Positions 1-41,631 of a stretch of 41,631 nt of DNA are shown here, piece after piece. This stretch comes from a virus. The stretch spans positions 1-41,631 of IMG/VR virus record IMGVR_UViG_3300017917_003029; one strand, given 5' to 3'. Each line of letters opens with the position of its first letter. Positions within the stretch are counted from its first letter, which is position 1. A model generated the notes under the pieces. The model had not been told where the DNA came from. It was given only the letters and a program-made list of their open reading frames with translations, and did no database searches. A program made the position numbers and the translations under genes.

Positions 1-99
1 ATCGTTAAAAAATAGTATGATAACACAAGAAACACGAAAACACGCAAAATGTTCTTTCTCAAAACTTAAAAACCTAAGTATTTGCCCGTCGTATTTGCC
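1..99. repeat. Terminal direct repeat (contig overlap), left copy
   Basis: The first 99 bases are identical to 41533-41631. A 99-base exact overlap is a typical assembler k-mer length, so this most likely shows that the contig closes into a circle of 41,532 bp rather than a biological terminal repeat. The helicase stop codon (13-15 in this copy) and the next start codon at 17 lie inside it, so the operon is continuous across the join. Confidence 0.95.
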
Positions 100-1138
100 C
101 GATTATTCAGACGATCTCCACCCAATCACTGAAAGTGGTACACGTTGTCATCTTGCGACTGAAACAGGTGACATGTCTAAGCTGTCTCAAGAAGAGGTTG
201 AACTTGTAGAATATTGCCATGAATTTTTAAAACGGAGTGATAAACATCTAGCTTTTAAATGGGATCTAGAGTTAAAAGAAGAAAAGTTAGAAACTCATGA
301 GCCTGATTGTTATGGGTATGCTGACCTGATTCAACTGAGTTTTGGAGAAGGTATTGCAAGATCAATTGACTGGAAGTTCGGTAAACGCAAGGTTGACGAG
401 GCCAGGAAGAACAGGCAAGGACATGCGATCGCACTAGGCATTTTTATGCGTTGGCCACAAATCAATGTTGTGCAAATTATTTTTGTTCACCCTCGGCTTA
501 AAGTTGAAAGTGCTTCTATTTTCTCAAGAAATGACATTGATTGGCTAAAAAAGGATATTTCAGAGATTGTACAAAAAGTAAATCAAGGTGGGATCTATAA
601 TTACGATGTTCAAAATTGTACGTATTGTGGCAATAAAGCAGATTGTCCTATCATCAATTCAAAAGCAATTGAATTACGGAATGCCAATACCCCTCATTTA
701 CTTCCACTTCAGTTTGACTTAACAAAAGTTAAGACACCCGCACAGTTGGCCGCTCTCCTTGATATTAGACCGATTCTAGAGAGTTGGGCAAAACAAATAG
801 GATCTTTTGTTTTAAAGAAACGTCTCAATGAGGGTATTGAAATACCTGGCTATGACCTGACTACTAAAAATGGAAGTCTCGTTATTTTAGACGTTCCTAA
901 AGCAGTCGAATTAGCAAAAGAAAAAGGCCTGACTGAAGAAGAGACAAACGCGTTGTTAAAAATTTCTGGTCCCGATCTTGCAGAAGCAGTCGGTAAAAAA
1001 GCACCCCGTGGACTCAAGAAAAAAGAAGAGGATGCATTCCGTGAACTCTTGATTGAGAAAGGCGTGTGTCGACGTCCAGAAGAAATTTTCTACCTTAAAA
1101 AAGTAGAATCCCAAGAACCTAAAAAACTAACTAACTAA
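17..1138 (+). CDS. Cas4/RecB-like PD-(D/E)XK nuclease (DUF2800-type)
   Basis: 373 aa. The nuclease core reads GYADLI (D103), then IDWKFGK (D118, K120), then a Gln/His-containing helix near 134-136, the order expected for a PD-(D/E)XK exonuclease. Cysteines at 12 or 23 plus C201, C204 and C210 (CTYCGNKADC) match the layout of the Fe-S cluster in Cas4/AddB nucleases. Phage homologues (DUF2800) sit beside a ssDNA-binding protein and a family A polymerase, as here, and probably process DNA ends for recombination or replication. The start lies one base after the stop of the helicase gene across the contig junction, so the two are co-transcribed. The Fe-S cluster is inferred from cysteine spacing only. 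Confidence 0.8.
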   Translation: MITQETRKHAKCSFSKLKNLSICPSYLPDYSDDLHPITESGTRCHLATETGDMSKLSQEEVELVEYCHEFLKRSDKHLAFKWDLELKEEKLETHEPDCYGYADLIQLSFGEGIARSIDWKFGKRKVDEARKNRQGHAIALGIFMRWPQINVVQIIFVHPRLKVESASIFSRNDIDWLKKDISEIVQKVNQGGIYNYDVQNCTYCGNKADCPIINSKAIELRNANTPHLLPLQFDLTKVKTPAQLAALLDIRPILESWAKQIGSFVLKKRLNEGIEIPGYDLTTKNGSLVILDVPKAVELAKEKGLTEEETNALLKISGPDLAEAVGKKAPRGLKKKEEDAFRELLIEKGVCRRPEEIFYLKKVESQEPKKLTN

Positions 1139-1151
1139 GGAAAATCATATT

Positions 1152-1913
1152 ATGACTCACAATGTCACCATGAAACCGAAAAATAAACCAGAAACCACAA
1201 CCAACACTGGAATTGTCCCCTTACAAAATCAAACTATCGCGCGCTCTCTACCTCAACTTGGAGGCCAATTCCAAGGTGATTATGACGCCAATGACAAAGG
1301 TATTCCTTATCTTTCTCTCGTTCAAAAACAAGGTGAGTATGCTCAAAAAGATAGTTCTTCATTAGGTAAATTTGTTTACGACAAAGATGTATTGTTAGGT
1401 TCTGAAATTCGCGTAATTTTTGGACTTGTTACAAAATTCTTTGTTGAAAAATTAACTCAAGGCTCCCCTAAAGTCCCTCAAAGGTTTGACACGAAGAAGG
1501 AAGCAGATGAAGCCATTGAAGAATCCCGTAAGATGAGATCTCTAGCAGAACAACAGGGATTGAAAAACATTCCTGAACTCATGGAAGTTACAGAAGCTGC
1601 CAACATTGATCTGCTTGTGGAGGTTGATAAAGATAGCGAGTTGATTAAGTATGCAAATAAGATACTTGGCAATAAAGGGTATATTTTAACGCGTTATACC
1701 GCGCGATCAACCGCTTACGGAACCACTGTAAAAATTTTATTGAAAGACTATTTTAGTTTTTTAAAAGGTGATCTCTCCTCTTATTACTACAAAATGTCTT
1801 CAGTGGAAAAAAGCAATCAAGGCTTTAATTGGTTTGCACCTACTTTAAGAGTTGATGGTCAGGTTTCTCAAGAAGTTAAAGAAGTTGCTTACGAAATCTT
1901 TGGAGTTAAATAA
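1152..1913 (+). CDS. Putative ssDNA-binding / recombination accessory protein
   Basis: 253 aa. Low-complexity, Thr/Asn-rich N-terminus (about residues 1-25), then a mixed alpha/beta body with a charged helical insert around 110-140. It begins 13 bases after the Cas4-like nuclease and its stop overlaps the next start (TAATG). Phages that pair a DUF2800 nuclease with a family A polymerase usually encode a ssDNA-binding protein (DUF2815 type) in this slot; that context is the main reason for the call. No motif in the sequence proves it. AAGGAAAA lies before the ATG as a plausible ribosome binding site. Confidence 0.45.
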   Translation: MTHNVTMKPKNKPETTTNTGIVPLQNQTIARSLPQLGGQFQGDYDANDKGIPYLSLVQKQGEYAQKDSSSLGKFVYDKDVLLGSEIRVIFGLVTKFFVEKLTQGSPKVPQRFDTKKEADEAIEESRKMRSLAEQQGLKNIPELMEVTEAANIDLLVEVDKDSELIKYANKILGNKGYILTRYTARSTAYGTTVKILLKDYFSFLKGDLSSYYYKMSSVEKSNQGFNWFAPTLRVDGQVSQEVKEVAYEIFGVK

Positions 1914-2197
1914 TGAAAAACGATAAAAATTTAGAAGATTTTTTAAAGAAACTTAGAGAAGAACTTGGTTCGAGTTCGACTGGTAAGTTGTCTGGTTTAG
2001 AAATACACGTACTTCACTCCTTAGATAAAGCTGGACACGATCTTAAAGAGATTATGGGTATTGTTGTATCCGTGATGTTGAGGCAATCACGAGTACTTGA
2101 ATCAATTGATGAAAAACTCTCTAAGATTGTCCCTGCTTGTCAGTGCGATTGTGCGATTGATGGCGACGATGACGAGGAAGACGAGGTATTAATATGA
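1913..2197 (+). CDS. Small acidic protein of unknown function
   Basis: 94 aa, not recognised. It is predicted mainly helical, with a CQCDC cysteine cluster near residues 77-81 followed by an aspartate/glutamate-rich tail. The start overlaps the preceding stop (TAATG) and the stop overlaps the next start (ATGA), so translation is coupled on both sides. An acidic C-terminal tail next to a putative ssDNA-binding protein could mediate protein contacts in the replisome, but this is only inference. Confidence 0.7.
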   Translation: MKNDKNLEDFLKKLREELGSSSTGKLSGLEIHVLHSLDKAGHDLKEIMGIVVSVMLRQSRVLESIDEKLSKIVPACQCDCAIDGDDDEEDEVLI

Positions 2198-2367
2198 CTC
2201 TTAGTGAAATCGAAAAAACAGTAGATCATGTTCTTGCCGGATCACCAACATACGATGTTCCAAGAGGTCAAATTTTGGTTCTTTTGGAAATCTGCAAAAC
2301 TCTTCGAGAAATTGCGACTGACTTAAGACACGTGAGAGAAAAAATTAACCCACCATTATACCTTTAA
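2194..2367 (+). CDS. Small helical protein, 57 aa
   Basis: A 57-aa reading frame starting at an ATGA overlap with the preceding stop and ending five bases before the polymerase start, so it fills the gap exactly. Content is mostly amphipathic helix (for example ILVLLEICKTLREIATDL). Its general appearance resembles the preceding 94-aa protein's helical segment. Function not recognised. The tight coupling on the left side is the main evidence that it is real. Confidence 0.65.
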   Translation: MTLSEIEKTVDHVLAGSPTYDVPRGQILVLLEICKTLREIATDLRHVREKINPPLYL

Positions 2368-2371
2368 AACT

Positions 2372-4147
2372 ATGGAAACACCCGTCTATGCCATCGACTT
2401 TGAAACGTCGTACACTAAAGAACGTGATATCACATCTTTAGGTGTAAGAAACTATCTTCAACATCCTGAAACCGATATCTACCTTGTGTCGATTGTTGGG
2501 AGTGATGGCATGGAATGGGTGGGGGATCCGTGTGATTTTAACTGGGATCAAATTTCAGATACAGCCATTTGGGTTTCTCATAATGCACATTTTGACATCG
2601 AATGCTATTTTGAACTTCATTCCACCGATCTTTTTGAAATACTCAAAGAAATGCCTCTACCTAAAGAATGGCACTGTACAGCTGATTTATCTGTGTTTCT
2701 AGGGGCACCTCGAAACTTGAAAGGAGCCGCTAAAGAGCTCTTAGGTGTTGGGGTTGACAAATCTCAAAGAGATTTTATGAAGGGTAAAAAATGGGAAGAT
2801 CTTTCTCCAGAAGAAAAACAAGAGTTAATGGCGTATGCCCTTAATGATGCTCGGTATTGTCTTCAACTCTGGCAAAAATATAGTCATGAGTGGCCAGAAA
2901 GTGAACGTCATTATAGCCAACACACTCGCATGATGCGTTCACGCGGGATAGGTGTAAATTCGCAAGGATTAGAAGCAGGATTAAAGACGCTAGAAACTGA
3001 GCTTTTTAAAGTATCTCAAAAGATTCCTTGGTTTGGAGAACTCGACGAAAAAAGAAAAGAGATACCTCCTACATCTCCTAAAATGATTATTAAGTATTGT
3101 GCAAAAGAAAACATTCCCGCGCCTGAAAGCACTGATTCTAAAAACGAGATCTTTGACAATTGGTTAAAGGAGTATGCAGATAAAGCCCCCTTTGTACAAG
3201 CGGTTGGTGACTACCGTAAGATTAATCGATTAATGACTGTTTTAGAAAACATGAAAAAGTTTTCGTCAGACGATAGACTTTGTTATGGCCTCAAATATTT
3301 TGGAGCCCATACGGGGCGATGGAGTGGTGATGCGGGATTGAATATGCAAAACATGCCTCGTGAAAGTCTTTTTGGTATTGATGCGAGATCTTACCTAGTT
3401 CCCGAAGAAGAGCACAAATTTGTAGTTGCTGACTATTCACAAATTGAAGCAAGAATTCTTTGTTGGTTTGCCCAACAGTGGTCAATGCTGGAACTGATTG
3501 AATCGGGTATGGACATCTATGAAGCGCATGCGCGCGCTACCATGGGATACAGTGATCCTCGCCCCATGAAAGAGGTTGAACCTAAACTTCGGCATCTCGC
3601 AAAAGCAAGAGTACTTGGATTAGGCTATGGTTGTGGGGCGGCTAAATTTAGAATCGTTGCAAAAGCACTCGCAAAACTTGATCTTTCCGAAGAAGAGTGT
3701 AAACGAACTGTCAATGATTATCGTCGTGCAAACCCTGAGATTGTACTGCTTTGGAATGAGTTGGATACTGAATTTAAAAGGTCACTTAATAGTGATTTTT
3801 CAATGACACTTCCTAGTGGACGAAAACTTATTTATCGAAATGTTACAGCTACTCCAGAGTATAGTGCACAGGTTCAAAGAGGCGAATTTCATAAGCGATT
3901 ATACGGCGGTTTACTTACTGAAAACCTTGTACAAGCAACCGCGCGCGATCTACTTGCAGAAGCGATTATCAAATTAGAAAACGCTGGATACCCCGTCGTA
4001 CTTCATGTTCACGATGAAGTTGTATGTGAAGTTCCGGAAAATACCTTAATTGATGATGTAAAAAAGGTAATGCTTGACTTGCCCGAGTGGACAAAAAATT
4101 TACCCGTAAGTGTCGATATTCAAGAAATGGAGTGCTATGGAAAATAA
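2372..4147 (+). CDS. Family A DNA polymerase with 3'-5' exonuclease
   Basis: 591 aa, replicative DNA polymerase of the Pol I family. The N-terminal DEDDy proofreading domain shows D9/E11 (IDFET), D75 (NAHFD) and Y155/D159 (YALND). The polymerase domain has motif A DYSQIEAR (D354), motif B around KARVLGLGYG and motif C HDE (547-549). All catalytic acidic residues for both activities are visible, so the enzyme should be active and proofreading. There is no 5'-3' exonuclease domain, as usual for phage replicases. Its last 11 bases overlap the next gene. It works with the primase-helicase at 4620 and probably the ssDNA-binding candidate at 1152. Confidence 0.93.
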   Translation: METPVYAIDFETSYTKERDITSLGVRNYLQHPETDIYLVSIVGSDGMEWVGDPCDFNWDQISDTAIWVSHNAHFDIECYFELHSTDLFEILKEMPLPKEWHCTADLSVFLGAPRNLKGAAKELLGVGVDKSQRDFMKGKKWEDLSPEEKQELMAYALNDARYCLQLWQKYSHEWPESERHYSQHTRMMRSRGIGVNSQGLEAGLKTLETELFKVSQKIPWFGELDEKRKEIPPTSPKMIIKYCAKENIPAPESTDSKNEIFDNWLKEYADKAPFVQAVGDYRKINRLMTVLENMKKFSSDDRLCYGLKYFGAHTGRWSGDAGLNMQNMPRESLFGIDARSYLVPEEEHKFVVADYSQIEARILCWFAQQWSMLELIESGMDIYEAHARATMGYSDPRPMKEVEPKLRHLAKARVLGLGYGCGAAKFRIVAKALAKLDLSEEECKRTVNDYRRANPEIVLLWNELDTEFKRSLNSDFSMTLPSGRKLIYRNVTATPEYSAQVQRGEFHKRLYGGLLTENLVQATARDLLAEAIIKLENAGYPVVLHVHDEVVCEVPENTLIDDVKKVMLDLPEWTKNLPVSVDIQEMECYGK

Positions 4148-4349
4148 TATAAAAAACCCTGAAATCCCGATTCAAATGCAGTTGGACTGCCAAGAACTTT
4201 CGCGTGCTATGAAGAGATTAATAAACTCTTTTTACAGAGATTGTGGTGACCTTAAAGAAGAATTCATGAATAAAAAATTAATTTTAGATTTAGAAAATAC
4301 AAATATTCAATTTGGAATTAGCGTTCAAAAAGAGGATTTAAAATCATGA
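4137..4349 (+). CDS. Small hypothetical protein, 70 aa
   Basis: The ATG at 4137 lies inside the last codons of the polymerase gene, and the stop overlaps the next start by ATGA, so coupling supports this start rather than an upstream one. The protein is mixed charged and mainly helical; no family recognised. It probably belongs to the replication operon only by position. Confidence 0.6.
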   Translation: MENNIKNPEIPIQMQLDCQELSRAMKRLINSFYRDCGDLKEEFMNKKLILDLENTNIQFGISVQKEDLKS

Positions 4350-4627
4350 ATGCCCAAGAAAATAAAGATTTTAACGATATGTTACATAAAAAATTTAAAG
4401 AACTCGTAGATAATATTTGTGAGAAAAAAGAACAATTTATTGCAGAAGCTTTTGTAACTCAACTGGAATGGCGTATTCGTAAATGTTCTAAACCACTTAA
4501 ACAGGAAGAAATTACAAAATTAGGTAAAGAATTTAGGGGGCTTGCCCCAATAATTAAAGAGTTTGCAGACAATTACGAAAAAGATCTTTTAAATCAAATT
4601 TTTAATAAAATAAATACCGATGTCTAA
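4346..4627 (+). CDS. Small charged helical protein, 93 aa
   Basis: 93 aa, rich in Lys and Glu, predicted helical throughout; no recognised family. It starts at an ATGA overlap and its end overlaps the primase-helicase start by 8 bases, so it is translated in the replication operon. A role as a small partner of the polymerase or primase is possible but unsupported. Confidence 0.65.
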   Translation: MNAQENKDFNDMLHKKFKELVDNICEKKEQFIAEAFVTQLEWRIRKCSKPLKQEEITKLGKEFRGLAPIIKEFADNYEKDLLNQIFNKINTDV

Positions 4628-6758
4628 TTTATTCGCCATTTCTAATCTGTCTGAACAGTCCGTTATACGATGTGAACCATGGTGTAAACCGAATGTAGAT
4701 TACTCTAGGTTTGCAAATAAAGAGATTTTTAGGAAGTGGTGTGTTGATAAATCAACTAATCACATATTTTATTCTGCATATGAGGGACTAGGGTCAAACA
4801 TTCGAATAAGTCAAAATAACCCGCCGGTAAGAATGTATGGTTTAGTTGTGGATTATGACGCAACTTTTGAGGGAGAACCTTTTATTCAGATCGCAAAAGT
4901 AGTTTCAAATCATCTTCTCCCCACACGCTATTCTAAAACATTTTCAAATCATCTGAGGGTTGTTTGGTTATTCGAAGAACCTATATTCTTTTACAACATT
5001 GAGGTTCACAATCGATTTATAGAGCGGTTAACGAGAGAGTTAAAACTAAAGAAATTATTCCCTGGCCTTGATGAACCAGCACTTAAGGAGTACGCAAAAT
5101 ACTATGAGTTGGGAAACTCATGGGTAAAAGTATCTGACAATGTTATCTCTAAACACGTGTTATCACGCTGGATTGAAGATGCGAGTCAGAAAATTCAATG
5201 GGCAAAACCTTCAGAGAAAATACCAATTGAAACATTACGTGCAGAAGGAGAGAAACAATTCCCTGGAAGATGGCCAGGAGGTTGGGAGTATTTTGATTAT
5301 GGGGTAAGAGGAGTACGATTCTGGGAACCCGATGCCGATGCTCTTGCAGTGATTATAAGAGAGTCAGGATGTCAGTGTTTCACAGGCGACAAACCATTTT
5401 TATCCTGGGGTGAGATCTTCGGGAATTCGTTCGTTCAAAGTTTTGCGGACTCAAAGATAGGATTGGCAATTGAAAATATCTGGTTTGATTCAACAAATTA
5501 CTGGCGAAAACCAAAAGATACGTGGCAAAAATTTTCAAAGGGCGATGTTGAAAACCATCTAAGAACTTCCAAGGGTTTAAGTTTTATTAGAAAAAACTCA
5601 CCTAGTGAAATTGATTACGCGATTGAACAAATTCACAACCAACAAAGTGTTGCGGAGGCCTTTCCTTTCCTTTATCGAAAAGACGGGATTGTGTACTATA
5701 ATGGCGTGAGATACCTCAATATCTCAACTATTCAACCTTTAAAACCCGTGGAAACAGAAGTTCAATGGGGTGAAGGCTTTCCTTGGCTTTCTCAATATTT
5801 TGACAGTCTCTTTGACCCCTTTGAACAAAAAGAATTTTTCTTATCTTGGCTATCTCATTTTTATAAGGGTGCTCTCAATAAACAATTAGAACGTGGGTTA
5901 GCTTTGTTTTTGGCTGGTCCCGTAGGAGTTGGGAAAACATTTATTAGTAATATCATTATTGGGAAGCTCATGGGGAGTCGTCAGGATGCTGCAAATTATT
6001 TAACCGGCAATGACACTTTCAATTCAGCAATTTTTAGTTCAGCTGTTTGGACAGTTGATGACGCCGTCCTCTCCGGTTGGTCAGCAAAAGAGAAATTTTC
6101 ACAAATCATCAAACGAGTTATTGCTAACGATTCATTTACCTACCGAGCGATGTACCGCGCTGGGTTTAATATGGACTGGATAGGTCGTGTCATTATTACA
6201 ATGAATGATGACCCTGAGAGTCTTCAAATGCTTCCCCAAACTGAGATCAATATATTAGATAAGATTTTACTTATTAAAGTTAAACGACACTGTTTTTTTG
6301 GTGGTGGATGGCCTTCAGAAAAACAAATCGACCAAGAATTACCTTACTTTGCGGCGTATTTACGAGATTACAAGATCCCTCCTCAATGTGTGGGAAGTTC
6401 GCGGTTTACAATCCAACCCTACCAACATCCTGATTTGTTGGAAGCCGCGCGTTCTACGAGTTCAACCGCATCGTTTGAAGAACTCCTTAATCAATGGCAA
6501 GAGAGTTACTTTAAAGTAAAAGGTCGTGATTTCTGGGAAGGTACTCCTACCGATCTTTTGAGAGAGCTTTTGAGAGATGAATCCATAAAACCGATCGTCG
6601 ACAAAAACTACAACTCTGTAAACAATCTTACAATACACCTAAATAAACTCATTAAATTTTCTCAAGGAGGCGTTCAATCCATTGATCATTCAGGGAGACG
6701 ACTCTTTAGAATAACACCCAACCAAACCGAAACTTATGAAAAAAGAAATATCATTTGA
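4620..6758 (+). CDS. Primase-helicase (AEP-like primase plus SF3-type helicase)
   Basis: 712 aa. The N-terminal part has GLVVDYDA (D78, D80), a DxD pair like that of archaeo-eukaryotic primases, followed by HLRVVWLFE. The C-terminal half is a helicase/ATPase: Walker A GPVGVGKT at 433-440, Walker B-like VWTVDDA at 476-482 and the sensor-like VIITMNDD. This matches phage DUF5906/D5-type replicative primase-helicases, which prime and unwind at the fork. The last 75 residues (from W639) form a small domain that is duplicated as a free-standing protein at 32205-32504. The last 23 bases overlap the next gene. Confidence 0.85.
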   Translation: MSNLFAISNLSEQSVIRCEPWCKPNVDYSRFANKEIFRKWCVDKSTNHIFYSAYEGLGSNIRISQNNPPVRMYGLVVDYDATFEGEPFIQIAKVVSNHLLPTRYSKTFSNHLRVVWLFEEPIFFYNIEVHNRFIERLTRELKLKKLFPGLDEPALKEYAKYYELGNSWVKVSDNVISKHVLSRWIEDASQKIQWAKPSEKIPIETLRAEGEKQFPGRWPGGWEYFDYGVRGVRFWEPDADALAVIIRESGCQCFTGDKPFLSWGEIFGNSFVQSFADSKIGLAIENIWFDSTNYWRKPKDTWQKFSKGDVENHLRTSKGLSFIRKNSPSEIDYAIEQIHNQQSVAEAFPFLYRKDGIVYYNGVRYLNISTIQPLKPVETEVQWGEGFPWLSQYFDSLFDPFEQKEFFLSWLSHFYKGALNKQLERGLALFLAGPVGVGKTFISNIIIGKLMGSRQDAANYLTGNDTFNSAIFSSAVWTVDDAVLSGWSAKEKFSQIIKRVIANDSFTYRAMYRAGFNMDWIGRVIITMNDDPESLQMLPQTEINILDKILLIKVKRHCFFGGGWPSEKQIDQELPYFAAYLRDYKIPPQCVGSSRFTIQPYQHPDLLEAARSTSSTASFEELLNQWQESYFKVKGRDFWEGTPTDLLRELLRDESIKPIVDKNYNSVNNLTIHLNKLIKFSQGGVQSIDHSGRRLFRITPNQTETYEKRNII

Positions 6759-7011
6759 CCTTGAAAAACGAGGTCAGAAACGTGAAGCAGCACTCTGGGC
6801 AATACGTAATTACCCACAAAAACAATTCACCCTAAACCAAATATACCTTTTCTTGGTCGAGAAGAAGATCCTACTTGGAAGTAACGATATCCAAAATGCG
6901 ATCAGAAAACTCATTGAAGAAAAAGAAGTACAAATTGTCGGCAAGAAAAAACCTACTACAAGAGATGGTTTTTCAAGTCGCGTAAAAATCAACCTATATG
7001 AGAGGAAGTAA
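6736..7011 (+). CDS. Winged-helix DNA-binding protein
   Basis: 91 aa, basic. Pattern helix-helix-helix-wing: REAALWAIRNYP, then TLNQIYLFLVEK, then SNDIQNAIRKLIEEKEVQI, ending in a beta-rich basic wing. This is typical of small winged-helix regulators or helicase-loader-like proteins. It overlaps the end of the primase-helicase, so it may be a DNA-binding accessory of that enzyme, or a regulator of the operon. The specific function is not known. Confidence 0.6.
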   Translation: MKKEISFDLEKRGQKREAALWAIRNYPQKQFTLNQIYLFLVEKKILLGSNDIQNAIRKLIEEKEVQIVGKKKPTTRDGFSSRVKINLYERK

Positions 7012-7016
7012 AAACT

Positions 7017-7358
7017 ATGGAACCTATTAAAACTGAGGGAACTGACATTATGTCATCCGATAAAATCTACACAGCAACAAGTAGCGAAGGCGGCTCATCT
7101 TCTTACACAAATACGAGGATATTTTTTGACAGTAGACCAATAAAAAGAAATAGAGCAGCGCTTTTAGCAGAGATTGAACATCTTGAAGGTCACCTAGATA
7201 GAGCACTCGATGGGATTGGGCGCGAAAAAACGCTTAAGGAGTTTTGGGAAAAATCGAGTGATCGATGGATGTATTTCTGTGTTTGCATGTTACTCCTCAA
7301 TGCTTATTTTCTAGCGGTTATCGTTTATCTTGCAATCCAAGCCTATTCACTGAGTTAA
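7017..7358 (+). CDS. Membrane protein with one C-terminal transmembrane helix
   Basis: 113 aa. An N-terminal Ser/Thr-rich section and a coiled segment near 45-65 lead to a single hydrophobic helix at about 82-108 (FCVCMLLLNAYFLAVIVYLA). GAGGAAG eight bases before the first ATG supports the start at 7017. It lies just before the amidase, so it could take part in lysis or in anchoring, but there is no recognisable family. Confidence 0.65.
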   Translation: MEPIKTEGTDIMSSDKIYTATSSEGGSSSYTNTRIFFDSRPIKRNRAALLAEIEHLEGHLDRALDGIGREKTLKEFWEKSSDRWMYFCVCMLLLNAYFLAVIVYLAIQAYSLS

Positions 7359-7362
7359 TTTT

Positions 7363-7836
7363 ATGAAATACAAAGAAGAATTTATACCAAGTCCTTGGCA
7401 TGGAAGTTTTTTACAACCTAAAGGAATTGTACTACATCATTCCTGTGGAACGTGGGAGGGCGATATTTCGTGGATTACAGAGCGTACGAATAACTCGCAA
7501 GTATCGTATCATTGTCTTATCGCACCTGATGGCAAGCGCGTTAAATTTGTGCCCTACAATAGGATTGCTTGGCATGCTGGGGTATCAGGATTTAAACGTA
7601 AAAGTCACTGTAATCTGTTTATGTTAGGTCTTGCATTTACAGGAGACACTTATAAACGAATCCTTTCAACTCAAGAAATTGAAAGCGCTGTCGAATGGAT
7701 ACGAGAACGCATGGACGAGTTTAAAATCACTCTGGACTGGATTACGACCCACCGCTATATTAGTCCTGGTCGTAAAGATGATCCTTCTCCAGAAGCGGAA
7801 AAAGCGATCATCGACGCATTAAAAAAGGAGTTATAA
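7363..7836 (+). CDS. N-acetylmuramoyl-L-alanine amidase (endolysin)
   Basis: 157 aa, one Amidase_2 (AmpD/T7 lysozyme) domain with no extra binding domain. It cleaves the amide bond between MurNAc and the stem peptide. Zinc ligands are visible: H25 or H26 in VLHHS, H130 in WITTH, and D140 in GRKDDP, with K138 placed like the catalytic lysine of AmpD; WHAG at 70-73 is also conserved. No signal peptide, so release should depend on the holin encoded in the late operon at 9708-9911. It is unusual in lying in the early, rightward operon and not with the holin. Confidence 0.9.
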   Translation: MKYKEEFIPSPWHGSFLQPKGIVLHHSCGTWEGDISWITERTNNSQVSYHCLIAPDGKRVKFVPYNRIAWHAGVSGFKRKSHCNLFMLGLAFTGDTYKRILSTQEIESAVEWIRERMDEFKITLDWITTHRYISPGRKDDPSPEAEKAIIDALKKEL

Positions 7837-7837
7837 T

Positions 7838-8101
7838 ATGAGTGTATTAGGTACATTTTTAACGGTTTTTGGATGTTGGTGGATTGCTTTGAAGTGTTAC
7901 GACGGAACAAGACGTGCGCTAAATGCGAGAAAAAAGATTGAACAGTATAATTTTACCGCAAGTCTCATGAAAAAATATCTCGTCGAAGCGGAAAAGTGCA
8001 TGAACAAATTTGATAATGACGGTCTTCGCAATGCCATCGATCAAATTGAAACAATCAAATACGAACTCGTGAAGAATGAGAGATTTGAGAATTCAAAATA
8101 G
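7838..8101 (+). CDS. Small membrane protein with N-terminal anchor
   Basis: 87 aa. The first 20 residues (LGTFLTVFGCWWIALKC) form one hydrophobic helix, followed by a basic, helical cytoplasmic or periplasmic tail. AAGGAG lies seven bases before the ATG, one of the clearest Shine-Dalgarno sites in this operon. The layout, short N-terminal anchor plus long helical tail straight after an endolysin, is like an inner-membrane spanin (Rz) or signal-arrest partner, but no proof exists. Confidence 0.6.
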   Translation: MSVLGTFLTVFGCWWIALKCYDGTRRALNARKKIEQYNFTASLMKKYLVEAEKCMNKFDNDGLRNAIDQIETIKYELVKNERFENSK

Positions 8102-8281
8102 ATGAAGAATATCCCCGAATTAAAATATAAGATCGAACGACTTGAACTTACGTTGAAGTATTACAAGCCCGTTCGAACGGGGGATCCGATGAAAGATGTA
8201 TGGGAGCTCACTAATCTCATGTATGAGTTAATGCAAATCAATCTTGATATTTTAAAAGAACTTGTCAATGAAGAGACGTAA
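8102..8281 (+). CDS. Small helical protein, 59 aa
   Basis: The ATG follows directly after the stop of the preceding gene and the 3' end overlaps the next gene by 14 bases. The translation is amphipathic helical with a short basic turn (KPVRTGDPM) in the middle. No family recognised. Position and spacing support it as a real small gene of the operon. Confidence 0.6.
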   Translation: MKNIPELKYKIERLELTLKYYKPVRTGDPMKDVWELTNLMYELMQINLDILKELVNEET

Positions 8282-8495
8282 AATTACTCGCGTGGAAGCT
8301 CTTGTTAAAAGACTTTGGGGAGACTTAAAAGAGCCTGAATTCGGACGTTTACCAGGTATTACGATTCACCATGATCCTTCTTTTTCTCAACCCCCAACCG
8401 CATTCCCGCCAAAAACAAATCATGCGAGTGGTGTCCAAGAAAAACAAGACTGGGGAGAATACCCTGATTACGCGTCGGACTTAACTTGGGAGTAA
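8268..8495 (+). CDS. Small basic-start protein, 75 aa
   Basis: The ATG at 8268 begins MKRRKITRVEALVKRLWG, a basic amphipathic helix, followed by a Pro-rich region. An upstream in-frame TTG gives two more residues but is less likely. Its stop is two bases before the next ATG. Not recognised; the N-terminal helix could bind nucleic acid. Confidence 0.55.
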   Translation: MKRRKITRVEALVKRLWGDLKEPEFGRLPGITIHHDPSFSQPPTAFPPKTNHASGVQEKQDWGEYPDYASDLTWE

Positions 8496-8496
8496 T

Positions 8497-8844
8497 ATGA
8501 AGACCCCAAATCTACCAAAAATGAGACTTTCAAAGAAAAGGCTTTTATACATTTCTTTGAAAAAGGCTTATATTAAAACACATCCTATCTGTGAATTATG
8601 TAAAATAAACAAATCTGAACAAATTCACCACAGAGCTGGAAGGCTTGGGGATCTTTTAACAAAAGAAAAATTCTTTTTAGCGGTATGTGATAAATGTCAC
8701 AAAAGAATTCACTTAAACGAAGAAGAATCTCGTGAAAAAGGATTAATTATATACTTTGAATTTCACCCATGGCCATCTTGGGAAGAAATGCAGAAAGACT
8801 GGCCTTATAGCAACTTTAACGATTCAAAGCCTGAAAATAAGTAG
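8497..8844 (+). CDS. HNH-type zinc-binding nuclease-like protein
   Basis: 115 aa. CELC (near residue 32), IHHRAGRLGDLL, then AVCDKCHKRIHLN form the two Cys pairs and the His residues of a treble-clef HNH domain. Small proteins with this pattern occur in many phages, often annotated as HNH endonuclease or NinG-like. In phages HNH proteins may assist terminase cleavage or act in recombination; here the gene is at the end of the replication/lysis operon, far from the terminase, so recombination or nicking is as likely. The enzyme activity is inferred. Confidence 0.7.
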   Translation: MKTPNLPKMRLSKKRLLYISLKKAYIKTHPICELCKINKSEQIHHRAGRLGDLLTKEKFFLAVCDKCHKRIHLNEEESREKGLIIYFEFHPWPSWEEMQKDWPYSNFNDSKPENK

Positions 8845-8848
8845 TTTT

Positions 8849-9154
8849 ATGACAATAGAAAAAACAACGAGCCAACAAATAGACGAACTTCGGTTAGCTG
8901 TTCAAAATTTTAAAACTGTTTGTATAAAAGAATTTTTAAACAGTAAATTTGCTCAAGGATTTGTGGCAGGTTTACTATTTGCCGCTCTTTTATTCGCATT
9001 ACAAGAACAATTAAGGCCTATCTATTCAAATTCTGAGAGGCCCTCGCCTCCAAAAGATTCACGCGAGACTCAAGCGCATTTACAGTTTTCAACGCATCCC
9101 TTACCCATTCAGGTGCGACCCGCTTCGCTTGTATCGCATCGGGACGTGCCATAA
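8849..9154 (+). CDS. Small membrane protein at the end of the rightward operon
   Basis: 101 aa from ATG 8849, four bases after the HNH gene stop. A single strong transmembrane helix lies at about 39-53 (GFVAGLLFAALLFALQ). The C-terminal half is polar and Pro-rich and is encoded opposite the last 137 bases of the convergent lipoprotein gene (9018-9287), so one of the two overlapping ends may have drifted. It could be an inner-membrane partner in lysis, since its anchor is predicted in the inner membrane and the opposing gene encodes a lipoprotein. No family recognised. Confidence 0.5.
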   Translation: MTIEKTTSQQIDELRLAVQNFKTVCIKEFLNSKFAQGFVAGLLFAALLFALQEQLRPIYSNSERPSPPKDSRETQAHLQFSTHPLPIQVRPASLVSHRDVP

Positions 9155-9287
9155 GCCGCTTAACGTTACTTTCACTCACCTGTACGCTCGGAGATTGTAT
9201 GGTAGAGCAGCTTGTGCAAAAAATGCACATTGCAAAAAGTAAATAGGCCGAAATCGGCCTAATTAAAATTAAGTCGAACTTTCGCAT
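9018..9287 (-). CDS. Outer-membrane lipoprotein, spanin-like
   Basis: 89 aa. A hydrophobic signal sequence (ISAYLLFAMCIFCTSC) ends in a lipobox-like FCTSC, so cleavage before the second Cys would give a small lipoprotein of about 60 residues. The mature part ends in a heptad-like stretch (LKTVNALESRVNLLEARA), suggesting a coiled coil. Small lipoproteins at the end of a lysis cassette are usually outer-membrane spanins (Rz1-like), which implies a Gram-negative host. The -3 position of the lipobox is Cys rather than the usual Leu, and the partner i-spanin is not obvious. The start overlaps the preceding gene by 19 bases. Confidence 0.6.
   Translation of the reverse strand: MRKFDLILIRPISAYLLFAMCIFCTSCSTIQSPSVQVSESNVKRLMARPDAIQAKRVAPEWVRDALKTVNALESRVNLLEARASQNLNR
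9244..9261. other. GC-rich hairpin inside the lipoprotein signal-sequence codons
   Basis: TAGGCCG (9244-9250) pairs with CGGCCTA (9255-9261) around a 4-nt loop. On the minus strand the stem is followed by ATTTACTTTTTG, an imperfect U-run, so it could be a weak terminator or attenuator in front of most of the lipoprotein gene. It lies within coding sequence, so it may also be chance. Confidence 0.35.
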
Positions 9288-9571
9288 GCGTTTGGAAAAT
9301 ATTTAAATTTCCAGTCGGGGAGAAATTTTCCAGTTCGATTATAAATCCCCGTCGATAAAAAATGCCCCAGGTTTCCCTGAGCTGCTATATATTCAAATAC
9401 TTCAGCTTCCTTTGAAGATAAACGGTTATAACCTCCAAAATCAATAAAGAGTTTCCTTTCATCGCAATAAATAATACAGGCGATTTTAGGATTCTCAAGG
9501 CCTTTTGAGGAACTCCCTTTTAGCTTCCAAAGAAGCCAACAATCTTTTAAAAAATTTATGAATCTACCCAT
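9269..9571 (-). CDS. Hypothetical protein, 100 aa, lysis region
   Basis: 100 aa, not recognised. Basic amphipathic N-terminus (FINFLKDCWLLWKLKG) and a mixed alpha/beta body ending in a Trp/Phe-rich section. It overlaps the 50-aa gene before it by 16 bases and the lipoprotein gene after it by 19, so it is translated in the lysis segment of the late operon. Confidence 0.65.
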   Translation of the reverse strand: MGRFINFLKDCWLLWKLKGSSSKGLENPKIACIIYCDERKLFIDFGGYNRLSSKEAEVFEYIAAQGNLGHFLSTGIYNRTGKFLPDWKFKYFPNACESST

Positions 9572-9708
9572 TTATCGATCTCCTTATCAATTTGCGCTTT
9601 TTCCTGCTTAATTACCTCTTCCTTTCGATCAAAAAAGGTAGGAGATACTTTACCTAGGTAGGCAAATATCTCCTTAAATAAGCCTATTACAGCGTCAAGG
9701 AATGGCAT
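9556..9708 (-). CDS. Short amphipathic protein after the holin, 50 aa
   Basis: A 50-codon frame whose ATG overlaps the holin stop (TAATG) and whose end overlaps the next gene by 16 bases. The N-terminus is hydrophobic (MPFLDAVIGLFKEIFAYLG) and the second half is a charged helix rich in Lys/Glu. GAGGAAG-like purines are absent, so re-initiation after the holin stop is the likely way it is translated. Its place directly after the holin suggests a regulator or partner of lysis, but the family is not recognised. Confidence 0.65.
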   Translation of the reverse strand: MPFLDAVIGLFKEIFAYLGKVSPTFFDRKEEVIKQEKAQIDKEIDKWVDS

Positions 9709-9911
9709 TACTCTTTAGGTTGAGTTTTACCATCAATTGCTTTTACAACTGTACGACTGAGGACGTAAGTTGCAGCAACCCCAATGACTGGTAGAATCGC
9801 CTCACTTGGTATCTCCCAACCAAACGCTTTATTTAAAATTGTAACAAGGCAAGTTGCCACTGTTACCCAAAATTCGCTTGTTTTCCAGCCTTGTTTTTTA
9901 ACTAATGACAT
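9708..9911 (-). CDS. Holin
   Basis: 67 aa with two hydrophobic segments: about 14-30 (FWVTVATCLVTILNKAF) and 39-56 (AILPVIGVAATYVLSRTV), a short turn between them and a charged C-terminus. Size and topology fit a class II-type phage holin, which would form the membrane holes that release the amidase encoded at 7363. A clear AAGGAG precedes the ATG. The stop overlaps the next small gene. Confidence 0.72.
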   Translation of the reverse strand: MSLVKKQGWKTSEFWVTVATCLVTILNKAFGWEIPSEAILPVIGVAATYVLSRTVVKAIDGKTQPKE

Positions 9912-9920
9912 AGAGTCTCC

Positions 9921-10367
9921 TTATTTGTTTAGTAGTTTTAATAAAATCGGAATACCATATTGAACGAGTGCTGTTAATCCGCTTGCGATCAAGCTAGCAT
10001 AAGCAGTTAATTTGAGTAGACTAGTTTCGTTTTTTGCAACGCGGTCGCTTAACGATTTCAACTCTTTAGAAAAGTCACTATGATTTTTTTCAGATGTTTG
10101 AAACCTGATATTCAACTCTGTCATGTTCTTGTGAATATCGTCCAGTTGCTTTTTCACGTCGTCTAACTCAGATCTCGTCTCCTTTCCAAATGTTTTAAAA
10201 AATTCTTTAAATTCGCTAATCTGTTTCTCTTGGATTTCAAATTTAACAAGTAAATGTTTTTCTTGTGCTTCGAACTTAGCAAGTAATGTCGCGAGTACAA
10301 ACTCAAAAGATTGAGGATGAATTGAAGAAACATTCTCAGATTGCTTTAAAATATTATCGGTAATCAT
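9921..10367 (-). CDS. Coiled-coil protein with C-terminal membrane anchor
   Basis: 148 aa. Long coiled coil from about 30 to 110 with heptads of Leu/Ile, then a hydrophobic helix at about 118-142 (LTAYASLIASGLTALVQYGI) and a short basic end. This is the XhlA/hemolysin-like layout found next to holins, where it is thought to help membrane disruption. The start overlaps the stop of the fibre chaperone gene (ATGA). Holin-accessory role is inferred from order and topology. Confidence 0.6.
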   Translation of the reverse strand: MITDNILKQSENVSSIHPQSFEFVLATLLAKFEAQEKHLLVKFEIQEKQISEFKEFFKTFGKETRSELDDVKKQLDDIHKNMTELNIRFQTSEKNHSDFSKELKSLSDRVAKNETSLLKLTAYASLIASGLTALVQYGIPILLKLLNK

Positions 10368-10822
10368 GGTGCGGACTCAATCATTACATCGTAATACGAA
10401 TACGGTATTAAACCTCCGTTAAATGTTGTAAAATCTGGCGATTCATAATTGGTATAGCCTTCAGTGATAACATTGTTAATCCACGTTCGAACTGCCGTTG
10501 TTGCAGTTCCTGCATACGATTTTCTAAAAATATCCCCGATCATCGCGGCCATCTGCCCGAAATCTGTAGCTTCTAATTGGGTTAATATAAGTGAATAGGC
10601 ATCATTTAACCCATCTTTCCATGTTCTTGGAGGAGTTGAAGGCGGTACCCATATTCCATCCGCATAAGTCCAGTATTCCTGGACAGGGTCTATGTCGTAA
10701 TCAAATTCTATAAATGTTGCAGCATACTCAGTTGGAAAAAGAGTAAATGGATCAACATCGATAATTTCAACGACCGTGTCGTTGCCATCAATATTTTGTA
10801 ATCGTGCGTATTTAATCGTCAT
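10364..10822 (-). CDS. Tail fibre assembly-like protein
   Basis: 152 aa. The opening YARLQN...VVEIIDVD...LFP and the later EYWTYADGIWVPP follow the pattern of phage tail-fibre assembly chaperones and of fibre-associated proteins encoded directly after a fibre. It would help fold or trim the 611-aa fibre encoded just upstream (10829-12664). The C-terminal half is helical and unfamiliar. Confidence 0.55.
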   Translation of the reverse strand: MTIKYARLQNIDGNDTVVEIIDVDPFTLFPTEYAATFIEFDYDIDPVQEYWTYADGIWVPPSTPPRTWKDGLNDAYSLILTQLEATDFGQMAAMIGDIFRKSYAGTATTAVRTWINNVITEGYTNYESPDFTTFNGGLIPYSYYDVMIESAP

Positions 10823-10828
10823 AATATT

Positions 10829-12664
10829 TTAAGTTGAAATTGTAATTGAACATCTTCCAGCACCACCATTTTGGCCACCCTGACCAATAGTCGCGCCATT
10901 ACCCCCCTTCCCGTAAACAGATCCACTCCCACTTGTTCCTCCGATCCCTTGGACTGCTCCACCAGTACCACCTTGCGAACCTGAAGCGTTAACATCTCCA
11001 CCGGCTGCAGTACCTCCACTTCCCCCAGTGCCATTCGCTTGACCGCCGTTTCCACCACTCGTCACAATCCCACCTAAAGAAGACGTTCCTCCCCCTCCAC
11101 CGTTATTGTTACCGCCAGAATTTGCTCCAGCTCCAGCCGTACCAACCGTTACCGTGCAAATCGATCGCATCAATTCAAGAGTTTGCTTTTTCTTACAATA
11201 CCCGCCGCCTCCTCCTCCTCCACCCCAAGAGCCCGCCGTGTTTGTAGTTCCACCGCCTGCACCGCCGCCTTGACTTTCAATGTCGTAAAAAAGAATATTT
11301 GGAAAAGTAACAAAAGTAAAAGTACCAGCCGTTGCGAACTCATAGAGTTTACTAAATCCAGGTAAATTAAAGGATTGAACGGTTGAAAAGTTAGAACTTC
11401 CGTCGTTAGTCGCCTGCCCTACGTATCTCCAGGCATGATAAGGATGGTACCACCCTCGCCTAAAATCATATAATTGAGGCCGTTCTGGGCTAAACCGAAG
11501 TCGACCTTGATAGGTGACGTACATGTAGTACGTTGTATTTGCCGCCTCCGTAAACCCAGTCTCAAGATCGGTCGCTATATTCCAGGTTGCGAAATTAAAT
11601 GGAATTTTAATATTCGATCCGTAAACATTTACTTCAGCGTCTGGGCGGTCCGTTAAAGCGGTTGAAGTAGAACCTAATTGAACATCGAAGTTTAAATAAT
11701 CACTGTACGTTTTATAAAAATCAAACGATCGAGTTGCGATACACGCGATTGTATTGGTGACGACAAGCCCAATAGGCATTCGATTAACAGTTGAAAATGC
11801 CCCTGACCCGCTTGAATAGCGTTTCCAACGCCCTACTGATAAATCATACCAGTAATCGCCATTTAAAGGTCCAGTTGGTTGGGCATGGGAAACAATAGGG
11901 GTACGATACGAAACATCAATCGTTGAACTATTTTCTAAGAAAACCCACCCTAAATTTAAAAGGGTTAAAGTAGAGTTGTCCGCAAACGTATTTCTTACAA
12001 GCGGTGTTCCAGAAGAATTAAAAAACCACCCACGTTTACAATTTGTCAACTGAGTTGCACTTTTAATATAGGCTAAGAAGATTTCAGTGCCGTTCGAAAA
12101 CGCTGCAAATTGTCCGATACGGTTAGTAATTTCAGTTCCTGCCGTGTCAATATTTAGCGCGCCGCCTTGTTCTCCGATGTGTTTGGAGTATTCAACGGCG
12201 GTGACTCCTGGTTCATTGACAAGACATGTATTACTCGTCGATGAGGCGGCTGTTAGTCCACCAAATGTAACATCGGTATTAACAAGTACAGATTGATTAT
12301 TAATTGTACAAATGAGGTTAGTTGTAGCCCCTAAAATAGTTGCTTGAAAGGTAGTTCCATTCGCTCTTAAAAAATCCGGCTGCCCTGATTCAGAGCTTCG
12401 AATACGCCCAGAGTCAATCCGATGAGTATCCTTATCACTCTTAAAAGTATCGGCTGTAATTAAAATGCCGTCTAAGAAAATCCCAACACCAAAATAACCA
12501 TACTCCCAACGGAGATTAGGTTGTCCAATACTTCCAGCTAAATCAGTAGCAATGCCCGCAAGATTTCTAGGAACCCAATGCACTACCATAGCATCCGCAA
12601 GACTATTATGGTGTAAGGCCTGTACAACCCCTCCCACATTAACATCGATGCTACCTAGTGCCAT
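10829..12664 (-). CDS. Tail fibre with glycine-rich adhesin end
   Basis: 611 aa. Residues 1-430 are beta-rich with repeated Thr/Asn/Ser segments, typical of a phage fibre. From about residue 465 the protein becomes extremely glycine-rich (for example GGGAGGG and GSWGGGGGGGGY) over about 140 residues. Such glycine-rich domains in T-even gp38-type adhesins fold into polyglycine-II sandwiches whose loops bind the host receptor; the same is likely here. The next gene encodes a probable assembly chaperone. The Gly codons are largely GGA/GGT/GGG, which raises GC locally. Confidence 0.75.
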   Translation of the reverse strand: MALGSIDVNVGGVVQALHHNSLADAMVVHWVPRNLAGIATDLAGSIGQPNLRWEYGYFGVGIFLDGILITADTFKSDKDTHRIDSGRIRSSESGQPDFLRANGTTFQATILGATTNLICTINNQSVLVNTDVTFGGLTAASSTSNTCLVNEPGVTAVEYSKHIGEQGGALNIDTAGTEITNRIGQFAAFSNGTEIFLAYIKSATQLTNCKRGWFFNSSGTPLVRNTFADNSTLTLLNLGWVFLENSSTIDVSYRTPIVSHAQPTGPLNGDYWYDLSVGRWKRYSSGSGAFSTVNRMPIGLVVTNTIACIATRSFDFYKTYSDYLNFDVQLGSTSTALTDRPDAEVNVYGSNIKIPFNFATWNIATDLETGFTEAANTTYYMYVTYQGRLRFSPERPQLYDFRRGWYHPYHAWRYVGQATNDGSSNFSTVQSFNLPGFSKLYEFATAGTFTFVTFPNILFYDIESQGGGAGGGTTNTAGSWGGGGGGGGYCKKKQTLELMRSICTVTVGTAGAGANSGGNNNGGGGGTSSLGGIVTSGGNGGQANGTGGSGGTAAGGDVNASGSQGGTGGAVQGIGGTSGSGSVYGKGGNGATIGQGGQNGGAGRCSITIST

Positions 12665-12704
12665 ACTCTACAAATGCCTTTTAAATTAAAAAATTACAAT
12701 ATTA

Positions 12705-13940
12705 TTATTCAATAATATACTCAATTTCTGATATCCCTGTTTCTCGAAGTCGAAGTTTAGTAAGCTGGTCAGATGGATACCGATAAATACCAATGACTTT
12801 CCATGTGATATTAGGTAGTATCACAAGACCAGTGTTTACAATTGGGTAATAACAACTTTCGTAAGAATCGATCTCATAGAGCGGAATATGGTCAGATTTA
12901 GGATGTTTCGCAACTCTCTCATCGTAAGAAATTGTGACCTTGTCAAACAATTTAATATCTTTCGCAAAATCAGTTGTAAGAGTAACTTCACATTCCTGTT
13001 TGGGTTGTGCGAATGCGTTAACAATTTCCGCACCGATTTGCTGAGCCGTCTCAGTGTTTGTAATAAAATCAAGTTTTATGTCAGTATTTCTTAACATAAA
13101 CCGATCAAGATAAATTTGATGAGTCGTACGAACATCATTTACAATTGCTTGATTAAATGCCCTGTGTAGACCATAGTTGTAATTATCAAGACTATTAATA
13201 TTAGTTCTTCCTAAAAGATCTGCTTCACCGTATAACTCCCAAGGTGTATTACTATTTTCGGTTCTTGATCTGACAATAATGTTATTATTTACATCGATCG
13301 TCATCACACTATTACTGGCAAGCAGCAAATCATTTAGAGCGTCCCGCGTATTTTTAACATCAAATTTAGCCCCGTCATCTACTGGGAGGTCAAGTTCGAC
13401 ATTAATATTTAAAGGGTCATAATTTAATACACTCGTTATACGAGGTTTGTTAAGAAGTGATTTGATCGCTTCACTAAACAGCATACTTGCACCAACGGAG
13501 CCAGGAGAAACCGCGGCTTTACGCAAAATAGAGTCATTTGAAAGAACCGCAAATTCAATCTTTCCACTTCTCCAGTCTTGTTTTGTGTCTTCCTCATTAA
13601 TAAGTCCTCGAAAGACAACTGAACTAGTACCACTTGAGTCAACAAACTCAATCCGAACTTTACAACGATCTCTTGAAAATCGAAAATATTTTATACCAGC
13701 CGATGGTGCGTATTCGTGATTAAATCTACCATCAAAGTTAATCACGGTCATCTTGATCTCACTATACCCGTAGACTCCTACGAGGTAATCTCCTTTATCG
13801 ACTTGTTGCGATACCTCACTTAATCCTGTATCTTCAACAAAATCCGTAATATCAATGCCACCAAAAAGTCCATCTTCTGGTAAATAACGATCTGAATCAA
13901 AGAGAGGTGTAATGTAAACTCGATACGTGACGACTGCCAT
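12705..13940 (-). CDS. Tail tip / baseplate hub protein
   Basis: 411 aa, beta-rich, with no signal or membrane segments. It follows the distal-tail candidate and precedes the fibre, the position of the tail-associated hub (Tal/gp27-like) in siphoviruses. The N-terminus opens with TYRVYITPLFDSDRY and has the ITDFVED motif often seen in tail-tip proteins of this kind. No peptidase domain is visible. Call rests on order and composition. Confidence 0.6.
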   Translation of the reverse strand: MAVVTYRVYITPLFDSDRYLPEDGLFGGIDITDFVEDTGLSEVSQQVDKGDYLVGVYGYSEIKMTVINFDGRFNHEYAPSAGIKYFRFSRDRCKVRIEFVDSSGTSSVVFRGLINEEDTKQDWRSGKIEFAVLSNDSILRKAAVSPGSVGASMLFSEAIKSLLNKPRITSVLNYDPLNINVELDLPVDDGAKFDVKNTRDALNDLLLASNSVMTIDVNNNIIVRSRTENSNTPWELYGEADLLGRTNINSLDNYNYGLHRAFNQAIVNDVRTTHQIYLDRFMLRNTDIKLDFITNTETAQQIGAEIVNAFAQPKQECEVTLTTDFAKDIKLFDKVTISYDERVAKHPKSDHIPLYEIDSYESCYYPIVNTGLVILPNITWKVIGIYRYPSDQLTKLRLRETGISEIEYIIE

Positions 13941-14777
13941 CTATACCACCTCTTCTAACGTAAGATTTGCCCCAACACCACAAACCCATAAACTTTGGAT
14001 AAATGGCGCGCTATATGCGCTTGTCAGTTGACATTTGTAAATATCTTGAAGTCTCCAACCCCTTACAGAAAGCGAGAAGTAATTACTACCATAATGACCG
14101 CCACACGGCCAAAAAATAAAAGGAGTCTCTCGAGTGTGTAGGTTTTCTAAGAGTGTGACATCACTTTGAGAAACACTAGGAATGTACTCTGCGCTAATAG
14201 AACCGGTGTAAAATTCATAGTTTTTTTGAATAGTTTGTTTTCCTGAGATTGTTTTTGCGACTCTCGCGTTACGACTAAAAGAGTTGACAACTGTGTAAGG
14301 ATACGCAAATGTGCCTAATTCCTCAGTTGCAATAAACACAGCAATATACTTTTCTTGGTCTGCAATCTGAGTTGAAGAGTAAGAAAGTGTGATGGTTGTT
14401 ACACTTACAGGGTCAAACTCGTAATACGATGTATTCTTATCGTAAGCAGTCTCTACAATCCCACCAGCTAAAGCTGTTTCAAAACTTTTAACATTTGTAA
14501 AATCAACGGAACTGTCGTGTTTAATTGTATAGGCTTTTAGATTGTGACCAGTAAAATAAATACGATCGATTATGGTCGCCGCGGGCAATGTAATAACAAC
14601 TGTCCCAGTCGTAGAATCATTGTTTGCTCCTACTGTTTGCCACCGGATATCCTGATTTAAGGATAACATATTATTCGCAGAAATGTTCCCGTGAGTTGCA
14701 ACCGCTGTTACGCCATTTTTAAACAGCGTATAACTATCTTCCAAAAACTTAGAACCTGTGAGAGCGGAGATTGCCAT
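13941..14777 (-). CDS. Distal tail protein-like
   Basis: 278 aa, beta-rich. Residues about 45-130 look like a jelly-roll (discoidin/F5-8 type) domain (RWQTVGANNDSTTGTVVI, IIDRIYFTGHNLKAYTI), which is common in distal tail proteins. It is encoded directly after the tape measure and before the hub, the usual place for Dit. The ATG is one base after the hub-side boundary and the gene begins 13 bases from the tape-measure stop. Confidence 0.55.
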   Translation of the reverse strand: MAISALTGSKFLEDSYTLFKNGVTAVATHGNISANNMLSLNQDIRWQTVGANNDSTTGTVVITLPAATIIDRIYFTGHNLKAYTIKHDSSVDFTNVKSFETALAGGIVETAYDKNTSYYEFDPVSVTTITLSYSSTQIADQEKYIAVFIATEELGTFAYPYTVVNSFSRNARVAKTISGKQTIQKNYEFYTGSISAEYIPSVSQSDVTLLENLHTRETPFIFWPCGGHYGSNYFSLSVRGWRLQDIYKCQLTSAYSAPFIQSLWVCGVGANLTLEEVV

Positions 14778-14790
14778 ATATTACAACATT

Positions 14791-17637
14791 CTAATATTTT
14801 CTTGGATCAATTCCTAGTGTGTTATTACGAATTAATTGAGCGTTAATAAATTCAGCAATATTACCTTTCCAACTTAGTTCAAGTTTCATGTTTTCCATTG
14901 CTGAATTTCCACTTGACCCTCCAGCTGTAGGCATTCCACGACGTCTCATGACAGCTTGTTCAAATGAGGGCTGTAGTTCTCCGCTCTGAATATACGAAGC
15001 AGGTATCACCATTTCATTTTTCATGGCAAGTAGTGGGACAGAATCAATACCAGAAAGACCTCCTGTAATGAGTCCTCCTTTTGCCGCCTTTTTACCACTG
15101 CCCCCAAAAGCAGCCTTTGTGATTGCGGCAACTTTTGCGAGTCCAAATCCGTACGCCATTGCAGCCGCAATCTTTGCTCTAAATATACTGGAGGGATCGT
15201 TAGGTATAATCTGAGAAGTATAAGCCTTCATGGCCGCTTCATTAGTGCTAATTAAAGTATTGGCAATCGATGCTGCTTTCTGAATTGCAAACGCTGCTTT
15301 TGAGTTTCCAAGTTGTAAATCTTGAAGACCTTCAAAAAACTGCTTGGTTAAATCCATTTCTTTGGATTGCGTAAATTGCATCCATTGGGCAACGGCTTCA
15401 CCGTAATCATACTTCATAGCAAGCATCTTATTATGATGCTCCAGCTCATATTGACGGACGCGCAGGAGATGCGCTTGCCTCGCCTGTTCTTCAGTTTGAA
15501 ATTGTTTGTTTAGTTCCGCAAGTTGCTCTGAAAAACTTTTTGGTTTACCAGAGTCTCCACCAACGCCCGCAAAAGGATCTTTATTGTTATTTGTTGTTCC
15601 ATCGCCCTTATTCCCAAAAGGATTATTAGGATCTGTTTGAAATCCTGCCCCCTCCATCCCTGGCACTTTTGGCATTTGAGGTCCCATACCTTCAAGGCCA
15701 GAGGTTGCTTGCACACTACCACCACCCATTAAAGCTTCATTTCGACGCATGGCCGCCGCGGTTGTTTTATTGATTTCGTCAATTAGTTTAGAGTTTGTAC
15801 TTGCGATCGAACTTACAAAAGAATTGAACTCGGCTCCGACGGGAGCTAATCCCATCGCACTTCTGAACATGTTGATAACATCAATTGCTTTTTGAAAGTC
15901 TTGTGCAAGCTTTAATACGATCGCACCAACTAATACTTGGATCGATTTAAAAGCAATCGTAAAAGCATCACGCACGCTATAAGCAGCGATCACTAATTGA
16001 GTCATTGCCGTTTTAAAAACAGCGATAACAGCTTTATTGTTATTTATCGATTGTGCGAATTCGTAGACTGCTTTAATAACGGGGGCTAGAGCCCTGAGAA
16101 CTTCTCCAAAAATATCTACAAGTGCTCCCCCGATTTGTCCAACTGCACCAAAATTATTCCTTAAATAATTCGCAAAATTAGAAGATCCATCAGCTATTGT
16201 TTTAAAAACTTCAGCAATCTTGTCACCCCATAGAGCGATACTTGCGATTGCCGCAATAATTAAAGCTATCGCGATACCAACTAATAAAGGAAGTCCACCA
16301 ATAACACTTGCAACTGAACTAAATATTGAGCTGATACTCCCAACACTCTGAACGAGTCGTAAGATGCCAGAGCTTGCAGTAAATGCCACCGCGCCAAAAC
16401 CAGAAACCGCCGCGCCTGCAAGAAGTATTTGTCCAACTGCACTCTTTATTTTAGGGTCAAGATCACCAAAACCTTTTACAATTTGAGACAACTTATCGAT
16501 GAATGGAACAATGACCGGCGCAAGTTGATCTCCCAACTCGACTCGGAATGCCTGTATAGAAGCTACAAGCTGAGCGGTTTTATACGCTGTTGTGTTTTGT
16601 TTTTCAGCAAGTGCATTTTGATAGTCAATCTGCATTTGTTGGGAGTCACCCAATGCGGTATTAATGTCTATATAATCTTTTAACTGAGCACCTGTCAGAG
16701 AAACCACGGCCTTGTAGGCTTCTTCTCTTCCAAGAAGCTCCTGCAACTTCATCTTGTTACCGTCAAGAGCTTTGAAAACCAATTGGTACGTTTTTACTAA
16801 TCCATTTTGTTCAACATTGAGCGGGTTAAGTGCTTCTCGAAGATTTTTAGTCTGAGTTACACTAATACCTAATCTTTGAGCGACTTTATCAATAGGCCCA
16901 ACTAATTTAGTTTGAAATGCACCAACAGTTTGAATTGCAGCTGAAAGCTGTGTAAATGCTTCAGCGGTTGGCTTTGCGCCGTCCTTGGTAAGAGCGGTTG
17001 CCGCCGCCAGAGTTTCGTTAAACGAGAAACCAGCCGTCCTTGATATACCTGCAACTTTATTAAACTCAGAGGAAAGTTGTTCAACTGTGGTAATCCCTAA
17101 TTTTTGTGCAGTAAAAAACTTTTGTGCAATTTGTTCAGTTGTGCCAGCCTCATCTTTATACGAAGAGGTCGCTGCAATCAATCCCTTAACAGCAACCGAA
17201 GTTTCAGTTGCGCCCGCGGTCGCAAGACCAGTCGCAACTTTTAATTGTTCGATCGCGGTCTTAGAATCCGCGCCAGCTGACACAAGGTCAAACAAACCTT
17301 TGTTTAAAGTTTCTAGAGGCTGTCCAGTCTCACGAGAAATCGCAAGTACACTTTGACGCATCCCATCAACTTCAGCTCTGAATTCTTGTGCGCTCTTGCC
17401 ACTCTGAGATAGGAGAGTAGTAACATTTGAGAAAGAGCTGTCAAAATCACTAGAAGCTTTTATGGATAATCCGATCGCCCCAGAAATCGCCGCAAAAGCG
17501 ATCGCACTTCTTTTGCCAGCTTTCTCAAATTTATCCTGAATGTCTTTAGCGAAATTCTCAAGTCGAGACATTTCTTTCAGGACATTTGCGATGTCCAAGC
17601 CAGCTTTGATCATTACTGGAGCGTTAGAATCGGCCAT
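14791..17637 (-). CDS. Tail tape measure protein
   Basis: 948 aa from ATG 17637 (the longer frame starts on an in-frame upstream ATG inside the chaperone end). N-terminal coiled coil, a TP901-type region (SVAVKGLIAATSSY), hydrophobic segments around 440-480 (LLVGIAIALIIAAIASIALW) and a C-terminal GGLITGGLSG...VPLLAMKNE motif typical of tape measures. It sets tail length: at about 0.15 nm per residue the tail would be near 140 nm. The start is two bases after the stop of the frameshifted chaperone extension, as in other siphoviruses. Confidence 0.92.
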   Translation of the reverse strand: MADSNAPVMIKAGLDIANVLKEMSRLENFAKDIQDKFEKAGKRSAIAFAAISGAIGLSIKASSDFDSSFSNVTTLLSQSGKSAQEFRAEVDGMRQSVLAISRETGQPLETLNKGLFDLVSAGADSKTAIEQLKVATGLATAGATETSVAVKGLIAATSSYKDEAGTTEQIAQKFFTAQKLGITTVEQLSSEFNKVAGISRTAGFSFNETLAAATALTKDGAKPTAEAFTQLSAAIQTVGAFQTKLVGPIDKVAQRLGISVTQTKNLREALNPLNVEQNGLVKTYQLVFKALDGNKMKLQELLGREEAYKAVVSLTGAQLKDYIDINTALGDSQQMQIDYQNALAEKQNTTAYKTAQLVASIQAFRVELGDQLAPVIVPFIDKLSQIVKGFGDLDPKIKSAVGQILLAGAAVSGFGAVAFTASSGILRLVQSVGSISSIFSSVASVIGGLPLLVGIAIALIIAAIASIALWGDKIAEVFKTIADGSSNFANYLRNNFGAVGQIGGALVDIFGEVLRALAPVIKAVYEFAQSINNNKAVIAVFKTAMTQLVIAAYSVRDAFTIAFKSIQVLVGAIVLKLAQDFQKAIDVINMFRSAMGLAPVGAEFNSFVSSIASTNSKLIDEINKTTAAAMRRNEALMGGGSVQATSGLEGMGPQMPKVPGMEGAGFQTDPNNPFGNKGDGTTNNNKDPFAGVGGDSGKPKSFSEQLAELNKQFQTEEQARQAHLLRVRQYELEHHNKMLAMKYDYGEAVAQWMQFTQSKEMDLTKQFFEGLQDLQLGNSKAAFAIQKAASIANTLISTNEAAMKAYTSQIIPNDPSSIFRAKIAAAMAYGFGLAKVAAITKAAFGGSGKKAAKGGLITGGLSGIDSVPLLAMKNEMVIPASYIQSGELQPSFEQAVMRRRGMPTAGGSSGNSAMENMKLELSWKGNIAEFINAQLIRNNTLGIDPRKY

Positions 17638-17639
17638 AA

Positions 17640-18496
17640 TTATACTCTCGCGTGTCCTCGACTCATCCAACGTTCAATGAGTTTGTTACGTTGTTCTTCA
17701 GTCGTTTTGATTTCGGGCTCTTTAAATTCTTCCCATGTTTTTTGTTCTGGAAGTTTTTCTAAATCAAGATGCGGCGTTCTCGCATCTTGTAGAACCGTGT
17801 TGAATTTGCGAATGTGAATTGCCCTTAAAAGATAGTGAGATTGTTCAAGTGTGAGATCAAGAATAGTGTCAAGATCCCAGCCATACTCACTCGCTATAAG
17901 GTCAATGACTTGCGTCCATGAAAGGACTTCTTTATCCCTACGAGAACTCGTTTTAGGAGAGGAGGATTTTTTTTTTCGCTATCAAAAGATCCTTGCAAAG
18001 CCTGACTCAGTGCATGAACAAGATTTGCGCGATTGATCATAGCTTGCCCATAATCCTCATCATCAAGAATCAAGCGTTCAAGTCTTTGATATCCGTTTAA
18101 ATTATCTGTTTGGAGAACTCCGTTATGGTCTCTCCAAGGTTTCACAGGTATTTTAAAAAGATATTCTTTTGATCGTTCAGTTAAAAATAAAAATACTAAC
18201 TCACAAAGATTTTTAAAACCTTCTTCATCATAGGCTTCAAAAACTTTTGAAAAGGAATACAACCCCTTAAACTTTTCTCGAAGTTCGTCATTCGTGGCGG
18301 TATTCGCCATCTGTAAAAGCTCCTTAGAGCCTTTAGCCAAAAGACTTAAATCCATGTCATGAATCTTAAATTTATTCTCTAAGAAAAAATGAACACGATG
18401 TGTCAATGGCTTAAGCTCTAAGGTAACTCCCACGCCGTGGCAAATAAGATCTACTTGCCACGTGCGGCTATTAAAAACAAGAGTTTCAGATAACAT
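17640..18496 (-). CDS. Tail assembly chaperone, -1 frameshift product
   Basis: A 285-aa product is predicted if the ribosome slips -1 on the ten-A run at 17976-17967. The zero frame gives 176 codons before the slip; the -1 frame then stays open for about 109 codons to TAA at 17642-17640, ending two bases before the tape-measure ATG. The extension contains EVLSWTQVIDLIASEYGWDL and a basic tail, with no start codon and RBS of its own near the slip. This is the conserved G/GT-type arrangement, in which the minor fusion binds the tape measure. The slippery run and the open frame are seen directly; efficiency is unknown. Confidence 0.8.
17894..18496 (-). CDS. Tail assembly chaperone, zero-frame product
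   Basis: 200 aa, acidic helical protein between the major tail protein and the tape measure, the place of the gpG-like chaperone. It helps tail tube proteins polymerise around the tape measure and is not part of the virion. The last 24 codons lie after the slippery run and would be replaced in the frameshifted form. The start at 18496 is three bases from the stop of the major tail protein. Confidence 0.75.
   Translation of the reverse strand: MLSETLVFNSRTWQVDLICHGVGVTLELKPLTHRVHFFLENKFKIHDMDLSLLAKGSKELLQMANTATNDELREKFKGLYSFSKVFEAYDEEGFKNLCELVFLFLTERSKEYLFKIPVKPWRDHNGVLQTDNLNGYQRLERLILDDEDYGQAMINRANLVHALSQALQGSFDSEKKNPPLLKRVLVGIKKSFHGRKSLTL
17967..17976 (-). promoter_or_regulatory. Programmed -1 ribosomal frameshift site (A10 run)
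   Basis: On the minus strand the codons GAA AAA AAA AAT contain ten consecutive A residues, which permit re-pairing in the -1 frame. The -1 frame downstream is open for over 100 codons and the zero frame stops 24 codons later. Polymerase slippage in the run could give the same product, or the run could be an assembly length error, but the position matches the tail-chaperone rule. Confidence 0.75.
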
Positions 18497-18498
18497 GT

Positions 18499-19392
18499 TT
18501 AGTCAATGTAAGTCATTTCCCAAACACCGTCTCTAACGGCGTCATACGATGCGGTCATTTGAAGTTCAGACTCAGAGAATGCAAGAGCTTCAAAGTTAAT
18601 ATTAACGCCAGGTGCAGAGCATTTGTAAACACGCACAATAACGTTTCTACCTGAGCTTTGCTGAGTTCCATAAATATCAACCATGAAGTCGGTATAGACT
18701 TCAGAAGATTTTCCTAAAATCGTTGCATAAGAACCTAAATTAATACGTCGTGTTTTAAAGGTCGCGGTATCTCCAGTTGTTAAAGCAATCGTTCCAGATC
18801 CTCCAGTAAATTCAACACCCGTAGTTTCGCCATTCGCATTTAAAACAGGGGTAGCAGTTGACGCTGTAACAGTTAAAGGAGTTGGGTTGACAAGGCCTCC
18901 GTAGCCTAAAGAATCGTAATCACTTGCATACCAGCCTGAAGGGAGACCAGTTGCATAAAAATTGACTGTGGTTGCAGAGACCGCGCGAATTGTCCAGTAA
19001 CTATTACGAAGTTTACTTTCTTCTCCGGAATCAATTTGCACAGTCGCAATCCCTGTGGAGCCTACTACAGTTGTGCCATTTTTATCAATAAGTCCACCAA
19101 CATAACCAGTAGGTTCAGCTGACTGTGTGGTTACGAGAGATCCTGCAAGAGGCTCCCACATCCCGCGTTCAAACTGACTCGTATTAAACGAGATCATGTC
19201 TTCACGTTTACCAGGTTCCGATTGAATAACTCCGCGGAAAGATCCTTTTGTTTCTAACTTAATAGTGTCGATTTTAGATTCAACGGAAGCTTCTCCAGGG
19301 ATTTTAAAAATCACATAAGGGAGTTCAGTTGTCCTATTTAAAAATGCAACAGTATCGATACCGAAAACTGCACGAGGTTGAGTTAAAGCCAT
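18499..19392 (-). CDS. Major tail protein
   Basis: 297 aa, beta-rich with a Thr/Ser/Gly-rich insert around 160-210 that may be an Ig-like or surface domain. It lies between the tail terminator candidate and the tail chaperone, the normal position of the tube subunit. A strong AGAAAGGAA ribosome binding site precedes TAATTATATGG; the capsid gene uses nearly the same leader, consistent with very high expression. No enzymatic motif. Confidence 0.75.
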   Translation of the reverse strand: MALTQPRAVFGIDTVAFLNRTTELPYVIFKIPGEASVESKIDTIKLETKGSFRGVIQSEPGKREDMISFNTSQFERGMWEPLAGSLVTTQSAEPTGYVGGLIDKNGTTVVGSTGIATVQIDSGEESKLRNSYWTIRAVSATTVNFYATGLPSGWYASDYDSLGYGGLVNPTPLTVTASTATPVLNANGETTGVEFTGGSGTIALTTGDTATFKTRRINLGSYATILGKSSEVYTDFMVDIYGTQQSSGRNVIVRVYKCSAPGVNINFEALAFSESELQMTASYDAVRDGVWEMTYID

Positions 19393-19407
19393 ATAATTAG
19401 TTCCTTT

Positions 19408-19902
19408 CTAGTTGAGTGCAAGTGCGCCGTGGATAGCCACTCCTACGGCCTTGCGGTTTGCTTGTTCGTAAAATATTTGGTTAAGAGGTAATGGCATCAC
19501 GCGCCAGCGTGATACACATGTGATTTCTTGTTGTAAAAATGCTTCGTGGTAAATTTCAAGGAGTGCACGTCTGTAACGATGTGCGATTTTTTCTCGAAGT
19601 TGTGTGTCGTTTGCATTCGCTATTTGGAAAACAATGAGTGCGTAATTCGTTACAGGTATAATCGTTTGTCCAGGAAGCCCTAACACTGTGTCTGAAGAGA
19701 TATCATCTTCAGCAAAATCCATTTGAAAGTACACGGACGCATTTATCATTTGTTGATAAATGTCTGTTACAAACATTTGAGGAGGCGTAAGGACAATGCC
19801 ATCATTCTTCTCGGCATCAATCGCAAGAAGTTTGTTTGCAAGTTTGTTTTGCGCGATTGCAAACAAATCATCACAAAATCTTTCAGTGTCGTAAGCTTTC
19901 AT
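19408..19902 (-). CDS. Tail terminator / completion protein candidate
   Basis: 164 aa, mixed alpha/beta. Order (connector, gpG-like, this gene, major tail protein) is where tail terminators or Mu gp37-like proteins lie. It would cap the tail tube and join it to the head. The start overlaps the preceding gene by 4 bases. No diagnostic motif was recognised, so the call depends on position. Confidence 0.5.
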   Translation of the reverse strand: MKAYDTERFCDDLFAIAQNKLANKLLAIDAEKNDGIVLTPPQMFVTDIYQQMINASVYFQMDFAEDDISSDTVLGLPGQTIIPVTNYALIVFQIANANDTQLREKIAHRYRRALLEIYHEAFLQQEITCVSRWRVMPLPLNQIFYEQANRKAVGVAIHGALALN

Positions 19903-20552
19903 TTTACACCTGTACGAGGCCTTGGCGGTCTCTTACCTCCCTTAATTTGTAAGGCTTTGATAATTCCTTCAGTCATATACCAACTTAAAATTTCAACAGT
20001 TGCGTCAGTGCGATATTTATCCCAGAAAAGGAATGGTCGGGCTGGTAGATTACGCTTAGGTGCACCCTTTTGAAGGTAGGGCGCGTAGGGTACTTTAGTT
20101 CCAAGAACAAAAGAAGTTGGCCCCACAGACCGAACGGCACCGAGGGAATTTGCGAGAATCAACGAATTTGCAAGAGTCCCATAACGCACTAAAATAGGGA
20201 CATTCGAGAGTCGTAATTTCTTTTTCTTGCGTTCAAAATATTTTTTACTTAATGGGTGATATAACCCCGTTGTTCTTAAAGAAAACTGACCAATATTATA
20301 TTTTTGGTTCCACCGCATGACCTCTGCAAATGCAGGGCTCAAGTCTTTAACGACTAGAGAAGCTCTCTCTAGAAGATTAAAAAATCTTTTGTCATCAAGT
20401 GTTAATGAGAATCCAGGGCTACCTTTTCCAGCTCCACGTACACCCACAGTTGTACTCTTCTGATTGATTACGGGTTTTCTACTTAACCCGTAATAACTAC
20501 GACTAGGGGCATTCCCTACACCCTCTAGACTGCCATACCAAGGACCGGCCAT
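19899..20552 (-). CDS. Virion morphogenesis protein, Mu gpG-like
   Basis: 217 aa, basic. The run HPLSKKYFERKKKKLRL, ILVRYGTLANSL, VPYAPYLQKGAPKRNLPARPF follows the phage virion morphogenesis (Mu gpG / HK97 gp10-like) pattern: ...plsk.Y..rK, ..G.L..s, YA...Q.G, PaRpf. These proteins act in head-tail joining. The first 60 residues are an unusual Gly/Ser-rich extension. Placement after the DUF1320-like connector supports the call. Confidence 0.72.
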   Translation of the reverse strand: MAGPWYGSLEGVGNAPSRSYYGLSRKPVINQKSTTVGVRGAGKGSPGFSLTLDDKRFFNLLERASLVVKDLSPAFAEVMRWNQKYNIGQFSLRTTGLYHPLSKKYFERKKKKLRLSNVPILVRYGTLANSLILANSLGAVRSVGPTSFVLGTKVPYAPYLQKGAPKRNLPARPFLFWDKYRTDATVEILSWYMTEGIIKALQIKGGKRPPRPRTGVK

Positions 20553-20553
20553 A

Positions 20554-20982
20554 CTACCACGCCTCCTTTACGTCATCGTCAGAAGCCGTAACATATGCTA
20601 GTCCACCTAAGTTTTTAGTTTTTGTGTTCTCTAAAAAATCAATCCCAGCGGACAATCGATTTAAAAATTTTTCCGATTGTTCATACGCCGTATAATAACC
20701 GTTCTTTTTTTCAATGTTTGTGTCAGGTGAAACCGTAATAGGAGCAATGTTTAGAATCTTACAAATTCGATTTGCCACAAAATCGATACAGATTTTTTTC
20801 AGTTGAAGAAGACCTTCAGAACTAGTAATCGGCAATGTGTAACGCTTTGACAACTTCGTATCGATTTTGCCGCTCTCTTCTTCAATAAAGCGCGTAATCT
20901 CTGAAGAGTCTAAAGAACCTGAATTAATATTAAGTTCGTTGAACTCAGATTGAACTTCGGAAACTGTACAATACGCACTCAT
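20554..20982 (-). CDS. Head-tail connector, DUF1320 / Mu gp36-like
   Basis: 142 aa from ATG 20982, which overlaps the preceding stop as ATGA and so is preferred over the start 15 bases upstream. The opening AYCTVSEVQSEF, then ITRFIEEESGKIDTKLSKRY, is the conserved pattern of the DUF1320 connector family: a short start, a helix over the first 20 residues and IDxxL..RY. It would form the ring joining portal and tail. Confidence 0.75.
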   Translation of the reverse strand: MSAYCTVSEVQSEFNELNINSGSLDSSEITRFIEEESGKIDTKLSKRYTLPITSSEGLLQLKKICIDFVANRICKILNIAPITVSPDTNIEKKNGYYTAYEQSEKFLNRLSAGIDFLENTKTKNLGGLAYVTASDDDVKEAW

Positions 20983-21353
20983 TTGAGTTGAAACCAACCT
21001 TTCGAGGTATCAGAAGAGTGATAGATGAAACTTGCAGTTTTTAAGTGAGATAACGTGAGATCACTCTCAGACTCAGTAAAAATTCTATAATCCGCTTGGA
21101 TGCTTTGATCGTTATGTTTAATAACGATATCATCAACGCCTTCACTAATGATCACCATTTTCTCGGCATCCCCTGAACATTCCACGCCTTGTAAAGGATA
21201 TGGTGAGCCAGAGTGGTTATTAAATGTAAGGACTTTTAAACGAGTAGGAATTCCGTTTCTCACGATTACAGGTGTAATAACTCCATTCACATTTTTAATC
21301 TCAATGTTGATAACCTCTCGGACGTTCTTTGATGTACAATTCTCTAAAAGCAT
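20979..21353 (-). CDS. Fibre-like protein with shared C-terminal domain
   Basis: 124 aa from ATG 21353, just five bases after the preceding stop; an upstream in-frame TTG/ATG is less likely. The C-terminal 50 residues (DIVIKHNDQS...DLTLSHLK...SKGWFQLK) align closely with those of the 128-aa protein at 22127 (NVVLKHNDSN...DITLGYLR...IKGWVQI). This beta-rich module, ending in a W-x-Q pattern, is common at the ends of phage fibre and decoration proteins. Probably a surface protein of the head. Confidence 0.6.
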   Translation of the reverse strand: MLLENCTSKNVREVINIEIKNVNGVITPVIVRNGIPTRLKVLTFNNHSGSPYPLQGVECSGDAEKMVIISEGVDDIVIKHNDQSIQADYRIFTESESDLTLSHLKTASFIYHSSDTSKGWFQLK

Positions 21354-21357
21354 AAAA

Positions 21358-22125
21358 TTAAAAACTGAATTTTGTAGTGCCAACAATCGCAAGCCACTTA
21401 ACGGTCATGTCGGGAGGAGGTTGTGGTAGATAAATAAACAATTCCGACCCTGAAATATTGAAAGCTGGCGGGAATGCCATAAAAGGAGCTGGATTTTCTA
21501 TTGTTAAAAAAGTATCTGTCCCGATTTGAGAAATATACGAACTATTTTGAAAAAGCCCCCTAATTCCGTAAATTGCATTGTTTGAGCCGTCACCAGAAAC
21601 TCCACTTGCCCACTTTCCAATGATTAAGGCCTCAATAAATGTAGTAGTACCAGCGTCTAAAAAACCGATTGATTGAGATACAGGGTTATCACTCGTCGAT
21701 TCAAATAAAACCCGTGTATAATCCGTTTTAGCGTTAAGTCCACCTTGTTTTAAAAGATAAGTTAAAAAGGGTCGAGTGATATCATTTGTTTGATAAAGAA
21801 CCCCCGTGTAATCAGCAATCTGCGGGTTTTGTCCAAAAACAACTTGATTTAAATCCGGGTTAACGGCAAATACGAATTGATACCCATCAAGCGCATTTCC
21901 TGTAACAACTTCAAAAGCTGAAGAACCAGTATTTACATTAATCCTAACCTTACCCGTAACAGGGTCGACTGTAACTTGAGGCACTTCAACGATTTCTTTT
22001 GTTGAAGTATTTACAGTTCGAATGAGAGCGTTTGCGGTTGTAGGATTAGATGTCATTGTAACATCTCCAGTTCCGCCACCACCCCCACCTTCTCCGGGGA
22101 TTACACTTGATTGAACAACGCTCAT
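21358..22125 (-). CDS. Fibre-like structural protein, 255 aa
   Basis: N-terminal GEGGGGGGTGDVTM linker, then a beta-rich body with many Asn, Thr and Gly residues. No enzyme motif. It lies in the cassette of four fibre-like genes between the capsid and connector genes, so it is probably part of a head fibre or capsid-attached appendage. The polyglycine near residues 12-18 looks like a flexible joint. Confidence 0.55.
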   Translation of the reverse strand: MSVVQSSVIPGEGGGGGGTGDVTMTSNPTTANALIRTVNTSTKEIVEVPQVTVDPVTGKVRINVNTGSSAFEVVTGNALDGYQFVFAVNPDLNQVVFGQNPQIADYTGVLYQTNDITRPFLTYLLKQGGLNAKTDYTRVLFESTSDNPVSQSIGFLDAGTTTFIEALIIGKWASGVSGDGSNNAIYGIRGLFQNSSYISQIGTDTFLTIENPAPFMAFPPAFNISGSELFIYLPQPPPDMTVKWLAIVGTTKFSF

Positions 22126-22126
22126 A

Positions 22127-22513
22127 TTACGCTAATCCGATTTGAACCCAGCCTTTAATTGTGCCGTCGTCAACATAATCAAAAACCATTGAGCGAAGGT
22201 AACCTAAAGTAATGTCAGCTCCAGAAACCATGTATAAACGATTGCCTAAAGCACTGTTTGAATCGTTGTGTTTAAGTACGACATTGTTCACGGACATGTT
22301 TCGAACAAAAAGTTGATGCCCGTCATCCTCGCCCGTGAATCCTGTCAAATTAACCGACCCTCCGCTCGTGTTGTAAAATCGAAGTCTTGAATTTTTATCT
22401 ATATCTAAATCATTTGTATTGCCCGCCAATTCTACGATTTGAGGCACAATAGTAAATCCTCTCCCAACGTACTCGGGATGATCTTCGTTAAAAATAATTC
22501 CAGATTCAGGCAT
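22127..22513 (-). CDS. Fibre-like protein, 128 aa, paralogous C-terminal domain
   Basis: Beta-rich protein; residues about 77-127 share the KHND...TL..L(K/R)...KGW.Q pattern with the protein at 20979. The N-terminal part is different, so the two genes share only a module. It is likely a trimeric fibre head domain or capsid decoration. Two bases separate its stop from the next start. Confidence 0.55.
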   Translation of the reverse strand: MPESGIIFNEDHPEYVGRGFTIVPQIVELAGNTNDLDIDKNSRLRFYNTSGGSVNLTGFTGEDDGHQLFVRNMSVNNVVLKHNDSNSALGNRLYMVSGADITLGYLRSMVFDYVDDGTIKGWVQIGLA

Positions 22514-22514
22514 A

Positions 22515-23237
22515 TCAGTTCATTATTTTTAATGTTACTTCATCAATGACGATCACAGTTGTAAGTCCTGCCCGCCCGTTAAATTGAAGAAAGATTTGAT
22601 TACTTAGATTATCTGGGTTTAAAAGGACAACGGGAGAGCTCGTAAGCTTACTAATCGTCCACAGCGTTGTTGTCGCTCCTCTTGCTGTAAGTTCTGCTGC
22701 CCCATTTCTAAAAAAAGACCGCTCAATCTCTGAAGAATAGTAGTCGCCCGCCGTAATGCTTCCGTTGTAAGCTGTAAAGCGTACATAAACTTGGGCAAGT
22801 CGTGACGCGGGGATTGTAATCGACCGCCATGCTCCTCCGGTCGCGGCATTTACAAGCACAAGAGGAGTTAAATTATAATAACGATAAAAAGATACTCTCG
22901 AATTACTCCATGTTTTATCGACCTTGTTACTCACATCCGGTATTGATGCAGACAATGAATTAATTTGAGTCTGTAATCCGGCATCTTGCGTATCTACGTA
23001 GGTCTTATCCGCTTTTAAAGCAACTGAAGAAGTAGAAGCTTTACTATCTAACTGAGCTTGAAGATTGCCAGTAGACCCAGACAAATGCTCTAGATTTGTT
23101 TTCGCAATTGAAGAAACTTTTACTTTTTTTTGACCGTCTCCTAAAGTAACAAAGTCGGAGTCCAACGCGTTATCTGCTAACACAGAATTAACGTGACCTC
23201 CCCCATTATTTAAAGTACTTCGGTTTGTAACACTCAT
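22515..23237 (-). CDS. Coiled-coil fibre protein, 240 aa
   Basis: The N-terminus ends in LADNALDSDFVTLGDGQKKV, a pattern often seen at the attachment end of phage fibres, followed by a coiled coil at about 48-110 with heptads (LQAQLDSKASTSSVALKADK), then a beta-rich C-terminal head of about 120 residues. This is the layout of a trimeric fibre with a stalk. Because it lies next to the capsid gene and far from the tail fibre, it may be a head fibre. Confidence 0.6.
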   Translation of the reverse strand: MSVTNRSTLNNGGGHVNSVLADNALDSDFVTLGDGQKKVKVSSIAKTNLEHLSGSTGNLQAQLDSKASTSSVALKADKTYVDTQDAGLQTQINSLSASIPDVSNKVDKTWSNSRVSFYRYYNLTPLVLVNAATGGAWRSITIPASRLAQVYVRFTAYNGSITAGDYYSSEIERSFFRNGAAELTARGATTTLWTISKLTSSPVVLLNPDNLSNQIFLQFNGRAGLTTVIVIDEVTLKIMN

Positions 23238-23507
23238 TTAAGGTACAACTAAAAAGCGTTCTTGGACTATCGGAGAACCACTTGCAGATTCAAAAAGAAC
23301 CCATTTAACAGAACCAGGCAAACGATGCGCATCTTCTGCAAGAGGCGAGGAAGAATCTAAAATCATTCCGGAAGAACTTGTAGGTTTTGTGTCAGAATTT
23401 GAAACATACAAATTGACAGTTCCACCTTTCACAGTGAACGTCGGTTCGCCTTCAAACTCTTGACCGCCTAGTTTAGTTTCGTAAACAACATTTAACTGTA
23501 CTTGCAT
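23238..23507 (-). CDS. Small beta-rich structural protein, 89 aa
   Basis: Not recognised. Predicted beta-sandwich with Ser/Thr-rich turns, no charged clusters, and its stop is one base before the next start. Its start shares a base with the preceding stop (TAATG). It probably is a minor head or head-fibre base protein by position. Confidence 0.5.
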   Translation of the reverse strand: MQVQLNVVYETKLGGQEFEGEPTFTVKGGTVNLYVSNSDTKPTSSSGMILDSSSPLAEDAHRLPGSVKWVLFESASGSPIVQERFLVVP

Positions 23508-23713
23508 TACTCGTTCGCCTTTCGACTCTTTTTAGGCTTCTCTTCAACCTCAACAGGCAAGGCGTCAAACCAATGTTGACACCCTGCCGTCTTCAATTGA
23601 GCCAATTCCTCACCATTTAAATCATACTCTTTAGGTAGCATTTCAATGTCATACCTGCCGAGGCGCATAACGCCTCGGGGATGTGGTTGTTTAATCTTGA
23701 TGAGAAATTTCAT
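23507..23713 (-). CDS. Small head protein, HI1506/Mu gp35-like
   Basis: 68 aa. The pattern FLIKIKQPHPRGVMRLGRY...PKEYDLNGEELAQLKT and a basic C-terminal tail resembles the small protein encoded just after the major capsid protein in Mu-type heads (gp35/HI1506 fold). The exact role is not known; probably capsid or connector accessory. It follows the capsid gene by five bases. Confidence 0.5.
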   Translation of the reverse strand: MKFLIKIKQPHPRGVMRLGRYDIEMLPKEYDLNGEELAQLKTAGCQHWFDALPVEVEEKPKKSRKANE

Positions 23714-23718
23714 AGAGA

Positions 23719-24636
23719 TTAGTTAGTTGTTTTGACGCATTGTTGCCAGCGGCCATAAGCAAAGTTCATACGATAATCAATACCGTAGAGAGCTTTTTTA
23801 TGATTAAACACCTGTTCACTGTCTGGTTTGTCAAGAGAGACAAATTTAGGAGATTGACGAGTTTGTTTAATGAATGGTTTGAAAATTCCAGAAGCATCTA
23901 CCAAGTACCAGTCATTCGTATCTGTAAGTCCTGGCATCGATATAATGTTGAATTTACCTGCAAGAATGTTTGAAGTATTTGAAATCAAATTGACTTGTTG
24001 TAATTGTTCAAACCTATATTGAAGTAAAGGATGACAAATAACATAAAGGTCAGTAGGAGGCGCATCATTAAGAGGAGTTCCTTTGTCACCTTTATAAGTT
24101 GCCATCGTTTGACGCGCTGCCACGAAATCAGCTTCAATGGCTGCGAGTGAGGTTCCAGTACCAGAAAGCAAATTGCTTTGATTGCCTGAAAGTCCGATGT
24201 TGTGTGTGGCATAAAAGAATGGATTACCGTCTTCATAATTGACTGCAGTTGTACCATTCACAAGCAAGTTGACGGTTTGGGTCAAGTCATTGACTTCAAT
24301 CGCGCGCATCATCTGCTTGAGTTTCATTTCAATCATGCCATAAGTGTCATCCTCATAGGTGTTGACATCGACTTCAAGAGTGAGTTCCCAGTCTTTATTG
24401 TAAACTGTGAAGTTAAAATCTCTGAAGCTGTTATGAACCCGAGAGCCTTTCCACTCACGCATTTGAGGCATTTGACCCCAAACACCATAGTCAACTCGAT
24501 CGGAGTCAGAGGTGATCAAAGAGTAGATCGGAGTAAGTTGTTTATTTAAATTTGAATAAGACTCTACCCATTTTGCAAATGTGGTATTGAGTCCTTTACG
24601 TAATACAACGGCATTGTCGCCAGAATATAAACCCAT
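23719..24636 (-). CDS. Major capsid protein, Mu gpT-like
   Basis: 305 aa. Signature stretches VWGQMPQMREWKGSR, NKDWELTLEVDVNTYEDD and the later FFYATHNIG follow the Mu gpT major head subunit pattern (REW.G.R, N..E.T..V...EDD). It forms the icosahedral shell. The leader AGAAAGGAA plus TAATTATATGG is nearly identical to that of the major tail protein. Upstream lie decoration and protease-scaffold genes, completing a Mu-type head module in an otherwise non-Mu siphovirus. Confidence 0.88.
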   Translation of the reverse strand: MGLYSGDNAVVLRKGLNTTFAKWVESYSNLNKQLTPIYSLITSDSDRVDYGVWGQMPQMREWKGSRVHNSFRDFNFTVYNKDWELTLEVDVNTYEDDTYGMIEMKLKQMMRAIEVNDLTQTVNLLVNGTTAVNYEDGNPFFYATHNIGLSGNQSNLLSGTGTSLAAIEADFVAARQTMATYKGDKGTPLNDAPPTDLYVICHPLLQYRFEQLQQVNLISNTSNILAGKFNIISMPGLTDTNDWYLVDASGIFKPFIKQTRQSPKFVSLDKPDSEQVFNHKKALYGIDYRMNFAYGRWQQCVKTTN

Positions 24637-24664
24637 ATAATTAATTTCCTTTCTTTAAAACAGG

Positions 24665-25090
24665 TTAGTTTGCACAAGCTACTGCAATGTCCACCCAAGC
24701 GAGATTTGCGGACACAAAAGGCCCTACAATACGCCCAACGAATTGCTCATTAGTTCCTTGTGTAGTGGATACATCGGCATCGGTCGATGCATAGACTTTG
24801 TCACCAAGATTTGCTTTGGTGAGAGTTTGTGCAAAACTCATTTGAAAAACTCCACGTGTGTAGAATTGAACTTCTACAGCACCTGCTGCACCTGCTGAGT
24901 TGTCTTTATACTCAGTTGCAACGCCGGCAAACACTGCACCTGATTCAGCTGCACAGGGTGCAACGTCTCCAGCAGCCGTGTATTTTAAAAGAGCCATGCG
25001 GTAAATGATGTCACTTGCTACCACTCCTCCAGACAAAATTTGACCGGAGTCTCTGTGAAGCATTTCGGAATTAGCTGATAAAGCTGCCAT
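24665..25090 (-). CDS. Head decoration / stabilisation protein
   Basis: 141 aa, Ala/Gly/Val-rich and beta-rich, with no charged motifs. DUF2190-like proteins of this size and composition lie between protease-scaffold and capsid genes and act as capsid cement. AAGGAG precedes the ATG at ideal spacing. The call is from position and composition. Confidence 0.6.
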   Translation of the reverse strand: MAALSANSEMLHRDSGQILSGGVVASDIIYRMALLKYTAAGDVAPCAAESGAVFAGVATEYKDNSAGAAGAVEVQFYTRGVFQMSFAQTLTKANLGDKVYASTDADVSTTQGTNEQFVGRIVGPFVSANLAWVDIAVACAN

Positions 25091-25106
25091 AAATTTTTCT
25101 CCTTAA

Positions 25107-26210
25107 TTAGAAATTATGTTTTTGTTTGAAGGCGCGGTATTCTTCAAGGGTTTGTCCTGCTTTGGCCGCGGCCTTTTTGTCGTTTTCATCAAGTTGACTT
25201 GAAGCTTGTTCAAGGCGATTAGTTGAAATTCCACGTTGTGTCATGTTGAGCTCTGAAACAGCTGCTTGTGCAAATGCAAACATGTCATTCTTTAAAAACG
25301 CATCACGTTGTGCTTCTACTGCCTTTCCAGCTGCTAAAAGTTCAGCAAACTGAGAAGCGCGTTGAGCTTGTTGTAATTGAGATTGAGCTTCTGCTAATTG
25401 TTTCTGAAGTGATTCAACTGAAGCAGTTTCAGGCATTTGAGATTCCCCGCTCGCGGGAATGCGATGAGGAGGTTGTTGTGGAGTAACAGTCATATTTTGC
25501 TGTGGCTGCATATGAGGTTGTGCAGGCGGTTGCGTATTTTGTGGTTCTTGCATAGGATTTTGATTAGGTTGTGGTTGTTGTGTTTTTGCAGGATCGGTCA
25601 TTACGCCGCCTGCTGTCTCAACAACTTTTAATTTTTCTTCTTCAGGTGCGCTCGCTAACCACCCTAAAACATCTTGAAGAGTGAGCGTTGTAGCCGCCGC
25701 GCTTTCATAATTGGGCATCTTACTTTCCTTTGTTTTTTTATTTGCCGTTAAAACTTGTAATCCTTTAATTGCAGGATCATTCACTAAACCGATCCCACCT
25801 AACACAAAGCCCACAGGTTCATCTTGGCCATCTTCCATGTAATTTGAGTACCATTCAGCACTTGCATACCGATACTTCTTCTTGCGAATTGCTTGCACGG
25901 CATCTTCAGTCCAAGACACCTTTGCCATCAAATCCTCACCACCATTAGCGACAAAAATATCAGTCACCCAACCGGCCGCTTCTCCCTCGCGATTGTGGTT
26001 ATAATTTACAAATAAGATAGGGTTCTTATTATCGTCAAACAGGCCATACGCGCCGGCTTTAAAGTTATCGACCATTTCTTGAAATCGATCTGCCGTCCAC
26101 TTAAACCTCTTACCATCATGTTCACCCAACTTCGCAAGGTGAATAGTCGATTCAACCGCATCCTTGTTTAAAGGAAGAGATGAGGCCGTAAAGAATCGCG
26201 TTTGTTCCAT
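25107..26210 (-). CDS. Prohead protease fused to scaffold, Mu gpI-like
   Basis: 367 aa from ATG 26210; a longer frame starts at 26249 but its first 39 bases form a conserved hairpin. Residues about 25-165 match the Mu I-type prohead protease (GKRFKWTADRFQEMVDNF, FVNYNHNREGEAAGW, YRYASAEWY). After a Pro/Gln-rich linker (QPQPNQNPMQEPQNTQPP) the helical C-terminus has Gln-rich heptads (LQKQLAEAQSQLQQ) like a scaffold, with the catalytic residues presumably in the first part. It cleaves scaffold and itself during maturation. The linker is unusually Pro/Gln-rich. Confidence 0.82.
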   Translation of the reverse strand: MEQTRFFTASSLPLNKDAVESTIHLAKLGEHDGKRFKWTADRFQEMVDNFKAGAYGLFDDNKNPILFVNYNHNREGEAAGWVTDIFVANGGEDLMAKVSWTEDAVQAIRKKKYRYASAEWYSNYMEDGQDEPVGFVLGGIGLVNDPAIKGLQVLTANKKTKESKMPNYESAAATTLTLQDVLGWLASAPEEEKLKVVETAGGVMTDPAKTQQPQPNQNPMQEPQNTQPPAQPHMQPQQNMTVTPQQPPHRIPASGESQMPETASVESLQKQLAEAQSQLQQAQRASQFAELLAAGKAVEAQRDAFLKNDMFAFAQAAVSELNMTQRGISTNRLEQASSQLDENDKKAAAKAGQTLEEYRAFKQKHNF

Positions 26211-26215
26211 TAATT

Positions 26216-26246
26216 CTTGAGTGCTTTTTATTTCTAAAAAAGTCAA
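26216..26246 (-). promoter_or_regulatory. Bulged RNA hairpin before protease-scaffold start
   Basis: On the minus strand TTGA-CTTTTT pairs with AAAAAG-TCAA around a 7-nt loop, with a three-base CAC bulge on the 3' side. The hairpin ends five bases before ATG 26210 and covers part of the weak ribosome binding site. A copy identical at 32 of 35 positions stands before the portal gene at 28814-28845. The differences fall in the loop or outside the stem. Confidence 0.7.
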
Positions 26247-26281
26247 CATTAAAATACTATAATATAAAAATATTTTAATGT
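26246..26281. repeat. AT-rich 11-bp inverted repeat
   Basis: ACATTAAAATA (26246-26256) and TATTTTAATGT (26271-26281) are exact inverted copies around a 14-bp spacer. The repeat spans the -10 region of the promoter proposed at 26259-26286, so it may be an operator or a transcription-melting region. The upstream ATG of the longer protease frame lies in its left arm. Confidence 0.6.
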
Positions 26282-26286
26282 GTCAT
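26259..26286 (-). promoter_or_regulatory. Candidate promoter for protease-scaffold and capsid genes
   Basis: Minus-strand ATGACA (26286-26281) and TATTAT (26264-26259) are separated by 16 bp, each differing from the sigma-70 consensus by one base. The parS-like palindrome is 13 bp upstream of the -35. An internal promoter here would raise expression of capsid relative to terminase and portal. Not tested. Confidence 0.5.
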
Positions 26287-26298
26287 GTGATATCATAT

Positions 26299-26314
26299 TG
26301 TTCCACGTGGAACA
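26299..26314. promoter_or_regulatory. parS-like 16-bp palindrome (ParB-binding consensus)
   Basis: TGTTCCACGTGGAACA is a perfect 16-bp palindrome that matches the chromosomal parS consensus TGTTNCACGTGNAACA at every fixed position; the C/G variant is used by several proteobacterial chromosomes. It lies in the largest gap of the structural operon, between portal and protease-scaffold. The window encodes no ParA or ParB, so any ParB would have to come from the host. A role as an ordinary operator for the adjacent promoter cannot be excluded. Confidence 0.8.
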
Positions 26315-26337
26315 TACGACGTATTACGAGGTATAAA

Positions 26338-28809
26338 TTATCCTACCCATTGAGCAGAATTCAAAACTTGCTCTTGTGTAAAGCCTTCAATGGCACTAGG
26401 AGTAAGGCCTCTAGGGTCTAGCTTATACTTACTATTCTTGTTTGCTGATAATGTGATAGGAGCAATAAACGAGTTACAATGCCAATGTAAGGGAGGCAAA
26501 TAAGGAGATAGTGCAAACTCTTCTTTAGAAAAGATACGACCTGCAAGAGATCTGCAGATTGCTGTTTTAGGATTAGGGTTGATAAACTGATAGTATTCAA
26601 TGAGCGCATCGACCTCGGGAGTTACAAATACGTCGTTACGCATGAGATTGATAACAGTTGATACCGCGCTTTCTGCAAGTGTAGGCATCTTTGTTTTAAA
26701 CACTCCCTCGTATGCAGCCGTGATGTCAGCTAGGATCTGTGACAATGAGTCAGTTGCGTTTGAACGTGTTTGAAGTGCAAAAAATACAGCTTTATGGATA
26801 GCGTCATCTAACTCTTGAGTCATGAGTCCAACCTGATTAATAATTGAAGCAGTTTGATCATTATCAAGATTCGATACGTAAGAAGCTGGCGATGTTTTCG
26901 CGCGTCGAGAGATCGCTTTCAAAGGAAGTCCAACTTCATCATAAACTTGCGCCACGGCATCATCTGCGAGTTTGCCCATAAATTCAGAGAGAACTACCTT
27001 GAGATCATTAATCTTAGGCAACGCCAGATCTCCACTTAGATACTGTTTGATAGCGAGTTGCGCGCCCTTACTCACACCTTCAACTTCTATCAACTTCTCG
27101 ATCTTAGCGAGTAATTGAGTCACCCTTTCCTTTTGGATCGCCGTAAGCTTATTCGCAAGACTATCTGAAGCATCGTTAATCAGTTTGTAAGTAGGATACT
27201 TAGCAGCCGCCGTTTGTCTCTCTTGGGCAGTCCACACGCCACAATCAGGATCACTACAACCCTTATAATTGCTTAATAGTCGATTAGACCTCGTATAACT
27301 TTGTTGAACAATGGGGGGCGGTTGTTGTGGTGTAACATTCCTCATAGGAGGAATTTGAGAAATTGGTGCGGTTTGCCCTGGAGGCCTTATGGATGGCTGG
27401 ATAGGGGTGACGGGTAAACCTTGTGGCACCATGGGACTTCCAATAACGGGTTGTAAAGATTGTTCAACGGCTGTTACATAATCAGGCAATTCAAACATGG
27501 TGTGCACATAATCTTTAACCCGATCATCTACTTGAATTAGCCCCGCCCCCGAAAGTGTCACGAGAACCTGTGCTTCACTCAACATATCCCGCCCTACAAT
27601 CCCACCAACCGTAATCTTAGGATACTTGAGTTGTTTTCCAAACTTGGCGTTAACAAGTGGTATCACTACACGTTGATTGAAAACATCAAGTACATTTCTA
27701 GGGTAGGATTCAATCGCGCGATAGAAATCGCGTGACGCATCCTCGCGTGCGGATCGTGATCCACCTGCAATCAAGTCTTTAGAAGAAAACGTTGCACCGA
27801 AGGCTTTATCTATTTCTCCGTCGAGATATTGAAGAATTCTAACGTTTGCATCCTTGTCACCATCAATTTTGAATTGATCAATCTCATACCCCTTTGGCTT
27901 GACAAGCCCGTTAATACGGCCTTTCAAGTCAGTGAACTGCATGACAATTTGTTTTGCAACTTCAATCTGCTCATCACTATTGTCATTGGCGTCAATGCCT
28001 GAAGGTATTGTAATAACCGGTACACCTAACGATCGGTGTCCTAGTTTCTGAGTTGCGCGCAAGAAGTCTTGTTTAATTTGCCAAGCACCATAACAACTTC
28101 GTAATACGGAGAGACCTTCCCAGTCAGCACCGATTTTTTCATTGACAAGAACCATGAGTGTCCACCCTGGAATCTCAATCGTAGAGCGACTTGGGGTTAG
28201 ATCTCCTGTGTCGAGTTGTTCAATATAATCAATACTCCCATCTTTTTCTAAATGGTATTTCTCAAAGGTTCGAGGGTCACGATAAGAGATATCTTTTATT
28301 CCTATAAAGTTTCCCCAGATAGGATCGGCTCCGTAGTACTTAAAAATGGTCTCAAATGGCGCATTGCCATCGGTCAATAGACAATAACAGGATTCAAAGA
28401 TAAACTGGTCAAACCCTGAGTTTGTCATGGGGTCTTTCCATAACTCAAAAACTACATACTCAATAAACTCTTTTATCTTTTGATCTTGTGGCGTGTCACT
28501 AGCAGATTCAACTTGATACGTCGCAGTCTTAATCGGGTCAATAATTCCCTTGATATTTTTGCGAATGTTCGCGTCACTCCTTACCATCGCATCGGCAATC
28601 GGGTACCACTCTTGACCACGAATAGAGATGATCTTCTCAATCTCATAAGTCCCTGAATTGATGGGGGTTCCGATGGAACCAATAGGTAAATAATGTTGTG
28701 GAGTTGTCTTTCTTTTTTCAACGATAAAAGGATCTGGCTCCTCATCTTCCTTGCTCGCCTTGAAATATTTTAAGACGGTATTCGTTGCTCGTTGAAGGTA
28801 AGAAGCCAT
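26338..28809 (-). CDS. Portal protein fused to a MuF head-morphogenesis domain
   Basis: 823 aa from ATG 28809 (an in-frame TTG 27 bases upstream lies in the conserved hairpin). The N-terminal about 480 residues resemble Mu gp29/DUF935-type portals (GAWQIKQDFLRATQKLGHR, ITIPSG). After a Pro-rich linker (TPQQPPPIVQQ) the last about 270 residues are MuF-like: helical region, then the ending CRSLAGRIF...LPPLHWHCNS, with the conserved His/Cys pair. Portal forms the dodecameric DNA gate; MuF domains enter the capsid. The two are usually separate genes; the fusion is less common. Confidence 0.8.
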   Translation of the reverse strand: MASYLQRATNTVLKYFKASKEDEEPDPFIVEKRKTTPQHYLPIGSIGTPINSGTYEIEKIISIRGQEWYPIADAMVRSDANIRKNIKGIIDPIKTATYQVESASDTPQDQKIKEFIEYVVFELWKDPMTNSGFDQFIFESCYCLLTDGNAPFETIFKYYGADPIWGNFIGIKDISYRDPRTFEKYHLEKDGSIDYIEQLDTGDLTPSRSTIEIPGWTLMVLVNEKIGADWEGLSVLRSCYGAWQIKQDFLRATQKLGHRSLGVPVITIPSGIDANDNSDEQIEVAKQIVMQFTDLKGRINGLVKPKGYEIDQFKIDGDKDANVRILQYLDGEIDKAFGATFSSKDLIAGGSRSAREDASRDFYRAIESYPRNVLDVFNQRVVIPLVNAKFGKQLKYPKITVGGIVGRDMLSEAQVLVTLSGAGLIQVDDRVKDYVHTMFELPDYVTAVEQSLQPVIGSPMVPQGLPVTPIQPSIRPPGQTAPISQIPPMRNVTPQQPPPIVQQSYTRSNRLLSNYKGCSDPDCGVWTAQERQTAAAKYPTYKLINDASDSLANKLTAIQKERVTQLLAKIEKLIEVEGVSKGAQLAIKQYLSGDLALPKINDLKVVLSEFMGKLADDAVAQVYDEVGLPLKAISRRAKTSPASYVSNLDNDQTASIINQVGLMTQELDDAIHKAVFFALQTRSNATDSLSQILADITAAYEGVFKTKMPTLAESAVSTVINLMRNDVFVTPEVDALIEYYQFINPNPKTAICRSLAGRIFSKEEFALSPYLPPLHWHCNSFIAPITLSANKNSKYKLDPRGLTPSAIEGFTQEQVLNSAQWVG

Positions 28810-28813
28810 AATC

Positions 28814-28845
28814 CTTGAGTGCTTTTTATTTTTCAAAAAGTCAAG
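28814..28845 (-). promoter_or_regulatory. Bulged RNA hairpin before portal start
   Basis: On the minus strand CTTGA-CTTTTT pairs with AAAAAG-TCAAG around a 7-nt loop (GAAAAAT), with a CAC bulge on the 3' side. It occupies the whole 36-bp gap between the TerL stop and the portal ATG and its 3' arm runs into the AAGGA Shine-Dalgarno. Its twin precedes the protease gene, 2.6 kb away. A translational operator or leader element is the best explanation. Confidence 0.72.
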
Positions 28846-30099
28846 TTAATAAACAGCCAATGAGTTGTTGTCACTAAATAAAAATTTCTTTGTCAGATTG
28901 CCAACAACTGGCCGTGAGAAGAGTGCGTAACTCGCGAGTGCAAGAGCACACACACAGTCGTCGTGAAGTCCATCGGGCGCGCTATACTTCGTGCCATTTG
29001 CAGTATCCTTGTACTCGAAACACTCAAGCTCATCTACAATCGGGCCTTCAGGGTAAGCAATCTTTTCCCCAGAGATCGCGAGTGCTAGCCCTTCCATGAG
29101 CATCTGTTTTGATGTCGACGTAAACTTATACCCTTCGATATTATCTCTCCCACGCTGCAGGGTATCAAGTATCACATCCCCTATCCCCGTGGAGTCTACA
29201 AGAGTTTTTGTATCCCTAACCTCTCGTATAACGAAATCTACGGTTTCTTTCCAAGGTTTTTGGAATCGATGGAACCTACAAACATATCCTCTGCTATCGA
29301 GTGCTATCCCCACAGTCCAATCAATAGACCTCCCAAAGTCCCAACCCCATACGACTGCGGAGCTAGAAGAGATAGGCTTAATACAATCTCGAATCGCTCG
29401 AATGCCAAAAGGATTACCGCCATCTTCAGCAGGTTCACAAAAATAGAGTTCTTTAAAGAAAGACTCTCTACCCTTAAACAGCTTCTCAGCATCATCAATC
29501 TCGCTTTGATTCAGTACTCCAGCCGCCACGGCATCACGTGCCGTAATACAATGATATTCCATCCCCTCCTCACCATTCTTAGCTCGCACGCCAAGCTTAT
29601 ACGCCCAGTTATTACGACCTCTCACGTTACCTATAATCCTTGCGGGGCCTTGAGTTGCAGTCAACGTAGAGCGAACAGCAAAGAATGCTTCTTCACGCAC
29701 ACGTGAGGCTTCATCAATCACAACCGCTTGCACATCTTCCCCATATAACGAGTCCGGCTTTTCACCCGATTTAAAAAAGATTACAGCATCGTTATGCTTT
29801 AGTGTTAGCTTTAATTCGCTCTCGTTAATAGCCCAGAAGCTGCTAGGGAGTGATCGCTTCATGCGATTGAATGCAATCTTAGCTTGCGAATAAACAGGAG
29901 CTACCCACCAAAATACACCTTGCTTCACAGAAGTTTGTGAAAACTTCAAAGCCTTCTCAAGCAGCCAGATCAAAGCCGCTGAAGTCTTTCCAGCTTTGGT
30001 GGACGCCTCAATAACACTAATACGCGAATCGTTATAAAATGCGTTATACTGCTTTGGGTAAAGGTAAGGCCTTTGAATGTCAAGTTTCTTTTCGATCAT
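28846..30099 (-). CDS. Terminase large subunit
   Basis: 417 aa from ATG 30099, which overlaps the small-subunit end by 20 bases. ATPase: Walker A-like ASTKAGKTS (32-40) and Walker B VVIDEAS (126-132). Nuclease (RNase H fold): D254 in WGWDFGRS, D302/D308 in LVDSTGIGD, and D380/D381 in GLHDD. All catalytic acids are visible. It packages DNA into the prohead and cuts the concatemer with the small subunit. The variant Walker A lysine context is common for phage terminases. Confidence 0.93.
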   Translation of the reverse strand: MIEKKLDIQRPYLYPKQYNAFYNDSRISVIEASTKAGKTSAALIWLLEKALKFSQTSVKQGVFWWVAPVYSQAKIAFNRMKRSLPSSFWAINESELKLTLKHNDAVIFFKSGEKPDSLYGEDVQAVVIDEASRVREEAFFAVRSTLTATQGPARIIGNVRGRNNWAYKLGVRAKNGEEGMEYHCITARDAVAAGVLNQSEIDDAEKLFKGRESFFKELYFCEPAEDGGNPFGIRAIRDCIKPISSSSAVVWGWDFGRSIDWTVGIALDSRGYVCRFHRFQKPWKETVDFVIREVRDTKTLVDSTGIGDVILDTLQRGRDNIEGYKFTSTSKQMLMEGLALAISGEKIAYPEGPIVDELECFEYKDTANGTKYSAPDGLHDDCVCALALASYALFSRPVVGNLTKKFLFSDNNSLAVY

Positions 30100-30499
30100 C
30101 ACCAAATATATTTATCTTGACTATTTCGTTAGGTTGTGAATTGCTTTCTTTCACACGCTGCTTAAACTCTGCATATGCACCCGTTAAACGGGCGAGTTGC
30201 TCAATCGCATCTAATCCTACCTTTCGATCGCGCCATGTCTTAACGCCCCTCGCTTCACGTAAAATTTCATCTGCATGTTTAATAAGGTAGTCGGCGTCAA
30301 TGTCATATTTTTCCTGGCGTTTAGCCAGTCGTTCGTCGATGTATTTTTTAATTCCTTTATTTTCCAACAACTCGTAACTTCTACCTTTAGCATAAGCATC
30401 TGAGTATCCTGCACTCAGTGCTGCTTGGTATGCATTGCTTGTTTTTACGTACTCATCCGCAAATTTTTTTTGTTGAGGTGTTAATTGCTTTTCTGCCAT
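30080..30499 (-). CDS. Terminase small subunit
   Basis: 139 aa from ATG 30499. An 18-residue hydrophobic upstream extension in the same frame (30553-30500) is unlike terminase and overlaps the -10 candidate, so it is rejected. The protein starts AEKQLTPQQKKFADEYVK...NAYQAALSAGYS, the helix-turn-helix Terminase_2 pattern (LT.qQ..F..eY....n...A...AGYS), followed by a helical oligomerisation region. It recognises the packaging site, which may lie in the structured region just upstream. Confidence 0.9.
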   Translation of the reverse strand: MAEKQLTPQQKKFADEYVKTSNAYQAALSAGYSDAYAKGRSYELLENKGIKKYIDERLAKRQEKYDIDADYLIKHADEILREARGVKTWRDRKVGLDAIEQLARLTGAYAEFKQRVKESNSQPNEIVKINIFGDDRKET

Positions 30500-30542
30500 T
30501 TGTTCAGAAGTCAAGCAGAAAAATAAAAAAATGTCAAATAAA

Positions 30543-30548
30543 ATTATA
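30543..30548 (-). promoter_or_regulatory. Consensus -10 box upstream of terminase
   Basis: Minus-strand TATAAT is an exact sigma-70 -10, 44 bases before ATG 30499. No good -35 lies 16-18 bases upstream; that space is occupied by the right arm of a 15-bp inverted repeat (30549-30609), which may be an activator or operator site. This fits a phage late promoter that needs a phage-encoded factor. Confidence 0.5.
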
Positions 30549-30609
30549 GGCAACCTGTCTATTTACCCCGGTAACTATTCGGAGTTTCTCGAGGAATAAA
30601 CAGGTTGCC
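30549..30609. repeat. 15-bp inverted repeat with GGCAACCTGT arms
   Basis: GGCAACCTGT (30549-30558) and ACAGGTTGCC (30600-30609) are exact inverted copies and extend to 15 bp with one difference. Read as RNA the difference is a C-A mismatch on the plus strand but a G-U pair on the minus strand. Related CAGGTTGCC copies occur at 30643-30651 and AGGTTGCC at 30867-30874. It adjoins the terminase -10 box. Confidence 0.75.
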
Positions 30610-31002
30610 GTCGCCTTAAGGTACTAGCTTAATGGGAGATAAGCAGGTTGCCTGATTCCTTGCATCCTGATAGGACGCTATCATCGTCATTGACTACTGC
30701 AAGGGTTTTTGGACACCACTTGCCTTTTAGGGAGAGGCAAGAAACCCTTGGCAAGTAAACAAGCTTTCGCCCTTTTACTCTTAACGTCCATGAAGTCCGT
30801 TTAGCCACAACATGGGAGGTCAACCCCACAGTTACAACCATTTGTAGGTAGCTCCATAATCAATCTAGGTTGCCTCTAGAAATCATTTTGCTACTCTTTC
30901 GGCTATCTGGATATGGTTGGAACCAGAAAGTGCACCATACGGTGCCATTTTCGCCGTCAAACAACTATTTTAGATTTTCCAAAATATGCCGATTGTTTGA
31001 AG
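30549..31002 (-). ncRNA. Candidate structured RNA or long 5' leader of the late operon
   Basis: About 450 bp of non-coding DNA, near 47% GC by hand count over 30601-30960, bordered by about 21% GC over 31021-31320. Helices seen include 30549-30563/30595-30609, 30658-30664/30698-30704 enclosing TGATAG/CTATCA (30668-30683), 30700-30708/30742-30750, 30719-30725/30735-30741, 30833-30837/30842-30846, TCTAG/CTAGA (30864-30880), GCACC/GGTGC (30932-30945) and 30957-30964/30993-31000. Two helices need G-U pairs only on the minus strand, and a GAAA loop appears there, so minus is favoured but not proven. Two helices share 30700-30704 and exclude each other. No known family (GOLLD, ROOL, group I intron, tmRNA) could be assigned by eye. 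Confidence 0.6.
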
Positions 31003-31008
31003 CAGATT

Positions 31009-31037
31009 AAAGTACCAAATTATTTTTAAAAAATCAA
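31009..31037 (-). promoter_or_regulatory. Candidate promoter for the structured leader RNA
   Basis: Minus-strand TTGATT (31037-31032) and TACTTT (31014-31009) with a 17-bp spacer. The transcript would start within a few bases of the outermost helix at 31000, matching the edge of the GC-rich block. The -10 matches the consensus at only three of six positions, so the call is weak. Confidence 0.35.
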
Positions 31038-31103
31038 CTTCATATTTTTAATTTTTTAACTTTACAAACAACTAGAAAAGAGTAATTTAGGTTTAATCAA
31101 TTC

Positions 31104-31119
31104 ATTCGATTTTTCGAAT
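31104..31119 (+). terminator. Weak terminator-like hairpin
   Basis: ATTCGA and TCGAAT form a 6-bp stem around TTTT, followed on the plus strand by CGTTCTTTTTTA and ten T residues. It would stop rightward transcripts entering from the terminase side, or end a rightward RNA from the GC-rich block if that RNA were on the plus strand. The stem has only two G-C pairs. Confidence 0.35.
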
Positions 31120-31163
31120 CGTTCTTTTTTATTTTTTTTTTAATGGCAACAGTCCATATTTTT

Positions 31164-31180
31164 AAAAGTGTAACACTTTT
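31164..31180. promoter_or_regulatory. 17-bp palindrome, operator-like
   Basis: AAAAGTGT-A-ACACTTTT is an exact palindrome. A related half-site GTTACACTTTTTTTTC lies at 38956, also upstream of a ribbon-helix-helix-like gene (39055). This could be the binding site of one of those proteins, but the match is short and in AT-rich DNA. Confidence 0.4.
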
Positions 31181-31460
31181 TCTTTCTTTCTCCTGTTTAA
31201 TTTTAAACTTCTTACCCTGATACTATTTTATTTTTTTTATTTTTATTTTTTCTCATAAGCATAGGAAGTTTAAAAAAAATAAAAGAAATAAATACAAAAT
31301 GTTAGTCTTGCCTATCTTTCTTAAACATTTGATTTTAAAATACTTAACTGCTCTTTTGATAAAAGTATAAAATTTGACTTTTTAGTAGTCTTCTGCATAA
31401 AAATACAAAATTAGTGTTTGCACTATCTCTTTGGCTCCTCCCAAATACTCTAAAAACATG

Positions 31461-31489
31461 TTGACAACTAGGATATCTTTTGGTAAAAA
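31461..31489 (+). promoter_or_regulatory. Promoter for the 31500-32504 cluster
   Basis: TTGACA (31461-31466) and TAAAAA (31484-31489) with a 17-bp spacer. The predicted start of transcription is about four bases before ATG 31500, so the mRNA would be leaderless or very short-led. A second, weaker pair TTGACT (31374) and TAAAAA (31398) lies upstream and would give a normal leader. Confidence 0.55.
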
Positions 31490-31499
31490 ACCTTCCCTT

Positions 31500-31742
31500 A
31501 TGAGTAACATAACTGACCAAAAATCGACAAAAACACAAAAAACATATCACTTTGCAATGCCAGACAATGTCATAACGGCATTACGTAATCGTGCAAAAAT
31601 TAACCATAGAACAACCACAGGAGAGCTATTGTCTATACTTGAATTTTCTCTTCAAGATGAGCTTCAGCGAGAGTTGATTGCTGAAACTGCAGGTGAAAAA
31701 CCCATGACTAAACCATTAACTACAGATGTTTGGAGAGACTAA
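31500..31742 (+). CDS. Ribbon-helix-helix-like regulator
   Basis: 80 aa from ATG 31500; an upstream in-frame start lies in the promoter and is rejected. The middle reads KTYHFAMPDNVITALRNRAK...RTTTGELLSILEFSL: a short strand followed by two helices, the layout of small Arc/MetJ (RHH) DNA-binding proteins. It would bind DNA as a dimer. The end overlaps the next start (TAATG). Target unknown; the upstream palindrome is a candidate. Confidence 0.6.
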   Translation: MSNITDQKSTKTQKTYHFAMPDNVITALRNRAKINHRTTTGELLSILEFSLQDELQRELIAETAGEKPMTKPLTTDVWRD

Positions 31743-32200
31743 TGAATTATAAATCGGTTAAAATTCCTGAATGCGTCCACACTGAACTGATCATTCTCTC
31801 AAGAGAGACTGGTATCCCTATACATAAACTTCTATCTGAAATCTGTTATCGTGCATTTCCAAACTTACAAATTCGTAAGCTTCCAGATGTTTGGCAACCT
31901 GCACCTAAAGACTATCGAGAGCAAGCTACGCGTTTTTACGATGTGCTTGAATACTGGCGCGACACTATTTTTAAATATGATACAACTCGTGACTCTTTTA
32001 GGGGTAGTTCGGAAACTTTAATGATGGAGTGGGCTTTTTTGGAGCCTGTCGAAGAAGAAGGAGGCATGAACGGTATCGTGTTCAATTGGATGTTTGATCC
32101 TAAAATCTACAACGTTCACTTAAGGCAATTATGTAAATTCCCTGAGCTTGGCATCTCGTATAACGGATTGTCTGATCAATATTATATTACTAAACCTTAA
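31742..32200 (+). CDS. RHH-like N-terminal domain protein, 152 aa
   Basis: ATG 31742 overlaps the preceding stop. The first 40 residues (SVKIPECVHTELIILSRE...IHKLLSEICYRAF) repeat the strand-helix-helix pattern, similar to the 39055 protein (AHEVLKFLSKRDGIRFHKL). The remaining 110 residues (YDVLEYWRDTIFKYD...) are not recognised. Probably a DNA-binding regulator with an extra domain. The order with the RHH gene and the winged-helix gene suggests a control cluster. Confidence 0.6.
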   Translation: MNYKSVKIPECVHTELIILSRETGIPIHKLLSEICYRAFPNLQIRKLPDVWQPAPKDYREQATRFYDVLEYWRDTIFKYDTTRDSFRGSSETLMMEWAFLEPVEEEGGMNGIVFNWMFDPKIYNVHLRQLCKFPELGISYNGLSDQYYITKP

Positions 32201-32204
32201 TATT

Positions 32205-32504
32205 ATGAATGCATTTTTTAATGAAATTACTGACCTAAAATTTACAAATGACCAATTACTTTTTGTTTTAGGTCTTTGGAAAACACTTAGAAATTCTACT
32301 TGGGAAGGCACTCCAGGCCAAATTCTTGACTCTTGGAAAAAAGAATATCCTATTATTTATAAATTATACGCGGACATTTGGAAACTCCCTACTTCTCCAA
32401 ATTATTTAGCAATACATCTGAATAAACTTATTAAGTTTGGCGGTTTTGAGGGTAGTATTGAGTTTGTAGTTTCTAACAATTATCGACTCTATCGGTTTAA
32501 TTGA
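32205..32504 (+). CDS. Free-standing copy of the primase-helicase C-terminal domain
   Basis: 99 aa from ATG 32205. W33EGTP and I70HLNKLIKF match W639EGTP and I672HLNKLIKF of the primase-helicase, at the same spacing within a few residues, and both end in a short beta segment (YRLYRF versus RRLFRI). Codons are similar too, which suggests duplication inside this phage lineage. Such C-terminal domains of viral primases are winged-helix-like DNA-binding modules. A free copy could compete with or modulate the primase, but this is inference. Confidence 0.7.
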   Translation: MNAFFNEITDLKFTNDQLLFVLGLWKTLRNSTWEGTPGQILDSWKKEYPIIYKLYADIWKLPTSPNYLAIHLNKLIKFGGFEGSIEFVVSNNYRLYRFN

Positions 32505-32508
32505 ACCT

Positions 32509-32553
32509 AAAAAAAACAACCCCTTGGAAGAAAACTTAAAACCAAGGGGTTGT
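32509..32553 (-). terminator. Rho-independent terminator for the leftward 34.4-32.6 kb operon
   Basis: ACAACCCCTTGG (32516-32527) pairs perfectly with CCAAGGGGTTGT (32542-32553) around a 14-nt loop. On the minus strand the stem is followed by eight T residues, so it ends leftward transcription just after the small basic gene at 32623. It also lies after the last rightward gene (32504) but has no T-run on that strand. Confidence 0.88.
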
Positions 32554-32622
32554 ATAGGATATACCTATGAATACAATCTGCAATTGGAAACAGAAAAACA
32601 ATTGCGAAATGCGAGATGGAAT

Positions 32623-32790
32623 CTACTTACTCTTTTTAGATTTGTCAAGAGGTTTTAACTTTTTCCAACGTAATTCTCTCGCTTTTGCGAGGTTTTTTCT
32701 GGCGAGTTCCGCTTTTAATAGTGAAGGTTTTTCCTTGACACCTTTCCGCATTTTTGCTAACGCAACCGCGTGTTTATTTTTTGGACTCAT
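32623..32790 (-). CDS. Small very basic protein, 55 aa
   Basis: A 55-aa frame whose ATG overlaps the preceding stop (ATGA) and which ends 70 bases before the terminator. Nearly one residue in three is Lys or Arg (for example LAKARELRWKKLK), in a helical pattern. It probably binds nucleic acid or an acidic protein. No family recognised. An overlapping rightward frame is a shadow. Confidence 0.7.
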   Translation of the reverse strand: MSPKNKHAVALAKMRKGVKEKPSLLKAELARKNLAKARELRWKKLKPLDKSKKSK

Positions 32791-33059
32791 AATTTGTTAT
32801 ACACATTGTTTACTTCATTTTTGAGTTTAAACCAACGTTTATACATTTCAGATCTTACCACATCGGAGTACCTTGAAAGGATTACACTTTCATTTCTTGT
32901 TAACATTGCAAATTGTTCACTATCAAGACTTTCAACCCATAGTTTGAATACTTCTACAACGAGAGTTCCTCGATACATCTCGTCTAAAAGTTCATGAAAT
33001 TTTTTATAAAATGTAACTTCGGGTCTTTCTTCAACGTTATGGATAAGATATTCACTCAT
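32787..33059 (-). CDS. Hypothetical protein, 90 aa
   Basis: Helical, mixed-charge protein with no recognised motif (FYKKFHELLDEMYRG; LDSEQFAMLTRNESVI). ATGA coupling to the following basic protein and six bases from the preceding gene show that it is translated in the operon. Unknown function. Confidence 0.65.
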   Translation of the reverse strand: MSEYLIHNVEERPEVTFYKKFHELLDEMYRGTLVVEVFKLWVESLDSEQFAMLTRNESVILSRYSDVVRSEMYKRWFKLKNEVNNVYNKL

Positions 33060-33065
33060 TTGATT

Positions 33066-33686
33066 TTACTTTCTGATAATTTCTGAAAACTCTTTGACCG
33101 CACGATCATGTAAATTGCCTGCACTGTCAAGAGATTCTTTGGTGTATAGTCGATATTTTTGAGTGCTTTCAATGGGTTGTGCACCAACAATACCCCATGA
33201 ACTTAAAGTATTCCCAAAAATATTGACATCTCGTTGGACTGCACTAAACGCCATCGATTCAAAGTAGTATTCTCCCTTGTCATCGACCCCAATTGGTACA
33301 ATTTGATGTTGACTATACATTAACCCCACAGTTGATACGATGACATTTTTAGACTTAATCTGGAGTAGTGTGCGCACATTAAACAGACAATTATCGTTGT
33401 GGCCAAAACCAAGGGAGAGAGTGCGAATGGGGAAAAGATTGATGATTGATCGTTTAACGGGTACGTCGACGGCTAATTTATACCCCTGAAGATCACAAAA
33501 TTTCTCGATTTCTTGGATTGACATTCTTCCGAGGTTACGGATCGTGTGGAGTTGTTTCTTTGTGTAAAGGAGGAGACTATTAAGAGTATTGATTTCCGCA
33601 TTTTTAAGGGCATTCCAAGTTCTTGTCGATAGATGTCCCTGGTCGTATAACTCTTCCAGGGGAGTATTAATGGGGTAAGATTTCAT
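33066..33686 (-). CDS. Protein with an RNA polymerase alpha C-terminal-like domain
   Basis: 206 aa from ATG 33686; an in-frame TTG 15 bases upstream is possible. Residues about 18-72 copy the bacterial alpha-CTD: LSTRTWNALKNAEINTLNSL then IRNLGRMSIQEIE. R22 and N25 correspond to E. coli R265 and N268, the UP-element contacts, and the NLG.xS turn is kept. The remaining 130 residues are unrelated to RNA polymerase. It could bind promoters or be contacted by host activators and redirect transcription. Such domains occur in other phages but the role here is unknown. Confidence 0.7.
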   Translation of the reverse strand: MKSYPINTPLEELYDQGHLSTRTWNALKNAEINTLNSLLLYTKKQLHTIRNLGRMSIQEIEKFCDLQGYKLAVDVPVKRSIINLFPIRTLSLGFGHNDNCLFNVRTLLQIKSKNVIVSTVGLMYSQHQIVPIGVDDKGEYYFESMAFSAVQRDVNIFGNTLSSWGIVGAQPIESTQKYRLYTKESLDSAGNLHDRAVKEFSEIIRK

Positions 33687-33731
33687 TGGTTTTTTAAACA
33701 AGGTGTAATTTCAAAAGTTTCTTCTCGTCGA

Positions 33732-34433
33732 TCATTTTTTTTCAGTTTCTTTTGTCGTGATGTTACCTAAACTCATTAAATAAACGGTTCGTTCGACGAT
33801 GAAAAATCGGAGTCGCTCAGTACAATTGATCTCAACTTTAGGGCTGTCAAGCCCTCCGGAAATGTAATAGGTGCCTTTAGGTAACATCATATCTGTTACA
33901 ACTTGCGCGTCATTTCTTACCCCAGTTGATACAACCTGCTTCGGTAGATATTCAGATGCGCCTTCTTTGAGGTGTACGATTGCAAGGTGGATCGCGCCAT
34001 CTCCCCCAATATTAAATGCGATTGGGTTTCCATCTTTTGTAAAATATAGCTCACAATTACCTATATCAGAAAATGTTACTTCGTAAAATTTTTCTTTACC
34101 TAATACATTTTTAGAAAAAGATTCTTCACACGAAGTTTCAGTATCTTGCCTTACCCGTTTGCAATTATCAACTGCGTCAGTAGCGATTTTTAAAAGCTTC
34201 TCATTGCTATTTACTAGTTCGTAGACTTCGCGACTTAAAAAGTAAGAGCCTCCCATAATAATACAATGGTTGGGAGCGAAGTATTTAGCTTCCTCGTAGG
34301 TCTTTCTATCGACTCCAAATCGTTCATACCCTCTTCCTTTTAGTGGCTTTTCTGGGTAGAGAGGGAGAATTTCTTTACCGATTGCTTTCGCCGCAACATT
34401 TTGGAGTTCTGAATTATAGATAGTCATTGTCAT
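33732..34433 (-). CDS. Hypothetical protein, 233 aa, first gene of operon
   Basis: Not recognised. Mixed alpha/beta with several Cys and a Gly-rich turn (FNIGGDGAIHLAIVHLK). It follows the shared-operator promoter at 34488-34516 and heads the operon that ends in the alpha-CTD-like protein. Two ATGs lie at the start; the first is used here. The lack of a Shine-Dalgarno is shared by the 37571 gene. Confidence 0.7.
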   Translation of the reverse strand: MTMTIYNSELQNVAAKAIGKEILPLYPEKPLKGRGYERFGVDRKTYEEAKYFAPNHCIIMGGSYFLSREVYELVNSNEKLLKIATDAVDNCKRVRQDTETSCEESFSKNVLGKEKFYEVTFSDIGNCELYFTKDGNPIAFNIGGDGAIHLAIVHLKEGASEYLPKQVVSTGVRNDAQVVTDMMLPKGTYYISGGLDSPKVEINCTERLRFFIVERTVYLMSLGNITTKETEKK

Positions 34434-34487
34434 ATTGTTTTCTTTTTTTCTCTGTTTAACAAGCGGTCATCCGCTCATCGTTGTATT

Positions 34488-34516
34488 AACTTACAATACC
34501 GGTGTCCTGTAATCAA
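34488..34516 (-). promoter_or_regulatory. Leftward promoter with operator between -35 and -10
   Basis: Minus-strand TTGATT (34516-34511) and TAAGTT (34493-34488), spacer 17 bp. The operator CAGGACACCGGT fills most of the spacer, so binding should block RNA polymerase or remodel the promoter. The same layout and the same TAAGTT occur before the 37571 gene. Confidence 0.7.
34498..34509. promoter_or_regulatory. Operator copy 1, ACCGGTGTCCTG
   Basis: One of three copies of this 12-mer in the genome; the others are at 37632-37643 (one base changed) and 37676-37687 (inverted). All three lie in divergent intergenic promoter regions, none in coding sequence. It is not palindromic as a whole, but ACCGGT is. 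Confidence 0.72.
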
Positions 34517-34581
34517 GAAAAATTTTCAAAAAAGATAAAAATAAATTTAAAGAAAGTTCTTGACATTGTACCTTAATGTTT

Positions 34582-34615
34582 ATCGTATAACGCCGTTTTG
34601 GATACGTTATACGAT
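34582..34615. repeat. 11-bp inverted repeat near the rightward TTG ORF
   Basis: ATCGTATAACG (34582-34592) and CGTTATACGAT (34605-34615) are exact inverted copies with a 12-bp spacer. TTGACA lies 20 bp upstream of the TATAAC in the left arm. It may be an operator for a rightward promoter. The possible TTG start at 34598 lies inside the spacer. Confidence 0.6.
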
Positions 34616-34822
34616 CTTTCGGGGTCACCCGTGGGGATTCCACCGTCTGACCACATTTATGAAAAAAACTATATTACGATGAAAGAACGTGAACGCATAC
34701 GCGTGAGAACTGACGCGTTTTTTATGAAACGGGGGATGGCGTATGGTCAACTGTTTTCGTTGAAGTGTTTAAGGGAAGTGAGTACACCCTACCCACAACC
34801 GAATACTTACGACGACTTTTGA
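34598..34822 (+). CDS. Short rightward ORF, start uncertain
   Basis: 74 aa if the TTG at 34598 is used, 47 aa from ATG 34679 (MKERERIRVRTDAFFMKRGM). No Shine-Dalgarno is seen for either. The protein is basic in the middle and unrecognised. It is the only rightward gene in this interval, has an inverted repeat over its promoter region, and ends five bases from a convergent stop. It may be a small regulator, or it may not be expressed. Confidence 0.4.
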   Translation: MDTLYDLSGSPVGIPPSDHIYEKNYITMKERERIRVRTDAFFMKRGMAYGQLFSLKCLREVSTPYPQPNTYDDF

Positions 34823-34826
34823 AAAA

Positions 34827-35120
34827 CTAAATACATTTTGACAGTTTATCTAAGTTGTCTACTACCCTATCTTTTGTGATTTGATTTGGGTCAAGAAAAT
34901 ATCTTGTTTCTCTTAATATAAGAACAATCGTTTTTCTCACAGAATCTAGTAAGTTATAACTAATCCACAACCAAACAAAAACACTTATAATTAGTCGTAA
35001 ATCGTGATTTTGGATCATTTGAAGTAGAGAATACGCACTCCACACAACAAATGCGTTTAAACACCACCCTACGATGATTGTACCTACTGCAATCAATATT
35101 CTTTTATACTTTGGATCCAT
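34827..35120 (-). CDS. Two-helix membrane protein, 97 aa
   Basis: Hydrophobic segments at about 8-34 (ILIAVGTIIVGWCLNAFVVW) and 43-62 (LIISVFVWLWISYNLL), then a charged C-terminus. Its ATG lies inside the preceding small membrane gene. No family recognised; last gene of the 37.6-34.8 kb operon. Confidence 0.65.
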   Translation of the reverse strand: MDPKYKRILIAVGTIIVGWCLNAFVVWSAYSLLQMIQNHDLRLIISVFVWLWISYNLLDSVRKTIVLILRETRYFLDPNQITKDRVVDNLDKLSKCI

Positions 35121-35268
35121 AATATTTTATTAATAAATCTATTAATTGGTAGATAAAAGTTGTGATTATACTCCCTAATACGGTGCCACTTAAAAAGTAT
35201 TCCTTTTTCGCGTATTTTAATTTTAATTCCAAGAATTCCTCGTGCGGTGTTTTTATTAATTTATTCAC
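35104..35268 (-). CDS. Small one-helix membrane protein, 54 aa (GTG start)
   Basis: GTG at 35268 overlaps the stop of the preceding gene (GTGAATAA) and its own end overlaps the next gene by 17 bases, so it fits between two coupled genes. A single transmembrane helix lies at about 25-47 (YFLSGTVLGSIITTFIYQLI) after a basic N-terminal helix. Not recognised; the tight overlaps are the evidence. Confidence 0.6.
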   Translation of the reverse strand: MNKLIKTPHEEFLELKLKYAKKEYFLSGTVLGSIITTFIYQLIDLLIKYYGSKV

Positions 35269-35518
35269 CTTCTATCTCCTTGAGCATTTCTTGAAGTTGG
35301 GAGAAACAAAATAGCTTAATACCCTTTTCTTTTGCTCGTCTACAACACTCATCATGTATGAGCTGCATAATACTTTTAATAGACTCTTCTTGAGCTTTAG
35401 TTGATGGAGATTCAAAGGGTATGCAATTACAATCATAATCATAATCATCTGCATATCCCATGCATTTTTCTTCGTGCTCCTCCAAAATCTTTATTAATTT
35501 GTTTTTAAAATCACTCAT
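35261..35518 (-). CDS. Cys-rich small protein, 85 aa
   Basis: 85 aa with cysteines in EKCMGYADDYDYDCNC and again near DECCRRAKEKG, possibly metal-binding. The acidic DDYDYD tract is unusual. Its start overlaps the previous stop by 8 bases. No family recognised. Confidence 0.6.
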   Translation of the reverse strand: MSDFKNKLIKILEEHEEKCMGYADDYDYDCNCIPFESPSTKAQEESIKSIMQLIHDECCRRAKEKGIKLFCFSQLQEMLKEIEGE

Positions 35519-35921
35519 ACTCTCCCTCCATAATCTGCTTAATTCTTCTATGTAAAAATTCAGGGAATGTTACGCCATCGAATTTTAACTCTCCATAAAA
35601 ATTACGTATATCACCATCGTAAACCAGACTTTTAGGAGAAACATACGTTATCATTTTATCCGAGTATATTCTTACTGAAACCAGGTCATAACCACATCTT
35701 TCTAAAGTCTTTGCCCACTCAATCCCTATGCAACCACGGACACTCTCAGCTAAACTAGGTTTTGGTATATCGTAGGGGGCTACTTTTAAAAACTTCCAAG
35801 CCTCGTAAACAGTTTGAATTGTGATAGGTTCTTCATTTTCTCCTCCCCAGTTCGGTTGATTGCAGTCTGAGAGAATCTCTATCAACTCCTTCTCACACTC
35901 TTTAAGTTCAGACTCTGTCAT
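35511..35921 (-). CDS. Hypothetical protein of a widespread small family, 136 aa
   Basis: The pattern NW.GE..EPI...A..FL, then GCIGIEWAKT and VSVRIYSD...TYVSP...G...F..V.FPEFLHRRI, resembles a broad family of uncharacterised bacterial and mobile-element proteins (NWDGegA.P...FL...P...PdG.i.LEW). Function unknown. Its start couples to the short frame before it. Confidence 0.6.
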   Translation of the reverse strand: MTESELKECEKELIEILSDCNQPNWGGENEEPITIQTVYEAWKFLKVAPYDIPKPSLAESVRGCIGIEWAKTLERCGYDLVSVRIYSDKMITYVSPKSLVYDGDIRNFYGELKFDGVTFPEFLHRRIKQIMEGEYE

Positions 35922-36022
35922 ACTCCCTCCTCTGGCTTCTCGATTCGGCAGTAGGCAAGCACGCTTCCTTCCATTATCTTTCGATAGATTGGATGTATTG
36001 ATTTTCTGCCCAAAAAGTGCAC
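35918..36022 (-). CDS. Possible 34-aa ORF with GTG start
   Basis: Frame from GTG 36022 to TGA 35918-35920, which overlaps the next ATG (ATGA). The translation (FLGRKSIHPIYRKIMEGSVLA) is protein-like and the frame stays open upstream without an ATG. Because the gap it fills would otherwise be the largest in the operon, it may be real, but the start is uncertain. Confidence 0.3.
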   Translation of the reverse strand: MHFLGRKSIHPIYRKIMEGSVLAYCRIEKPEEGV

Positions 36023-36033
36023 ATATTCATTTT

Positions 36034-36597
36034 CTATTCGAATGATTGTTTCATCAGCAGTTCGATCTGTATTTTACGAGATTCGTTGTGTAATTTCGCA
36101 AGATTTGAAGTGTTTTCTATTTCTTTTACCCTATTTTGACAATAAATTTCTGATATTTTTGCGATTGCGCGTTCATGCATCTCTGTAAGTAATTTACATT
36201 GATTTTTTAAATTATCGTTTGTTTTTACGAGCTGTTCATTAATTTTCTCCAGCTCAAGAGCAAACACTTTCCAATACGTTCGAGAGTCTGTTTCCTCGGC
36301 TTCAAAATTTTTTACATTTTGTGAGGAACAAGGAATTTTTATTTTAGGGGGCTTCCCGTCTCTTTTTAAAATGTTAGATATAAAGAATTTTTTAAAAAAC
36401 TCCTCTTCTGAAAGAACATAGTTTTCTTTTGTTTTTTTATCTTTTAAAGATAAAAATTTTTTCTTTTGGGCACAAATGTATTCAACTACCAGAGTCCCTT
36501 GCGCTTTACTTTTTTCTTGGTCTTTGAGACTTATAAAATCTACATCGTACATCCCCTCTGAAAGAGTGTGTATTTTTATGTCAGGTTTAGGCTTCAT
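36034..36597 (-). CDS. Coiled-coil protein, 187 aa
   Basis: N-terminal alpha/beta part of about 90 residues, then a long charged coiled coil at about 110-185 (ELEKINEQLVKTNDNLKNQ). ATG 36597 overlaps the preceding stop region. No family recognised. It may act as a scaffold or bind a host protein. Confidence 0.65.
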   Translation of the reverse strand: MKPKPDIKIHTLSEGMYDVDFISLKDQEKSKAQGTLVVEYICAQKKKFLSLKDKKTKENYVLSEEEFFKKFFISNILKRDGKPPKIKIPCSSQNVKNFEAEETDSRTYWKVFALELEKINEQLVKTNDNLKNQCKLLTEMHERAIAKISEIYCQNRVKEIENTSNLAKLHNESRKIQIELLMKQSFE

Positions 36598-36787
36598 CAC
36601 TATAATTTTCTAAAATTGATTTATTGATCATCCCCGCGCTTGACGTGTGGTAGGCGGTTGCGATTGCTTTATGCGCAAGATTATAATTCTCTTTTTCGAT
36701 GTGTACTAAAATGTAATACATCATCTGTTTAAGAGTCTCTTGGTATAACTTTTCAAGTTGATTATCATGATCATTTTGTTTATTCAT
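36587..36787 (-). CDS. Small helical protein, 66 aa
   Basis: From ATG 36787, which overlaps the preceding stop. Helical with Gln/Glu-rich start and a Tyr-rich middle (MMYYILVHIEKENYNLAHKA). Unknown; coupling on both sides supports it. Confidence 0.6.
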   Translation of the reverse strand: MNKQNDHDNQLEKLYQETLKQMMYYILVHIEKENYNLAHKAIATAYHTSSAGMINKSILENYSDEA

Positions 36788-37070
36788 TTGTTTTTCCTTT
36801 AGTTGGATCGTAAGAATATTTTCCTTTGAAAGGTTTTTCGTCAAGCGGATGTTGTTTAAGGGTAACCCCTAGTGATTCAAATAGTTCTTCTACTGCCAGC
36901 CTTACACACGCGGAATGCGCAGAATCTGACCATTTTTTCTCCATCAGGATTTCATCCGCGCGCTCGTGTATGGTGTCATATATAAGTTGTGCGAATGCTT
37001 GATGATTCATTTTTTGCGTGTTTTTTAAATTTAAAATCATCCGAATTGTTGCATTAGGTTTTTTGTACAT
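36780..37070 (-). CDS. Hypothetical protein, 96 aa
   Basis: Mostly helical with HQAFAQLIYDTIHERADEIL and SACVRLAVEELFESLGV, then a Lys-rich C-terminus. Not recognised. The next gene's start overlaps its stop. It follows a small two-helix membrane protein gene by four bases. Confidence 0.65.
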   Translation of the reverse strand: MYKKPNATIRMILNLKNTQKMNHQAFAQLIYDTIHERADEILMEKKWSDSAHSACVRLAVEELFESLGVTLKQHPLDEKPFKGKYSYDPTKGKTNE

Positions 37071-37074
37071 TGTT

Positions 37075-37290
37075 TTATACTCCAGTAATAATGTTTGTCA
37101 TAAATATCCCCATAAACATGAGGATTGTTAGTAAGATTGAGCTTAGTAATCCTAGTCTCACCATTTTGAAAGTTAACGTATCTTCATCTCGTTCAAATTC
37201 TTCAATGATTGTTTTAAAAAAGTTGACTCCTAACCATCCTAAAATAACTAGACCAGTTACGTACATTAATTGAAAGATTAGATTGATCAT
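37075..37290 (-). CDS. Small two-helix membrane protein, 71 aa
   Basis: Transmembrane helices at about 3-25 (LIFQLMYVTGLVILGWLGV) and 44-68 (VRLGLLSSILLTILMFMGIF), with an acidic loop (EEFERDED) between them. No family recognised. Small membrane proteins near the promoter end of such operons often act in exclusion or host takeover; this is only a possibility. Confidence 0.68.
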   Translation of the reverse strand: MINLIFQLMYVTGLVILGWLGVNFFKTIIEEFERDEDTLTFKMVRLGLLSSILLTILMFMGIFMTNIITGV

Positions 37291-37298
37291 ATGACTCC

Positions 37299-37571
37299 TT
37301 AAAGTACAAGTTCACGTAGGGGTTCGAGTTCATCTTGAAGTTGAATTTCGACGTCAAGAATGTGGGTAATTGATCTATTCCAATACGTTCCTGAATTTAA
37401 CATTTGTCCAATTGATTTGTATTCAAGAACACGTGCAATAAATTCCAACCAGCATACCACAAGAGTATTGTCCGTTTGAATAAACTCTCGTACAGATCCG
37501 TGGAGTTCACTGTGTGTAAAGTTAAGTGAAATTGCTTGTTTTGCTTGTATGAGGATTTCTTTAGTTTTCAT
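37299..37571 (-). CDS. Hypothetical protein, 90 aa, first gene of operon
   Basis: Helical protein, not recognised (KEILIQAKQAISLNFTHSEL). Directly downstream of the shared-operator promoter at 37622-37650; the leader contains the same ACAGAGAAAAAAA stretch as that of the 34433 gene. First of about eight or nine overlapping genes of unknown function. Confidence 0.65.
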   Translation of the reverse strand: MKTKEILIQAKQAISLNFTHSELHGSVREFIQTDNTLVVCWLEFIARVLEYKSIGQMLNSGTYWNRSITHILDVEIQLQDELEPLRELVL

Positions 37572-37621
37572 AAGTTTTTTTCTCTGTTTTTATGTCGAAC
37601 TTAATTGCTCGTCATGTTGTA

Positions 37622-37650
37622 AACTTAAAATACCGGTGTGCTGATTACAA
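37622..37650 (-). promoter_or_regulatory. Leftward promoter with operator between -35 and -10
   Basis: Minus-strand TTGTAA (37650-37645) and TAAGTT (37627-37622), spacer 17 bp, with CAGCACACCGGT in the spacer. Same architecture as the promoter at 34488-34516, including identical -10 boxes and flanking TATT/TTGTAAGTT-like sequence, so both operons are probably co-regulated. Confidence 0.7.
37632..37643. promoter_or_regulatory. Operator copy 2, ACCGGTGTGCTG
   Basis: Differs at one base from copy 1. It lies 32 bp from copy 3, which is inverted, so a dimeric or looping regulator could hold both. The pair serves the leftward 37571 operon and the rightward glycosyltransferase. Confidence 0.7.
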
Positions 37651-37675
37651 GAATTATTTTAAAATTTATTTTTAT

Positions 37676-37687
37676 CAGGACACCGGT
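37676..37687. promoter_or_regulatory. Operator copy 3, inverted, CAGGACACCGGT
   Basis: Exact inverted copy of copy 1. It lies six bases before the TTGACA at 37694-37699 for the rightward glycosyltransferase gene, upstream of the -35 rather than inside the spacer, so the same factor may repress one direction and activate the other. No consensus -10 is found at the usual distance; TATAAA lies 14 bp from the -35. Confidence 0.68.
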
Positions 37688-37764
37688 TTTCTGTTGACAA
37701 ATACAAAAACGTGTATAAAGTCTTGAATCTTAACTACACAAGAATCACAATAATACTATCTACT

Positions 37765-38883
37765 ATGAAAAAAAACATCCTGATTACGAATATGCACAAA
37801 GCCCGTGGGGGAGGGCACACAACCTTCATCAAACAACTCTTAACGAGTAAGTTATTGAGGAGTCAATTTAACTTTGCGGTGTCCGCGCCTGAAGGTTGTC
37901 TTTTGGAATCAATCTGTAAGTTCCTCGACGTTCCATTTTATCCTTGCCCTTATGATTCTAAAATAGGACGCCCTATAAAAATGGTAAAAGAGATCTTGAG
38001 AGTTCGTGAGATTTTTAACGAGTTTAAACCCGATCTGATTCATTGTAACGGGAGTCCAGACATGACCGCCTGGAGGTTTGGTACTCTTGATAAACAAGTC
38101 CCCATGATGAGAGTCCAACACGCCGTTAAACGAATTAAAACGAATTTATACACCCGTTGGTTTTTTGAAAAAATAAACGTTGTGTACGTTTCATATGCGT
38201 CCAGGGATTACGCCTTTAACATGGGGTCGATGAGACCAAAGTATCAAGATGTAATTGAATTAGGGGTTGACACTGAGTATTTCTCCCCACGAGAAAAAGA
38301 TTTGGAACTCACAAATAAATTGAACATTTTGCCTACTGATTTTGTCGTGGGTACCGCGGCGGGGATGGCGAAACAAAAACGAGTTGATCTAATGATTGAA
38401 GCGATCGGTATCGTTCGAAGATATTCCACGACCCCCATCAAATTGTTGATTCTTGGGGATGAACATAATTGGCCTCGACTACGTGAACACGCCAAAAAAC
38501 ATGGTGTTGAAGACATTGTAATCTATCCTGGTCATCAATCAGATATACGCCCTTGTGTGTCTTTATTTGACGTTGGATTCATGATTAGTGACTCTGTGGA
38601 GACTCTCTCGTATGCAACTCGTGAGATGATGAGTATGGGAATTCCCGTTATATCCTCCGATTATCCAGGGATTCCAAACAATGTAGACCATGGGGTCAAT
38701 GGGTTAAAAGTTCACTGGGGTCAAGTTGCGCCTGTGGTTGCAGCCATTATGATTTTTTTAAATATGTCACCCGAAACCTTGAACTCCATGAAAATGGCGG
38801 CTCGTAACAAATCTGTTACTAAATTTTCACTTAATGAGCAATTACTATCTTACGAACGTCTCTATAAAAAGCTAATAAAGTAA
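37765..38883 (+). CDS. Glycosyltransferase, GT4-like (GT-B fold)
   Basis: 372 aa from ATG 37765 (an in-frame GTG at 37711 is inside the promoter). N-terminal GGGHTTFIKQLL is a GT-B Gly-rich loop; the C-terminal half has GTAAGMAKQKRVDLMIEA, then ETLSYATREMMSMGIPVISS, the donor-binding E-x7-E-like pattern of family 4, and NNVDHGVNGLKV. It would transfer sugar from a nucleotide sugar. As a single gene with its own promoter, operator and terminator, it looks like a cargo gene for host-envelope modification or DNA-base glycosylation; the sequence does not say which. Confidence 0.82.
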   Translation: MKKNILITNMHKARGGGHTTFIKQLLTSKLLRSQFNFAVSAPEGCLLESICKFLDVPFYPCPYDSKIGRPIKMVKEILRVREIFNEFKPDLIHCNGSPDMTAWRFGTLDKQVPMMRVQHAVKRIKTNLYTRWFFEKINVVYVSYASRDYAFNMGSMRPKYQDVIELGVDTEYFSPREKDLELTNKLNILPTDFVVGTAAGMAKQKRVDLMIEAIGIVRRYSTTPIKLLILGDEHNWPRLREHAKKHGVEDIVIYPGHQSDIRPCVSLFDVGFMISDSVETLSYATREMMSMGIPVISSDYPGIPNNVDHGVNGLKVHWGQVAPVVAAIMIFLNMSPETLNSMKMAARNKSVTKFSLNEQLLSYERLYKKLIK

Positions 38884-38912
38884 TTATCACTAAATAAAAA
38901 TTATTTTAGCAG

Positions 38913-38956
38913 AAATCCTATATTTCTCAAGGGATTGAGAGGTATAGGATTTTTTG
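38913..38956 (+). terminator. Rho-independent terminator of the glycosyltransferase gene
   Basis: AAATCCTATA (38913-38922) pairs with TATAGGATTT (38943-38952), enclosing TCTCAA/TTGAGA around GGGA; the stem is followed by T residues to 38955. A long, two-part stem with a GNRA loop and a T-run is a convincing terminator 30 bases after the stop. Confidence 0.88.
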
Positions 38957-38972
38957 TTACACTTTTTTTTCT

Positions 38973-39000
38973 TTGAATTTTTTATTAATGTTAATAGGAT
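38973..39000 (+). promoter_or_regulatory. Candidate promoter of the rightward early operon
   Basis: TTGAAT (38973-38978) and TAGGAT (38995-39000) with a 16-bp spacer, upstream of ATG 39055. GTTACACTTTTTTTTC (38956) lies just before the -35 and resembles half of the palindrome at 31164. A weak second pair (TTGCAT) is also present. The operon it serves runs to 9154 over the contig join. Confidence 0.4.
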
Positions 39001-39054
39001 TTGCATCGTTAAATTTACGTTACAAAAATTTAATACAACTTAAACAAAAAATCT

Positions 39055-39249
39055 ATGGATGATAAAAAATACAAGTACGAGTACGCGATGTTTCGAGGGT
39101 CAAAAAATGCCCACGAGGTTTTAAAATTCCTCTCAAAAAGAGACGGCATACGATTTCATAAGTTAGTAGATATTGCAGTTCAGCTTTTAGCGGAACAACG
39201 GGGTGTTGATTTTTATAAATTTATGGAGGCGGCGACTCATGAAGCTTAA
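39055..39249 (+). CDS. RHH-like regulator, first gene of the early operon
   Basis: 64 aa. AHEVLKFLSKRDGIRFHKLVDIAVQLLAE matches the N-terminal domain of the 31742 protein (HTELIILSRETGIPIHKLLSEI), giving the strand-helix-helix outline of an RHH fold. No Shine-Dalgarno is seen. As the first gene of the replication operon it is a good candidate for an autoregulator. The stop overlaps the next start. Confidence 0.6.
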   Translation: MDDKKYKYEYAMFRGSKNAHEVLKFLSKRDGIRFHKLVDIAVQLLAEQRGVDFYKFMEAATHEA

Positions 39250-39454
39250 ATTACATCTTTTAAAATCACGTTTTTATATTTTTTTATTAAAGGCTCTGGC
39301 TAAAAGGTTAGAAAAATCCAACTTTAATCTTATTCAATTAGAGTTGCTTATACAAGAAAAATTGAAATCACTATTAGAAAAGTACTACGGTGACCGCGCG
39401 CTTATTCGATTTTTTCAAGGTCGAGATGTTCAAAATGTGGGGTGGAGAGTATGA
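39239..39454 (+). CDS. Hypothetical basic helical protein, 71 aa
   Basis: From ATG 39239, overlapping the preceding stop. Basic N-terminal helix (LHLLKSRFYIFLLKALAKRL), then LIQLELLIQEKLKSLLEKYYG. Not a membrane protein despite hydrophobic residues, since charges are frequent. Its stop overlaps the RuvC-like start (ATGA). Confidence 0.55.
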   Translation: MKLKLHLLKSRFYIFLLKALAKRLEKSNFNLIQLELLIQEKLKSLLEKYYGDRALIRFFQGRDVQNVGWRV

Positions 39455-39924
39455 AATGCTGGGTAGGGATTGATCCAGGTAATAATGGTTGTGGATGTTT
39501 ACTTTACGAGGATAACTCATTAAGGATTATTGGACACGGCGCGATTTCGCAAGAGGTTTTATACCACGGTCAAATTGATCGTATTGTTGTGGAAAAGGTT
39601 GCCTCATCGCCTCAAATGGGCGTGTCAAGCGCGTTTAAATTTGGTCAGAGTTACGGGTACATTTTAGGTCAACTTGAGTCGACACCCAATCACTACGAAC
39701 TTGTAACGCCACAGGTTTGGCAGTTTTGGCTTTCAAAGTACGCCGCTGTAAAATTTAAAAACTCAAATTATTCCGATCAACTCAAAAAAACCCAAGGGCC
39801 TGCCCGCAAAAGGATTTTGAAGGACATCGCAAAAGAGCTTTTTTCTTTTGTCAAAGTAAACCTAAAAAATGCTGACGCGATTCTTTTGGCTCTTTACGCA
39901 AAGGAGACTTATGGACGGATTTGA
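39451..39924 (+). CDS. RuvC-like Holliday junction resolvase
   Basis: 157 aa from ATG 39451. D8 lies in WVGIDPGNNG, the RuvC motif I; E48 in RIVVEKV is motif II; D142 in KNADAILLALYA is the C-terminal acid, with the usual A-D-A-x-x-x-A-L-Y sequence. These three acids support metal-dependent cleavage. RuvC has a second C-terminal acid that is not clear here. It should resolve recombination junctions before packaging, next to the helicase and Cas4-like nuclease. Confidence 0.78.
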   Translation: MKCWVGIDPGNNGCGCLLYEDNSLRIIGHGAISQEVLYHGQIDRIVVEKVASSPQMGVSSAFKFGQSYGYILGQLESTPNHYELVTPQVWQFWLSKYAAVKFKNSNYSDQLKKTQGPARKRILKDIAKELFSFVKVNLKNADAILLALYAKETYGRI

Positions 39925-40291
39925 ACTATGCGAAATCTTTTGGGAATACCTGCAAAGAATGGGTGATCAGATCATCATTTTTGAAGGTAAAAATAAGTAC
40001 TATGGTTGTGATGATAATCGAGAGTTTGATTTCTTCTTACAAGATATCAACTCTAAGTTGTACGATTTAAAAGAAGAACTTTGTAACCGTACTAAATACA
40101 ATTTGAAATATATCGATCATACGACAGTTTTTGCGCTCAACAAAATCGAAAAATTTATTGGCACAATGGAAACGGAAGTAGATGAAAAAGATCTTGAGGC
40201 ACATATTAAACGTACTTTGACTAACGGGATTAAGTTACACAACGATCTCGTAAAAGGATTTGAAGAAGCTGAGGAGTCCTTAAACAGATGA
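39911..40291 (+). CDS. Helical protein of unknown function, 126 aa
   Basis: From ATG 39911, overlapping the end of the RuvC-like gene by 14 bases; its stop overlaps the helicase start (ATGA). Three or four amphipathic helices with many charges (LQDINSKLYDLKEELC; HIKRTLTNGIKLHNDL). Not recognised; may be a partner of the resolvase or the helicase. Confidence 0.6.
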   Translation: MDGFELCEIFWEYLQRMGDQIIIFEGKNKYYGCDDNREFDFFLQDINSKLYDLKEELCNRTKYNLKYIDHTTVFALNKIEKFIGTMETEVDEKDLEAHIKRTLTNGIKLHNDLVKGFEEAEESLNR

Positions 40292-41547
40292 CTACGCTTT
40301 TACCATGGCAACAAGACTCTTTTAGGGAGATGTTAAATGCGCTCGTCAATCATCGAATTTGCGCGGACATGTCCCAAACTGGGACGGGAAAAACCTATAA
40401 AGCGTGTGCGGTTGCTCACACGTTAGGGTATAAGATGCTTGTCATTTGCCCTAAAGCGATGATCCCAGAGTGGGAAAAGGTTGCTAAGTCATTTGATGTC
40501 GAGTGCACGGCGATCAATTACGAGAGAGTGCGCATAGGTAATACCAAGTGGGGGATGTGGACGTATTCAAATCGAATTTGGAAATGGACTCTTGAAAAAG
40601 ACACACTCCTTGTTTTTGATGAAGCCCATAGGTTAGGGGGTCAAACTTCATTAAACGCTAAACTTCTTGTAGCTGCAAAGCGAGAGGGTGTCTACACCCT
40701 CTTACTGTCTGCAACGCTTGCAGATAGCCCTCTACGAATGAAAGCTATTGGTTTTGCGTTAGATCTCCACAACCATAAAGACTATTTCAGTTGGCTTTTT
40801 AATAATGGCGTGAAAAAAGATTTTTATGGAAAAATGACTTATTTTGGGGGCGAGGAAGGGATGGCAAAAATACGATCTGATTTTAAACATGTAACAACTC
40901 AAATCAAAATTAGTGAGTTAGGGGATAAATTTCCAAACAATCAAGTATCGACTCTTACAGTACCTGTGAAAGGAAATCCTGATACTCACTATTTAAAAGA
41001 TATTCGAGAACTTAAGGATAGTGCTAGCACTCAAGTGATTGAAATGCTTCGAAGTCGTCAAGAAGTTGAACTTATGAAAATGAATGCGATTACTGAACTC
41101 GCGAATGATTATGTAGACCAGGGGAACTCAGTTGTTGTCTTTGTCAACTTTAAGGCGACGATTGAATGTATGCGTGACAACTTCAAACGATGTGCCGTTA
41201 TTTATGGTGGCCAGAATGAAGACTCACGAAGAGAACAAATTGAGTTATTTCAAGAGAATGAAATTCATGTACTTCTTTGTATGATTCAAGCGGGCGGTGT
41301 GGGTCTATCACTCCATGACCTTAAAGGGAGACCCCGTGTAAGCCTTATAAATCCAGGTTGGAGTGCCACTGAACTAGTTCAAACACTTGGTCGTATTCAC
41401 CGTACGGGCGGCAAATCTCCTGCCATACAAAGGATCATATTTGCTGAAAATTCAAAGATTGAATCGCGTATTCAAAAAACAATTGAACGTAAACTTAGTA
41501 ACTTACAAGGATTAACGAATGATGATCTCATGATCGTTAAAAAATAG
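40288..41547 (+). CDS. SNF2-type SF2 helicase / ATPase
   Basis: 419 aa. Motif I TGTGKT (31-36), motif II DEAH (111-114), motif III SAT (141-143), and a C-terminal RecA domain with GRIHRTG (motif VI, about 377-383). This is the short SNF2/DEAD helicase common in phage replication modules, which remodels DNA or recombination intermediates. It starts on an ATGA overlap and its stop is one base before the first gene in the contig (17), so the operon is continuous through the circle junction. Confidence 0.9.
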   Translation: MTTLLPWQQDSFREMLNALVNHRICADMSQTGTGKTYKACAVAHTLGYKMLVICPKAMIPEWEKVAKSFDVECTAINYERVRIGNTKWGMWTYSNRIWKWTLEKDTLLVFDEAHRLGGQTSLNAKLLVAAKREGVYTLLLSATLADSPLRMKAIGFALDLHNHKDYFSWLFNNGVKKDFYGKMTYFGGEEGMAKIRSDFKHVTTQIKISELGDKFPNNQVSTLTVPVKGNPDTHYLKDIRELKDSASTQVIEMLRSRQEVELMKMNAITELANDYVDQGNSVVVFVNFKATIECMRDNFKRCAVIYGGQNEDSRREQIELFQENEIHVLLCMIQAGGVGLSLHDLKGRPRVSLINPGWSATELVQTLGRIHRTGGKSPAIQRIIFAENSKIESRIQKTIERKLSNLQGLTNDDLMIVKK

Positions 41548-41631
41548 TATGATAACACAAGAAACACGAAAACACGCAAAATGTTCTTTCTCAAAACTTA
41601 AAAACCTAAGTATTTGCCCGTCGTATTTGCC
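41533..41631. repeat. Terminal direct repeat (contig overlap), right copy
   Basis: Exact copy of bases 1-99, which shows circular closure of the contig. It contains the last 15 bases of the helicase gene and the first 83 bases of the Cas4-like nuclease gene. Confidence 0.95.

Follow-up and report, generated by a model that had tools for sequence, protein, structure and literature searches.

A structured minus-strand block at the head of the packaging operon

The window, i.e. the whole stretch of DNA analysed, comprises the 41,631 bases of a virus record and encodes a DNA polymerase A, a portal protein, a tape measure protein and a packaging cluster on the minus strand. In this cluster the gene terS (30080..30499, PF03592, Pfam E = 9.2e-22, codon score 0.364), with a likely ATG start at 30499, is directly followed on the same strand by terL (28846..30105, Pfam PF03237 and PF04466) and then by the portal gene (26338-28836). 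The block under study (30549-31002) ends 50 nt ahead of the terS start. The nearest relatives of terL, at 53-56% identity, come from viral contigs and from genomes with the labels Planctomycetota, Alphaproteobacteria and Bacteroidota; no counterpart of the block accompanied the terminase relatives in these contigs and genomes, those examined showed no comparable gap before terS, and in 11 viral contigs with terminase relatives neither of the two RNA domains described below was found. Elsewhere in the window, the ORF at 33066-33701 (minus strand) encodes an RNA polymerase alpha-subunit C-terminal domain (PF03118), which is unusual for a phage.

In line with the sequence-only reading, which had estimated a GC step from about 47% to about 21%, the GC fraction was 0.467 in 30550-30849 and 0.20 in 31000-31299. 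A 471-nt RNA covering the block gave a fold z-score of -5.2 for the minus strand and -3.2 for the plus strand, and none of the shuffles folded as well on either strand. The genome was scanned in windows of 455 nt and also of 300 nt, and in the 455-nt scan the block ranked about fifth of 364 windows (z -5.4). Since the regions 18013-18695 and 38761-39215 fold as well as the block or better, folding strength alone would not single it out. The strongest RNA fold of the record (18241-18695, minus strand, z about -6.5) contains a stem, CGCACGUGGCAA/UUGCCACGGCGUG, close to the start of the ORF 17894-18496, and the second strongly folding region (38761-39215, both strands) lies largely in the gap past a glycosyltransferase gene. 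The content of long inverted repeats in the block exceeded that of 199 of 200 shuffles.

The only ORF of some length within the block (30629-30841, minus strand) had a codon score of -0.115, whereas the scores of 15 small genes from this genome ranged from +0.13 to +0.44 and those of wrong frames averaged -0.43; the ORF had no PHROG match. A protein-coding block was ruled out by the codon score together with the absence of a PHROG family match. That the block encodes a structured, noncoding RNA on the minus strand, as had been proposed from the sequence, is well supported with respect to structure; what the RNA does we infer below. No Rfam family was reached in the block at gathering level, the suggested Rfam search yielding two matches, to DUF3800-IX and wcaG, that are recognisable below it. 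A tRNA and tmRNA search of the block found none, and blastn of the whole block against phages returned just a 34-nt piece of phage S-CAM1 and chance matches. As the searches gave no relative of the block as a whole, eight of its ten domains, all but the two matched ones, are predicted from folding energy.

About ten stem-loops, where at least nine helices had been drawn from the sequence, could be placed in the block as a row of small domains in the order H1, junction, H3, H4, H5a, H5b, pseudoknot, H6 and 3' repeat part. The first domain, the 5' hairpin H1 (30958..30999, CAAACAA...UUGUUUG), has a folding energy of -10.2 kcal/mol both alone and in the full fold. It is followed by a three-way junction (30900..30957) and by the predicted hairpins H3 (30848..30894, -13.6 kcal/mol, closing pairs GUAGC/GCUAC, apical part GGCAACCUA), H4 (30803..30847, which includes UGGGG..UCCCA), H5a (30783-30801) and H5b (30751-30780), the last of which carries a GCGAAAGC loop, so that the minus-strand tetraloop noticed earlier is indeed present. 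An H-type pseudoknot (30716..30748) and the small hairpin H6 (30669..30682, GAUAG-CGUC-CUAUC) precede the 3' repeat part; all these features are on the minus strand. Neither a promoter nor a terminator for the block RNA was identified: the promoter proposed at 31009..31037 (minus strand; TTGATT, 17 nt, TACTTT) has 7 of 12 consensus bases and is a weak candidate read from the sequence, and the promoter scan yielded no site on the minus strand. Further upstream, the gap that separates the late operon from a divergent Arc-like DNA-binding protein gene (31431-31742) contains a perfect 17-bp palindrome, AAAAGTGTAACACTTTT (31164-31180), which is a possible operator.

Large structured RNAs of the GOLLD (RF02032) and ROOL kind, likewise found in phages or prophages, had been put forward as a comparison, and an ornate, nanocage-like RNA of this kind would agree with the size, phage origin and late position of the block. 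In one other viral contig (L050, 6454-7814) a tmRNA gene is followed directly by a sequence with the pattern of the pseudoknot and then, all within 1.4 kb, by a tRNA and a GOLLD domain, which places the pseudoknot pattern between tmRNA and GOLLD. However, no covariance-model match to GOLLD or ROOL was obtained up to E = 10 in 30300-31300, and the block is a linear string of small consecutive domains with no long-range closing helix in its predicted fold, not one large branched fold; we therefore regard membership of this group as very improbable. A further phage contig (L047, from 663-1008 onwards) has a permuted tmRNA of the cyanobacterial type (tag ANKIVAFSRSKVATLV, ARAGORN) and more than 20 tRNA genes. 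The packaging RNA of phage phi29 is likewise structured, has a three-way junction and is located near packaging functions. A phi29-type pRNA was rejected, there being no match to any Rfam packaging RNA; compared with the phi29 RNA the block is much longer and has no sequence match, and a packaging role for it would be hypothetical.

A DUF3800-IX-like junction and its viral relatives

In a permissive Rfam search, DUF3800-IX (RF02968) ranked first, matching 30956-30900 of the minus strand with 26.8 bits (E = 0.0033). A covariance model trained on 16 viral DUF3800-IX loci, from which the window had been excluded, matched 30964-30889 (minus strand) with 32.1 bits (E = 2.9e-6), the runner-up reaching 9.2 bits. 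The isolated 60 nt fold exactly into a three-way junction (-18.4 kcal/mol) with the stems P1 (CGGC/GCCG), P2 (GCACC-GUAU-GGUGC) and P3 (UCUGG/CCAGA). In the 16 viral relatives P1 and P3 are made of other letters and the pairing is retained, and the window has every letter that is invariant in the viral alignment (CGAA, G.C.CCGUAUGG.G, C.U.C and UA). A search with the shared-letter pattern found 20 viral loci, and 16 of the 18 records tested scored above the Rfam cut-off for DUF3800-IX; as the pattern was built with letters of the window, it favours loci that resemble the window in the core, and the stems P1 and P3, which it left free, are unaffected by this bias. Fifteen pattern loci with a non-A base in the GUAU loop were all at chance level in the model search, which indicates that the A in this loop is truly invariant. 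A blast search with the DUF3800-IX consensus against named phages returned nothing useful.

The window shares with DUF3800-IX RNAs the P1, P2, P3 junction and the conserved core letters, and with L132, L138, L142 and L146 the GGC subtype of P2. It differs from them in one extra nucleotide before P2 (J1 of 3 nt instead of 2), in a 12-nt P3 loop, in a P1 of just 4 bp, and in that the junction is embedded in a 450-nt RNA on a contig in which no gene for a DUF3800 protein was found. As its 26.8 bits lie below the Rfam gathering score of 36.8 and the neighbouring gene is missing, the domain is filed as a diverged DUF3800-IX relative only; judged by its sequence, 30900-30957 (minus strand) is such a relative.

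A DUF3800 protein gene was present in 3 of the 18 viral records with DUF3800-IX, many of these records being partial. In these three bona fide loci (L132, L133 and L145) the RNA adjoins the gene, at a distance of about 65 nt from the 3' end in two of them, and the candidate defence model PDC-M04A of PADLOC is matched by the DUF3800 proteins of L132 (E = 4.6e-5) and L133 (E = 2.2e-13). Among the contigs with nameable neighbours, DUF3800-IX was located on the strand of head or packaging genes in six. In L139, DUF3800-IX and DUF3800-VIII lie side by side (5800-6318) directly before the major capsid protein gene, in a structured gap of about 500 nt (fold z -3.4), the best parallel to the block of the window. 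In L142 the RNA precedes a terS-like gene upstream of a terL-like gene, both recognised by reading and neither with a Pfam match; its block has a fold z-score of 0, so that L142 supports the position and not a large fold. DUF3800-IX is also found before a terL-portal pair (L144), just after terL (L134), before a terL fragment and portal (L137) and after portal and minor capsid genes (L140), the remaining neighbours being an integrase, tail, RecT, RtcB, exonuclease or sigma-factor gene. By plain count, the RNA lies near head genes in 6 of the roughly 15 contigs that have no DUF3800 gene, a modest enrichment. Two DUF3800-IX matches (L147, 4648-4676; L149, 901-927) are situated within long inverted repeats whose appearance (CACGAAG.. 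/ CACAGAGGG.. type) suggests mobile or REP-like elements.

The DUF3800 protein is reported to have an RNase H fold and a link to noncoding RNAs in a study that also devotes a section to biomimicry (PMC10910872). Together with the PADLOC matches, these RNA partners and the RNase H fold make titration of a host protein a reasonable rival explanation: the block would be a decoy, a DUF3800 system reduced to its RNA half, made late in many copies that occupy an anti-phage DUF3800 protein of the host. The three contigs with the RNA beside the gene agree with such a system, as does the lack of a DUF3800 gene in the window and in 15 of the 18 viral records with the RNA, and mimicry of RNAs by phages is known for CRISPR. 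The host target is, however, hypothetical, and defence by DUF3800 proteins is a candidate function; a decoy would need just 60 nt, whereas the junction is one of about ten domains, and many of the viral records are partial. Overall, we consider a decoy unlikely.

A wcaG-type pseudoknot and competing pairings

The second recognisable domain, at 30716-30748 of the minus strand (AGGG UUU CUUGCC UCU CCCU AAAA GGCAAG UGG), forms an H-type pseudoknot of the wcaG/manA kind with S1 AGGG/CCCU and S2 CUUGCC/GGCAAG, followed by UGG. It matched the Rfam family wcaG (RF01761) with 24.2 bits, below the gathering score of 42 (E = 0.042 in the search with all families, 4.2e-4 over the entire contig), and 34 nt here are 91% identical to phage S-CAM1 (blastn E = 0.05). 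The pattern GGTTTCTTGC..GCAAGTGG was found at at least 119 viral loci, nearly all of them module arrays, and wcaG exceeded the Rfam cut-off somewhere in 7 of 8 sampled pattern loci; a pattern specific to the pseudoknot of the window had no match in the viral contigs. When S1 was fitted to the modules' own loops in 176 modules, a mean of 3.16 bp was obtained, compared with 2.14 bp after shuffling (sd 0.11).

wcaG RNAs and the cyanophage pseudoknot arrays resemble the pseudoknot in the order GGUUUC, S2 stem, CC, A-rich loop, S2 stem and GUGG, and the S1 pairing is common to them and the window. Unlike the cyanophage arrays, the window has one module and no tandem array ending in a terminator, and unlike both groups it has no adjoining sugar or photosynthesis genes. 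wcaG RNAs are located in the 5' UTRs of exopolysaccharide or high-light genes (PMC2864571), whereas the pseudoknot of the window belongs to a terminase operon. From the sequence, it likely shares ancestry with wcaG, but so short a module could also have arisen by convergence.

The window also differs from wcaG in that S1 has an alternative partner. Its strand can instead join a 9-bp helix, CAAGGGUUU/AAACCCUUG (30700-30708 / 30742-30750), which closes an alternative minus-strand hairpin around S2 (30700..30750, inverted repeat I8, -18.0 kcal/mol) and excludes S1 of the pseudoknot. The competition for 30700-30704 that the sequence-only reading had pointed out is thus real, the second strand of this helix also forming S1. 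A further alternative minus-strand pairing (I1, 30831-30852 / 30902-30923) would join the 3' neighbour strand of H4 to the P3 region of the junction.

The two recognisable domains come from unrelated families and occur apart elsewhere, and we found no relative with the same combination, which would suit a chance accumulation of hairpins and mobile RNA cassettes that share an intergenic gap and have no joint function. Against this, intergenic space is costly for a phage, both domains retain their strand, which is that of terS, terL and portal, and their core letters, and the entire 455 nt fold unusually well; such an accumulation seems improbable to us.

The 3' repeats and the reading of the block as a late-operon RNA

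The 3' part of the block contains GGCAACCUG in two forward copies and one inverted copy. The inverted copy can pair with one forward copy or the other (15 nt at 93% or 20 nt at 80%), and these compete for it as their single partner. A GGCAACCUGCUUAU copy that carries two small hairpins lies on the minus strand (30628..30654, repeats D2 and D3, inverted repeat I3) and is followed by a 3' hairpin (30549..30609, inverted repeat I4) consisting of a 15-bp helix, GGCAACCUGUUUAUU / AAUAGACAGGUUGCC, an internal stem and then UAUAAUUUUAUUU. The strands of this helix (30549-30563 / 30595-30609) form 14 of 15 Watson-Crick pairs, and its single mismatch turns into G-U on the minus strand, as anticipated. 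The motif GGCAACCTR occurs five times in the genome, 0.5 copies being expected, and four of the copies are within the block. Among 24 loci with a three-element GGCAACC/GGTTGCC pattern, none had a match to the RNA model and none was similar in the sequence shown.

Such repeats could also act as DNA. If the GGCAACCTG repeats before terS were TerS-binding sites (cosB or pac), the RNA folds would be a by-product of inverted repeats. Four of the five genomic GGCAACCTR copies fall within 326 bp directly upstream of terS, a 14-nt direct repeat has a 43-bp spacing, and in lambda the terminase sites occupy the equivalent place. Packaging sites would nevertheless cover no more than 30549-30654 and the single copy at 30866, and they leave the DUF3800-IX and wcaG matches as well as the stronger fold of the minus strand unexplained. 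The contig is continuous through the block and broken elsewhere, inside a gene, so that there is no sign of a cos end at the block. We judge it improbable that packaging sites account for the block.

Since the block heads the terS-terL-portal operon, it can be read as a long 5' leader of this operon or as an RNA cut from it, and its position fits a late leader. We think it probable, though far from certain, that the block specifies a multi-domain RNA of about 450 nt at the start of the terS-terL-portal operon, either a leader or a cut-off noncoding RNA, that may switch form and contain a protein-binding junction. In this reading, a minus-strand noncoding RNA of about 450 nt, in which about ten small domains that fold autonomously follow one another, would be made together with the late genes and would either stay as the terS leader or be released as a separate RNA. 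The two exclusive pairings would let the leader change form during its synthesis, which may tune late transcription or the translation of terS. DUF3800-IX RNAs are thought to bind protein, and the junction domain would do so in the same manner; we know of no function assigned to these RNAs. The single modules are already known, and their combination in the block is, to our knowledge, apparently new: in a comparison that left aside the 2017 DUF3800-motif paper, we know of no description of this domain combination, its length, its position before terS or the missing DUF3800 gene.

More speculatively, and with only a minor share of our confidence, phages may have adopted the RNA of defence-like DUF3800 systems, without the protein, into long multi-domain RNAs of their head and packaging operons, as a decoy or a packaging part, in which case the block would belong to an undescribed class that includes L139 and L142. 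In viral contigs DUF3800-IX mostly occurs without its namesake protein and repeatedly beside terminase, portal or capsid genes, and in one case it shares a long leader with DUF3800-VIII. This shifts the question of DUF3800-IX from bacteria to the late genes of phages and makes it a testable one whether the RNA binds a DUF3800 protein of the host or serves the phage alone. The block also indicates that large phage RNAs can arise from reusable modules that are common to unrelated phages.
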